Below are positions 1-49,738 of a DNA stretch of 49,738 bases, one piece after another. The translations under genes were made by a program, and so were the position numbers. The notes beneath the pieces are model-generated. The model saw only the letters and a list, made by a program, of their open reading frames with translations. It made no database searches and was not told where the DNA came from. Positions within the stretch are counted from its first letter, which is position 1; each line of letters starts with the position of its first letter. This DNA is from Fidelibacterota bacterium (GTDB lineage: Bacteria > Fidelibacterota > Marinisomatia > Marinisomatales > UBA1611). The stretch covers positions 1-49,738 of the forward strand of contig JABHKE010000136.1 in NCBI GenBank assembly GCA_018692355.1. Direction: 5' to 3'.

Positions 1-256
1 AAACGCGATCTCCTGGTTTATAATGTGTCACACCGGGACCAATATCTTCAATAATGCCGCAAAATTCATGTCCAGTAATGAGTGGGAGTTCCAAAGTACG
101 TTGTGCCCATTCATCCCATTTATAAATATGCAGGTCTGTTCCACAAATGGCGGTGTGGGTAATTCTGATCTTTACATCATTGGTGCTGCAATTTGGGATG
201 GGGACATCTTCCATCCAGATCCCACGCTGGGGAGATTTTTTTACAAGTGCTTTCAT
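1..256 (-). CDS. tdh: L-threonine 3-dehydrogenase, N-terminal part (gene runs off the left edge)
   Basis: The minus strand opens with ATG at 256 and encodes 85 residues up to the window edge. The start [20 protein letters not shown], the zinc-site segment [17 protein letters not shown] and [12 protein letters not shown] follow the order and spacing of bacterial threonine 3-dehydrogenase (zinc medium-chain dehydrogenase family; NAD-dependent oxidation of L-threonine to 2-amino-3-ketobutyrate). The catalytic-zinc Cys (ICGTD) and His-Glu (GHE) are present. The NAD-binding domain lies outside the window. No Shine-Dalgarno sequence precedes the start. It is divergent from parA, with about 267 bases between them. 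Another zinc alcohol dehydrogenase is the alternative, but WDEWAQ is very Tdh-like. Confidence 0.9.
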
Positions 257-523
257 TATTTTAGTCTAAAATTTCTTTGATTATTGAATTCTAAATTTAA
301 GATAAATAAAGAATGGTTTTTTAGATTAAAGATCCAACCTCCAAAATACTAAAACAGCCGAGTAAAGATGCGATACGAAAAAATTATTATCAACACAAAT
401 TGTTAACCGCCTCGAAATGTATTTTTAAAAATGAGTGAACATTGTCGCACTTTTTGGCTAAAAACCACTCAAACGAATCTGAATCCAACCCTAAATTGCT
501 TGCCCGAATTTTTCATATTTATT

Positions 524-1288
524 ATGGCTACCGTATTAGCATTCACAAATCAAAAAGGAGGTGTGGGAAAGACCACATCCGCAGTCAATGTCGCATTGAG
601 TATGGCAGTTTCAGAGGTTCGTACACTTCTCATAGATTTAGATCCCCAATCTAATGCAACCACAGGATTGTCGGATCTTTTCGAAAAGACAAATGGGTCA
701 ATTTATGATGTCCTAATAAAAGGTGATGGAATCAAAGATGCCATTACCAAAACATCTTTTTCACATTTGGATATTGTGTCTTCAACTAACGACCTTGTAG
801 GGGCAGAGATTGAACTTGTAAGCATCATGGCTCGGGAATACCAGCTCAAGAAAGTGCTGAAAAATATTAAGAAAAGTTATGAAATCATTATTATTGATTG
901 TCCGCCATCATTGGGTCTACTTACGATCAATGCGCTTACTGCATCCGATGCACTGGTAATCCCAATTCAATGCGAATATTTTGCCTTGGAAGGGTTGGGC
1001 CAATTGTTGAATACAGTTCGGTTGGTACAACGTCATTTAAATAAAAAATTGGAGATCGCTGGTATCTTAATGACCATGTATGATAGCCGATTGAACTTAT
1101 CCAAACAGGTGGTGAAAGAAGTAAATGGTTTTTTTAAGGATAAATTGTTTAAAACATTCATTCATCGTAACGTCCGATTAAGTGAAGCACCGAGTTTTGG
1201 AAAACCAGCCCTTTTGTATGATGCTAATTCAACCGGTGCCAGAAATTATATGAGTTTGACAGAGGAAATACTCCAACGTGTCAGTTAA
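524..1288 (+). CDS. parA: Chromosome-partitioning ATPase ParA/Soj
   Basis: A 254-residue ParA-family ATPase. I chose the ATG at 524 because the protein then begins MATVLAFTNQKGGVGKTT, the normal ParA start; an upstream in-frame ATG at 431 would add 31 residues unlike the family. The deviant Walker A motif KGGVGKTT lies at residues 11-18, with the signature lysine at 11 as well as the P-loop lysine at 16. The switch/Walker B segment IIIIDCPPSLGLLTINAL follows around residue 120. ParA binds DNA non-specifically and moves ParB-parS complexes during chromosome segregation. Its 3' end overlaps parB by 11 bases, so the two are co-translated. No convincing Shine-Dalgarno sequence is visible. Confidence 0.95.
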   Translation: MATVLAFTNQKGGVGKTTSAVNVALSMAVSEVRTLLIDLDPQSNATTGLSDLFEKTNGSIYDVLIKGDGIKDAITKTSFSHLDIVSSTNDLVGAEIELVSIMAREYQLKKVLKNIKKSYEIIIIDCPPSLGLLTINALTASDALVIPIQCEYFALEGLGQLLNTVRLVQRHLNKKLEIAGILMTMYDSRLNLSKQVVKEVNGFFKDKLFKTFIHRNVRLSEAPSFGKPALLYDANSTGARNYMSLTEEILQRVS

Positions 1289-2159
1289 TAGATTAGGAAA
1301 AGGCTTGGAAGCCCTGATTCGCCCGGAAGCGGAACAGAAGAAAAAACCTGGTAAAGCTCCAGCCGCTACAAAACCGGGTGTGACGGAAATTCCATTAAAA
1401 GAAATTCGTCCGAACCCAAACCAGCCCCGCAGGGACTTTGATGAATCAGCCCTGGAAGAATTAGCTGCATCAATCAAGGAAAAAGGTGTATTAACTCCCG
1501 TTACAGTTCGGGATACTGAAGATAGTTATGAATTAGTTGCTGGTGAGCGTCGCTGGCGCGCATCAAAAAAATGCAGAAAAAGGACCATCCCTGCATATGT
1601 GATTACCGTTAAAGATGATGCTGAAATGATGGAAATGGCATTGATTGAAAATATTCAGCGGGAAGACCTGAATTCGTTGGAAGAATCGGAAGCATTTGCT
1701 GTATTGAATTCCAAATTTGAAATGTCTCACGTAGCTATCGCAAAAGCCGTTGGGAAGAAGCGAGTCACTGTTTCTAATTCACTTCGATTATTGAAATTAC
1801 CGCCGGACATTAGAAAAAGTTTAAGAAAAGGTAATATTTCTGCGGGACATGCCCGAGCCATTCTTCAGGCAAAAACCGGGCCGGCTATGAATAAGATATG
1901 GAAGGCGATCTTGAATAAGGATCTGAGTGTTCGAGGTGCAGAAGCTTTAGTGAAGGCATCAACTAAACCACCAAAAAAGAAGAAGATTATTTTCTCCAAA
2001 AAGTCTCATCAAATTCAGGTACTTGAAAATCAATTGATAGAAGTTTTTGGTACAAAAGTGGCACTGAAACCAGGAAAAAAAGGTGGTGCTATTGAAATCT
2101 CATATTTTTCTGATGATGACCTTGAACGTATTCTTGACCTGATCAATTCTATATCCTGA
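1278..2159 (+). CDS. parB: Chromosome-partitioning protein ParB/Spo0J
   Basis: A 293-residue ParB with a GTG start overlapping the end of parA. The N-terminal NTPase-like ParB domain shows IRPNPNQPRRDF and the nucleotide-binding GERRWRA motif (near residue 90), then IENIQREDLNSLEEA-type sequence and a helix-turn-helix region (HVAIAKAVGKKRVTVSNSLR, about residues 153-172) that reads parS. A lysine-rich linker (KPPKKKKIIFSKK) precedes a C-terminal dimerisation domain. ParB is a CTP-dependent DNA clamp that loads at parS. The chromosomal pair suggests proximity to the replication origin in many bacteria, but I found no dnaA, gyrase or full parS site here. Confidence 0.95.
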   Translation: MSVNRLGKGLEALIRPEAEQKKKPGKAPAATKPGVTEIPLKEIRPNPNQPRRDFDESALEELAASIKEKGVLTPVTVRDTEDSYELVAGERRWRASKKCRKRTIPAYVITVKDDAEMMEMALIENIQREDLNSLEESEAFAVLNSKFEMSHVAIAKAVGKKRVTVSNSLRLLKLPPDIRKSLRKGNISAGHARAILQAKTGPAMNKIWKAILNKDLSVRGAEALVKASTKPPKKKKIIFSKKSHQIQVLENQLIEVFGTKVALKPGKKGGAIEISYFSDDDLERILDLINSIS

Positions 2160-2166
2160 CCTTCCC

Positions 2167-2955
2167 ATGAAACCGGAAAAATACACTATCATGTTTATCC
2201 CGGACGATGAGTCCAGCTCCAAGTCTTATCATTTATCTAAAACAGCTATTCAGACGGTATTCTTTTCTGTGATAGTCCTTTTAACGTGTGTATTTGGTGT
2301 TCTATTCTATTACGTTCCGAAAATGGCAGATTATACAGAGATCAAGGATCGGCATGACCAGTTTGCTACAGAACGGCTCAAAGTATTGGAACTCACGCGG
2401 GATCTTGAACGGATGAAACAGATGGATAAATTAATTCGTCATTCGCTTGGGTCAAAATTAGATTTTGATGACCGTCCTGTCGTGTTCGATTCCATTACAA
2501 ATGCCGTCTCTACTGGTGGAAATTTGGTTTCATTTATTGAGAATATTCCATCTATTGCGCCTATCCAGGGGTTTGTAACACAACGATCGGGGAAGCCTGG
2601 GTTATTTATCTCAGAGACACATCATGGAATAGATATTGTAGCCAAGGAAGGGGAGCCTATTTTAGCCGCGGCATCCGGTGTTGTTGTTTATTCAGGCTGG
2701 AATTATGAATTTGGAAATATGCTCATTTTATATCATGGTGATGATTATTTTACGCACTATGGCCACAATCAGCAGAATTTTAAAAAACAGTTGGATCCTG
2801 TCACTCGCGGTGAAGTAATCGGTCTTGTTGGAAATACGGGTGTGTCTTCTGGTCCGCATTTACATTTTGAAGTCTGGCAGGAATTCGTTGCTATGGACCC
2901 ATTGATCTATTTCCCAGAATACCGTGCAACAGATTTAACTTCTCTCCATGAGTAA
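2167..2955 (+). CDS. Membrane-anchored M23 (LytM-type) peptidoglycan endopeptidase
   Basis: 262 residues: a short cytoplasmic N-terminus, one membrane segment (about 30-52, VFFSVIVLLTCVFGVLFYYV), a charged, probably coiled-coil stretch (about 58-95), then an M23 zinc peptidase domain. The zinc and catalytic signatures are visible: HHGIDIVA (H and D ligands), HYGH, and SGPHLHFEVW near residues 220-240. These enzymes cut peptide cross-links of peptidoglycan. All key residues are present, so it is probably catalytically active rather than an EnvC/NlpD-type activator. It starts 7 bases after parB and overlaps the bactofilin gene by 8 bases, the same pairing as M23 peptidases and bactofilins known from cell-shape systems of other bacteria. 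Confidence 0.88.
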   Translation: MKPEKYTIMFIPDDESSSKSYHLSKTAIQTVFFSVIVLLTCVFGVLFYYVPKMADYTEIKDRHDQFATERLKVLELTRDLERMKQMDKLIRHSLGSKLDFDDRPVVFDSITNAVSTGGNLVSFIENIPSIAPIQGFVTQRSGKPGLFISETHHGIDIVAKEGEPILAAASGVVVYSGWNYEFGNMLILYHGDDYFTHYGHNQQNFKKQLDPVTRGEVIGLVGNTGVSSGPHLHFEVWQEFVAMDPLIYFPEYRATDLTSLHE

Positions 2956-3307
2956 GATCAATTTTCAAAATGTTCATACTATGATTGGTGCTGATGCTAG
3001 GATTGATGGACCGGTGAAACTCCAGGAAGGGATTATTATTTATGGTCAGGTTCATGGGGATGTTGTAACAGATGGCCCTGTTCGTATTGCACAAAACGCT
3101 TTGGTTCAGGGTAACATATCAGGAAGCCATATTCGAGTTGGTGGAACTGTTGTTGGTAATATTGCAGCTGACGGTCAGGTAATTCTTGGGAAAAAATGTA
3201 TCCTGAAGGGGGATATTATTTATAGGAAATTACTCATTGAAGATGGCGCCCAGTTTGAAGGGAAGTGCGACATAGTGGGACGTGATTCAGAAAATACCAA
3301 CTCATAG
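2948..3307 (+). CDS. Bactofilin
   Basis: 119 residues forming a single bactofilin domain (polymer-forming cytoskeletal protein, formerly DUF583). The repeating right-handed beta-helix pattern is plain: I-x-G-x-V-x-G-D-V steps such as IIYGQVHGDVVTDGPVRI, VQGNISGSHIRVGGTVVGNI and LKGDIIYRKLLIEDGAQFEG. Bactofilins self-assemble without nucleotide and scaffold peptidoglycan enzymes or, in some bacteria, ParABS components. The gene overlaps the M23 peptidase gene upstream and is two bases from atpZ, so it sits between the segregation genes and the ATP synthase operon. Length is typical of the family. Confidence 0.92.
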   Translation: MSKINFQNVHTMIGADARIDGPVKLQEGIIIYGQVHGDVVTDGPVRIAQNALVQGNISGSHIRVGGTVVGNIAADGQVILGKKCILKGDIIYRKLLIEDGAQFEGKCDIVGRDSENTNS

Positions 3308-3309
3308 TA

Positions 3310-3567
3310 ATGACCGATCCTAAAGGTCGATCTGGTTTTGATCTGGGGCGGTCACTTGAATATTTTCAGAATATTGTAAAAGAATCTGGACCAGCCGCAT
3401 CTGCATCTTATACACTTGTGGCTTCTGTTCTCATTTTTACATTATTGGGCTGGTATATCGATTCATCAAGAGGAACAAAACCAATTGGTATTTTAGTGGG
3501 ATTGGGTATTGGATTGATTAGCGGTTTTTATCACTTAGCAAAAACGATTTGGATACGTAAACGTTGA
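3310..3567 (+). CDS. atpZ: AtpZ/AtpI-like small membrane protein of the ATP synthase operon
   Basis: 85 residues with two hydrophobic segments (about 33-51 and 57-77), joined by the short DSSRGTKPIG loop. Size, topology and position immediately before the ATP synthase genes match the AtpZ family (F0F1-ATPase subunit, putative Ca2+/Mg2+ transporter). The family helps c-ring assembly or cation supply; its exact role is unsettled. The sequence itself gives only topology and context. Its stop overlaps the TTG start of the next gene. Confidence 0.75.
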   Translation: MTDPKGRSGFDLGRSLEYFQNIVKESGPAASASYTLVASVLIFTLLGWYIDSSRGTKPIGILVGLGIGLISGFYHLAKTIWIRKR

Positions 3568-3911
3568 AATTGTTTTTTTATGGCGTAATGGCTTCTGTAG
3601 GGATTCTTGGATTGGCGGTGGGTTTTTATCCAGAATATCAAATTGAATTGTTTTTAGGATGGATACTCCCCACGTTGGCTGGGGTAACAACTATGTATTT
3701 TGTATTGGGTGCTTCAAAAAAAGATGCTCAACTTGTCACAAAAACCATCGCAACGGGATTTGTGATCAAGATGGTTTATTATGGTGTAACAATTCTCATT
3801 ATTTTTAAACTATATTCTTTTGAGCCTGTCTCATTCATGTGTAGTTTTGCGGGCTTTTTTCTAGGGCTACATGCACTGGAAGCAGTCATTGTAAAAGACA
3901 TTTCGAAGTAA
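3564..3911 (+). CDS. atpI: ATP synthase protein I-like membrane protein (AtpI)
   Basis: 115 residues with four predicted membrane segments, the topology of the AtpI/UncI family that assists assembly of the c-ring. The start is probably TTG at 3564, which overlaps the preceding TGA stop (TTGA) and suggests translational coupling; an internal ATG at residue 9 is the alternative. It lies 33 bases before atpB. The sequence is weakly conserved, so the call depends mainly on topology and position. Confidence 0.65.
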   Translation: MKLFFYGVMASVGILGLAVGFYPEYQIELFLGWILPTLAGVTTMYFVLGASKKDAQLVTKTIATGFVIKMVYYGVTILIIFKLYSFEPVSFMCSFAGFFLGLHALEAVIVKDISK

Positions 3912-3944
3912 ACTAAATATAAACCGAATTGAATCAATAGCAGT

Positions 3945-4874
3945 ATGAGTGCAGTTGAAACTGGGCACGCCTCCCAAAGTGTGATGGAACAGGTTGGACC
4001 AAACATTATCCACCATGTTTCCAATTCTGATATATCGCACCCCCTTTATCATATTCCACCACTCTTCGGGATAGATTTCTCAGTTACAAAACATGTATTA
4101 ATGTTATGGATTGTAGCTTTATTAGTTGGGATTGCTGTTATTATTCCTGTTAGAAAATTTTTATCTAGTAACAAGGCTGCACCATCAGGATGGATGAATG
4201 GTATTGAAGCCATTGTTCAATTCATTCGAGATTCCATTGTTAAGCCAAATGTAGGACCAAAATGGGTCATGACTTGGACTCCGCTTATTCTGACATTTTT
4301 CTTTTTCATTTTATTTGCAAATGGGATTGGTATGATTCCCATTTTTGATGTTTTAGGTGCATTTAACCGTTTTGTATTAGATGTGCCAGCGTCAGACTCC
4401 CACAATATGATCAATAATATTCTTCATGGTGGTGTGACAGCCACAGGAAACTTCAATGTAACAGCCGGACTGGCAACAATCACCTTTTTTTCAATCATGG
4501 TAGCGGGAACGATGGCTCATGGTTTTATTAATCATTGGAAAAATTTGGCGCCACACGGATTGGCATGGCCCGTATATATAATTCTGATCCCTATTGAATT
4601 AATGGGCCTTTTTGTAAAGCCATTTGCCCTAACCATGCGTTTGGCAGCCAACATGACAGGTGGACACATTGCACTGTTGGCACTTTTATCTCTCATGGCC
4701 ATTTTTGGCGAAATGTTTCATAGTACAATAGCAGGAGTTGGTGTGGCATTTGTCGCCATCCCTATTTCTGTCGCTATTTCAGCACTCGAAATTATTGTCG
4801 TTCTTGTACAGGCATATGTATTTACCTTACTTACATCTGTATTTGTTGGGATGGCAATTAATGTTCATCATTAA
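3945..4874 (+). CDS. atpB: ATP synthase F0 subunit a
   Basis: 309 residues, an integral-membrane stator subunit forming the two half-channels next to the c-ring. The essential arginine is visible in the conserved helix MRLAANMTGGH (Arg232, equivalent to Arg210 of E. coli), preceded by PIELMGLFVKPFALT. The C-terminal segment IIVVLVQAYVFTLL is also typical. The N-terminus is about 40 residues longer than the E. coli protein and histidine-rich (SDISHPLYHIPPL), as in FCB-group homologues. It is the first large gene of the ATP synthase operon. Confidence 0.97.
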   Translation: MSAVETGHASQSVMEQVGPNIIHHVSNSDISHPLYHIPPLFGIDFSVTKHVLMLWIVALLVGIAVIIPVRKFLSSNKAAPSGWMNGIEAIVQFIRDSIVKPNVGPKWVMTWTPLILTFFFFILFANGIGMIPIFDVLGAFNRFVLDVPASDSHNMINNILHGGVTATGNFNVTAGLATITFFSIMVAGTMAHGFINHWKNLAPHGLAWPVYIILIPIELMGLFVKPFALTMRLAANMTGGHIALLALLSLMAIFGEMFHSTIAGVGVAFVAIPISVAISALEIIVVLVQAYVFTLLTSVFVGMAINVHH

Positions 4875-4893
4875 TAAAAAAAGGATATAAACA

Positions 4894-5109
4894 ATGGAAG
4901 CAACTGTATTTGTACCTATAGGATTAGGGCTCACAGTCATTGGAGCAGGACTTGGGATTGGCCGTTTTGCAGCAGCAGCAGCAGAAGGTATCGCCCGTCA
5001 GCCCGAAGCCGCTGATAAGATCACTGGTGCCGTGAACTTGCCACTCTTTCTTCTTGAAGGTGTTGCAATTCTCGCAGAAGTGTTCATTTTTTTAATGCTA
5101 ATTCTTTAA
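4894..5109 (+). CDS. atpE: ATP synthase F0 subunit c
   Basis: 71 residues, two transmembrane helices joined by the ARQPE loop (residues 34-38). The glycine-rich helix 1 pattern GAGLGIG is at 17-23. The ion-binding carboxylate is Glu55 (LFLLEGVAIL). Residues after Glu55 are Gly-Val rather than the Ser/Thr of sodium-type c-rings and there is no helix 1 glutamine, so proton coupling is expected. A second acidic residue, Glu62, sits one helical repeat (seven residues) later in the same membrane helix, which is uncommon. Confidence 0.97.
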   Translation: MEATVFVPIGLGLTVIGAGLGIGRFAAAAAEGIARQPEAADKITGAVNLPLFLLEGVAILAEVFIFLMLIL

Positions 5110-5128
5110 TCAATAACCGTAAATAATT

Positions 5129-5695
5129 ATGGATCAAATTTGGGGAATTCCCGGAGGCGATGATCTCCATGAGTCCACAGAGGCTCATGGGAGCGCGAGT
5201 ACTCCGAACCCGTTAGTCCAATTAGATCCGGGTCTGTTCATTTGGACGATCCTGACCTTTTTGATCCTGTTCTATGTTTTGGCAAAGTTTGCCTGGAAAC
5301 CCCTGCTTACTGCATTGGAATCCAGGGAAAACACTATCAAATCTTCCTTGGAAGATGCTGAAAAAGCCAAAACAGAATTAGAACGGCTCAACGCTGAATC
5401 TGAAGAGATTATGGCTAAAGCCCGATCTGAAGCTCAAACTATTCGTGTAGAAGCGAAATCAGCAGCTGAAAAGATCAAGGCTGATGTTATGGTTCAGGCG
5501 GGTGAAGATGCGAATAAAATTCGTGAAGACGCCCAAAAACAGATCAATGTTGAAAAAGATAAAGCCATTCATGAAATTCGCCAGGAAGTGGTGAGTTTGA
5601 CTATGATGGTGGCTGAAAAGGTCATTAAAAAGAATCTGTCCAAAGAAGATAATCAAGCTTTAATTGAAGACTCCATTAAGCATCTAAAAGGATAA
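5129..5695 (+). CDS. atpF: ATP synthase F0 subunit b
   Basis: 188 residues: an N-terminal extension of about 32 polar residues, one membrane helix (about 33-53, PGLFIWTILTFLILFYVLAK) and a long charged right-handed coiled coil rich in Ala/Glu/Lys. This is the peripheral stalk subunit holding the F1 head. Most b subunits begin close to the membrane helix, so the acidic/His-containing extension is somewhat unusual. Only one b gene is present, implying a homodimer. Its TAA stop overlaps the atpH ATG by one base (TAATG). Confidence 0.95.
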   Translation: MDQIWGIPGGDDLHESTEAHGSASTPNPLVQLDPGLFIWTILTFLILFYVLAKFAWKPLLTALESRENTIKSSLEDAEKAKTELERLNAESEEIMAKARSEAQTIRVEAKSAAEKIKADVMVQAGEDANKIREDAQKQINVEKDKAIHEIRQEVVSLTMMVAEKVIKKNLSKEDNQALIEDSIKHLKG

Positions 5696-6231
5696 TGACG
5701 CGTAAACAAACCACAAAACGTCTTGCCAATGCACTTTATTCGGTCTCAGAACATAATAATATATTGGATTCAGTTCATCGTGGATTAAACACATTGAACA
5801 TCTTGGTGAAAACAGATTCCCAATTTCGTGTGTTTATTCAATCAAAACGAATTTCTGGCGAGGATAAAACCACCATTTTGAATAACGTGATGGGTGATTC
5901 AGGTCATCCATTGGTAGGTGAACTGCTCTCATATATAGAAGGGAGGCAGTCTTCCGCTATTTTGCAGGATGTAACGAACCTGTTTAACCGTCTATATAAA
6001 GAAGGAAAAAATATCATTTCCGTGAAAGGTACTGTGGCTAGTGCTATCAGTGAAGATGAAAAATCTTCCTTGAAATCATCGCTGGATCAAATACTTGGAA
6101 AAGAGACTGATCTGTCTTTAGATGTGGATGCTTCTTTAATTGGCGGGATCAGACTTAGAATCGAAAATACATTCTTGGACGCAACTGTCTGGAATCAATT
6201 GCAGACGCTCCGAGCGGAACTGCTGACATAG
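5695..6231 (+). CDS. atpH: ATP synthase F1 subunit delta
   Basis: 178 residues, the usual length for the delta/OSCP subunit that joins the peripheral stalk to the alpha-beta hexamer. An N-terminal helical domain is followed by the C-terminal OSCP signature region, with VKGTVASAISEDEKSSL and a final LIGGIRLRIENTFLDATV segment, equivalent to the conserved GG(L/V)xxxIxDxxxDxSxR motif. Its position between atpF and atpA is canonical, with one-base overlap upstream. Confidence 0.93.
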   Translation: MTRKQTTKRLANALYSVSEHNNILDSVHRGLNTLNILVKTDSQFRVFIQSKRISGEDKTTILNNVMGDSGHPLVGELLSYIEGRQSSAILQDVTNLFNRLYKEGKNIISVKGTVASAISEDEKSSLKSSLDQILGKETDLSLDVDASLIGGIRLRIENTFLDATVWNQLQTLRAELLT

Positions 6232-6249
6232 TAAAATAATTAGGAAATT

Positions 6250-7776
6250 ATGGATATACAAACTGATCAATTAACCCGCCTACTTCGCGAACAGATCGAG
6301 AAATTCGATGGTTCGGTTGATGTAGCTGAGGTCGGAGAAGTGATTGAAGTGGGTGACGGTGTTGCTCGTGTCTCCGGTCTTGAAAATGTAATGAGTTCGG
6401 AATTGGTAGAGTTGCCAAATAGCGTGTTCGGGATGGCATTGAATCTTGAAGAAGACAATGTGGGTCTCGTGCTTTTTGGCGAAACGCGATTGGTGAAAGA
6501 AGGTGATTTAGCAAAACGGACCGGCCGAGTGGTGGAGGTCCCTGTTGGGCCATCTATGCTTGGTCGCGTGGTTAATCCCTTGGGGCAGCCCATTGATGGT
6601 AAAGGTCCGATTGATACTCCCCATTCACTTCCTATTGAACGGAAAGCGTTGGGTGTTATGGCTCGTCAACCTGTGACTGAACCCTTGCAAACTGGTATCA
6701 AAGCTGTGGATAGTATGATCCCCATTGGTCGCGGCCAGCGTGAGCTGATTATTGGCGACCGTCAAACGGGAAAAACGGCTGTTGCCATTGATGCCATCAT
6801 CAACCAAGCTTACACCCATAAAACAGAAAAACCCGTTTACTGTATTTATGTAGCGATTGGACAAAAAGCATCAACCGTTGCTGCCCTCGTTCAAGAGTTG
6901 GAAGCAAATGGTGCCATGGAGTACACAACCGTTGTGGCAGCAAATGCATCTGATCCGGCACCGACACAATACATTGCTCCTTATTCTGGTGCAGCGATGG
7001 GCGAATATTTTCGCGACAATGGTAAACACGCCTTGATCATATATGATGATCTTTCAAAACAGGCTGTTGCCTATCGCCAGATGTCTTTGGTTCTTCGACG
7101 GCCACCGGGACGTGAAGCATTTCCGGGTGACGTTTTTTATCTCCACAGTCGTTTGCTAGAACGCGCATCCAAATTATCGGATGATTTGGGTGGTGGATCC
7201 CTGACAGCATTACCTATCATTGAAACTCAAGAAGGTGACGTTTCTGCTTATATTCCCACTAATGTAATCTCTATTACGGATGGACAGATCTATTTGGAAA
7301 CAAACTTATTCAATTCCGGAATTCGCCCGGCTATTGATGTGGGCCTTTCTGTTTCACGTGTAGGGGGAAATGCACAGATCAAAGCGATGAAATCTGTTGC
7401 GGGTACGCTCCGTCTAGATTTGGCACAATACCGTGAATTGGAAGCATTTGCAAAATTCGGATCTGATTTGGATAAAGCAACCTTGGCTCAATTGACCCGG
7501 GGTGAGCGGATGGTTGAAATCTTAAAACAGAATCAATATGTCCCTATGAATGTTGAAAAACAGGTGGCTATTATTTTTGCTGCTTCCAAAGGACACTTGG
7601 ATGACATTCCAGCGGAAAAAGTTTTAGACTTTGAAACAGGATTGTTGGAATACTTGGATGCTAATGCAGCAGATTCACTTGCTTCAATTGTGAAGGAGGG
7701 TAAGATTACCGATGAAAATGTAGGTACGCTTGAAAAAGCAATTGTAGACTACAAAGCAGGATTCAACGCCGAATAA
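6250..7776 (+). CDS. atpA: ATP synthase F1 subunit alpha
   Basis: 508 residues, the regulatory nucleotide-binding subunit of F1. The Walker A motif GDRQTGKTA spans residues 169-177 (Lys175, same number as in E. coli). The ATP synthase alpha/beta signature [14 protein letters not shown] with the arginine finger occurs near residue 365. Length and motif order are standard. Gap to atpH is 18 bases, to atpG three bases. Confidence 0.98.
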
Positions 7777-7779
7777 TTT

Positions 7780-10048
<2,269 letters not shown>

Positions 10049-10049
<1 letters not shown>

Positions 10050-10447
10050 TGAGTGAATTCCAACTTGAAATTGTAACGCCGATTCGTGAACTTGATCAAG
10101 GACAAGTGAGTTATGTACGCTGTTCCGGATTAGATGGTTCATTTGGGGTTATGGCAAATCATCGCGAAGGTATCATTGCCTTGACTGTTGGGGAAATCAA
10201 AGTTACGCGAGAAGGTAAAGATGAATTCTTGGCCACAAGTGGTGGATTTGCAGAGATCATGAAAGATAAGGTGAAACTCTTGGTTGAATCGGTGGAGACG
10301 GTATCTGAAATTGATGCGGATCGTGCAGAAAAATCTTTAGAACGGGCTACGCGACGCAAATCTGAGAAAGATTCTAAAATGGATGAAGTTCGAATTGAAG
10401 CATCTTTAATGCGGGCCATTAACCGCTTACGGGTTTCCAAAAGATAA
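10049..10447 (+). CDS. atpC: ATP synthase F1 subunit epsilon
   Basis: 132 residues: N-terminal beta-sandwich (FQLEIVTPIRELDQGQVSYV, LDGSFGVMANHREGIIALTVG, SGGFAEIMKDKVKLLVE) and a C-terminal helical hairpin rich in Arg/Glu/Lys. This subunit links the rotor to the c-ring and can brake the enzyme. It is the last gene of the operon and is followed within 35 bases by a strong intrinsic terminator. Confidence 0.95.
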
Positions 10448-10481
10448 TTCTTTTTTTAAATTTGAAAAATGAAATCAGAAG

Positions 10482-10510
10482 CTCGAAACGGTTATTGTTT
10501 CGAGTTTTTT
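10482..10510 (+). terminator. Intrinsic terminator of the ATP synthase operon
   Basis: A perfect 8-bp stem, CTCGAAAC (10482-10489) and GTTTCGAG (10497-10504), encloses a 7-base loop and is followed by six T residues (10505-10510). It lies 34 bases after the atpC stop and 40 bases before the aspS start. Confidence 0.9.
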
Positions 10511-10550
10511 GTTTATGAACTAAATATGAAAAAATCTAATAAATTCAGAT

Positions 10551-12308
10551 ATGTATAAAAGGTCTCACACTTGCGGACAACTTCGGAAAACCAATGTTGG
10601 TGTAACAATTAATCTAAACGGTTGGGTCAATTCAGTTCGGCTTCATGGACAGGTGGTTTTTGTAGATCTCCGTGATCGCTACGGCAAAACACAGATCGTT
10701 TTTGACGCTGATTCATTTTCCGGCGATTTTGAAGCAGTGAAAAAATTATCCATGGAAGATGTCTTGTCTATCCAGGGAGCGGTGAGAGACCGATCAGAAT
10801 CCGCCGTGAACCCGAATATGGTAACGGGTGAAATTGAAGTAGCTGTGACAGACTATATTATGCTAAATGAAGCAGCCCCGCTTCCATTCGTACTGTCAGA
10901 TAGAGATAATGCTGAGGAAAACCTTCGATTGAAATATCGCTATCTTGAACTCAGAATGGAAGAACTCCAGAAAAATATACTTATCCGCCATGAAACCTAC
11001 CAAGCCGTCCGTAGTTATTTATCAGGACTGGAATTTGTAGAAATTGAAACACCGGTTTTGATGAAATCCACACCGGAAGGCGCTCGGGATTATTTGGTCC
11101 CCAGTCGGATTCATCAAGGAAAATTTTATGCATTGCCCCAGTCCCCTCAGATCTATAAACAGATACTAATGATTGCCAACTATGACAGGTATTTCCAAAT
11201 AGTAAAATGTTTCCGGGATGAAGACCTTCGTGCTGACCGCCAGCCTGAATTCACCCAGATAGATATTGAAATGTCATTCATTGATGAGGAAGATATTTTT
11301 GTTCACATGGAAGGGTTGACTCGCCATGTATTTAAATCAATACGTGGTATTGATCTACCGGATCCTTTCCCAAGGCTAACTTATGCGGACGCCATGGAAA
11401 CTTATGGCTCTGACAAACCGGATCTTCGTTATGGGATGCAGCTCCAGGATGTGAAAGATTTCACCGATGCTTCTGATTTCAATGTATTCAAATCAGCTGA
11501 AAAAGTGAAAGGAATCATTATAAAAGGTGGTGCCAAATATTCCAGAAAAAATATTGATGAGTTAACAGATTTTGTCAAAAAATATAAGGCGAAAGGCTTG
11601 GCATGGATGAAATGGGAAAAGGGCACATTCATAGGCGGAATTTCCAAATTTTTCTCCGAAAATCTTCAGAAGGCCATGTTTGAAAAATTGAGTGGGAATG
11701 ATGGAGATATATTATTCATGATTGGTGATGATTCATCGATTGTTCTTAATGCATTAGGTCATCTTCGCGTGGAAATAGCGAAGCGTGAAGCCTTAACAAA
11801 CAAAGATGATTTTAAACCGGTTTGGGTTACAGAATTCCCTATGTTTGAATATGATAAAGAAGCTGATCGTTTTATTGCCATGCATCATCCGTTTACAGCA
11901 CCGAGAGAATCAGATATTGAAATGTTAGATTCGGATCCATCCAACACTTTGAGCCGTGGCTATGATTTAACCTTAAATGGATATGAGATTGCCGGTGGCT
12001 CCATTCGAATTCATTCACCAAAAGTTCAAGAAAAAGTATTCTCTTTATTAGGATTGAGCCGTGAAGAAGCGGTTGAAAAATTTGGATTCTTAGTGGAAGC
12101 CTTGACCTATGGTGCACCACCCCACGGTGGCATTGCTTTTGGGTTTGATCGGTTAGTTATGCTCTTAGCTGGAACTGAAAATATCCGTGATGTAATCGCT
12201 TTTCCCAAAACTACATCAGCGACATCTCTCATGGATGAAAGTCCAAACAATGTGAGCGCCAACCAGTTGGATGAGTTGGGGATTCAAATCAAAAAATCTA
12301 AAAAATAA
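10551..12308 (+). CDS. aspS: Aspartyl-tRNA synthetase, bacterial type with GAD domain
   Basis: 585 residues, the length of bacterial AspRS. Order: N-terminal OB-fold anticodon-binding domain (to about residue 110), class II core, inserted GAD domain (about 285-420), core end. Class II motif 2 is FRDEDLRADRQPEFTQID and motif 3 ends GIAFGFDRLVMLLAG. It charges tRNA with aspartate. In the OB fold, His32 (LHG) sits where discriminating enzymes have Leu (DLG in E. coli); His there is known from non-discriminating AspRS that also charge tRNA-Asn, which would require GatCAB. That inference rests on one residue. Confidence 0.97.
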   Translation: MYKRSHTCGQLRKTNVGVTINLNGWVNSVRLHGQVVFVDLRDRYGKTQIVFDADSFSGDFEAVKKLSMEDVLSIQGAVRDRSESAVNPNMVTGEIEVAVTDYIMLNEAAPLPFVLSDRDNAEENLRLKYRYLELRMEELQKNILIRHETYQAVRSYLSGLEFVEIETPVLMKSTPEGARDYLVPSRIHQGKFYALPQSPQIYKQILMIANYDRYFQIVKCFRDEDLRADRQPEFTQIDIEMSFIDEEDIFVHMEGLTRHVFKSIRGIDLPDPFPRLTYADAMETYGSDKPDLRYGMQLQDVKDFTDASDFNVFKSAEKVKGIIIKGGAKYSRKNIDELTDFVKKYKAKGLAWMKWEKGTFIGGISKFFSENLQKAMFEKLSGNDGDILFMIGDDSSIVLNALGHLRVEIAKREALTNKDDFKPVWVTEFPMFEYDKEADRFIAMHHPFTAPRESDIEMLDSDPSNTLSRGYDLTLNGYEIAGGSIRIHSPKVQEKVFSLLGLSREEAVEKFGFLVEALTYGAPPHGGIAFGFDRLVMLLAGTENIRDVIAFPKTTSATSLMDESPNNVSANQLDELGIQIKKSKK

Positions 12309-12328
12309 TTTATTCAATTGGCTTTTGC

Positions 12329-12346
12329 GAAACAGTCTTCTGTTTC
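12329..12346. terminator. Hairpin between convergent genes, weak terminator candidate
   Basis: A perfect 7-bp stem, GAAACAG and CTGTTTC, with a TCTT loop lies in the 43-base gap between the convergent aspS and nhaC ends. It lacks a real T-run on either strand, so it may be only a weak or factor-assisted terminator. Confidence 0.4.
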
Positions 12347-12351
12347 CATTC

Positions 12352-13782
12352 TCATAATGAATTCTTTTCATTATAAAAGCATCCAATCCCAGTTATAGCC
12401 AAAGCCGGAGCGATCATGAAATTGATTAGCGATAAAAATTGCCAATGCCAATATTCTGAAACAGGCACGCCCAAAGTCATAACAATAAATAGGGCAGTGG
12501 GCGTCCAGGGCACAATACTTTCAAGCATAGTTCCCGTATCTTCAAGCGATCTGGATAGAACTTTCCGGTGAATTTTGAGTTGATCAAATTTTGTTTTAAA
12601 CGCATCGCCCACGATAAACGTGGTAGCATATTGGTTAGATGTCATGGCATTGGTAAAAGCAGTAGCCACCAATGTGGAAAGGATGGTAGCAGATCTTGAT
12701 TGAGCAAATCTAAATACTTTGTCAATTACTATCGGCATCGCATTAATGTGATCCATAGCACCAATAAAAATAAAAATAATCATGGCGGTGATCACCGCTT
12801 CAGCTAAATAATACAATCCACCACGGTTAACCAGTTCCATCACTTCCAAAGGGAGCGATGTGGCCCAGGGCGCCATGTCGGTATGAAACCCTTTATGGAG
12901 AGACGCTATAATTTGTTCCAGAGAAAACGGTTGGATGGCCAATGCCAAAAAGGAAGCGCTACCAATGGATATAAACATCACTGGTAAAGTGGGCATTCTT
13001 TTCAAAGAGCCAATCAATACCACCAACGGCGGAATCACCAATAATATATTAAATGTAAAAATGGATTGAAGACCGTTTAAAAATGCCAATGTTGAGAGTG
13101 TCTCCAGATTTTGAGAAAGAGGTGGATAGATGAACCCAAGCACGACATAAATGATGGCAGCAATTAGAGCTGAAGGGAAGGTGGTATAAGTCATGGAATG
13201 AATATGATCATATAAATCCACTCCGGTGGCCATGGCAGCAATATTGGTTGTATCAGATAGGGGGGACATTTTATCGCCAAAAAATGCACCACCGACAATA
13301 GCACCTACCGTGATGCCAAGGTTTGCACCCAATACAGTTGCAATACCCACAATCACGATTCCTACAGTCCCGACCGATCCCCAGGAAGTGCCTGTCATAG
13401 TGGAAAAAATAATAGGCACAATGAATGCAAAGAAATAAATATAAGACGGATGGATAATTTTAATTCCGTAATAGACCAGCATGGGAATGGTGCCGGAAAC
13501 AATCCAACTGGAAATAAGGATACCGATTGAAAAAATGATGAACCATGCAGGCATAGCGCTGGCTAGTTTTTTCACGATAGATTTCTGTATCTCTATCCAT
13601 GAATGACCCATCCATACCAATTGAATAATAGTAATGATTGCTGCAAGAATAAAAGTAATCTCCAGAGGCAACGCATCTTGTCCCAGAAATTGAGGGCGAA
13701 GAATTAATCCATATAGCACCAATACAATGAGGAATATAATGGGAGTGAGAGCGGATTTAAATGGGATTTTGGCTTGATTCAT
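12352..13782 (-). CDS. nhaC: NhaC-family Na+/H+ antiporter
   Basis: 476 residues from ATG at 13782, with about 11-12 membrane segments. The conserved core of NhaC-type antiporters is present: MTGTSWGSVGTVG followed by GAFFGDKMSPLSDTTNIA, the region holding ion-binding acidic and polar residues. NhaC exchanges external protons for internal sodium, which fits a marine cell. A longer version from TTG at 13848 would add 22 very hydrophobic residues; the ATG form starts where family members usually do (MNQAKIPFKSALTPI), so I prefer it. No close neighbour shares its function. Confidence 0.88.
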   Translation of the reverse strand: MNQAKIPFKSALTPIIFLIVLVLYGLILRPQFLGQDALPLEITFILAAIITIIQLVWMGHSWIEIQKSIVKKLASAMPAWFIIFSIGILISSWIVSGTIPMLVYYGIKIIHPSYIYFFAFIVPIIFSTMTGTSWGSVGTVGIVIVGIATVLGANLGITVGAIVGGAFFGDKMSPLSDTTNIAAMATGVDLYDHIHSMTYTTFPSALIAAIIYVVLGFIYPPLSQNLETLSTLAFLNGLQSIFTFNILLVIPPLVVLIGSLKRMPTLPVMFISIGSASFLALAIQPFSLEQIIASLHKGFHTDMAPWATSLPLEVMELVNRGGLYYLAEAVITAMIIFIFIGAMDHINAMPIVIDKVFRFAQSRSATILSTLVATAFTNAMTSNQYATTFIVGDAFKTKFDQLKIHRKVLSRSLEDTGTMLESIVPWTPTALFIVMTLGVPVSEYWHWQFLSLINFMIAPALAITGIGCFYNEKNSL

Positions 13783-13925
13783 TATCAATTTTAATAAAAA
13801 GAAAGAAAGAATTAAAAGTATTAAACCCAAAAATAAAGTGCATACCAATAATCTCTCTATCCAAAATGAAGTTTAGGGGTTTAAAAAATGTATGAATATT
13901 GTTATTAGGATTTTATTATTTGTTT

Positions 13926-14987
13926 TTAAGTAACATTTCTCAAAAATAGTATTTCCAAAAACTTTGAGCCTATTGGGCATTCAATCATTGAATAATCCAT
14001 ACCACCGGGAATTGTAATTGAGTCACCTGTATTTAGTGAAAAAGTATTTTTTTGATCAATTTGTATGTTCAATTTTCCGTTTATAAGAAAAATAAAATGG
14101 AATTCTCCATTTTGAGTTTCTAAAGTTGATTTACTTTGTTCTAATGATCTCACTACTGAAACACGGGCTAATCCATTCGTAGCAGGATAAAATCCAAAAT
14201 CCTGTTTTTCAAATCCGGGATATCGGCACGGACGCCATTTTGCCTTTTTCGCAATATGATGGATAAAATTTTGTCCATTATAATTTCGATCAGGTTTTGT
14301 TTCACCAGTGGGGAGATTCGACTTTGGATCGGTACAGGTCATGTGACTTGCTGGTGAGCTTATCTCCACTACTTCAAACCCATCCGAATTTTCAAGTACC
14401 TGATGTCGGATTTCAGGTGGTTGCAACACGCAGTCACCCGCTTGAAAAATAAATGGACTGCCTTGGTCTTCATAAACCAATTTTGCCCAGCCTTTATTAC
14501 AAAAGATCATTTGAAACCGGATTTTATGAAAATGGACATAATCTGATACAGGCCCTGCTTTTAGAATTCTTATGTGAGATGCAATAAATCGTCCGCCGTA
14601 TCGATCCGGGATGAGGTCTCGATATTCCATTCCGGCCCGGCCGATCTTCCATTGTCCTTCCATCAATCTTGAATATTGGATGGATTGATTTCCTTCTGGA
14701 AGGATATAGGAACCATTTGGTTCATGAAACTGAATTAAAGTTCCATTTGGTGCTGTTAGATTATTGGATTTGGCTCCGGCAATAGAAATGGTTCCAGGAT
14801 GAATTGAATCATCTTTTTTGAAATGGATTCTTAATCCAAATCCATACATTATAGCTTCAGTAGGATCATCCGCCGGATAAATTGATTCCAATTGAAATCC
14901 CACTTTGTCCGAAAAAAATGATACGGTTTCATTTAAATTTCCAGAGGGGAGAACAATTTCAGCAGTTTGAATTTTAGAACCAGACAT
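13926..14987 (-). CDS. Fusion of a glyoxalase-fold (VOC) domain and two cupin domains
   Basis: 353 residues. Residues 1 to about 95 look like a vicinal-oxygen-chelate domain (IQTAEIVLPSGNLNETVSFFSDKVGFQLESIYP, read as beta-alpha-beta; ending LIQFHEPNG). Residues about 130-215 form a cupin with a plausible metal site (DYVHFHKIRFQMIFCNKGWA and PPEIRHQVLE). A second cupin (about 290-345) shows GEFHFIFLINGKLNI and GDSITIPGGMDYSMI. Substrate unknown; such domains act as dioxygenases, isomerases or sensors. Its ATG shares one base with the stop of the AhpD-like gene, so it is the third gene of the APC permease operon. A role in catabolism or detoxification of an imported amino compound is inference only. 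Confidence 0.7.
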   Translation of the reverse strand: MSGSKIQTAEIVLPSGNLNETVSFFSDKVGFQLESIYPADDPTEAIMYGFGLRIHFKKDDSIHPGTISIAGAKSNNLTAPNGTLIQFHEPNGSYILPEGNQSIQYSRLMEGQWKIGRAGMEYRDLIPDRYGGRFIASHIRILKAGPVSDYVHFHKIRFQMIFCNKGWAKLVYEDQGSPFIFQAGDCVLQPPEIRHQVLENSDGFEVVEISSPASHMTCTDPKSNLPTGETKPDRNYNGQNFIHHIAKKAKWRPCRYPGFEKQDFGFYPATNGLARVSVVRSLEQSKSTLETQNGEFHFIFLINGKLNIQIDQKNTFSLNTGDSITIPGGMDYSMIECPIGSKFLEILFLRNVT

Positions 14988-15529
14988 TATTTCATTTCAT
15001 TTTCAAGGTCAACGCCTAATCCTTCTGCTATCCGGTTGATATAATTAAAATAGGAAACAACCTGAGCTGCATCGCTAATTGCATCTTCAGAAAATCCAAT
15101 TCCCGTAAGGGCATCAATATCTAATTTTTGCATATCGCCTGGCGACAGGGTCAATTTTTCTGCCCAGGCACAAAGTGCTTTATCTTTCGCAGTTAGATCT
15201 GCCTTTTTCCAATCTTTCTTTAATTGCTCAGCTAATTCCTTATTACCGACTTCATCCCGGAAGTCATTCCCGTGGGCTTCAATTCAGTATTTGCAATGAT
15301 TCACTTGGGAAACGACTGTGGCAATCATTTCTCGCTGTGCCCGGGACAGTTTCGATTCGCCAAACATGATTGCGAGATACAGCCGCATGGCTTCTTTCAA
15401 TGCAGATGGACTTTGGCTCATAATCTTTAAAATATTAAAAACACGTCCTGATCGCCGAATCCCTTTGTCGTATTCATTTTTGACAATCCCCTCAGCTTGA
15501 TCAATATCAATTGTTTTTATGAAAGTCAT
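14987..15529 (-). CDS. AhpD-like peroxidase-related protein, probable selenoprotein (in-frame UGA = Sec82)
   Basis: Reading from ATG 15529 gives 81 residues ending VNHCKY, then TGA at 15286-15284; the same frame continues without interruption for 98 codons to TAA at 14989-14987. The segment is CKY-UGA-IEAHG, matching the CxxCxxxH active site of AhpD/carboxymuconolactone-decarboxylase-type disulfide reductases with the second Cys replaced by selenocysteine (Cys79, Sec82, His86). The full 180-residue product has normal family length (about 180) and a family-like C-terminal half. A hairpin of bacterial SECIS geometry follows the UGA. AhpD-like CxxU selenoproteins are known from marine metagenome surveys. 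The gene lies 2 bases after the APC permease and overlaps the VOC/cupin gene by one base. The alternative is a nonsense mutation or a sequencing error. Confidence 0.82.
15248..15265 (-). promoter_or_regulatory. Bacterial SECIS-like hairpin behind the UGA codon
   Basis: On the minus strand, GACTTC (15265-15260) pairs perfectly with GAAGTC (15253-15248) around the six-base loop CGGGAT. There are 18 bases between the UGA and the stem and 24 to the loop. A G occupies the second loop position. Published bacterial SECIS models (bSECISearch) require roughly 16-37 bases from UGA to loop and a G among the first two loop bases, both satisfied. SelB binding is inferred. Confidence 0.72.
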
Positions 15530-15531
15530 TA

Positions 15532-16887
15532 TTATTCTATTTCCTCAATAAGGTCTTGATTCATCCTTGCTTCATAATCGAATCCTTCTTTTTTCCCTAG
15601 AGATTTCCCCATCCAATAGATCCCAGTTCCAATAAGCCCTCCAATCAAGACCCAAAGAAATACATTTGGCAGAGTTATGAATGTAAAATATCCCATGGTG
15701 AGTATAACAATTCCACCCATGAGCCAAAGGGCAGGGATAGGTGGCTTGAATTTAGCAGATTCATACAATGATGGGTTTACATAGGGAAGGCTAATTAATG
15801 CGATACCCTGGATCAAATAAATAATAAAAATTCCAACTAATCCTGTATTCAACAGGAAGATTGCAGATTTTGACCAGATGAGTGCAATACAAATCACAGC
15901 GCTAATGATTAAACTAACATAAGGTGTCCGCCAGGTGGGATGAATTTTCGATAAAATTGGTGGCATAAGCCGATCTTCGCTGAAAACAAAGAACATTCTG
16001 GAAGGTACGAGGATGGACCCATTGATACTGGTTAAGAAAGCACTCATGGCGCCAATGGCGACAATGCCCGATCCCCATTTTGGTAAATAAACCCCTGCAG
16101 CATCCGCCATGGCAGATTGTGATGTTGCCAGAGATTCTGCCGGAAGGACACCAAAAGCGACAAATGACATGAGCACGAAGATCACAACCGAAATCAAAAC
16201 ACCGCGAATAAAGATCATGGGCAATGTTCGGGTGGGGTCTTTCGTTTCACCTGCAATCTGGGAGAGAGTCTCGAATCCTGCATAACTGAAAAACAACATG
16301 GGCATAGCTTCCATGAGTCCGCCAATTCCTTTGGGTAAAATCGGATCATAATAGGAAAGATCGACGGCGAATAAACCAGGAAGGACCAATACCAGAATGC
16401 TGATGATTAAAATTCCCAACATGAAAGTTTGGATATGACCATAATGTTTTATTCCAACCATATTTATACCATAGAAAAAAATCAGTGCGATCGAAGCCCA
16501 TACTTTTGGATCTGCGGTGGGATAAAAATAAGTCAAATATTCCCCAAAACTTGTAGACATGAAAGCAATGGCACCAATGAAGGCAAGGAGTTTCATCCAC
16601 ATGGCAATAAACCCCAGATAATAATTTTTGAAGGTTCTGGAAATATGAATGTAGGCACCCCCAGGACGATTACCAAGAGGCGTGGAAACAAATACACTAT
16701 ATGTCAGGGCAGTGCAAATAATAATAGGTGCAAAAAGAAGGTAGGCCAAAGGGACAGAAGATCCGGCAACCGCACCGGCTTCACCTGTAACCCTGAATAT
16801 ACCTGCACCCACCAAAATTCCAATTATGGTGGCATATCCAGAAAGTGGGCCTAAGTCCCGGCGGAGTTTGTTTTGTTTATTTATCAT
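15532..16887 (-). CDS. APC-superfamily amino acid permease
   Basis: 451 residues with about 12 membrane segments. The start ...LGPLSGYATIIGILVGAGIFRVTGEAGAVAG carries the helix 1 glycine-rich unwound segment (GILVGAGIF) typical of APC amino acid transporters; FSYAGFETLSQIAGETKDPTRTLP is the helix 6 segment with the FxxxGFE-type motif. Substrate cannot be told from sequence. First gene of a three-gene minus-strand operon with the AhpD-like selenoprotein and VOC/cupin protein. Confidence 0.88.
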   Translation of the reverse strand: MINKQNKLRRDLGPLSGYATIIGILVGAGIFRVTGEAGAVAGSSVPLAYLLFAPIIICTALTYSVFVSTPLGNRPGGAYIHISRTFKNYYLGFIAMWMKLLAFIGAIAFMSTSFGEYLTYFYPTADPKVWASIALIFFYGINMVGIKHYGHIQTFMLGILIISILVLVLPGLFAVDLSYYDPILPKGIGGLMEAMPMLFFSYAGFETLSQIAGETKDPTRTLPMIFIRGVLISVVIFVLMSFVAFGVLPAESLATSQSAMADAAGVYLPKWGSGIVAIGAMSAFLTSINGSILVPSRMFFVFSEDRLMPPILSKIHPTWRTPYVSLIISAVICIALIWSKSAIFLLNTGLVGIFIIYLIQGIALISLPYVNPSLYESAKFKPPIPALWLMGGIVILTMGYFTFITLPNVFLWVLIGGLIGTGIYWMGKSLGKKEGFDYEARMNQDLIEEIE

Positions 16888-17027
16888 TCAAGTATTTTAT
16901 GTAAATCGCATCTGAAGATATTGGAATCCATTGACAAGTTTTGTTTTAAAAGGAGATGAAATAAGGGTAGTATAAAAGCAGAATTTCCATATCGAGTGGA
17001 TATGAATTTATAAAGGAATTTAGATAA

Positions 17028-17648
17028 TTATTGAAACAACTTCCTCATCTGATTCACCCCATTCCTAACACAGATTTCCATGGCACGGTGGAGTTCAAGA
17101 CTGCTGTACCAATAGGAATTGGACCATACCAATGCTTCGGAATCTGCATCAATCATTTTGAGCATAATCCCGACTCTGGCACTTGTATAATTCACTTTAC
17201 TCCCAGAAGAAATGGCGCCACCATCAGTTTTGGTAGTTGTGGATGATGCTGTTTTTGCATTATCTGCGTCTGCATCGGCTGAAGCAGATTGGCTCACAGT
17301 TGTGGTGGTTGAACCATGGTCTTCGTATCGATAGGGAACAATGATTATTTCTGAATCAGTGAATTCCGTAATAATGCAAGAGAGTTCAAGGGTTTTCCCT
17401 CCATGTCCAAGGGTTATTGTGGGAAAATCACTTGATAATTCATTTACATTAAATCCATACTTCAGGAAACTATGGGAAAGACTAGTTTCAACCATTTCAC
17501 CAGAGCCGGAAATATAGGCATGATCATTAACTGGGATAATTTTAATATAACTCACAGTGGTAAAATCATAACTCTCATTTACAGCGGGGCCATTCCAGCA
17601 GGAAGCAAATAAGAAAATTATTGAAATAGAAAAAAATGGTTTTATCAT
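17028..17648 (-). CDS. Lipoprotein of unknown function
   Basis: 206 residues with a lipoprotein signal peptide: hydrophobic ISIIFLFASC, lipobox cysteine at residue 17. The mature part is mixed alpha/beta, with a low-complexity insert (SQSASADADADNAKTASSTTTKTDGG region, about residues 117-143) that looks like a surface loop. The pattern of a short beta-strand domain that 'treats' a whole protein ending in a helix with HRAMEICVRNGVNQMRKLF recalls small outer-membrane-associated lipoproteins, but I do not recognise the family. Overlaps the upstream TPR-like gene by 4 bases (ATGA), so the two are probably partners. Confidence 0.6.
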   Translation of the reverse strand: MIKPFFSISIIFLFASCWNGPAVNESYDFTTVSYIKIIPVNDHAYISGSGEMVETSLSHSFLKYGFNVNELSSDFPTITLGHGGKTLELSCIITEFTDSEIIIVPYRYEDHGSTTTTVSQSASADADADNAKTASSTTTKTDGGAISSGSKVNYTSARVGIMLKMIDADSEALVWSNSYWYSSLELHRAMEICVRNGVNQMRKLFQ

Positions 17649-17947
17649 TCCTGGCTCAAGCTTTGGATGTGCACCTTGGCTTCACTACTTAAAATTTCAT
17701 TTTTAGAATATTTTAAGCAATATTGCCATGCTATCAACGCGTGATTGGGTTCATCCAAGGCTTCATGAAGTAAAGCTTTCATGCGATAGATATCTGGATT
17801 GGTCATATCACTTTTTTGAGAAACAGAAATATGGCCTAAAGCTTCCTTGTACATCCCAGCTTTCATTGCAGCGGATGCTTTTGCCATTGCATCTCCGGAT
17901 CCACCTAATAAAAGAGTGGTGGCTAATATAAGTGAAAAATACTTCAT
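17645..17947 (-). CDS. Small secreted TPR-like protein
   Basis: 100 residues: signal peptide (MKYFSLILATTLLLGGSGDAMA, cleavage likely after AMA) then helices with a tetratricopeptide-like pattern (KASAAMKAGMYKEALGHISV; PDIYRMKALLHEALDEPNHA; LIAWQYCLKYS). Probably periplasmic and protein-binding. It overlaps the CBS-domain gene upstream and the lipoprotein gene downstream by 4 bases each, making a compact three-gene unit. Confidence 0.6.
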   Translation of the reverse strand: MKYFSLILATTLLLGGSGDAMAKASAAMKAGMYKEALGHISVSQKSDMTNPDIYRMKALLHEALDEPNHALIAWQYCLKYSKNEILSSEAKVHIQSLSQE

Positions 17948-18357
17948 GATGATTGTTCCTCTTTCGAAAGATGATGGATGGCGCGCAATACATCCCGCCG
18001 GCTGATCTGTCCCACCAATTTATCCCCTTCCAAAATGGGGAATCTCCTGAACCGGGAATTCAAGAAGCTGTCTGCCACATTGGACAGGGTCTCGTTGACG
18101 TCAATGGTAGTGACCTCTGTGGACATATATTCTTTCACATATCCACCAAGATTGTTGTAATAGGATGCCTCAAAGAGAGTTTTCATACAATCTTTCTCAG
18201 AAAGGATCCCTACCAACTTACCCTTAACATCTACAACAGGTGCCCCGGATATTTTATGGGTTAAAAAAGACTCAATGGCTGTTTCAATTGGCGTATCAGG
18301 AGAGAAAGTTATAAGGTTGGTAGCCATAAATTCATGAATAGCATAATGTATATTCAT
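17944..18357 (-). CDS. Two-CBS-domain protein
   Basis: 137 residues made of two CBS motifs (about 6-60 and 73-130): MATNLITFSPDTPIETAIES...GILSEKDCM and YMSTEVTTIDVNETLSNVAD...GQISRRDVL. CBS pairs bind adenine nucleotides and regulate partner proteins. I chose ATG 18357 because AAGGA lies 8 bases upstream; the longer TTG start at 18375 has no such support. It is cytoplasmic although it is translationally coupled to two exported proteins; what it regulates is unclear. Confidence 0.82.
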   Translation of the reverse strand: MNIHYAIHEFMATNLITFSPDTPIETAIESFLTHKISGAPVVDVKGKLVGILSEKDCMKTLFEASYYNNLGGYVKEYMSTEVTTIDVNETLSNVADSFLNSRFRRFPILEGDKLVGQISRRDVLRAIHHLSKEEQSS

Positions 18358-18365
18358 TTGAGAGT

Positions 18366-18370
18366 TCCTT
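18366..18370 (-). promoter_or_regulatory. Ribosome-binding site deciding the CBS-protein start
   Basis: AAGGA on the minus strand, 8 bases before ATG 18357. Clear Shine-Dalgarno sequences are uncommon in this window, so this one decides between two possible starts. Confidence 0.6.
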
Positions 18371-18543
18371 ATCAAGTTTAATTGAAATTAGAGCCATCAA
18401 GACCATAAAACAACCACAGGAGTAAATTGTTTCAGTCACTCATTTGTTAATTGTGTTTGTCGAAATACTCGGGGAATTAATAATCTATTTTCCATCTTTT
18501 TTAAAAAATATTTCCGATCTTCATTCCATAAATGTGCGATATA

Positions 18544-19407
18544 TTATTCAAACAAAGAAGACTCTTGAGAAAGGAGCCATCGGGCCCGATCCTGATAAAA
18601 TAAGTTTTCTGCTATAACATCGGGGTTGGCTGAAAAATCAGCATCTATTACATCAGTGAGCATTGTATGGAACTGCTCTCGATTTCCTGCTTTTTGGTGA
18701 TAGAATTCCGCCATATGAACCGCATTGCCGAGGTAATCCGGATTAGCAGAGAGTGCCTGATTAAAATAGGTTTCTGATTGGGATAATTCTATCCCAGGAA
18801 TTCGGGTATAAAGAGATCCAAAAAACCGATAGGGGCCGCTATAATAAAATCCCGGTTCCAATGACAAGGTTCGATGCATCAAAACCTCTAATATTTCCCG
18901 ATGGTTTAATCGTTCGATTACTGGTCTTGTATTTAGATACCGTGCCAGATTTGTGGCCCACCAGAATAAACCGGGAACAACAGAAATAGGTACCTCTGCA
19001 AATGCAGTAAGCATTTTATAGGTACTGTCACCTTGAGCATTATTATAGATCACAGAAAAATCCTGATGATTTAATACTGCATCCTGACAAAGTTGGCTTG
19101 CCTGTAAAAATAAACTATTCTGTGTTTCACCATCTTTTTCAAAAAATAATCCACGGGTGTACAGAATTTGTGCATATAAAATAGCGATATCGAATTGATC
19201 AGGACGCTGTTGACAGGCAAGACTGATAAAATGTTCAGCTTTTTTCAGGGTTAAAGAGTCTGATCTCTGTTGCCAAAATAATTCTCCTTGCTCAATCAGA
19301 AATTCTACATTTTGAGTATTGTCAATTGAATCTTGCTGGGTGCCGGCACAATCCAGTAAAATGAATCCTAAAAATATAATAGGAAATAGGATGTATTTTT
19401 GTTTCAA
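18544..19407 (-). CDS. TatT-type lipoprotein (TRAP transporter T-component family)
   Basis: 287 residues. Lipoprotein signal with cysteine 20 (ILLDCAG). The rest is helical with TPR-like repeats: LTLKKAEHFISLACQQRPDQF, FFEKDGETQNSLFLQASQLC, LSQSETYFNQALSANPDYLG. The order and the segment FWWATNLARYLNTRP followed by GFYYSGPYRFFGSLYTRIPG strongly recall the TatT family (Treponema TP0956), periplasmic lipoproteins paired with TRAP transporters. No TRAP permease or binding protein is in the window. Transcribed divergently from phoH, 59 bases away. Confidence 0.75.
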   Translation of the reverse strand: MKQKYILFPIIFLGFILLDCAGTQQDSIDNTQNVEFLIEQGELFWQQRSDSLTLKKAEHFISLACQQRPDQFDIAILYAQILYTRGLFFEKDGETQNSLFLQASQLCQDAVLNHQDFSVIYNNAQGDSTYKMLTAFAEVPISVVPGLFWWATNLARYLNTRPVIERLNHREILEVLMHRTLSLEPGFYYSGPYRFFGSLYTRIPGIELSQSETYFNQALSANPDYLGNAVHMAEFYHQKAGNREQFHTMLTDVIDADFSANPDVIAENLFYQDRARWLLSQESSLFE

Positions 19408-19466
19408 GTTATGAAGGGTCCTTTAGCCTAAATTTCGAGGGATGAAATTACAGCCTACATTGGAAT

Positions 19467-20432
19467 ATGGAAAAGGTCATTGAACTAAAAACGCTTGAGC
19501 CCATAGCATTGCTAGGTGTGGCTGATACCCATATAAAACTCATCGAAGCAGCAATTCCTGCAACCATCATTGCCCGAGGTGAAACGATCAAGATTCGGGG
19601 AGAAAATCCTGATGTTGAACATATTCATCAAATTCTTCATGAAATGATGGAAACCCTTACAGGAAAAGGTAGCCTTACCGTAAGAGATGTACAAAATCTT
19701 ATTGCCCTTGTTACCTCGGAAAATGAAAAATCAAATGGTGAAATCTGCGTACCGGGAATTGTGATCCATTATGGTAAAAAAGGTGCAATAGTACCGAAAA
19801 CAAAGGGTCAGGAAGCTTATGTAAAAATAGTTCGAAAAAATGATGTGGTTTTCAGCATAGGTCCTGCAGGTACCGGAAAAACGTTTCTCGCTGTGGCTCT
19901 TGCAGTGGCGGCATTGGAAAACCATGAGGTGGATCGAATCATCCTTTGTAGACCAGCAGTTGAAGCAGGAGAGAGCCTTGGGTTTCTTCCCGGCGATTTG
20001 AAGGAAAAAGTTGATCCTTATTTAGCCCCTTTATATGATTCACTCCGAAGGATGCTTCCTGAAAATAAATTGACAAAACTTTTTGAACAAAAGACTATAG
20101 AAGTTATTCCCCTAGCGTATATGCGGGGCAGGACATTGGATAGCGCCTACATGATACTAGATGAAGCGCAAAATGCCACTTTGATGCAAATGAAAATGTT
20201 TCTCACCAGACTTGGCATTGGTTCCCGAGCGATTGTAACTGGTGATATTACACAAATTGATCTCCAACGACGAACCGATTCAGGATTGGTCCAAGTTTCA
20301 AATATCTTGAATAATGTAGAAGGTATTGGATTTGTCACTTTAGATTGTAATGATGTGGTACGGCATTCGCTTGTAATGAAAATAATCCAAGCTTATGACG
20401 AAAATTTTTCCATTGAGAAAAATATAAAATAA
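19467..20432 (+). CDS. phoH: PhoH-family ATPase
   Basis: 321 residues, the usual PhoH-like (PhoH/YbeZ) length. An N-terminal KH-like domain (to about residue 75) precedes the ATPase domain with Walker A GPAGTGKTF (132-140), the RPAVEAGESLGFLPGDLKEK segment and Walker B ILDEAQNA, then the sensor region VTGDITQIDL. YbeZ partners YbeY in ribosome/RNA maturation; ybeY is not adjacent here. Function beyond NTPase/possible RNA helicase is not settled. Confidence 0.93.
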   Translation: MEKVIELKTLEPIALLGVADTHIKLIEAAIPATIIARGETIKIRGENPDVEHIHQILHEMMETLTGKGSLTVRDVQNLIALVTSENEKSNGEICVPGIVIHYGKKGAIVPKTKGQEAYVKIVRKNDVVFSIGPAGTGKTFLAVALAVAALENHEVDRIILCRPAVEAGESLGFLPGDLKEKVDPYLAPLYDSLRRMLPENKLTKLFEQKTIEVIPLAYMRGRTLDSAYMILDEAQNATLMQMKMFLTRLGIGSRAIVTGDITQIDLQRRTDSGLVQVSNILNNVEGIGFVTLDCNDVVRHSLVMKIIQAYDENFSIEKNIK

Positions 20433-20545
20433 TTAAAATAATGGAAGGTTTCTATCTAAAAATACTTCCATCTATTTTCAGGGAAAAGATTGGAATTATT
20501 TTTTAATTTAAAGACTCTCATATACACGAATTTTAAAGGAATACA

Positions 20546-21727
20546 ATGCAACGGCAATCAGTTATTGTTGCGGCGAAACGGACACCCATCGGCGCATTTC
20601 AAGGTAATTTATCATCCGTATTGGCTCCAAAGCTTGGAGCAATTGCGATTAAAGCAGTAGTGGAAGAAACTGGCATCGATAAATCCCAAATAAATGAAGT
20701 CATCATGGGAAATGTTTTATCAGCTGGAATCGGACAAGCCCCGGCAAGGCAGGCAAGCATTCAAGCAGGATTACCCAATTCGGTAGAGGCGCTGACCATC
20801 AACAAAATGTGCGGTTCTGGCTTAAAAGCAGTGATGATGGCTGACCAAGTTATTCGCGGCGGTGATGCGGATGTTGTAATCGCTGGCGGTATGGAAAGTA
20901 TGTCCAATGCACCCTATCTCCTGCAAAATGCTCGTGCTGGTCAACGGCTTGGTCATGGAAAAATGATTGATAGTATGATTCACGATGGCCTTTGGGATGC
21001 TTACAATGATACCCATATGGGCAATTGCGCCGAAATGCTTTCTAAAGATCGGAATTATACGCGTGAAGCCCAGGATGAATTTGCCGTTATATCCTACAAA
21101 CGTGCCCAAAAAGCACAGGCAGAAGGTGTTTTCGATTCAGAAATCGTTTCCGTTGAAATACCTCAGAGAAATGGAAACCCAATAAAAGTTTTGGAAGATG
21201 AGGAACCGGGTAAGGCCAGATTTGATAAAATTTCTACACTACGACCAGCTTTTGAAAAGGACGGTGCCATCACTGCAGCCAATGCTTCCAAACTGAACGA
21301 TGGGGCCGCTGCTGTTTTAATTATGAGTGCAGAAAAAGCCAATGAATTGGGACTCTCTCCGATTGCACGTATTAATGCTCAGGCTTCTGCCGCCCACGAA
21401 CCGGAATGGTTTACTACCGCACCGGGGAAAGCCATTGGCAAGGTATTAAAAAAAGCGAATCTATCAGCAAATGATATCGGTCTTTGGGAAATCAATGAAG
21501 CATTTTCCGTAGTTACTATGGCAACTATTGATGATTTTAAAATTGATCCTGCTAAAGTAAATATTTATGGTGGTGCTGTGGCTATCGGGCACCCCATCGG
21601 TGCTTCCGGAGCACGGATATTTACAACCTTGATGAATGGTATGGTCAGGACCGAAACAAAATACGGATTAGCAACTCTTTGTATTGGTGGTGGAGAAGCA
21701 TCCGCTTTGATCGTGGAAAAAGTATGA
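20546..21727 (+). CDS. Acetyl-CoA C-acetyltransferase (thiolase)
   Basis: 393 residues, the length of acetoacetyl-CoA thiolases. The acylated cysteine is Cys89 (NKMCGSGLKAV); the catalytic His349 is in GHPIGASGAR and the acid/base Cys379 in CIGGGEAS. The reaction is condensation of two acetyl-CoA or cleavage of 3-ketoacyl-CoA. It overlaps the acyl-CoA dehydrogenase gene by 4 bases (ATGA), so beta-oxidation or breakdown of branched-chain amino acid carbon is the likely context. Biosynthetic versus degradative direction cannot be told from sequence. Confidence 0.95.
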   Translation: MQRQSVIVAAKRTPIGAFQGNLSSVLAPKLGAIAIKAVVEETGIDKSQINEVIMGNVLSAGIGQAPARQASIQAGLPNSVEALTINKMCGSGLKAVMMADQVIRGGDADVVIAGGMESMSNAPYLLQNARAGQRLGHGKMIDSMIHDGLWDAYNDTHMGNCAEMLSKDRNYTREAQDEFAVISYKRAQKAQAEGVFDSEIVSVEIPQRNGNPIKVLEDEEPGKARFDKISTLRPAFEKDGAITAANASKLNDGAAAVLIMSAEKANELGLSPIARINAQASAAHEPEWFTTAPGKAIGKVLKKANLSANDIGLWEINEAFSVVTMATIDDFKIDPAKVNIYGGAVAIGHPIGASGARIFTTLMNGMVRTETKYGLATLCIGGGEASALIVEKV

Positions 21728-22866
21728 TCGATTTCACCCTAACATCTGAACAGGAACTCATCCAAAAAACTGCCCGGGAATTTGCAAAAGAACATTTAGC
21801 ACCCGGTGTAATTGAACGGGATGATAAAGCTGAATTTCCTACTGAACAAATTAAAATGATGGGTGAATTAGGCTTTATGGGCATGATGGTTCCGGAAGAA
21901 TGGGGCGGTGCAGGTTTTGATACATTAACCTATGTAATCGCTATGGAAGAGATCGCCGCTATTGAACTTGCAACATCTACGGTCATGTCTGTAAATAATT
22001 CTCTCGTTTGTCAACTTTTTGTGGATTATGGTACCGAAGATCAAAAAGAAAAGTATTTAAAACCACTGGCAATAGGTGAAAAACTAGGTGCCTACAGTTT
22101 AAGCGAACCCGAATCAGGTTCAGATGCCAGCAACATGAGAACGTTTGCAAAAAAAGAAGGGAATCATTATGTGATCAATGGAACCAAAAATTGGGTCACA
22201 AATGGAATTAATGGGGATATTGTCATTCTATTTTGTATGACAGAAAAAAGTGTTGGTTATAAAGGAATTTCTGCATTTGTTGTTGAAAAAGGGACACCTG
22301 GGTTATCTACTGGAAAAAAAGAAAACAAATTGGGAATTCGTGCGTCGGACACGTGTGAACTCTATTTTGAGAATTGTCGGACTCCTGGTGAAAATATGAT
22401 TGGTGAAGAAGGTCAGGGATTCAAAGTGGCTATGAAAGCATTGGGCGGTGGACGAATCGGAATTGCCGCACAGGCACTTGGATTAGCCCGTGCTGCATTG
22501 GATGCAAGTATATCCTACGCAAAAGAACGAAAACAGTTTGGAAAAACCATCGGCGAATTTGGTGCTATCCAGAATAAGTTGGCCGATATGGCTACAGAAA
22601 TTGATGCTGCACGAATGCTGGTATGGCGTGCAGCAAAATTAAAGGACGACGGTAAAAATTATTATCGAGAAAGTTCCATGGCAAAACTTTATGCATCATC
22701 CACAGCCATGAAAGCAGCAACAGAATGTGTGCAAATTCATGGTGGGTATGGGTACATGCAGGAATATGGTGTGGAACGACTCATGAGGGATGCGAAAATT
22801 ACACAGATCTATGAGGGCACATCCGAAATCCAACAACTTGTTATTGGCAGAGATTTATTAAAATGA
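21724..22866 (+). CDS. Short-chain acyl-CoA dehydrogenase
   Basis: 380 residues from ATG 21724, which overlaps the thiolase stop; an upstream in-frame ATG would add residues unlike the family. FAD- and substrate-binding motifs are in order: [37 protein letters not shown] and the C-terminal [15 protein letters not shown]. The catalytic base is Glu364 in YEGTSE, as in butyryl-/short-chain acyl-CoA dehydrogenases (Bcd, AcdA). It oxidises acyl-CoA to enoyl-CoA and passes electrons to ETF. It overlaps the next gene by 4 bases. Confidence 0.95.
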
Positions 22867-23894
22867 GTTTAGATACAAAACCAAATATTGATTGGGACTC
22901 CTTGGGATTTAACGTTACGGAAACAAAAAGTATGTTTCGCTCCACCTGTGCCATAGGCGAGAAATGGTCTGGCGGTGATTTAATTCCTTACAGTGATATT
23001 TCTTTGTCTCCTTTTGCAGGTGTCCTGAATTATGGACAAGGTGTTTTTGAGGGGGTTAAAGCATTTCGCTCATCGAAAGGGAATGTGGTGCTTTTTCGGG
23101 CTGATATGAATGGAAAAAGAATGGCTTTTTCAACCCGACGAATTTGTATGCCAGAAATGGATCCAGACTTTTTTGTGGACGCTGTGATTAAAACAGTCAA
23201 AGATAATATAGATTATGTTCCGCCCTATGGACGGGGAAGCCTTTATATTCGTCCGGTTGTTTGGGGCACAGCGCCTATTCTTGGCGTGAGTCCAACATCT
23301 GAATATACTTTTATGGTTATCGTTTCACCGGTGGGTCCTTATTTTAAAGAAGGCATTAAACCGCTTAATTTAAAAGTGAATACTGATTACCATCGTGCGG
23401 CACCAAAAGGGATTGGGAATGCAAAAGCAATTGGAAATTATTCTGCATCTCTTTTCCCTCTTATGGAGGCCAAGGCAGAAGGTTTTGATGAAAATATTTA
23501 TTTAGATGCAAAAGATGAAAAGTTTGTAGAAGAATTAGGGTCTGCAAATGTGTTTATTTACAAGGATGGAGTATTAAAAACACCCGCTTTGAATGGATCA
23601 ATCCTAGGTGGAATCACACGACAATCAGTATGCCAGGTTGCATCGGATATTTTAGGAATTACCGTGAAAGAAACTGAAATCACAGTTGATGATCTTTTAA
23701 GCGCAGAAGAAGTTTTTTGTACGGGAACGGCTGTGGTTGTTACACCAGTTGGGAGAATAACCTACCAAGGGAAAACTACTGAGATAAATCAAAATCAAAT
23801 GGGACCAATAGCAAAGAAAATTAGGGAAATGCTTGTGGGAATTCAGCGTGAAGAAATTGAAGATCCATTCGGTTGGGTTCTGCCTGTAAACTAA
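22863..23894 (+). CDS. ilvE: Branched-chain amino acid aminotransferase
   Basis: 343 residues, fold-type IV PLP aminotransferase of the longer (eukaryote-like) BCAT group. The PLP lysine is Lys188 in GNAKAIGNYSAS; LNYGQGVFEGVKAFR and EELGSANVFI are further signatures. It interconverts Leu/Ile/Val and their 2-keto acids. Overlap with the acyl-CoA dehydrogenase (ATGA) couples it to CoA-ester oxidation, so a catabolic role for branched-chain amino acids is plausible, though BCAT also acts in synthesis. Confidence 0.95.
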   Translation: MSLDTKPNIDWDSLGFNVTETKSMFRSTCAIGEKWSGGDLIPYSDISLSPFAGVLNYGQGVFEGVKAFRSSKGNVVLFRADMNGKRMAFSTRRICMPEMDPDFFVDAVIKTVKDNIDYVPPYGRGSLYIRPVVWGTAPILGVSPTSEYTFMVIVSPVGPYFKEGIKPLNLKVNTDYHRAAPKGIGNAKAIGNYSASLFPLMEAKAEGFDENIYLDAKDEKFVEELGSANVFIYKDGVLKTPALNGSILGGITRQSVCQVASDILGITVKETEITVDDLLSAEEVFCTGTAVVVTPVGRITYQGKTTEINQNQMGPIAKKIREMLVGIQREEIEDPFGWVLPVN

Positions 23895-23902
23895 ATAAAT
23901 CA

Positions 23903-24337
23903 ATGATAAATTCAAAAATACATCCACGAAGGATCGCACGTGAAGGTGTACTGCAAGCATTATATGCCCAACAGTTTTCTGAGGATGAACCCACTATTGT
24001 TTTAAACAGAATAATGGCTTTATATCCTGAAAAGAAAAAAAATTCCAAATTTATTTCATCTCTTTTTCAGTGTGTATTAGATCATATGGACTGGGCAAAT
24101 GATATGATTAAAAGTCACCTCCAAAATTGGGAATTTGACAGAGTGGCACAAATAGATCGGGTTTTATTAAGAATGGGCATCTGCGAAATATTTTACATGG
24201 ATGATATTCCACCCAAGGTTTCCATCAGCGAAATGGTGGAAATCTCCAAAGTGTACAGCACAGAAGAAAGTTCAGGATTCATCAATGGGATTCTGGATGC
24301 GGTTTATAAAGAATTTCAACAAAAAAATAAGAATTAA
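23903..24337 (+). CDS. nusB: Transcription antitermination factor NusB
   Basis: 144 residues from ATG 23903, giving the family start KIHPRRIAREGVLQALYAQQ. C-terminal conserved part: RVAQIDRVLLRMGICEI and KVSISEMVEISKVYSTEESSGFINGILDAV. NusB with NusE forms the boxA-binding part of the antitermination complex on rRNA operons. It sits 8 bases after ilvE and 5 before secA. Confidence 0.95.
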   Translation: MINSKIHPRRIAREGVLQALYAQQFSEDEPTIVLNRIMALYPEKKKNSKFISSLFQCVLDHMDWANDMIKSHLQNWEFDRVAQIDRVLLRMGICEIFYMDDIPPKVSISEMVEISKVYSTEESSGFINGILDAVYKEFQQKNKN

Positions 24338-24342
24338 TTAAA

Positions 24343-27300
24343 ATGATACTAGCAAAATTTTTTGGTACAAAATCTGATCGGGAGATGAAAAAACTCCTTC
24401 CTACCTTGGACAAGATAAACCAACTATATGAGACATTCTCTTCCAAAACAGATGAAGATCTGGTCACTCGAACACAAGAATTGAAAGAGTTTGTGATCAA
24501 TCAGCGTTTAGAGAAAGCTCAATCTCTCCATGCAGATATGGATCAACAGGAGCGAGAAGCAGAGATCTTAAAAGCGGAGCAAGGTGCCCTCGATTTTATC
24601 ATGGTAGAAGCTTTTGCCATCGTGAAAGAAACGTGCCGTAGAATTTGCGGGTCTTCTTGGCGTATCTCTGGTCAAGAAACACTCTGGGAAATGGTTCCAT
24701 ATGATGTTCAGCTATTGGGCGCTATTACGCTTCATTCCGGCAAAGTTTCTGAAATGAAAACCGGTGAAGGAAAAACACTTGTCTCCACCATGCCCATATA
24801 TTTGAATGCACTTTCCGGTAGAGGTGTTCACGTGATAACTGTGAATGATTATCTCGCTCAACGTGATGCAGAATGGATGGGAGAAGTGTATAAACGATTG
24901 GGACTTACTGTCGGATTTATTTTGAATTCAATGGACAATGTTCAACGTAGGGAAATGTATGATCGGGATATTACTTATGGTACAAATAACGAATTTGGTT
25001 TCGATTATCTTCGTGACAACATGGCACTTCAGAAAGAAGATAAGGTTCAGCGTGGTCATGCTTTTGCAGTTGTTGATGAGGTAGATAGTGTTCTTATTGA
25101 TGAAGCCCGAACACCTTTGATCATTTCCGGTGCTGTGGATGCCCCTGTAGATGAAACGTTTTCCACTCTAAAACCTGGTGTTCAACAATTGGTGAAAAAA
25201 CAAACTGCTCTTGTCTCCGAGCTTGTCCAGGAAGCCAAAAAATTATTGAAAGATGAGGATGAGGATGCTGCCGGATTAAAACTGCTCCAAGCCCAACGAG
25301 GCATGCCAAAACATCGGCAGGTCATGAAGATATTCCAGGAAACAGGCATGTTAAAGTTGGCTCAGGATATAGAATCCATTTATATCCGTGATAAGAAAAT
25401 GGATGAGGTAGATGAAGACCTTTATTTTGCTATTGAAGAAAAAAGTCATGTCATGGATTTGACTGATAAGGGCCGAAATTTACTGGCGCCAGATAATCCT
25501 GAAACATTTATAATTCCGGACTTGGGTGAAATGCTTTTAGAGATTGATGAGATGGGTGACCTTTCTTCAATTGAAAAGGAACAGGAAAAAGAGAAAGCCC
25601 ACCAACTCCACGCGCAACGAAGCGGGACTATCCATAATTTTAATCAATTGCTCCGTGCTTTCACTATGTATGAAAAAGATGTGGAATATGTTCTACAGGA
25701 TGGGAAGGTAATGATTGTGGATGAATTCACGGGCCGGGTTCTTTCAGGTCGTCGTTATTCCGATGGGCTTCACCAGGCTTTGGAAGCAAAAGAAAATGTC
25801 CGAATTGAAAGAGAAACCCAAACATTGGCCACCATTACCATCCAAAATTATTTCAGGCTTTATGATAAATTGGCAGGGATGACAGGAACTGCAGAAACTG
25901 AAGCAGAAGAATTGGGGTCCATCTATGGATTGGATGTGACAGTGGTACCAACTCATCGGGATATTATCCGGGATGATCGGGAAGACCTGGTTTATAAAAC
26001 AAAACGGGAAAAATATAATGCGGCTATTGACGAGATCTCTGAATGTCATCATCGCGGTCAACCTGTTTTAGTTGGAACAATTTCTGTAGAAATTTCTGAA
26101 TTATTGGCACGTATGCTAAAACGGAATAATATACCCCATAATGTTTTGAACGCAAAACAGCACCAAAATGAGGCCGAAATTGTGGCTCGTGCCGGTCAAC
26201 GAGGCGCTGTTACGATTGCAACCAATATGGCTGGCCGGGGAACCGATATTAAACTGGGTGAAGGGATTAAGGAATTAGGTGGGCTCCATATTATTGGAAC
26301 AGAACGCCATGAATCGCGTCGAATTGATTTGCAGTTACGAGGACGAAGTGGTCGACAAGGTGACCCGGGCTCATCCCGTTTTTATTTATCACTTGAAGAT
26401 GATTTGATGCGTCTATTCAGTTCAGATCGTGTGGCTACCATTATGGATAAAATGGGAATAGAAGAAGGTGAGGTCATTTCTGCGAAAATGGTCACACGAG
26501 CCATTTCTAATGCGCAAAAAAAAGTGGAGGTTCGAAATTTTGGTATTCGGAAACATCTTCTTGAATATGATGATGTGATGAATCAACAACGGCAGGTAGT
26601 TTATGATATTCGTAACCAGGCTTTATCTGGAGAAGATATGTACGAGACAACCGAGCAGATCTTGGATGATTTTATCATGGATGAAATCGAAGCCCAATCT
26701 TTTATGGGAACACCGGACATGTGGGATTGGGATCATTTGAAACAATCTTTTGCTTCTCATATCTTAGTAGATGCATCTTTAGAGCAGATCCAGACGTCAA
26801 CTGGGAATATAGATCTAACTGCAAATGATATTGCAGATTGGATCGGAGAAGATGCAAGATCCATTTATAAAGCAAGGGAATCCTTGCTACCGGAAGATGC
26901 GTTACGTGGGTTCGAACGATTTGTCATTCTGCGAACTATCGATGATAAATGGAAAGATCACCTTTATGCCATGGATCAGTTGAGAGAAGGGATCAATCTT
27001 CGCGCTTATGGACAGAAGAATCCACTTTTAGAATACAAATCAGAAGGATTCAAAATGTTTCAGGAAATGATGACAGACATGAATTCTGTTACGGTTCAAC
27101 GATTATTCAGGACACAACTTCAAGGGATGGATCAAACACAGGGTGTTCAGGAACGATCTGTCAGAAATGTCCAAACATCTCATCAAGATACAACTGGCAT
27201 GGGATTTCAAGGGCAGCCAGATGGGCAAAAAGGAAACCAGCCCCAACAGGTTCGAACACCAGTCCAAGTTGGAGAAAAACATGGTCGGAATGAAAAGATA

Positions 27301-27390
27301 ACGGTTCGAGGTCCCGATGGAAAACAAATTGAGATTAAATATAAAAAACTCCAGAATTATTTAAATAGAGGATATACTCAGGTGTCATAA
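24343..27390 (+). CDS. secA: Protein translocase motor SecA
   Basis: 1015 residues. Nucleotide-binding domain 1 carries MKTGEGKTL (GEGKT at 141-145) and the DEVDSVLIDEARTPLIISG segment; domain 2 has NMAGRGTDIKLG and LQLRGRSGRQGDPG. The two-helix finger/scaffold region and the QYDVRNQ-like HLLEYDDVMNQQRQVVYDIR follow. Compared with E. coli (901 residues) it has an insert after domain 1 (about residues 270-400, the usual FCB-type enlargement). The C-terminus ends in KLQNYLNRGYTQVS and has no cysteine-rich zinc-binding SEC-C motif. It powers export through SecYEG and would also feed the T9SS substrate encoded nearby. It shares one base with the next gene. Confidence 0.97.
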   Translation: MILAKFFGTKSDREMKKLLPTLDKINQLYETFSSKTDEDLVTRTQELKEFVINQRLEKAQSLHADMDQQEREAEILKAEQGALDFIMVEAFAIVKETCRRICGSSWRISGQETLWEMVPYDVQLLGAITLHSGKVSEMKTGEGKTLVSTMPIYLNALSGRGVHVITVNDYLAQRDAEWMGEVYKRLGLTVGFILNSMDNVQRREMYDRDITYGTNNEFGFDYLRDNMALQKEDKVQRGHAFAVVDEVDSVLIDEARTPLIISGAVDAPVDETFSTLKPGVQQLVKKQTALVSELVQEAKKLLKDEDEDAAGLKLLQAQRGMPKHRQVMKIFQETGMLKLAQDIESIYIRDKKMDEVDEDLYFAIEEKSHVMDLTDKGRNLLAPDNPETFIIPDLGEMLLEIDEMGDLSSIEKEQEKEKAHQLHAQRSGTIHNFNQLLRAFTMYEKDVEYVLQDGKVMIVDEFTGRVLSGRRYSDGLHQALEAKENVRIERETQTLATITIQNYFRLYDKLAGMTGTAETEAEELGSIYGLDVTVVPTHRDIIRDDREDLVYKTKREKYNAAIDEISECHHRGQPVLVGTISVEISELLARMLKRNNIPHNVLNAKQHQNEAEIVARAGQRGAVTIATNMAGRGTDIKLGEGIKELGGLHIIGTERHESRRIDLQLRGRSGRQGDPGSSRFYLSLEDDLMRLFSSDRVATIMDKMGIEEGEVISAKMVTRAISNAQKKVEVRNFGIRKHLLEYDDVMNQQRQVVYDIRNQALSGEDMYETTEQILDDFIMDEIEAQSFMGTPDMWDWDHLKQSFASHILVDASLEQIQTSTGNIDLTANDIADWIGEDARSIYKARESLLPEDALRGFERFVILRTIDDKWKDHLYAMDQLREGINLRAYGQKNPLLEYKSEGFKMFQEMMTDMNSVTVQRLFRTQLQGMDQTQGVQERSVRNVQTSHQDTTGMGFQGQPDGQKGNQPQQVRTPVQVGEKHGRNEKITVRGPDGKQIEIKYKKLQNYLNRGYTQVS

Positions 27391-28556
27391 TGTCGGAAAA
27401 ATTACGGTTCGAAACTAAAGCGATTCATGTTGGAAATATACCGGATGAAGAAACTGGAGCTGTGTCGCCTCCGATTCACTTTACATCAACATATCAGCAA
27501 AGTGGTGTGGGCAAAAACCGTGGTTTTGATTATTCACGTGCAGCCAATCCAACTCGACAGCGATATGAAGAAAATATTGCATCGTTGGAAAGTGGGAATT
27601 ATGGAATTGCATTTGCCAGTGGGATGGCCGCCACAACAGCTCTATTCCAAACCTTGACCCATGGAGATCATGTTATTATTGGTAGGAATACTTATGGTGG
27701 TACCTACCGAATGGCGGTTGAAGTTTTATCCAAACATGGTTTTTATTTTGAGTTTGTAGATACGAAGTTTTTGGATCAAGTTGAAAATGTAATCAAGCCA
27801 AATACAAAATGGATCTTTCTTGAAACACCAACTAATCCGTTATTGGAATTATGTGATATAAAAGCAATTGCACAGTTATGCAAATCGCATAATGTTAAGT
27901 TGGCTGTTGATAACACTTTTATGAGTCCTTATGGACAAAACCCTTTAGCGTTTGGTGCAGATTTGGTCATGCACAGTGCCACAAAATCTATTGGTGGGCA
28001 TAGTGATTTGCTAGGTGGGGTATTAATAACAAATGAAAAAGAATTGGCAGACCAACTTTATTTTATCCAAAAATCTGGTGGAGCTGTGCCGAGTCCATTT
28101 GATTGTTGGATGTTGCTTCGTAGCACAAAAACCATGGGGCTTCGTGTTCAGAAACAATCGGATAATGCCATGACATTAGCACATCGGTTAGAATCTCATC
28201 CATCCATTGAATCAATCATGTATCCCGGTCTTGAATCTCACCCTCAGTTTGAATTGGCAAAGTGTCAGCAACTTAATTCAGACGGAGTACCCATCTTTGG
28301 TAGCATCATTTCTATGGAGTTGGGATCGGTGGAAGCACGTGATTATTTTTTATCAAAAATTCAATTATTTACTTTAGCAGAAAGTCTTGGTGGCGTAGAA
28401 AGTTTGGTATGTGTTCCATTTGGCATGACTCATGGATCCGTGCCAGTGGAAATCAAAAATGAAATAGGGCTCACGGAGTGCCTAATTCGTTTATCGGTTG
28501 GTATTGAACATGTTGAAGATTTATATGTCGATATTACCCAAGCATTGAAAAAATAA
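27390..28556 (+). CDS. Cys/Met-metabolism PLP enzyme (cystathionine gamma-synthase or gamma-lyase)
   Basis: 388 residues, fold-type I. The PLP lysine is Lys199 (HSATKSIGGHSD), with VDNTF (173-177) before it and the tetramer phosphate-contact tyrosine/arginine pair in FDYSRAANPTR. The C-terminal LAESLGGVESLVCVPFGMTH segment fits gamma-synthase/gamma-lyase rather than O-acetylhomoserine sulfhydrylase. Transsulfuration direction cannot be decided from sequence. It is cotranscribed with secA by one-base overlap, probably by chance rather than function. Confidence 0.9.
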   Translation: MSEKLRFETKAIHVGNIPDEETGAVSPPIHFTSTYQQSGVGKNRGFDYSRAANPTRQRYEENIASLESGNYGIAFASGMAATTALFQTLTHGDHVIIGRNTYGGTYRMAVEVLSKHGFYFEFVDTKFLDQVENVIKPNTKWIFLETPTNPLLELCDIKAIAQLCKSHNVKLAVDNTFMSPYGQNPLAFGADLVMHSATKSIGGHSDLLGGVLITNEKELADQLYFIQKSGGAVPSPFDCWMLLRSTKTMGLRVQKQSDNAMTLAHRLESHPSIESIMYPGLESHPQFELAKCQQLNSDGVPIFGSIISMELGSVEARDYFLSKIQLFTLAESLGGVESLVCVPFGMTHGSVPVEIKNEIGLTECLIRLSVGIEHVEDLYVDITQALKK

Positions 28557-28680
28557 ATTATGAGTGAATTATCGGTAGAAAATCGTTATTTTAATGAAAG
28601 ACATTTGGCTCTATCTTCGAGAATATTAAAGGAGATTTGTCTAATTATTATTTTTCACCTTTTAAATTTTCAAAATTGTC

Positions 28681-28685
28681 GGAGG
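28681..28685 (+). promoter_or_regulatory. Ribosome-binding site deciding the start of the large secreted protein
   Basis: A perfect GGAGG lies 5 bases before ATG 28691. It is the strongest Shine-Dalgarno sequence I saw and places the start so that the signal peptide begins MILLRRTFNP, rather than at an upstream TTG (28637). Confidence 0.75.
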
Positions 28686-28690
28686 ACAAT

Positions 28691-31600
28691 ATGATCTTAT
28701 TGCGAAGAACTTTTAATCCATTAGTCCTTTTAATGGTACTGGTTGGATTTGCATTTCCAAATGTTACGGTATCACTGAGTGACGTAGAGGTAGATGGATA
28801 TACTGCGGACATTATCGTCCCAGTGAACCTGAGCAATCCCAACGATGGCGTCGGAGGGTTCCAATTCGACGTAATTGCTGTGCCTGCATTAGTTCAACTT
28901 TCAGATGTAACGCTATCTGATGAAGAAAATTTCAGTGCAGATTATACTGTTTTTGGAGATGGCTCCGGTCGCGTTGTTTTTTATTCAAATAATGCCACGG
29001 GTATTGCTGCAGGTGGTAACGGTGTCGTTTTAAATCTTCATTTTGATGGATCAGCTATTTTATCTGCATCTTTGGATTTGGAGATGTTTTCATTGACTGT
29101 AAGTGATGAGGATGGAAACGTATTAGAAAGCAGTACAGAGGGCGGATCAATTACAATTGGAAATGTTGTTACAATAAGTGCAACATCTGACACGGGTGAT
29201 GTGGATGAAGAAGTTTTTCTCGATATTAATTTAGATAATCCTGGGATTGTCGGAGGTCTCCAGTTTGATCTTTATGATACACCCGACTATCTTGATGTAT
29301 CTGGTTTTACTACCACAGAACGTTCAAGCGGATTTTCTGTGGATTATACCCAATTAGACAATGGGATTACTCGTGTTATTATGTATGACGGCAACAATGG
29401 TAATATTGCTCCAGGTGAAGGTGCAATATTGAATATGACTATGACTGTTCATACGAACGCCTACAATTCAAATGTTGGCGTGAATTTTGAGAATACGATT
29501 GTCACAGATGAAATTGGCGGAACATATTGGGTTGCTGGTGCAGATTCTGGAACAGTTACAGTTACTCCAGGCTATATTGAAGAGCCACATAATTTAGAAG
29601 CACAAGATGGAATGGATGCACAGGTTCTTTTATCATGGGATGCTCCCTATGGGCCAATCCCTGAAGATTTTGAAGAAGATTTTGAAGAAGGTGAAATTCC
29701 AGAAAGTTGGACGATGACCACCAACTCTGCCCAGGGCTGGTTCATTACGCAGGATGGTTCAAGTGCATTCTGGACCGTCCCCTCCCACACCTGGTATATG
29801 TGCTCCAATGATGATATGGCTGATGATGATGGTTCCGTGGATTATTTGATTACACCGCCCATCAATGTTAGCGGGGCAGAAAGTATCATTTTGAATTTTG
29901 CATCTTATTATGATGGTGCATTCAGTCAAACAGCTCATATCGAAGTGAGTACTGATGGGTCAAATTTCACGGAAGTTACTTCATTGAATCCCACATCAGA
30001 ATGGGTTATGGAATCTATAGATTTATCTGAATACGGTGGTGCACCAAATCTTTACATTGCATTTCATTCCAATGATAACGGGGCTTGGGCATCTGGTTGG
30101 GCTGTGGACGATATCATGATTAATTTTAGTGCAAGGTCAGTTGAACAAACCGTTCATTTTAATTTGACTGAAACAGGTGCCTGGGTTGTTACTGCTGATA
30201 AGGAAGATGTGATTCAACGTTTTGGCGGTGGAATTCCTTATGAAGTAAGGGTGGATATTGATAATCCTATCACACATGAGACTCGTCCCGTAGAAATTGA
30301 TGCCTACAAAGTGTACCGATCTTATAATGAAGATAGCGATTTTGAAGAAATTGCGGAAGTAGATGGCAATACAACAATCTATCTAGATGAAGGTGTAGTT
30401 AACAGTACTACTTATTATTATCATGTTACAGCTATTTACCCGGATGGTACTGAATCCCAGCCTACCAACACAGTCTCTGCAACGCCGGTCGAATGGGTTG
30501 AATTGTGGATGGATGATGGTGCTTCACTCACAGGGCAAATGGATACATTGGATTTTTACATCAATAATGAAACAGATCTTGGACTGTTTTACTTTGAAAT
30601 TGTGGATTATCCAGATGTAATTAGCAGTATGAATGTTATTCCCACGGAAAGAACTTCGAATTGGTCCATTGAGATTTCAAATCAGGGGAATGGTACTATT
30701 GCTATTACTGGTATAAGTCTTGGAGATCCCCTAACAGCTGGGGATGGAGCTGTGTGCCGCGCTATTCTTTACCCTGATGCAGATGAGGCAATGACCGTTT
30801 CACTTTCCTATTCTAACGGCACTGCTATTCAGGACGTAAACTTTGTTGGTTTGAATTGGACCAGCGAAAGTGCAACCTATGAGGTAGGGATTGAAACACA
30901 ATATATCACTTTAACCGGTGGTTATGGGGATGATGGTGGTAACTTTACATCTTCATTAATTTTAGAGAATACACAATCGGTTTATGGACTTCAATTGGAT
31001 ATAGCATCTGATCCGCCATTTATGATGGGGACCGAAGTGAACGTAAGTGACGCCCATAATTTTTCTGACTGGGAAGTATCAGGAATGGTGATTGGGAATT
31101 ATTATCGAGTAACCTTGGTGAACAATGCTCATAATTCACCAATCAATCCAGGAATCTCTCATATAGCTGATATTACATTTGAAATTCCTGCCGGCACACC
31201 AGATGCATCCATAGTTATTTTGGATTTACAGGATGCTGAGATTACAGATCTTAATGATTTGCCCATGCATGCCGAATCAATCCCGGGTGAGGTCTATATC
31301 GGAATTCCACCTGCAGCTTACACAATCCAAAACACGTCTGGTGTACTTATTCCAGGTGGGACTGGAACATTCGATGTTCACTTAGATAATACTGAATTAG
31401 TGGGGACATTGCAATTTACATTAGTTGATATTCCTGAAAGTATGACAGTAACAAACGTAACTCCTGTGGGTCGATTCGATGATGGAATAGTAGATGGTAG
31501 TTCGGAAGAACAAGAAGATGGTTCTTATTATTTCCTTGGGTATGATTTTTCTTCAGGGATTGAAGCAGGGTCTGGGCCCATTCTTGAATTTGAGGTTCAA

Positions 31601-32032
31601 TTTGATGACAACTTGGATAATTCATCCATTATTATGTCAATGGCCAGTTATGCTACTGGAGATGCGGGTGCAAACCCACTGACAACCGTTTTCCATGGTT
31701 TTGGCCAGTTTGCAGGATATTTTGTTGCCTTGGATGAAGAAGTAAGCATTCCTGGTGAATTTGCCCTACATCCAAACTTTCCGAATCCATTCAATCCAAC
31801 AACAATGATCGCTTATGATTTGCCTGATGCATCAGATGTACAGTTGGATATTTATGATCTCATGGGAAGGAATATCAATAGGGTTGTTAATCAATACCAA
31901 TCTGCCGGTCGTCATTTTGTAACTTGGAATGCAAATGATTTTCTTGGTAATCAAGTTAGTGCTGGTGTTTATCTCTATAGGCTGCAAGCAGGGAATATTA
32001 TATTCACCCGCAAAATGGTTTTGATGAAATAA
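28691..32032 (+). CDS. Large secreted protein with cohesin-like repeats, a jelly-roll insert and a T9SS C-terminal sorting domain
   Basis: 1113 residues. A signal peptide (about 1-27) is followed by five beta-rich, cohesin-like repeats, each marked by a core such as VGGFQFDV (54), VGGLQFDL (187), LGLFYFEI (630), VYGLQLDI (764) and VGTLQFTL (904). Between repeats 2 and 3 lies a fibronectin III-like domain split by a MAM/jelly-roll-like insert (about 337-480, PESWTM...WAVDDIMI). The C-terminus from about residue 1027 (HPNFPNPFNPTT...GVYLYRLQAG...KMVLMK) is a Por-type sorting domain, so the protein is exported by Sec and then by the type IX machinery to the surface. No catalytic motif is visible; adhesion, glycan binding or S-layer-like function are guesses. 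Confidence 0.88.
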   Translation: MILLRRTFNPLVLLMVLVGFAFPNVTVSLSDVEVDGYTADIIVPVNLSNPNDGVGGFQFDVIAVPALVQLSDVTLSDEENFSADYTVFGDGSGRVVFYSNNATGIAAGGNGVVLNLHFDGSAILSASLDLEMFSLTVSDEDGNVLESSTEGGSITIGNVVTISATSDTGDVDEEVFLDINLDNPGIVGGLQFDLYDTPDYLDVSGFTTTERSSGFSVDYTQLDNGITRVIMYDGNNGNIAPGEGAILNMTMTVHTNAYNSNVGVNFENTIVTDEIGGTYWVAGADSGTVTVTPGYIEEPHNLEAQDGMDAQVLLSWDAPYGPIPEDFEEDFEEGEIPESWTMTTNSAQGWFITQDGSSAFWTVPSHTWYMCSNDDMADDDGSVDYLITPPINVSGAESIILNFASYYDGAFSQTAHIEVSTDGSNFTEVTSLNPTSEWVMESIDLSEYGGAPNLYIAFHSNDNGAWASGWAVDDIMINFSARSVEQTVHFNLTETGAWVVTADKEDVIQRFGGGIPYEVRVDIDNPITHETRPVEIDAYKVYRSYNEDSDFEEIAEVDGNTTIYLDEGVVNSTTYYYHVTAIYPDGTESQPTNTVSATPVEWVELWMDDGASLTGQMDTLDFYINNETDLGLFYFEIVDYPDVISSMNVIPTERTSNWSIEISNQGNGTIAITGISLGDPLTAGDGAVCRAILYPDADEAMTVSLSYSNGTAIQDVNFVGLNWTSESATYEVGIETQYITLTGGYGDDGGNFTSSLILENTQSVYGLQLDIASDPPFMMGTEVNVSDAHNFSDWEVSGMVIGNYYRVTLVNNAHNSPINPGISHIADITFEIPAGTPDASIVILDLQDAEITDLNDLPMHAESIPGEVYIGIPPAAYTIQNTSGVLIPGGTGTFDVHLDNTELVGTLQFTLVDIPESMTVTNVTPVGRFDDGIVDGSSEEQEDGSYYFLGYDFSSGIEAGSGPILEFEVQFDDNLDNSSIIMSMASYATGDAGANPLTTVFHGFGQFAGYFVALDEEVSIPGEFALHPNFPNPFNPTTMIAYDLPDASDVQLDIYDLMGRNINRVVNQYQSAGRHFVTWNANDFLGNQVSAGVYLYRLQAGNIIFTRKMVLMK

Positions 32033-32054
32033 TCTGACTCAGACAGAGCAATTT

Positions 32055-32089
32055 AAAAAGCCCTTTTCCTGTAGGTGAAGGGCTTTTTT
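32055..32089 (+). terminator. Intrinsic terminator of the secreted-protein gene
   Basis: AAAAAGCCCTT (32055-32065) pairs with AAGGGCTTTTT (32078-32088) around a 12-base loop, ending in a T-run. It lies 22 bases after the stop codon and just before tRNA-Leu. Confidence 0.9.
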
Positions 32090-32126
32090 ATTGATAAAAA
32101 TTTGTAATTTATCACCCCAATTATTT

Positions 32127-32209
32127 GCCGCGGTGGTGGAATTGGTAGACACGCCAGATTTAGGATCTGGTGCCCTTTGGGTGTGAAGGTTCGAGCCCTT
32201 TCCGCGGTA
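32127..32209 (+). tRNA. tRNA-Leu, anticodon UAG
   Basis: 83 nt. Acceptor stem GCCGCGG/CCGCGGT (G1-U72 wobble), anticodon stem CCAGA/TCTGG with loop TTTAGGA (anticodon TAG, reads CUN), long class II variable arm (TGCCCTTTGGGTGT), T-arm GAAGG-TTCGAGC-CCTTT, discriminator A. The 3' CCA is not encoded (the genome reads CAA), so CCA must be added afterwards. Confidence 0.96.
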
Positions 32210-32210
32210 C

Positions 32211-32249
32211 AAAAAAAGCCATCCGTCAATAGGCGGAAGGCTTTTTTTT
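32211..32249. terminator. Bidirectional terminator between tRNA-Leu and coxB
   Basis: Seven A then GCC (32211-32220) pair with GGC plus eight T (32239-32249); an inner stem TCCGTC/GGCGGA extends it. A T-run is present for transcripts from either strand, so it can end both the tRNA transcript and the convergent oxidase operon. Confidence 0.88.
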
Positions 32250-32269
32250 AAATCTATTAGTTCTGATTT

Positions 32270-33109
32270 TTACCAGTCTTCGTCATCACCCCAATCATCT
32301 TCACCAGATTCTTCTTCAAGGTATTCTGCTTGTTCATCGAGCCAGGACTGGTATCCTCCATCATCATGAACGGTAAAGAAACCACGCATTCGGTAGTGGC
32401 CTAATCCACAAAGTTGGGCGCAGGCGATTTCCAAAGATTTTCCTTCTCGTTTGGACCCAATAGTTGTTTTTAGAAATTCGTCCGATGTCATGGTAGCTGT
32501 GAAATGAACCGGAATAACCATTCCCGGGATTGCGTCTTGTTTTACTCGAAGTTCTGTCAATGTAAAACTGTGAATCACATCTAAGGATGTAAGGTCAATT
32601 CGTATCTTTTTATCAACAGGTACATGCAATTGGTTCACCGTATAAAAATCATCTGATGCGTTATCGCTTGAACGATCTAAACCAACTGGGTTTTCCTGCT
32701 CATCCACAAGATCAGCTCGTGTATCACCAAATTTACCATCAGGTCCAGGGTAATGTACATTCCAGGCAAATTGTTGTGCTACAACACGAAGATGAATGGA
32801 TTCATCCGGTGTAGGAACATCAGTGACTCGTGCTGCCCAAATTGGAAATCCAAATCCAAAAAGGATCACAATTTCAATCACAGCCACAACTGCTTCAAGT
32901 AAAGATGACAAATGAGACTTGACACCTGTATAATCTGCTTTTGCATTTTTGGATGCACGGAATTTGACGAGACTGACTATAAAAAATAAACCCCAGCCTA
33001 CAAATAAAACGAGCATTAACCAGTGGACAATTGCATTAATTTCATCAATAGCAGCGCCCTGTACTGACATATTGATGGGTAAACCTAGTTTATGGAGAAT
33101 ATCAATCAA
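32270..33109 (-). CDS. coxB: Cytochrome c oxidase subunit II
   Basis: 279 residues, two N-terminal membrane helices (about 29-49 and 70-92) and a periplasmic CuA cupredoxin domain. CuA ligands: His180, Cys230, Cys234, His238 and Met241 in CAQLCGLGHYRM. Position 232, usually Glu in CSE(L/I)CG, is Gln. No cytochrome c domain is fused, so a separate donor is needed. Conserved aromatics VVAQQFAWNVHYPG precede the domain. The protein ends in an acidic/Trp tail (EDDWGDDEDW) that recurs at the end of the octaheme cytochrome c of the bc complex. It is the last gene of the oxidase operon and overlaps the small gene upstream by 8 bases. Confidence 0.95.
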   Translation of the reverse strand: MIDILHKLGLPINMSVQGAAIDEINAIVHWLMLVLFVGWGLFFIVSLVKFRASKNAKADYTGVKSHLSSLLEAVVAVIEIVILFGFGFPIWAARVTDVPTPDESIHLRVVAQQFAWNVHYPGPDGKFGDTRADLVDEQENPVGLDRSSDNASDDFYTVNQLHVPVDKKIRIDLTSLDVIHSFTLTELRVKQDAIPGMVIPVHFTATMTSDEFLKTTIGSKREGKSLEIACAQLCGLGHYRMRGFFTVHDDGGYQSWLDEQAEYLEEESGEDDWGDDEDW

Positions 33110-33353
33110 AAGAAGATCCTCTACTTTTATTCAATTGTTGAAAATTTTTGTTTTTTTTCCCGATCGAAATGATCGTGCTGATTACGCCACCCAACACTCC
33201 ACCTGTAACACCTAGCAATGTAATAATCGCCCAGTTCAATCCTTGAGATGCCGGTGCACTTGGGTCGCCAAAACAAGTCGCGCATGCTTGCGCTGTTTCC
33301 GGGATAAAGAACACCGTGAATGAAAGGAGAATAATGTGAAGAGTTCTTTTCAT
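33102..33353 (-). CDS. Small exported membrane protein with CxxC, oxidase operon
   Basis: 83 residues: signal peptide (MKRTLHIILLSFTVFFIPETAQA), then ACATCFGDPSAPASQGLN with a CxxC lacking a following His (so not heme c), one membrane helix (about 41-64) and a basic tail. I do not recognise the family. The Cys pair, next to coxB and overlapping it by 8 bases, could take part in copper handling or redox of the CuA site; this is inference. Confidence 0.7.
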   Translation of the reverse strand: MKRTLHIILLSFTVFFIPETAQACATCFGDPSAPASQGLNWAIITLLGVTGGVLGGVISTIISIGKKNKNFQQLNKSRGSSFD

Positions 33354-33356
33354 GTA

Positions 33357-33554
33357 TCAGATATGTTTGATTTTTTTAACCATTGAAAAGCCATATGCGA
33401 TGAGCCCCGTAGCTACCAAAAAAGATAGCCCTGCCAACAAATTGGAAATATATCCGGGATTGGATGGATTGGAGATTTCAAACATGCCATAGTACCCAGT
33501 GATTAGGATAGAAACGCCAATGAAAAAGAAGTGAAATTGTTTGAGTGAAATCAT
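33357..33554 (-). CDS. Small two-helix membrane protein, oxidase operon
   Basis: 65 residues with two membrane helices (about 7-25 and 38-58) and a basic C-terminus (MVKKIKHI). It overlaps coxD by 4 bases and is 3 bases before the CxxC protein. Family not recognised; a structural or assembly subunit of the oxidase is plausible from position alone. Confidence 0.65.
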   Translation of the reverse strand: MISLKQFHFFFIGVSILITGYYGMFEISNPSNPGYISNLLAGLSFLVATGLIAYGFSMVKKIKHI

Positions 33555-33856
33555 GATAGGCTTGCATGGTCAATGGTAGTAATCATTGGAATAAACATAC
33601 AAAAAAGGAAAAAGACAAATGTCAGGCATAAGATCCAAATAATTGTATGTTTTTCTGTGATAAGGTGCATGAAGTATCCTGCTACAAGGCTGGCTTTCAC
33701 TGTAGCGATAGTCAAGGCTAAAAAGATGGCCTCGGTCGTTGACACATCCATGTAAGAAGCAGCAACGGTTAAGAGTGTTAAGGCTCCTAGCGCACCAAAT
33801 ACGGTTAAATAAACCTTAATGTGCTCTTGGATATGCCCGTTATCATGATCGCTCAT
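33551..33856 (-). CDS. coxD: Cytochrome c oxidase subunit IV (prokaryotic CoxD family)
   Basis: 101 residues with three membrane helices; the second helix motif TIATVKASLVAGYFMHLITEK is the signature of prokaryotic oxidase subunit IV (IVxxKAxLVxxYFMHL). A small accessory subunit helping stability or assembly. Ten-base gap to coxC, four-base overlap with the next small gene. Confidence 0.92.
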   Translation of the reverse strand: MSDHDNGHIQEHIKVYLTVFGALGALTLLTVAASYMDVSTTEAIFLALTIATVKASLVAGYFMHLITEKHTIIWILCLTFVFFLFCMFIPMITTIDHASLS

Positions 33857-33865
33857 TATTGTCCC

Positions 33866-34465
33866 CTAAAGTAAGTAAAGAATTGGGAATAGAAAAATCC
33901 AGACAAGATCCACAAAGTGCCAGTAAAGTCCCGCAACTTCAATTCTGTTTGTAAATCGTTCAGGATCAGATTGCCACATCTTATTTCCAAATGGTAACCA
34001 GAAATAGCCCATAACAATCATACCACCGATTATGTGCAACATATGTAGACCAGTCAATGTAAAATAGATTCCCATGAATGTACTGGATGATGGGTAAATC
34101 CCATGGTGGAATTTTCCAGTATATTCAAAATATTTGACAACTAGGAATAAAAATGCGCACAGAAGGGTAAGTCCCATATACATCTTATATTTTTCAAAAT
34201 CTTTCATTTTCAAAGATGCCCAGGACATGATCACCGTTACACTTGACGAAATCAAAACTATGGTATTGAAAGTTGCCATGGGGATACTCAATTTTGAACC
34301 CCAGTATGCAAAATCGCCTACTGGCGCTGCCATTCTCAAAAAAACATATGCAGAGAATAGTCCGCCAAATAGCATTATTTCGGAAGCCAGAAAAACCCAG
34401 ATTCCTAATTTAGAATTATTTAAACCTGTATCAGGTCTTTCTTCAACTATGTATGGAATTTGCAC
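33866..34465 (-). CDS. coxC: Cytochrome c oxidase subunit III
   Basis: 199 residues with five membrane helices, the short bacterial form. Typical segments: GIWVFLASEIMLFGGLFSAYVFLR and LHMLHIIGGMIVMGYF, and the ending EVAGLYWHFVDLVWIFLFPILYLL. Subunit III stabilises the catalytic core and the proton-uptake path. Located 12 bases after coxA. Confidence 0.96.
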   Translation of the reverse strand: MQIPYIVEERPDTGLNNSKLGIWVFLASEIMLFGGLFSAYVFLRMAAPVGDFAYWGSKLSIPMATFNTIVLISSSVTVIMSWASLKMKDFEKYKMYMGLTLLCAFLFLVVKYFEYTGKFHHGIYPSSSTFMGIYFTLTGLHMLHIIGGMIVMGYFWLPFGNKMWQSDPERFTNRIEVAGLYWHFVDLVWIFLFPILYLL

Positions 34466-34477
34466 CGTCAGAGTCCT

Positions 34478-36187
34478 TTATTTTTCTGTTTGCGGTGAGA
34501 AATCTTTATCTGCACCGGGAACACTATACTCATAAGGTCCTCGATACACTTCAACATCGCCTTCAAAGTTCGCATGGGGAACGGGAGGAGAAGGCGCTGA
34601 CCATTCAACGGTCGTTGCACCCCATGGGTTTCGATCTACTTTTTCGCCATTGAACATGGAAACAAATACATTAATAATGAATGGAATCTGTGCTGCCGCA
34701 AGGCAGAAAGCGGAAATAGACATAAACTCATTCCATTGCAGCACATCCTGAGCATGAGCATAAAGTTGTCCACCATCATACAGACGGCGAGAGACACCAG
34801 CAAGCCCTTGAATAAACATGGGCATAAAAACACCATTCATAAAAATGAGTGATGGCCAAAAGTGAAGTTTTCCCAGAGCTTCACTCATTTTTCTCCCTGT
34901 GATTTTAGGGAACCAATAATAGATTCCTGCAAAGAGGGCGAAGATAGTGCCCGGTGCAACTACATAATGGAAGTGACCAATCACGTAATAGGTATCATGA
35001 AGATGAATATCCGATGCGCCTACACCCAGAGGGAGACCTGTTAAACCACCAATCCCAAACATGGGTAAGAATGCCAACGCAAATAACATGGGAGTTGTAA
35101 AACGGATAGATGCTCCCCATAGTGAAATGAAGAACGCAGTTAAGATTACCACCGATGGAATCGAAATAATCATGGTAGTTGTTTGGAAAAAAGCACTCAT
35201 AGCCTGCCCCATTCCTGTTAAAAACATATGATGTGCCCAAACAATAAAGGACATAAAACCAAGAAAAACGGATGCATAGACCAAGGATTTATACCCCCAG
35301 AGAGGTTTCCTTGTATTATTTGCAATCACGTCTCCAACAATTCCCATTGCGGGAAGAATTAAAACATAAACTTCAGGATGAGCGAGAAACCAGAATAAAT
35401 GCTGCCAAAGAAGTGGAGATCCCGAGCCATAAACATCAACGGTTGCACCACTGTAGACCAATCCGCTGGGTAAGAAAAAACTTGTATGAGCTACTCTATC
35501 CATCAATTGCAGAACTGCAGCCGCTTCAAGAGGTGGAAATGCAAGAACCAATAAAAAAGCAGTGACAAACTGTGCCCAGACAAAGAAAGGAAGTCTAAAC
35601 CAAGAAAGTCCAGGTGCCCTTAATTGAACAATGGTAACAATAATATTCATAGAACCTAAAAGGGAAGATGTAATTAAAAAGACCATCCCAATAAGCCATG
35701 TTGTTTGACCGGTTTCAAAGATCGAGAGTGGTGGATAAGAAGTCCACCCTGATCTTGCAGCTCCTTCCGGCATGAAAAAACTAGCCAGCATAATGACACC
35801 ACCAATAAAGTATGACCAGTAACTAGCAGCATTCAATTTAGGGAATGCCATATCTGGTGCGCCGATTTGCAAGGGAACAATATAGTTTCCAAATGCGCCA
35901 ACAGCCAGAGGTACCACACCTAGAAAGATCATTATTGTACCATGCATGGCACCTAACATATTATAAATCTCCGGCATTAAAATATCGGATTCACCTAGTA
36001 GCCAACCGACTATGGGGACTGATGTTTCCGGGTAGGCCAATTGCCATCTCATAACCATCATCAGGCAAAATCCAAAAAACAGGAACAATAGTGAAGTGAT
36101 CCCATATTGGAGCCCAATGACTTTATGGTCTACAGAAAAAATATATTTCTGTAAAAAATTCTCTTCGTGGTGAGAATCATTACTCAC
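34478..36187 (-). CDS. coxA: Cytochrome c oxidase subunit I (A-type heme-copper oxidase)
   Basis: 569 residues, 12 membrane helices. Heme a ligands His82 and His407, heme a3 His405, CuB ligands His270, His319 and His320, cross-linked Tyr274. The HPEVY motif supplies Glu272 and IGAPDMAFPKLN supplies Asp112 and the Asn of the D-channel, so this is an A1-type proton-pumping oxidase. It is the first gene of the operon, preceded by a 194-base gap with a long inverted repeat. ATG 36187 is followed by a His-rich N-terminus (SHHEEN). Confidence 0.98.
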   Translation of the reverse strand: MSNDSHHEENFLQKYIFSVDHKVIGLQYGITSLLFLFFGFCLMMVMRWQLAYPETSVPIVGWLLGESDILMPEIYNMLGAMHGTIMIFLGVVPLAVGAFGNYIVPLQIGAPDMAFPKLNAASYWSYFIGGVIMLASFFMPEGAARSGWTSYPPLSIFETGQTTWLIGMVFLITSSLLGSMNIIVTIVQLRAPGLSWFRLPFFVWAQFVTAFLLVLAFPPLEAAAVLQLMDRVAHTSFFLPSGLVYSGATVDVYGSGSPLLWQHLFWFLAHPEVYVLILPAMGIVGDVIANNTRKPLWGYKSLVYASVFLGFMSFIVWAHHMFLTGMGQAMSAFFQTTTMIISIPSVVILTAFFISLWGASIRFTTPMLFALAFLPMFGIGGLTGLPLGVGASDIHLHDTYYVIGHFHYVVAPGTIFALFAGIYYWFPKITGRKMSEALGKLHFWPSLIFMNGVFMPMFIQGLAGVSRRLYDGGQLYAHAQDVLQWNEFMSISAFCLAAAQIPFIINVFVSMFNGEKVDRNPWGATTVEWSAPSPPVPHANFEGDVEVYRGPYEYSVPGADKDFSPQTEK

Positions 36188-36332
36188 GTGATTTCTCCTC
36201 TCCCCTCTCTAAGGTTGATTAAAATTATTAAAGATTCGTTATAAATTGATCTGAAATATAAGAAGCAAAAATTAAAATTCAATTAAAACTCTATTAGAAT
36301 GTTCTAATGCTTTTGTCTCGAATGCCCTATTC

Positions 36333-36378
36333 ATATTTTGTAGTAAATAAATCCAATGGATTATTTACTACAAAATAT
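36333..36378. repeat. 18-bp perfect AT-rich inverted repeat upstream of coxA
   Basis: ATATTTTGTAGTAAATAA (36333-36350) and its exact reverse complement (36361-36378) flank a 10-base spacer, ATCCAATGGA, which is itself able to extend the stem with a one-base bulge. It starts 146 bases before the coxA ATG and ends 4 bases from the ferredoxin stop. There is no T-run, so it could be an RNA end/processing hairpin for the ferredoxin transcript or a large operator for coxA. Confidence 0.75.
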
Positions 36379-36381
36379 AAC

Positions 36382-36708
36382 TTAATCTATTTCTAGGTTG
36401 TAAATATTTTCAAAAATATCCGTTTCCAGCATTCGGATTGCGTCCCAAGTCATCTTGGTACATACCCGGGCGCAAACTTGACAGCCGGTACATTCATTAA
36501 AACGAATCTGAACTGGTGGGATAATAATTTCATATTTATCTTTTGCTACTGGTTCTATACAATCAACGGGGCAAAACGGCACACATGCTTGACAACCGGT
36601 GCAATTATCTTCATCAACGATTGCCATGAGCCTCGGGCGTTTTGTTTTTTCTCGAGGAATGTCTGGTAAATCTGGAATTCCTTTGAAATGATTATATGTG
36701 TTTGCCAT
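36382..36708 (-). CDS. Ferredoxin with two 4Fe-4S clusters
   Basis: 108 residues from ATG 36708 (an in-frame TTG nine bases earlier is less likely). Cluster motifs: CTGCQACVPFCPVDC and CTGCQVCARVCTKMTW; the second lacks the usual Pro after the fourth Cys. The N-terminal 28 residues are basic and Pro-rich. A low-potential electron carrier; its partner is unknown. It follows the 52-residue membrane gene by 62 bases, probably in one transcript with the 158-residue membrane protein. Confidence 0.88.
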   Translation of the reverse strand: MANTYNHFKGIPDLPDIPREKTKRPRLMAIVDEDNCTGCQACVPFCPVDCIEPVAKDKYEIIIPPVQIRFNECTGCQVCARVCTKMTWDAIRMLETDIFENIYNLEID

Positions 36709-36770
36709 GTTTTTCAAAAAGTATTAGATAAACAATTTACTAATAAATATTAAATCCAAAGAAATGAAAT

Positions 36771-36929
36771 TTACTGTAGGATATATTTTTCTATTACCCA
36801 CCCTGCCACAAAACAAACAATGCCAGCCAGGAGCAATTTTGGGTCCATCAATTGAGGAAATTTAATAATAAACCCAATCCCGATCATTGTCATACCCAGA
36901 AGTTCCAATCCTTTGGCACCGTAATACAT
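36771..36929 (-). CDS. Microprotein with two membrane helices
   Basis: 52 residues, beginning MYYGAKGLELLGMTMIGIGF and ending KYILQ, with two hydrophobic segments (about 9-22 and 32-46). Its ATG shares one base with the stop of the 158-residue membrane protein (TAATG), which supports translation. Family not recognised. Confidence 0.65.
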   Translation of the reverse strand: MYYGAKGLELLGMTMIGIGFIIKFPQLMDPKLLLAGIVCFVAGWVIEKYILQ

Positions 36930-37405
36930 TATTCAGTATCCGGTTTTAGTTTTGAAATAATGGCGATCTGTTCCTTAAAGGCATAATTCTTGATTATTAG
37001 TGACCAAATATGATGTCCGTAAGCGATGAGGAATAAAGGTCCATGTAACCAGGAAGATGGCATGTGGTTATCCACGGCACCGCCATGAATAAATACAGCA
37101 CCCACTAAAGTAAGCGTTAACATGAGATGTGGAAACAGTTTCATTTTTAATTTTCGTTCCCGTATCCAGAGTTCATTTTCTCCCAGCTTCTTTAAAATGG
37201 CCTCCTTGATTCCTTTACCAGTAGATATAAAAAAATACATTACTACTGTTTCTGTTATGGCAAATATCAAGATCATAAACACTGCAAAGCGAGGGTGGTT
37301 TGCACCTATCAAATCCATTTGAAAATATCCACTAATTCCTGTCAAGGTTAAGTTTATAAAATTAACAAACATGAGCAAGTAACAAGTGATCATAAATATC
37401 CACAT
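36929..37405 (-). CDS. Four-helix membrane protein of unknown function
   Basis: 158 residues with four membrane helices (about 3-24, 40-62, 88-108, 120-140). Membrane-embedded or interface histidines (LFPHLMLTLTLVGAVFIHG, NHMPSSWLHG, AYGHHIWSL) are arranged so that heme binding is conceivable, but I do not recognise the family. It is the first gene of a minus-strand cluster with the 52-residue protein and the ferredoxin, which suggests a membrane redox module. A sequence GGAGA lies 12 bases before the start. Confidence 0.6.
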   Translation of the reverse strand: MWIFMITCYLLMFVNFINLTLTGISGYFQMDLIGANHPRFAVFMILIFAITETVVMYFFISTGKGIKEAILKKLGENELWIRERKLKMKLFPHLMLTLTLVGAVFIHGGAVDNHMPSSWLHGPLFLIAYGHHIWSLIIKNYAFKEQIAIISKLKPDTE

Positions 37406-37560
37406 TTGAGTTTCTTTTCTCCGGGTTAAAAATGGGAGCAGAAAATACTAAACTAACTTTAACTTTTCATAGGAAGATGCGTCTAAATATTCTATCCATT
37501 GTAATAGAAAACTGGTAAATTTGAAACCCAAATTCATCAAATTATATAAGGAAAAATAAC

Positions 37561-38271
37561 ATGAAGCTTAAGAAATTAATCGTCACCGGAATTGCTATGA
37601 CTTTTGCAATCGCATTTGTGGACGCTGGTACCTTAAAAGGCCACGTGAAATATGATGGAAAAGCTCCGAAATCAAAACGGTTAAAAATGGATGCAGATCC
37701 AGTTTGTGGTGCATCTCATTCCGGCCCGGTTTACAGTGAGAGTTTTAAAATGGCAGCTGATGGCTCCATGGCAGAAGCAATTGTTTATTTAAAGAATGTT
37801 TCTTATTCCGGTGGTTCACCTGCAGATCCTGTCATTTTAGATCAAAATGGCTGTATTTATAATCCCCATGTATTAGGGCTGGTTGCAGGGCAAGCACTGC
37901 TGATTAAAAACAGTGATGCCACATTGCATAATATCCACTCCAGACCCAATGTGAATAAGGAATTCAATTTTGCAATGCCGAAAGTAGTGAAAGAAAAAAA
38001 ATCAACTTTTGCGGAATCTGAACCAGAACCATTTTACATTAAATGTGATGTTCATCCCTGGATGAAAGCTTGGGTCTTGGTTTCAGATCACCCATACTTT
38101 GCAGTTACAGATTCGAATGGGAATTTCTCCATTGATGGCATTCCAGCTGGATCTTATGAAGTGGTTTGCTGGCAGGAAAAATTCAAAAAGAAACCGATGA
38201 CTGCAACAGTCACAATTGGTGATGGTGAAACCAATCAGGATTTCACATTCACACGACCAAAGAAAAAGTAA
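37561..38271 (+). CDS. Secreted cupredoxin-like copper protein with C-terminal carboxypeptidase-regulatory-like domain
   Basis: 236 residues. Signal peptide (about 1-22). The cupredoxin part carries likely copper ligands His123 (TLHNIHS) and Cys162, His165, Met168 in KCDVHPWM, the C-x2-H-x2-M pattern of type 1 copper sites. The C-terminal part from about residue 176 (YFAVTDSNGNFSIDGIPAGSYEVVCW) is a carboxypeptidase regulatory-like beta-sandwich. AAGGA lies 9 bases upstream of ATG. Placed between oxidase and bc operons, it may shuttle electrons to CoxB or serve in copper handling. Similar proteins are often labelled methylamine utilisation protein, but no mau genes are present. Confidence 0.8.
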   Translation: MKLKKLIVTGIAMTFAIAFVDAGTLKGHVKYDGKAPKSKRLKMDADPVCGASHSGPVYSESFKMAADGSMAEAIVYLKNVSYSGGSPADPVILDQNGCIYNPHVLGLVAGQALLIKNSDATLHNIHSRPNVNKEFNFAMPKVVKEKKSTFAESEPEPFYIKCDVHPWMKAWVLVSDHPYFAVTDSNGNFSIDGIPAGSYEVVCWQEKFKKKPMTATVTIGDGETNQDFTFTRPKKK

Positions 38272-38294
38272 TTAAAAACACCATTAAGTTTTTG

Positions 38295-38324
38295 AAAGGC
38301 GGAGAAACTCTCCGCCTTTTTTTT
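38295..38324 (+). terminator. Intrinsic terminator behind the cupredoxin gene
   Basis: AAAGGCGGAGA (38295-38305) pairs with TCTCCGCCTTT (38309-38319) around a three-base loop and runs into eight T residues. It separates the cupredoxin transcript from the SCO gene. Confidence 0.92.
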
Positions 38325-38338
38325 ATCTAAATTTTGCC

Positions 38339-39178
38339 ATGGTAAAATTCATTTTATTTCTAGGTATCATTATTTGTTTCAGTTGCAGTTCTCCGGAGAA
38401 AATATATTCGGTGAAAGGAACCATTTACGTACTCAAACCGGATTCCATGATGATCGTCATTGCACATGATACAATTCCTGATCTTATGTATCCCATGGTC
38501 ATGCCCTTTGATTTGAAAGATCTGAAAGAGATCGAAGGATTGTCTGTTGGAGACAGTGTTCATTTTGAATTTGTTTGGGGCGATACATCCACGTGGGCTC
38601 GGAAGTTTAAAGTTGTGGGCCAAGGGAAATTGCCGGAGGATGAGGATGATGATTTCTTCGAAGATGAAAACTATTCAGAACGAGGTATAGGCGAGATTAT
38701 TGATAATGTAGCCTTCTTGGATTTGGACAGTTCATTGGTACGCCTATCTGATTCCGATGGAAAATATCGGTTCATTTCTTTCATATTTACGCGGTGTCCC
38801 ATGCCGAATATGTGTCCTGCGGTAGTGATTAAGAATGATTATTTAGCGAAGGCATTTAAAGAAAGGAATGACATAGAATTCGTCATGGTCAGTTTTGATT
38901 ATAAACACGACACACCCTCGGTATTGAAAGACTTTTATGGTTCAACCATAGAAGGATTTGATAACTGGAAAGTGTGGTCAAGCACGGGTCATATTGAAGA
39001 TGTATATCGTCTAGCAAAACAAAGTGGTTGCAACTTTTGGGGAATTGAAGAAAACAAAATTGGCCACACACTTCGGTCTATTTTAATAGGTCCTAATCGT
39101 GAGATATTAGGCAACTGGCCCGGCGACAATTGGAAAGCAGGAAACGTGAAAACTGCAATTGAATTGTTAATGAAATAA
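38339..39178 (+). CDS. Lipoprotein fusing a CusF-like copper-binding domain to an SCO1/SenC domain
   Basis: 279 residues. Lipobox cysteine 16 (ICFSCSS). The N-terminal domain (about 22-95) resembles CusF, with His43 and Met50, Met53, Met55 in AHDTIPDLMYPMVMPFDL. An acidic linker (EDEDDDFFEDEN, about 100-111) leads to a thioredoxin-fold SCO domain with copper ligands Cys153 and Cys159 in TRCPMPNMCP and His243 in KIGHTL. SCO proteins deliver copper to CuA of CoxB. The fusion could hold spare copper for transfer. A second, shorter SCO is encoded at 48502-49089. Confidence 0.88.
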   Translation: MVKFILFLGIIICFSCSSPEKIYSVKGTIYVLKPDSMMIVIAHDTIPDLMYPMVMPFDLKDLKEIEGLSVGDSVHFEFVWGDTSTWARKFKVVGQGKLPEDEDDDFFEDENYSERGIGEIIDNVAFLDLDSSLVRLSDSDGKYRFISFIFTRCPMPNMCPAVVIKNDYLAKAFKERNDIEFVMVSFDYKHDTPSVLKDFYGSTIEGFDNWKVWSSTGHIEDVYRLAKQSGCNFWGIEENKIGHTLRSILIGPNREILGNWPGDNWKAGNVKTAIELLMK

Positions 39179-39250
39179 CTCACTTCAATCCATTGCTTTT
39201 AAAAGAGTAGTGTCCGCAGGTTGGCGGAAAGGACATTGAGAAAAGATATT

Positions 39251-39286
39251 AAAAAAGCCATCCACTTTCAGGTGATTGGCTTTTTT
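39251..39286. terminator. Bidirectional terminator between convergent SCO and cytochrome c genes
   Basis: AAAAAAGCCA (39251-39260) pairs with TGGCTTTTTT (39277-39286), with a short inner CAC/GTG stem. T-runs exist for both strands, fitting the convergent genes on either side. Confidence 0.88.
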
Positions 39287-39309
39287 AATTTTAAGTATGC
39301 AATAGGTTT

Positions 39310-42285
39310 CTACCAGTCCTCGTCGTCACCCCAATCATCTTCGTCTTCATCCCCGCTAAAATCATAACCATTTTCATTAAAATAATCTTGGATGGTTTTA
39401 TCGATGTTCGTTTTCCCTTTAATGCTCCAAACATAGTCCCGGAGTCCGTCCAGCATAGCTTCTGTATCACCATTCATTTTGACAAGTTCTTTCCCCCAGT
39501 CATTTTTAGCACCATCTATTGTTAATAGATCTTCTGTTGGGAGAAATGGCGCCGGCATTTTAGTTCCCGGCATAATGGTTTGTGGTTCACGCAACCATTC
39601 TTTCACCCAACCCGGGTTTAGCCTTTCCTTGGTCAGGGCTAGGTTCGGTGCCCACGTGGAAGCATCTTGTTTCGGAAATGTTGTACCATAAAAATGACAG
39701 TTATTACAGGCACCCAATTCATGGATCATTTCACCACCTTTGAATTCGATGGAATGTTCATTAATGGTTAATTCATCCCGATAGGAGATCTTTTCATTAT
39801 CCAAATGCTGGAAATACTTGATGATGGCATTCCACTGTTCATCTGTGATCTGGTGGAAACTGGGCATCCGCACTTCGAGGTTCGGGCGAATTATAGATGG
39901 GTTATTAAAGAAGCTTAATAGCCAATCTGGATTTGTTTTAGCGCCCTGTGTATTTAGATTCGGCGGAGCGTATTCTGCAGCACCGATATGGTCTACCAAT
40001 TGACCACCAAAATCATCGATCAAGTGGCAACCTTGGCAATTGAATTGTTTGACCAATCGTGCTCCATTCTGTGCCATTTCATCCACACGATTATGAGCTT
40101 TGATTCCTTCATCCACTTTATTGCCATTAAACCCCAATATGGCTGTAGTAATGGCTTCAATTTCTGTTTTATTGAAATCAAAGTTTGGCATCTTTAATTT
40201 ATCCAATGTTGGACTGACTTTATCACGGTCAAAAATTCTAGGATTACCCAATTTTGCTTCAAACCATGCAAAATTGGTATGGTCAATATCATGATGGAGT
40301 CCAAAATCCAATTTTATTGTCGGTTTAGAACCTTCTTCTGTTAAATCTGTCCCTATAGGTTTGGCTTTTTCAAATCCATCAATTGTATGGCAGCCGAAAC
40401 AGCCATAATGCGTAATACTTTTTTTAGCCACATAATCAAGTTTTTGATTCAGATTCATTCCGGCTAATTTTTTTGTAGCATAGGATTCAGGCATTTGTTT
40501 GGACAAGTGGGTAAATGCGACTTTATCCAGGGACATTTCATCTAGATTAACATCAGGTAAATTTTCAAAATCTTCATTTCGGAATGACATGATATAAGCT
40601 GTAATATTTTTTGCATCTTCATCATTCACTCGAAGATTGGGCATCCGGGTTTCCGGATTATATGCTAATGGATCCTTGATCCAATTATAAACCCATTCAG
40701 CAGATGTTTTAGAGCCAATACCAATCAGATTAGGGCCTTGGCGTTTTGTTAATTCTTTAAGAGAAGTTTCAGTTTCAACCGGGTCGGGTTCAATAACATG
40801 GCAGCCCAAGCAACCAATAGATTCAAATAAATGTTGCCCATTTTCAGCATCGCCCATGAATCGATAATCTGATGTGGACTTTTTACCACCATTTTCTGAT
40901 ACAAGATAGGAACTCATGGCATAGATCTCAGCGTCATTCCAGGCCTGCATTTCAGGCGAGATTTGGTTGTCCTGTCCAAATGTAGATGGCATCTTGGTGT
41001 TGTGTCGGAACTTCTTTGGATCTCGGATCCATTTGGCTATCCATTTCCTAGAAACTTTTTTATCCAGGTTTTTCAGATTTGGTCCTACTTTAGATAATTG
41101 TGGGTAATCCTGAGCCAGATGGCAACCATTACATCCCGACTTATCCACTAATGACAGGCCAAGATTCAATTTATCAGCTCCTTTCAGATCCAAATTATTA
41201 TTGTGACACTTAAAACAGGAAGCTTCTGTATAATGAGTTGGTAACATCGGTTGAAGCCAATGGTGCATCACTTCCCAATCATATTCTTCCTGCCAACGTG
41301 CTTTTTCGTCATCATTGCTTGGTGTGTGTGTGGATGAAGTAAATGATGTTCCCCGTCCGCGGCCAGCATGGCAACTGGTGCACCCAAAGGTATCCATGGG
41401 GTGCGAAGAAGCAGATGTAATGTATAGATCTAAATTAGGATGAGTAGTAAAGGGCTGGGGTGCATCAGCAAAGTTGGGATTTTCGATTCCCAAATGGCAA
41501 CTGGTACAACGATCCACTTTGGGAACCGCTGCAAAGTTCACATCATATTTCACATCGCGAACCACAATTTGGTTTACCTTATAATAAGGATCTAAAAAGT
41601 CGATGATAGGTAGGTCTCGAACAACATCCCCGACCTTATTGACGAAGGTCATCCGCTCCCGGTCGATCTTACTAAGTTTATTATCAACAATCGTCACGTC
41701 TTTCAAAACAATATTGAGTTCTTCTCTCTTCAGTTTTACATTTGCCTTCAGGTCTTTGATAGCTTTTTCAGTATCGTCGATCTCTATCTCGGATGCTTCC
41801 TTGATGAGTTGGTACTTATGAAGTAATTCCAATGCCGCCGCATAATCATTTTTATTAGAAGGCCCATGATGGTCTCCATCATCCTGGTGGGCGTTTTCAG
41901 CTTCAACAAGATATTTGAGTCCATCCACTTCAGCCTTTTGGCCCTGGTAGATCATATTCTCATTGTAGTAACGGCCTTCAAGTGTTTTTAAAATCGCACC
42001 AAGATCAACCAATGTTTCATTTTGAATATCTAAATCAGATTGAGCCCTAGCCAAATCTTTTTCAAAAGAGATGCGTTCAGCTGAAACAGCTTCTAATTCC
42101 CGTTTCAGATTCTTTTCAGTGATTCCAATTTCCATTTTCCGGAATTCACGCTGATAAACTTTGAATTCATCATCATTATCATCAACAAAAGTCCAAGCCA
42201 TACTGATCAAAAACAGGATGGATGATATGGCGAACCATTTATTTAATTTCTGAATATCCCAATAGCGTTCGTCGTTATTAAACAT
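39310..42285 (-). CDS. Membrane-anchored octaheme cytochrome c of the bc-type complex, with coiled coil and acidic tail
   Basis: 991 residues. One membrane helix (about 16-34), then a charged coiled coil (about 45-215), then eight CxxCH heme motifs at residues 260, 302, 357, 385, 492, 629, 750 and 860. The last five are each followed by a Met-Pro ligand motif (KMPSTF 431, RMPNL 547, KMPNF 698, RMPSF 806, KMPAPF 909), so the tail is five tandem mono-heme class I domains; the first three hemes probably have His ligands. It ends with EDDWGDDEDW, the same tail as CoxB. As last gene of an operon with Rieske, cytochrome b and subunit IV, it replaces cytochrome c1/f and may act as an electron wire to the oxidase. 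Confidence 0.9.
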   Translation of the reverse strand: MFNNDERYWDIQKLNKWFAISSILFLISMAWTFVDDNDDEFKVYQREFRKMEIGITEKNLKRELEAVSAERISFEKDLARAQSDLDIQNETLVDLGAILKTLEGRYYNENMIYQGQKAEVDGLKYLVEAENAHQDDGDHHGPSNKNDYAAALELLHKYQLIKEASEIEIDDTEKAIKDLKANVKLKREELNIVLKDVTIVDNKLSKIDRERMTFVNKVGDVVRDLPIIDFLDPYYKVNQIVVRDVKYDVNFAAVPKVDRCTSCHLGIENPNFADAPQPFTTHPNLDLYITSASSHPMDTFGCTSCHAGRGRGTSFTSSTHTPSNDDEKARWQEEYDWEVMHHWLQPMLPTHYTEASCFKCHNNNLDLKGADKLNLGLSLVDKSGCNGCHLAQDYPQLSKVGPNLKNLDKKVSRKWIAKWIRDPKKFRHNTKMPSTFGQDNQISPEMQAWNDAEIYAMSSYLVSENGGKKSTSDYRFMGDAENGQHLFESIGCLGCHVIEPDPVETETSLKELTKRQGPNLIGIGSKTSAEWVYNWIKDPLAYNPETRMPNLRVNDEDAKNITAYIMSFRNEDFENLPDVNLDEMSLDKVAFTHLSKQMPESYATKKLAGMNLNQKLDYVAKKSITHYGCFGCHTIDGFEKAKPIGTDLTEEGSKPTIKLDFGLHHDIDHTNFAWFEAKLGNPRIFDRDKVSPTLDKLKMPNFDFNKTEIEAITTAILGFNGNKVDEGIKAHNRVDEMAQNGARLVKQFNCQGCHLIDDFGGQLVDHIGAAEYAPPNLNTQGAKTNPDWLLSFFNNPSIIRPNLEVRMPSFHQITDEQWNAIIKYFQHLDNEKISYRDELTINEHSIEFKGGEMIHELGACNNCHFYGTTFPKQDASTWAPNLALTKERLNPGWVKEWLREPQTIMPGTKMPAPFLPTEDLLTIDGAKNDWGKELVKMNGDTEAMLDGLRDYVWSIKGKTNIDKTIQDYFNENGYDFSGDEDEDDWGDDEDW

Positions 42286-42293
42286 GCATAAAC

Positions 42294-43412
42294 CTAAATA
42301 TTAAAAAACCATTCTGGAATTGCGATAATGTATTTCAGGTTGAAGAACCACCGGAGATACATCTTGATGGGCAATGAAAACATGGATAGTCCAAAAAGCA
42401 TTAATGTTGTATATCGGATTGGACCTATTTTTTCAAATAGATCCTTTAGCCATGTTTTTGCTAATAAAATAGGGAACACGAACATGTAAGCAAACACCAC
42501 CAGAAATCCCATAAATTCCCTTAACATGATATTTGTAGGTAATCCTGTGCTGAGCATTTTTACCCATAAATACTCAGAAAGATTCACATTGTTCAATGGA
42601 ACTACTTTATGGGGATCCCAATATTCAAAGGGACCGAAGAAATTCCAATTTGGTCCACGGAAGAAGGTTCCAATTACGATTAGGAAAAGCCACAAAATGA
42701 GCCAGCCATACATAAAAATAAAAATGCCGATCCTCCGTTCCTTAAAGGAATAATACCCGTCCCCTTTGGGATTCGTATCGATGTAAGGAATAGCCATCAT
42801 TCCGAAAATGATGAACATGGGGAAAACAATTCCAGCCAACCACGGATCGAAATACACTAACATTTCTTGGAGTCCAAGAAAATACCAGGGTGCTTTGGAT
42901 GGATTTGGTGTTGATGCCGGGTTCGCTGGCTCTTCCAATGGTGCAGCAACCAAGATTGACCAGACTATCAAAAATACCATAAATAAAATTAAAGAAATGA
43001 ATTCAATATAAACCAAATCCGGCCATACCAGAACTTTATCATCCGGATCATTGTATTCTTCTGGCTTCAAGCCTTCTGCTAACCTATCATCATTGATGTA
43101 CGCTTTCTTCATTCCCAGCCAAATGAAGAAAAACATGGAATAAACCATTAGTACGATTGGAAAGTTATCCGGCTTTGTAAGGGTAATATTGAAGTTTGGA
43201 TCGAAATAACCAACTATAAAGAAAAAAGTTATGAATCCCATTCCAGCCCAAAGCCCGGGTTTTGTCCATAGTCTCCATATTCCCAATTTACGATTGAGTT
43301 TATCAAACCAATCTGTTGGTGGAAAAATGAGTGGTGTTAAAAGGGTTAAAAGGGTAAAACTGACAGTGGGAGCTGAAAGTGTGTCAATTACAGATTTAAA
43401 TGTTTCAATCAT
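42294..43412 (-). CDS. Cytochrome b C-terminal half (subunit IV-like), enlarged
   Basis: 372 residues, much larger than b6f subunit IV (about 160). The core (about 130-215) reads EPANPASTPNPSKAPWYFLGLQEML; the first part is the EPADPxATP motif of subunit IV. The quinol-site PEWY motif is APWY here (174-177), with Pro where the catalytic Glu normally sits. About 130 residues with two to three extra membrane helices precede the core, and three more helices follow. It lies 19 bases after the cytochrome b gene and 8 before the octaheme cytochrome. Confidence 0.88.
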   Translation of the reverse strand: MIETFKSVIDTLSAPTVSFTLLTLLTPLIFPPTDWFDKLNRKLGIWRLWTKPGLWAGMGFITFFFIVGYFDPNFNITLTKPDNFPIVLMVYSMFFFIWLGMKKAYINDDRLAEGLKPEEYNDPDDKVLVWPDLVYIEFISLILFMVFLIVWSILVAAPLEEPANPASTPNPSKAPWYFLGLQEMLVYFDPWLAGIVFPMFIIFGMMAIPYIDTNPKGDGYYSFKERRIGIFIFMYGWLILWLFLIVIGTFFRGPNWNFFGPFEYWDPHKVVPLNNVNLSEYLWVKMLSTGLPTNIMLREFMGFLVVFAYMFVFPILLAKTWLKDLFEKIGPIRYTTLMLFGLSMFSLPIKMYLRWFFNLKYIIAIPEWFFNI

Positions 43413-43431
43413 AAGAATCTCAAATCAGTGT

Positions 43432-44226
43432 TTATAGGGGGCCGGAGATTCCGCCATCCTTTCGGATGCGCCAGAAATGTACGGCCAGGAATATCATCAT
43501 AATAAAAGGTACGGCAATACAGTGAAGCACGTAAAACCGAAGGAGTGTAGCTTCACCCACGAATCTGCCACCCAATAATGCAAAGCGCACGTCTGAACCC
43601 ATATGGACCAAATTAATATCTCCAATTGCAAGCAAAGAAGCACCTGGGCCTTCATGACCAATAAAGGGATGTGCCCTTGCCATATTTGTACCTACGGTGA
43701 CTGCCCAAATTGCCAATTGATCCCAAGGAAGAAGGTAGCCGGTGAAAGATAAAAACATAGTCATGGTCATGAGAAGTACTCCGACACCCCAATTAAATTC
43801 ACGTGGTGGTTTGTAAGAACCGGTCATGAAAACGCGAAGCATGTGTAACCAAACAGTTAAGACCATGGCATGGGCACCCCAGCGATGAAGTTCCCGCATC
43901 ATGCCCAAGGGTACTTGTTCTGTCAGATCTATGATATCTGTATAGGCATATTCCACCGTAGGCCTGTAATAGAACATGAGCAGAATTCCTGTAATTGTGA
44001 GGACCACGAACAGGAAGAATGAAAGTCCACCCATACACCATGTATAGCCAACCTTAACAGCATGTTTTGGTAATCGAGCAGGATGGAGGTGTAGAAAAAC
44101 ACTTCCAAGGATTGCATGCATCCGCTGGCGCCGAGTATGGGGTACACCAGATCGAATGATGGATTTCCAAACCTGGGATTCACCCATCCGTTCTAAAAAT
44201 GATTTTTGTTTATTGTCTTTTGCCAT
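43432..44226 (-). CDS. Cytochrome b6-like subunit of a quinol-oxidising bc complex
   Basis: 264 residues with four membrane helices, binding hemes bL and bH. Heme ligands are His114 and His128 ([15 protein letters not shown]) and His235 and His250; the 15-residue spacing of the second pair and the final [11 protein letters not shown] match b6 rather than bc1-type cytochrome b. Cys64 in [11 protein letters not shown] aligns with the Cys of b6 that covalently holds heme c-n (c-i). The N-terminal 50 residues are basic and cytoplasmic. The Rieske gene lies 18 bases upstream. Confidence 0.93.
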
Positions 44227-44244
44227 TGTACCTAAATTGATTAA

Positions 44245-44799
44245 TTAAACTACCAAGAATGATTCAGAATTCTCCCACTCGCCTTTTTCCCATTTAAAAC
44301 TTTTTGTTTTATCTACGAGAATTTGTCCGTCATTTGAAAGAGATACTTTATATCTTTCCAATGGACGGGGTGCTGGGCCTTCGAAATTAATTCCGGTCAT
44401 CCGGAAACCGCTTCCGTGACACGGGCATTTAAATTTTCCTTCTGTTCGCAGCCAATTTGGTGTACATCCTAAATGGGTACAAACTGTGGAGAGAGCAAAG
44501 ATAGATTCTTCGTCTCTAACCACCCAAATATTAAATGATTTTTTATATCGGATATCCACTGTATTTGTTGCGTAATCATTCGGAAACCCAATTTTTAATG
44601 TTTGAGGGGGTTCGAATAATACATTGGGGAAAAGAAACCGTATCATCACTGTAAAAAACCCACCAGTTGCGCCGGCAAAAGCTATCCACCCTAGGGACAA
44701 CCATTTAAAAAATCCACGCCGACCCATTTCTTTTCCATTTTCAGAATTCTGGGTGGATGTACCTACCGATGCGGTTGGGGTAATTTTTTCTTCACTCAT
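44245..44799 (-). CDS. Rieske iron-sulfur protein of the bc complex
   Basis: 184 residues. A Tat-type signal/anchor: GRRGFFKWL (Arg27-Arg28) before a membrane helix (about 35-55). The 2Fe-2S ligands are Cys107, His109, Cys125 and His128, with the disulfide pair Cys112 and Cys127, in CTHLGC and CPCHGSGF. It accepts the first electron from quinol. It begins 2 bases after the HEAT-repeat gene. Confidence 0.95.
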   Translation of the reverse strand: MSEEKITPTASVGTSTQNSENGKEMGRRGFFKWLSLGWIAFAGATGGFFTVMIRFLFPNVLFEPPQTLKIGFPNDYATNTVDIRYKKSFNIWVVRDEESIFALSTVCTHLGCTPNWLRTEGKFKCPCHGSGFRMTGINFEGPAPRPLERYKVSLSNDGQILVDKTKSFKWEKGEWENSESFLVV

Positions 44800-44801
44800 A
44801 A

Positions 44802-45680
44802 TTATATAACTTTGTTGTACGCAGATTGTAATGTTTTCATGGCAGCATCTCGAATCCGAAGATTCTCATCAGTTTTAGCTAACGAAACCAATTTTGTTTT
44901 GAATTGATCCTGTTTCAATAGAGACGAGACTTCAATCGCCACGAGAATCACTTGATTTTTTTCTGCTTCATCCACTTGAGGAAAAGCATTTAAATATTGT
45001 CTATCCATAAGGCTTTCAATGATGAATGCACCGGATGGGTCCCCCATCTTGGCTAAAGCAACGGCAGCATCCCATTGAATATTTGGCTCTTCATCCTCTA
45101 ATAATTTTTTCAACAATGGGATGGATTCTGGATTGCCTATCAATCCCATAGAAATTGTGGCACCGAGTCTCTCATCAGGAAAATCAGAATTTTCAATAAT
45201 CTCTTTTAATTTATTGGATGCATTTGTTGTACCTATCAAACCAACAGCCTGAATTGCAGCTCGCCGCGATTCACGATTTTCATCATTTAATCCATCAACC
45301 AATATTTCGGAATAAAAATTATCCCTGGTAACGCCCATAGCCAAAGCTAAATATGCCCTTACAAGCGGATCATCATGAATAGAATGATTATAAATGGAAA
45401 CCATTTGGTTTTTAAATGAAAGATCTGTGGGAATTTTATCCGGGTTGTTAAACACTTTTGATAACTCAAATGCAGATTGCCAGCGTTTGGAAGCAGAGCC
45501 GATCTTTACTTGGTTTAAAAGGGCTGAAGCATCATTTGTTTCAAAGGTAATGAAACGAAACAATAGAAAGAAAACCGCACCAAAAATAGCGATCATAAAG
45601 GGGATCAGGAAAAAAGAATAAAAAAGAGTATAGATCCTGGTTGATTCTTTTTTAGATAATTGTGTTGCGTTTTCGTTCAT
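44802..45680 (-). CDS. Membrane-anchored HEAT-repeat protein of the bc operon
   Basis: 292 residues: cytoplasmic N-terminus (to about 16), one membrane helix (about 17-42), then HEAT/PBS-lyase-like helical repeats (RRAAIQAVGLIGTTNASNKL; ERLGATISMGLIGNPESIPL; IQWDAAVALAKMGDPSGAFI; RIRDAAMKTL). No enzymatic motif. HEAT-repeat proteins often scaffold or regulate; its place directly before the Rieske gene suggests an assembly or structural subunit of this complex. Confidence 0.82.
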   Translation of the reverse strand: MNENATQLSKKESTRIYTLFYSFFLIPFMIAIFGAVFFLLFRFITFETNDASALLNQVKIGSASKRWQSAFELSKVFNNPDKIPTDLSFKNQMVSIYNHSIHDDPLVRAYLALAMGVTRDNFYSEILVDGLNDENRESRRAAIQAVGLIGTTNASNKLKEIIENSDFPDERLGATISMGLIGNPESIPLLKKLLEDEEPNIQWDAAVALAKMGDPSGAFIIESLMDRQYLNAFPQVDEAEKNQVILVAIEVSSLLKQDQFKTKLVSLAKTDENLRIRDAAMKTLQSAYNKVI

Positions 45681-45715
45681 GATTTTAAATTGATCTTTAG
45701 GCTTGATTTTATTAT

Positions 45716-45868
45716 TCAGCTTCCATCTTTTAATTTTTCGATATCATTTTTCAAGTGCTTTGTCAAATTTTGAAGGTACCGCACTTCTTTTTTTAATTTC
45801 ATGTGTTCTCCTAAAAAGATCAAGGTAAAAACCAGAACTAAGATGGAGATCATTGGTAACGAGTCCAT
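45716..45868 (-). CDS. Microprotein: membrane helix plus coiled coil, bc operon
   Basis: 50 residues. Membrane helix about 5-20 (PMISILVLVFTLIFLG), then a heptad-like charged helix (HMKLKKEVRYLQNLTKHLKN, continuing DIEKLKDGS). Its ATG shares one base with the stop of the 48-residue gene (TAATG). It resembles no family I can name. Confidence 0.65.
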   Translation of the reverse strand: MDSLPMISILVLVFTLIFLGEHMKLKKEVRYLQNLTKHLKNDIEKLKDGS

Positions 45869-46014
45869 TATAACTCTTTTTCACCCTCATCTTCTTGCTT
45901 TAATTGCAAGCCCAATAGAATTGGAAAAAAGAACAGGATAATACATCCAACCATGAGCAGTCCAACGGCCCATTCCAGGTTCCGCATGAGCCATTCTAGT
46001 GTGAACCATTCCAT
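45868..46014 (-). CDS. Microprotein: single membrane helix with acidic tail, bc operon
   Basis: 48 residues, start MEWFTLEWLMRNLEWAVGLL; one membrane helix (about 16-37) and a charged C-terminus (LKQEDEGEKEL). Trp-rich amphipathic N-terminus. It starts 7 bases after the 35-residue gene and overlaps the 50-residue gene by one base. Confidence 0.65.
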   Translation of the reverse strand: MEWFTLEWLMRNLEWAVGLLMVGCIILFFFPILLGLQLKQEDEGEKEL

Positions 46015-46021
46015 TGTTTTA

Positions 46022-46129
46022 TTAGAGCACCCATGTTACTAATGTGACATAAACCAAAAGAAGCAATGTACACACAATCATAGAAATGACCTGCGTTTTA
46101 GTTAAAGGTTCTTTTTGTGTTTCAGACAT
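46022..46129 (-). CDS. Microprotein: 35-residue single membrane helix, bc operon
   Basis: 35 residues, cytoplasmic MSETQKEPLTKTQ then one helix (about 14-35) ending TWVL. Its ATG shares one base with the stop of the SRPBCC-repeat gene (TAATG). Small single-helix subunits are common in bc and oxidase complexes (PetL/G/N, CcoQ), which is the likely role here. Confidence 0.65.
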   Translation of the reverse strand: MSETQKEPLTKTQVISMIVCTLLLLVYVTLVTWVL

Positions 46130-47427
46130 TATTTTGCTGCTCGTTTTGCTTTGACAATGGCAGATTTGATTTTGCCTCTTAATGCTCTGTTATCGAGGGC
46201 ATTGATCTCATCCATATCCCCATCTAATCCTTTTGCAATCAGGCGATCAATTAATTGATCGCCTGATTCACCAGCATCTGCATTACTATTAGATGTTTCG
46301 GGAATTTCCGGCATGGGTGGACGTTCAAAAGTCCCCCGTTTAATTTTAACAATCATGGATTTGGCTTTTCCGCGAATCACTTTATCCTTGTGAGCATTCA
46401 CAGTGTCCATATCTCCATCTAATCCTTTATTCACCAAATATGCCACAAGATTTTCTGATGATAATGCATCGATTCCACCTCCGGACGCAGGTGGTGCACT
46501 ACCGGCAGGTTTATCTGGTTTTGGCGGTGTTACACCGCTACGCTTGGCTTTAACAATGCCTGCTTTGGCCATGCCGCGGATGGGTTTTTCAGGGATGGCA
46601 TTCACAAAATCCATATTGTTTTCCATGCCCATATTAATTGCGTAGTCGATATAATCTTGTCGCGATGCAAAACCGCCAAATTGGTTTGCGCCATCAGCAC
46701 CGCTATCCGTTTGCTCATCTTCTTTGGTGAAATCTACTTTAGGTACAATTATATCTAATTTTTGCAGGATTCGTGATTTGGCCAGCCAATTGAATTGTGT
46801 TAAAAATGAAAAAAGGCCTTTGGACGTCCGCCTGCATGTTACCCAAACACCCAACTCTGTTTCTTCAATGCTAAATTGGACATATTCACTAACAAGTGGG
46901 GATGTCCTGAAAGTGAAACCAAATTCTTTTTCTTTTTCAACAGTAATGATTCGGCATTTAAAATAGGGAGCGATGGTTCGAGGTCGAATTTTAAAGAATG
47001 ATCCTGGTTCAAGATTAAGATGGGTGAAAGAATATTTGTGGACATAGCGATCAATATCAAGGACAGGAAGTGATCGCTGAATTCCATAGAACCAAACATT
47101 ATACATATTTATAGATGTGATCATTTGCCACATGATGTCTTTGGTGGTGGAAAAATGGTGTTTGACAACACTTTCGCCGGTAAATGGGTTCCAGGCTGTC
47201 CAACTTTCGCCAACACCATTTTTGGGAACAGGCGGAGCCTGAAGTTTTGCTTCGGGTTGTTCAATACCTTCAAACTCAAGATCTTTTGATGAGTAATGCC
47301 GGATATTTCCATCTGAAAATTCTATTTCATACTTGGTGGGGTAGAAATAGATCTTCTTCAGAATACCGGTTTCACCGCTATTGCGAACTGTACAGGCTGT
47401 ACCCAGATCGATCCTATTTAGAATCAT
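46129..47427 (-). CDS. SRPBCC-domain protein with three novel C-terminal repeats, first gene of bc operon
   Basis: 432 residues, no signal peptide. Residues 1-55 form a small beta domain (SH3/KOW-like); about 75-230 read as an SRPBCC/START-like ligand-binding domain (VVKHHFSTTKDIMWQMITSI...FGFTFRTSPL...GVWVTCRRTS). After a linker come three copies of a module of about 38 residues at 259-296, 327-364 and 392-429, with consensus KGLDGDMDxxNAxxxKxIRGKxKSxIVKxKR, separated by Pro/Gly-rich spacers. SRPBCC proteins include COQ10, which binds quinone, so quinone handling for the complex is a speculative role. Function otherwise unknown. Confidence 0.75.
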   Translation of the reverse strand: MILNRIDLGTACTVRNSGETGILKKIYFYPTKYEIEFSDGNIRHYSSKDLEFEGIEQPEAKLQAPPVPKNGVGESWTAWNPFTGESVVKHHFSTTKDIMWQMITSINMYNVWFYGIQRSLPVLDIDRYVHKYSFTHLNLEPGSFFKIRPRTIAPYFKCRIITVEKEKEFGFTFRTSPLVSEYVQFSIEETELGVWVTCRRTSKGLFSFLTQFNWLAKSRILQKLDIIVPKVDFTKEDEQTDSGADGANQFGGFASRQDYIDYAINMGMENNMDFVNAIPEKPIRGMAKAGIVKAKRSGVTPPKPDKPAGSAPPASGGGIDALSSENLVAYLVNKGLDGDMDTVNAHKDKVIRGKAKSMIVKIKRGTFERPPMPEIPETSNSNADAGESGDQLIDRLIAKGLDGDMDEINALDNRALRGKIKSAIVKAKRAAK

Positions 47428-47573
47428 TAATAAAAGTCTTTGGTTGTTGATTTAGCATAAACTGTAAAAATTTGTCCTGAATCTAGCCTGAAACTTAATA
47501 TTATGTTTGTCCATTTGAAGTGGAAAAGTTTTACTCGATCCACTAAAAATGTCTCTAATTTTGCCGTCCGTTT

Positions 47574-48509
47574 ATGAATACATTTCGAAAATTTTCATAT
47601 TTATCCACAGGGTTGACTTATCTTTTGATTTTTGTAGGCGGTCTGGTCCGTGTTGCCGGTGCTGGTATGGGATGTCCCGATTGGCCCAAATGTTTCGATC
47701 GTTGGATTCCTCCAACCAGTTTGGAACAACTTCCAGATCATATTGATCCTGCCAAATTCAATATCGTTTTGGCATGGATAGAATACAGTAACCGTTTGTT
47801 TGGTGCATTGGTTGGATTGATTATTACGATCACTGCATTTTTGGCTTTCAAATATTATAAACATGTCAATCGGATCAAATGGTCGGTTTTAGCTGCATTT
47901 TTTCTCACATTGGTGGAAGGTTGGCTCGGTTCTATTTTGGTAGATACTGTATTAAATCCGATCAATATCACACTACATTTATTTATGGCATTGGTAATTG
48001 TAATGCTCTTATTGTATGCAGCGCAAGAAGCCTATTATGTAGAAAACCCTGATTCGGAGAAAATGAGCCGCTATCCTTCTAACTTGAAATGGATGTTTGG
48101 ACTTCTGGCAGGTATTTTGCTCCTGGATGTGGTTTTGGGAACCGAAATTCGAGGTGGTTTGGAAATGATCCGAAAAGATAATCCCATGGTAGAAAGTCAA
48201 TTTTTGCTTAATATGTTAGGCCCTTTTAAATACATTCATACCATTCTTGGATTTATCATTACGGGATTTTCCGGAATGCTTTGGTATCGATTGGTGAATA
48301 ATTCTATAAACCCTTCAAAGATCATGACACAAATTTCAACTGCTATTTTAGGATTAGTTTTAACACAAATTATTATGGGGGAATTGTTAGTTTTTCTTAA
48401 TGTTATTCCGACGATCCAACTTTTCCACATGTGGATTGCCTCCTGGATACTGGGGCTGGTCATGGTCCAATACACAGCCTGGAATCAATCTCAATTAACG
48501 CATGAATAA
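47574..48509 (+). CDS. ctaA: Heme A synthase (CtaA/COX15)
   Basis: 311 residues with eight membrane helices. The N-terminal GGLVRVAGAGMGCPDWPKC has the Cys34/Cys40 pair typical of class with loop cysteines. Heme-ligand histidines His135, His222 and His285 are visible. The fourth, normally in ExxHR, is Asn73 in IEYSNRL. It converts heme O to heme A for the aa3 oxidase. It overlaps the SCO gene by 8 bases and is divergent from the bc operon. Confidence 0.94.
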   Translation: MNTFRKFSYLSTGLTYLLIFVGGLVRVAGAGMGCPDWPKCFDRWIPPTSLEQLPDHIDPAKFNIVLAWIEYSNRLFGALVGLIITITAFLAFKYYKHVNRIKWSVLAAFFLTLVEGWLGSILVDTVLNPINITLHLFMALVIVMLLLYAAQEAYYVENPDSEKMSRYPSNLKWMFGLLAGILLLDVVLGTEIRGGLEMIRKDNPMVESQFLLNMLGPFKYIHTILGFIITGFSGMLWYRLVNNSINPSKIMTQISTAILGLVLTQIIMGELLVFLNVIPTIQLFHMWIASWILGLVMVQYTAWNQSQLTHE

Positions 48510-49089
48510 AAATATTTTCCTAATAATAGTCTGTATCATACTTTTAGGCTCAGGTGCATCGTGGGTAATCCAAAAAGCGAATTCATCGTATGAATTAACT
48601 GTCATTAAAAAAGTACCGGCATTTTCATTTATTACACAGGATGGTTTATCATTCACCGAAGAAAGTTTCCATAAAAAAGCCACGGTATTAGATTTTATAT
48701 TCACAAGCTGTGCCGGGCCATGCCCAATAATGACTAATAACATGACGCATCTTTATGAAGATTATGAGAATGTACCAGAAGTTCAGTTTGTTTCTGTAAC
48801 TGTTGATCCAAAAATTGATAATGCGAGTACTTTAAAAGAATATGCAAAAGCAAATGGCGTGAAAGATGATCGCTGGCAATTCCTAACATCCGATATTGAA
48901 TCCATTAAGGATTTGAAGAAAAATGGATTTATGCTATATGCCGGTGAATTACCACGTGGGCACGCCATTAAATTTGTATTGATAGATCAGGATGGACAAA
49001 TTCGAAAATATTATGATGGAACAGATAAAGCCAGTATGGCTGTTCTTCGAAAAGATCTGAATAATATTGTAAATGAAATTCAATCTTAA
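48502..49089 (+). CDS. SCO1/SenC copper chaperone
   Basis: 195 residues: N-terminal membrane anchor (about 5-24) and thioredoxin-fold SCO domain with copper ligands Cys70 and Cys74 (TSCAGPCP, CxxxC) and His154 (RGHAI). It loads CuA of CoxB. Canonical CxxxC spacing, unlike the CxxxxxC of the CusF-SCO lipoprotein. It overlaps ctaA and directly abuts ctaB. Confidence 0.93.
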   Translation: MNKNIFLIIVCIILLGSGASWVIQKANSSYELTVIKKVPAFSFITQDGLSFTEESFHKKATVLDFIFTSCAGPCPIMTNNMTHLYEDYENVPEVQFVSVTVDPKIDNASTLKEYAKANGVKDDRWQFLTSDIESIKDLKKNGFMLYAGELPRGHAIKFVLIDQDGQIRKYYDGTDKASMAVLRKDLNNIVNEIQS

Positions 49090-49738
49090 ATGAAAAGAGT
49101 CCCACCAAAAGCGAATTCATTGTCTGCAGCTTATTTTGAGCTAACCAAACCCAATATCACTTTTTTGATCCTTATTTCAACAGCATTGGGATATTATCTT
49201 GGTGCTGATGGAATAGATAACTGGTCCAAATTGTTTATAACATTGATTGGCTCCGGGTTGGTCTCTTCTGGTGCCGGTGCATTAAATCATTATGCAGAAC
49301 AGGAATCGGACCAACGAATGAACAGGACAAGTTCCCGCCCTATCCCAACGGGAATGATCTCGCCTAATTACGCCATGATGTTTGGCATTATAATCATACT
49401 TTTGGGTGTAGCTATACTTTTTTTTCTGATCAATAAATTAACAGCGATCCTCGCCATATCAACTGCATTACTTTATTTATTCGTTTATACACCATTGAAA
49501 AAAATAACTTGGCTCAATACATCCATTGGAGCGATTCCTGGTGCTATTCCACCCTTGGGAGGCTGGGTAGCAGCAACTGGAACTTTGGATCCAGAAGCAT
49601 GGATCCTATTTGCCATTATGTTTTTCTGGCAGCATCCTCATTTTTATGCCATCGCTTTTATGTGCAAAGAAGATTATGCAAGAGCCAACTTGAAAATGCT
49701 ACCTGTCCTTGAAACGGATGGAAAGCGAACTAATCGTC
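49090..49738 (+). CDS. ctaB: Protoheme IX farnesyltransferase (heme O synthase), 5' part
   Basis: 216 codons are present and the frame is open to the right edge, so the gene is cut by the window. Starts one base after the SCO stop. UbiA-superfamily motifs: NHYAEQESDQRMNRTSSRP (the first polyprenyl-binding motif, with Glu replacing the usual first Asp), YTPLKKITWLN, FWQHPHFYAIA and EDYARANLKML. It farnesylates heme B to heme O, the substrate of ctaA next door. Confidence 0.95.
   Translation, partial: MKRVPPKANSLSAAYFELTKPNITFLILISTALGYYLGADGIDNWSKLFITLIGSGLVSSGAGALNHYAEQESDQRMNRTSSRPIPTGMISPNYAMMFGIIIILLGVAILFFLINKLTAILAISTALLYLFVYTPLKKITWLNTSIGAIPGAIPPLGGWVAATGTLDPEAWILFAIMFFWQHPHFYAIAFMCKEDYARANLKMLPVLETDGKRTNR

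Follow-up and report, generated by a model that had tools for sequence, protein, structure and literature searches.

A gene of the AhpD-like family lies in the 49,738-nucleotide stretch of DNA analysed here (the window), and under the standard code its frame ends at codon 82, leaving an apparent 81-residue truncated gene. The question raised by this locus is whether the UGA at codon 82 is a stop or is read as selenocysteine (Sec).

Reading frame and protein family

Read from the minus strand, a detail absent from the initial annotation, the gene has its ATG at 15529, the UGA at 15286-15284 and a TAA at 14989-14987. When TGA was translated as U, codon 82 was the sole interruption of the frame from ATG to TAA, which comprises 81 codons before the UGA, the UGA itself and a further 98 codons, giving a total of 180. 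The TAA and the ATG of the downstream gene share one A, at 14987, which closes the former and opens the latter. Translation thus confirmed the original description of a frame that stops at codon 82 and runs on for 98 codons to a TAA sharing a base with the next ATG. The features of the locus are listed below in the direction of transcription.

15532-16887, minus strand: APC-family amino-acid permease gene, directly upstream with a 2-nt gap (Pfam PF13520, E 1.2e-39)
14987-15529, minus strand: gene for the predicted AhpD-like peroxidase-related selenoprotein, 180 codons from ATG to TAA with UGA as Sec82 (TIGR01926, E 1.4e-45; PDB 6k40, 3c1l)
15284-15286, minus strand: in-frame UGA, codon 82, at the second redox position of CxxU (Cys in distant homologues, 6k40 and 3c1l)
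15248-15265, minus strand: candidate bSECIS hairpin GACUUC-CGGGAU-GAAGUC (pairing kept; synonymous constraint on GAC, TTC, CGG/CGT and GTC)
13926-14987, minus strand: gene for a 353-aa cupin-domain protein, downstream (Pfam Cupin_2; 1-nt overlap with the selenoprotein stop)

In a profile search, TIGR01926 ('peroxidase-related enzyme') matched residues 5-174 of the window protein as one stretch (E 1.4e-45), with homology on both sides of the UGA, and the score of 155.3 bits against a curated cut-off of 81.8 makes the protein a member of this family. Pfam CMD was also matched. The protein is not a member of NF041238 (AhpD_rel_CFYUT; 66.6 bits against a cut-off of 175), which is likewise AhpD-related with a CxxU motif but describes a longer family (357 positions). 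The active-site motif reads HCKY-U-IEAH, and residues E67, C79, U82 and H86 are present with the spacing E-x11-C-x2-U-x3-H, corresponding to the E-x11-CxxC/U-x3-H of TIGR01926. The UGA had been placed at the second position of a CxxCxxxH active site (CKY-UGA-IEAH), and an alignment with homologues had been proposed as a check for Cys at position 82; distant homologues (L036-L040) do carry Cys there, in the form of CHYC, CSYC or CQYC, which bears out the assignment.

The nearest solved relatives were D. radiodurans AhpD (6k40, E 2.9e-28) and M. loti Mlr4105 (3c1l), both of similar length and fold and with the motif E-x11-CxxC-x3-H; their CxxC lies at the place of CKYU, with Cys where the window protein would have Sec. 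A structure model built from four sequences had a mean pLDDT of 72.6 (79-93 per block for residues 61 to 160), and a structure search with this model again returned 6k40 and 3c1l first. The debrominase Bmp8 (6ohj) was also a structural match (E 2.9e-3), and the matches to M. tuberculosis AhpD had E values of 0.2 or worse.

Conservation of UGA82 and a candidate bSECIS hairpin

Codon 82 was UGA in all 22 full-length orthologues, the window gene included, and the frames ran on to 178-191 codons. The orthologues of relatives were 63-85% identical to the window protein, and every full-length close orthologue from relatives of the same genus, family and order had one UGA and no other stop. Because the match to TIGR01926 extends over the residues beyond the UGA and codon 82 is constant in the 22 orthologues, the UGA stands in frame by more than chance. 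The constancy of UGA82 supports the initial annotation, which had argued from the intact downstream coding for selenocysteine rather than decay. On the sequence evidence, the best explanation is that UGA82 is read as selenocysteine, giving a predicted 180-residue product, and we put the probability of this reading at about 0.97. Six further stretches of the window with an in-frame UGA were examined and contained no recognisable motif.

A second paralogue clade, about 40-47% identical, had a UGA at the matching place and was also represented in the own genome, on contig C37. Outside the order (genomes G178-G242), further UGA-bearing members were found at 35-41% identity, two of them with an extra in-frame TAA or TAG.

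Downstream of UGA82, a hairpin with a 6-bp stem and a 6-nt loop (CGGGAU) was observed, the apical loop starting 24 nt past the UGA. In loop size, stem, loop G and spacing it agrees with the bSECIS model, which has a loop of 3-9 nt, a stem of 4-16 bp, a G in the first two loop positions and a distance of 16-37 nt from the UGA (PMC13188914). The energy criterion for a bSECIS is a minimum free energy of -7.5 kcal/mol or lower. A 42-nt segment reached -7.9 kcal/mol but via another fold, the hairpin alone had -5.4 and the hairpin with flanks -6.9 kcal/mol, and single-sequence folding of 65 nt was unremarkable (z -0.49). Folding energy by itself is not convincing as support for the hairpin. Pairing was kept in 99.2% of cells among 20 distinct sequences, compared to 20-56% when the arms were slid. 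The variation consisted of G-U wobble on one side only, and covariation cannot be claimed, since no pair was altered on both sides in the 20 sequences.

As the protein is conserved across the hairpin, synonymous sites are the stronger test. The Phe codon in the hairpin was TTC in 22 of 22 genes (32% elsewhere in the same genes), the Asp codon was GAC in 20/22 (26% background) and the Val codon GTC in 17/22 (16% background), while the Arg codon was only CGG or CGT, retaining a loop G followed by G or U. These four codons had the strongest synonymous bias among invariant residues in a 50-codon stretch, the fourth only just, and the binomial figures for this bias overstate independence because the orthologues are related.

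The paralogue in the same genome (L054; G000:C37:1676-2206, minus strand) has its UGA in CHYU. A putative hairpin there carries the loop AGGUCU at a distance of 17 nt from the UGA, and both the loop and the spacing are shared with E. coli fdhF. In a triloop register, 83% of cells were paired, without covariation, and this putative hairpin is only suggestive.

Selenium machinery and other readings of the UGA

A search for selA, selB, selC and selD had been proposed, and three of the four genes were found. The selA and selB genes adjoin on C63 (G000:C63:20000-28000), with selB over the cut-off. The selD gene is split across two contig ends (G000:C26 and G000:C109) with a near-identical overlap, the few mismatches of which suggest strain variation in the assembly. 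It carries an in-frame UGA of its own (HGSGUACKIG), so SelD itself is likely a selenoprotein. The mutS gene directly follows selB on C63, and a UGA-bearing ORF beside selB proved to be mutS with extra upstream sequence that is not necessarily translated.

The remaining gene, selC for tRNA-Sec, gave no match over the cut-off in the own assembly, which is 86% complete and consists of 215 contigs; the RF01852 matches in this genome were Ser, Leu, Cys, Asp, Tyr and Phe tRNAs. Among the 61 genomes, tRNA-Sec was found in 36, including the same-genus G001 and G003, and selB exceeded the cut-off in 53. The 4.4 kb around the G003 tRNA-Sec had no match in the own assembly, nor did a neighbouring G003 protein, and another G003 stretch matched the window at 69-82% identity. 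An assembly gap is the likely explanation of the missing selC, and its loss with selA, selB and selD kept is unlikely.

Alternatively, the gene could be decaying or of the Cys type, with the UGA a nonsense mutation or a sequencing error. This would fit the standard-code frame, which stops at codon 82, and a frameshifted copy in one relative, but the same UGA with intact downstream frames recurs in 22 genomes, it is kept across genera and families, and synonymous sites 3ʹ of it are constrained, which together leave this explanation very improbable. A frameshift or missing sequence beyond codon 82 in close relatives had been named as a sign against selenocysteine; none was seen in the 22 orthologues, and the one frameshifted copy, in G034 (G034:C20:2718-3261), lies in two frames, by decay or assembly error. 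Even less probable is a general recoding of UGA in the host to an amino acid other than Sec (code 4 or 25). Such recoding would be in keeping with the scarcity of UGA among the terminators of long window ORFs (4/30), but those four ORFs do terminate in UGA, as do 11 of the 22 genes that also have UGA82, so UGA is not simply reassigned; the presence of selA, selB and selD speaks against general recoding as well.

Gene neighbourhood and predicted function

In 15 of 21 relatives the same permease gene lies directly ahead of the AhpD-like gene, at a distance of -4 to 14 nt, and two more relatives have a permease copy within a few kb. The two genes likely form one operon. The downstream cupin gene was found only in closer relatives (L086, L087 and L093).

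If UGA82 is read as selenocysteine, the gene would encode a CxxU-type AhpD-like selenoprotein of TIGR01926 in a Neomarinimicrobiota-like bacterium. The hairpin 3ʹ of UGA82 would recruit SelB with Sec-tRNA, and the UGA would then be decoded as selenocysteine to give an all-helical protein of 180 residues, in which Sec82 stands in for the second Cys of the CxxC pair. M. tuberculosis AhpD has a proton relay of Glu118, Cys130, His132, Cys133 and His137 (PMC3141380). Its relay motif, Glu-x11-Cys-x2-Cys-x3-His (PMC3141380), is the one seen in the window protein, from which it differs in its weak overall similarity, in His132 rather than Tyr and in Cys rather than Sec. By this analogy the active site would consist of Glu67, Cys79, Tyr81, Sec82 and His86, and as these residues are spaced like the AhpD relay, Sec82 would take the place of Cys133. 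We infer that the protein is a peroxidase or reductase of the selenol/thiol kind whose redox residue is Sec82; this residue would likely attack peroxide or a similar substrate. Cys79 may then resolve Sec82 as a selenenyl-sulfide, with cellular thiols completing the reduction.

A selenoprotein with a role other than peroxidase is compatible with Sec insertion: a thiol-disulfide or dehalogenating reductase, or an enzyme processing a compound imported by the permease. The close upstream permease in the 15 relatives points this way, as do the debrominase Bmp8 among CxxC proteins of the same fold (6ohj, E 2.9e-3) and the weak peroxidase activity measured for an AhpD-like relative (PMC3141380). The closest solved relatives are, however, named AhpD or antioxidant proteins, although such names are mostly putative, and in four further relatives, whose upstream sequence extends for 1.2 kb or more, no permease above 60% identity was seen there. 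We regard a role of this kind as a real but lesser possibility. The narrower proposal, that in Neomarinimicrobiota the permease and the selenoprotein make up a dedicated pair of genes, with the selenoenzyme working on the compound that the permease imports and not in general peroxide defence, appears doubtful. To our knowledge, no function on an imported compound together with a permease has been described for AhpD-like selenoproteins.

A 2005 study of the Sargasso Sea described 27 sequences of AhpD-like CxxU selenoproteins (COG2128; PMC1088965), the GOS survey contributed 299 (PMC2398784), and a 2026 review names TIGR01926, CxxU, among selenoproteins (PMC13188914). These proteins belong to the same family and share the CxxU motif, the UGA at the second position and the downstream hairpin (PMC1088965, PMC2398784, PMC13188914). 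As this family has already been published, the window gene is not new in kind; the present case differs in its setting, a Neomarinimicrobiota-like genome with named neighbours. Judged by title, no literature pairing 'selenoprotein' with 'Marinimicrobia' dealt with the AhpD-like family. What the locus adds is modest, namely the upstream permease link and the presence of another UGA-containing paralogue in this genome.

The reading proposed here corrects the annotation from an apparent 81-residue truncated gene to a predicted 180-residue selenoenzyme. It places selenium use in AhpD-like proteins, sometimes as two paralogous copies per genome, in a little-studied and mostly uncultured phylum, and the amino-acid permease so often linked to the gene offers a concrete lead on the role of the AhpD-like selenoprotein family.

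Follow-up and report, generated by a model that had tools for sequence, protein, structure and literature searches.

In yeast, the acidic disordered segment of Qcr6, together with Qcr9, contacts cytochrome c, and it was proposed to guide this carrier from the bc1 complex to the oxidase (PMC11413003). Qcr6 is a separate small subunit that is found in complex III only, and its acidic loop is N-terminal. A different solution is found in the actinobacterial bcc-aa3 supercomplexes, in which electrons are transferred directly through the dihaem domain of the bc complex (PMC8361435), i.e., that of the cytochrome cc QcrC. In SAR406, a group of uncultured bacteria that are widespread in the ocean, the electron route from the bc complex to the oxidase appears undescribed in the open papers searched, and a search of the open literature yielded no paper on respiratory docking in SAR406 or on Trp-capped CoxB tails.

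The window, i.e., the whole stretch of 49,738 nucleotides that was analysed, belongs to a Neomarinimicrobiota (SAR406) MAG of 2.05 Mb that is 86% complete. It contains a bc cluster with the order HEAT-Rieske-cytbN-cytbC-cytochrome c8, which is the same in relatives, and a cox cluster. Between the two, on the opposite strand, lie the genes for a cupredoxin and a CusF-SCO protein. The order of these genes is also conserved in relatives. The relevant features are the following:

32270–33109, minus strand: CoxB, subunit II of an A-type haem-copper oxidase, with no haem c fused to it; its gene is the last of the cox cluster
32273–32302, minus strand: acidic-Trp tail EDDWGDDEDW of CoxB, found by pattern search and conserved phylum-wide
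33102–36187, minus strand: rest of the cox cluster, i.e., a small protein, a small membrane protein, CoxD, CoxC and CoxA (open reading frames, order kept in relatives)
37561–38271, plus strand: periplasmic cupredoxin of the amicyanin/plastocyanin type with a small beta domain behind it; candidate for the shared electron shuttle
38254–38268, plus strand: RPKKK, the basic C-terminal tail of the cupredoxin, located after the last strand (residues 228–231)
38339–39178, plus strand: CusF-SCO copper chaperone (PF11604, PF02630), adjoining the cupredoxin; acidic, pI 4.9
39310–42285, minus strand: octaheme cytochrome c (cytochrome c8) of the bc complex, with eight CxxCH motifs (PF00034/PF13442); last gene of the bc cluster
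39313–39342, minus strand: acidic-Trp tail EDDWGDDEDW of cytochrome c8, found by pattern search and conserved phylum-wide
42294–45680, minus strand: rest of the bc cluster, i.e., the C-terminal and N-terminal parts of cytochrome b, the Rieske protein and a HEAT-repeat protein (Pfam)

The periplasmic COX2 domain is present in CoxB (PF00116, E 3e-9, 37.1 bits against a cut-off of 22), and the set of CuA ligands is complete (H...C-x3-C-x3-H-x2-M) and invariant (H180, C230, C234, H238 and M241). The score against the NCBI equivalog TIGR02866 (E 5e-31, 107.9 bits) lies under the cut-off of 147.7, which marks the protein as a divergent member. As in the actinobacterial supercomplexes, an A-type oxidase is faced here by a bc complex with a multihaem cytochrome c subunit. 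The SAR406 system differs in the number of haems (eight, against two), in its separate cupredoxin gene and in the acidic tails shared by both partners.

An earlier note on this DNA had pointed out that CoxB and the octaheme cytochrome c, otherwise unrelated, end in the same ten residues, that no other protein of the window does so, and that the shared ending might be a tag for a common partner. The observations themselves hold. EDDWGDDEDW followed by a stop forms the C-terminus of both minus-strand genes, and the two proteins, with COX2 and cytochrome c Pfam domains, respectively, have no domain in common. In the entire genome, the pattern [DE][DE][DE]W-stop is matched twice, by these two genes only, and the reversed pattern, used as a control, is not matched at all; for this genome, a tail scattered over many unrelated proteins can therefore be rejected. 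The codons for the tail differ at synonymous sites between the two genes, the stop codons are TAA and TAG, and the upstream sequences are unrelated. The shared tail therefore does not stem from duplication of DNA or from gene conversion; the likeness is one at the protein level, without recent duplication. In a structural model of CoxB, the tail is predicted to be unstructured (pLDDT < 50 for residues 269–279), in a model that is weak overall (mean pLDDT 60). Alignment with solved CoxB structures reaches only to about residue 266, and none of them covers the tail.

The C-termini were surveyed, by reading them from fetched regions, in 245 genomes of the phylum, of which 114 contain cytochrome c8 and 153 contain CoxB, distant paralogues included. 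A tail was scored when at least five of the last twelve residues were acidic and an aromatic residue was near the end. By this rule, 88 of 97 readable C-termini of cytochrome c8 and 83 of 84 of CoxB carry the tail; the one CoxB that fails it ends in EGDWW. The last residue is W in 75/97 and 79/84 cases, respectively. Both tails are present in 70 of the 75 genomes in which both C-termini could be read, and the five exceptions all belong to family f20. In the family of the genome studied (33 genomes), every readable C-terminus of both proteins has the tail, with a variable number of repeats, e.g., DDWGDDEDDDWGDDEDDDW; the final letters are Y in one cytochrome and WK in another. Identity over ten residues between the two proteins was found in only one of the 75 genomes, i.e., the genome studied, so the exact match, to which the earlier note had given weight, is incidental, whilst the type of tail, kept throughout the phylum, is a real feature. 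Rather than a set word, it is the composition of the last ten residues (D 0.44, E 0.24, W 0.175 and G 0.07) that is conserved, along with the Trp at the very end.

The tail is kept by orthologues in relatives near and far and is not scattered over unrelated cytoplasmic proteins, so that the idea of a tag for a common partner withstands the checks that the earlier note had set for it. It is even found on CoxB proteins that have changed considerably. In families f10, f11 and f14, CoxB has ~60 extra residues past the CuA domain and still ends in DDDDWGEEW or similar sequences, and CoxB of genus g47 in family f16, only 34% identical, ends in VDDEEWGDDDW. These observations bear on the possibility that the tails are generic acidic ends of low complexity that have no specific partner and serve, for example, solubility or surface charge. 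Acidic ends are common in proteins, and here both composition and repeat number vary and the exact word is not kept. Yet, a generic end would hardly be confined to two proteins of the genome, capped so regularly by W and rebuilt at the new C-termini of extended CoxB proteins, and this possibility appears very remote.

If there is a common partner, the basic cupredoxin is, among the three options of the earlier note, the one favored by the data. Its type 1 copper ligands (H123, C162, H165 and M168) are invariant in 17/17 aligned sequences. Its model (pLDDT 90.6) aligns in Foldseek with plastocyanin and amicyanin, and the match with plastocyanin over residues 90–175 (Z 12.3, 1.8 Å, 84 residues) predicts a cupredoxin fold. 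By sequence, the similarity to amicyanin is weak (E 0.02), and the score against the amicyanin equivalog TIGR02657 (24.5 bits) is under the curated cut-off of 110.2. The protein resembles amicyanin and plastocyanin in fold, copper ligand set and, presumably, a role as soluble electron carrier. It differs from them in two additions, a small second beta domain that follows the copper domain and a short tail of lysines.

In the families with tailed proteins, the cupredoxin orthologues end in RPKKK, KPSKKK, RPPKK, KPVKKAKK and the like. The cupredoxins encoded at the operons have a mean charge of +4.0 over the last seven residues, compared with +1.7 for 20 lower-scoring homologues, a set that consists of paralogues, f25 proteins and a few low-scoring orthologues, including three true f16 orthologues. 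In all 63 genomes in which both acidic tails are present and the cupredoxin could be read, the charge of the last seven residues is at least +2. Furthermore, the gene lies between the two operons in nearly all syntenic relatives.

The most probable reading, to which we give about even odds (roughly 0.5), is that the acidic-Trp tails are disordered docking tails that capture this basic cupredoxin as a shared shuttle. The donor, i.e., the octaheme cytochrome c, and the acceptor, i.e., the CuA subunit of the oxidase, would each carry a flexible acidic-aromatic arm, and both arms would catch one mobile protein, the amicyanin-type cupredoxin whose gene lies between the operons. Capture would come about by pairing of the acidic tails with the basic C-terminal tail and the surface of the cupredoxin, with a contribution of the Trp residues, and electrons would pass from the bc complex via the cupredoxin to the oxidase. 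In this view, the label is common to donor and acceptor because they have one client in common. Such tails would most likely work like Qcr6, by analogy and without common descent; neither membership of the Qcr6 family nor a sequence relation is claimed. As with Qcr6, a segment rich in Asp and Glu would face a basic mobile carrier; disorder is modelled here for the CoxB tail only, in the weak model. In contrast to the acidic loop of Qcr6, the SAR406 tails are C-terminal, capped by Trp and located on the catalytic donor and acceptor themselves, and the carrier is likely a cupredoxin instead of cytochrome c.

Several observations count for the cupredoxin shuttle, including the retention of the tails, also on extended or only 34%-identical CoxB proteins, the basic cupredoxin ends in 63/63 genomes, the fold and copper ligands of the cupredoxin, and the lack of a fused haem c in CoxB. 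Others count against it. The whole cupredoxin of the genome studied is only mildly basic (net +5 including the signal peptide), and some orthologues are neutral. Outside the phylum, where homologues on plasmids were compared, rhizobial cupredoxins of about 30% identity also end in KK or KKK; thus, the basic end is not exclusive, and it may, judging from these sequences, predate the acidic tails or be independent of them. Quantitative co-variation of the tail charges of CoxB and cytochrome c8 was looked for and rejected (rho 0.05), and the correlation between the charges of cytochrome and cupredoxin is weak (rho 0.34) and confounded by kinship. In addition, the octaheme wire might reach CuA directly.

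Two families depart from the common pattern. In f25, cytochrome c8 has no tail, and the nearest CoxB homologues, which are divergent and possibly belong to a different oxidase, end in WPES or WPEL. The cupredoxins of this family end in KFSPKS, KFSPA or FSS, and three of four of these ends are neutral. In f20, cytochrome c8 has no C-terminal extension, and the cupredoxin ends are mixed, with charges from +1 to +5. When the cytochrome c8 tree is rooted on f25, f20 is nested inside the tailed lineages, with strong support for the deeper nodes; on this phylogeny, loss of the cytochrome tail in f20 is the simplest account. Three f20 genomes encode, away from the bc and cox clusters, an unrelated lipoprotein without any Pfam match above the cut-off that ends in DDDDDWGDEDW, GDDGWEDEDW or NDDWGDDW:

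L262, 2325–2918, minus strand: tailed lipoprotein of f20
L263, 2166–2789, plus strand: tailed lipoprotein of f20
L264, 2330–2953, plus strand: tailed lipoprotein of f20

The lack of tails together with mostly neutral cupredoxins in f25, and the loss of the cytochrome tail together with the tailed lipoprotein in f20, were counted for the shuttle. Most genomes share ancestry, which leaves few independent events behind the co-occurrence, mainly those in f25 and f20. Apart from the f20 lipoprotein, the other fetched in-frame matches to the pattern in the phylum end frames of 35 residues or fewer.

A tail on a third, unrelated protein would also fit a shared assembly, export or quality-control factor that reads the acidic-Trp C-terminus during the maturation of respiratory proteins. 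The location of the tail at the very C-terminus, with its terminal Trp, would suit such a factor, and SCO-type chaperones are encoded nearby. On the other hand, CoxB and the cytochrome need different cofactor machineries, for CuA and haem c, respectively, and the genome contains no further tailed protein. The CusF-SCO protein is itself acidic, and its pI of 4.9 rules it out as a basic partner. An assembly factor, which was among the possible partners named in the earlier note, is therefore less favored than the cupredoxin, and we regard it as unlikely.

Another partner suggested there was a docking site that joins the two complexes. The tails might hold a fixed bc-oxidase supercomplex together via a common scaffold, e.g., the HEAT protein, or via divalent cations, with direct transfer from the cytochrome to CuA, for which the actinobacterial supercomplexes provide a precedent. 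The HEAT-repeat protein (44802–45680, minus strand), which has an N-terminal membrane segment and is conserved across the class, is encoded at the head of the bc cluster. It is, however, a weak candidate for the receptor of the tails, as it is not basic (pI 5.2) and is retained in f20 despite the loss of the cytochrome tail. Moreover, two acidic tails would repel each other. A supercomplex is thus also less favored, and we consider it rather doubtful.

Finally, the tails could dock a shared carrier that is a small class I cytochrome c, in which case the cupredoxin would serve something else. Such cytochromes, searched for with PF00034, are present in several relatives as open reading frames of 127–143 residues (G156, G166, G127 and G016) and could be the carrier there, which was counted against the cupredoxin shuttle. 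None was found in the genome studied, where the only PF00034 match besides the octaheme cytochrome is a secreted protein of 217 residues with a sorting-type C-terminus. In G023 and G025, which are 92–93% complete, all matches lie within cytochrome c8, and the same holds for G096 and G177 among the matches listed. That the cupredoxin gene lies between the operons in almost every syntenic relative also argues against a small cytochrome as the shared carrier, which seems quite improbable. With few such carriers in some genomes and small ones elsewhere, the cupredoxin is the best candidate, not the sole one phylum-wide. Its basic C-terminal tail, its gene position, the co-occurrence with the acidic tails and this scarcity of alternative carriers in some genomes are what favor it.

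The tails point to a specific candidate carrier for the electron route between bc complex and oxidase in SAR406. They also suggest, more generally, that the two proteins served by a single mobile carrier, its donor and its acceptor, may each come by a common docking label on their own; the tail could then help to predict from genomes which proteins are partners of the carrier. More tentatively, the acidic-Trp tail could be one half of a code of complementary tails, a portable label that a single cupredoxin reads with its lysine tail and that marks every partner of this protein across the phylum. The carriers of the label would then possibly include, besides the octaheme cytochrome and CoxB, the CoxB of a second oxidase and the f20 lipoprotein.

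The CoxB of the second oxidase in the genome studied (L271:2033–2887, contig C140) has the sequence DDWDDWGDEDEE in an internal position, followed by a conserved terminus, WGWAWKEIK. In some genomes, including this one, DDWDDWGDDEE is found just ahead of this terminus. A further oxidase set with a cupredoxin of its own is present in G142 (L436:7019–7765 and 10759–11568) and in G192 (L363:4442–5260 and 746–1564). Here, CoxB ends in DDEEVW or ADEEVW and the cupredoxin in VFKR or TFSR, which is a weaker version of the complementary pattern.

Other genes of the window are located near or between the two clusters. A two-cluster ferredoxin (36382–36717, minus strand) and a small membrane protein that matches no Pfam family (36929–37405, minus strand) are encoded between them; in the two f20 genomes read, no match to either was seen close to the bc and cox clusters. 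Just downstream of the end of coxB, before the neighboring gene for a secreted protein, lies a tRNA-Leu gene (32127–32210, plus strand). The bc cluster is adjoined, also in relatives, by a gene for a 432-residue protein (46129–47427, minus strand) without Pfam or NCBIfam match, which contains three repeats of a GxDGDMDxxNAxxxKxxRGKxKxxIVKxKR-like unit.
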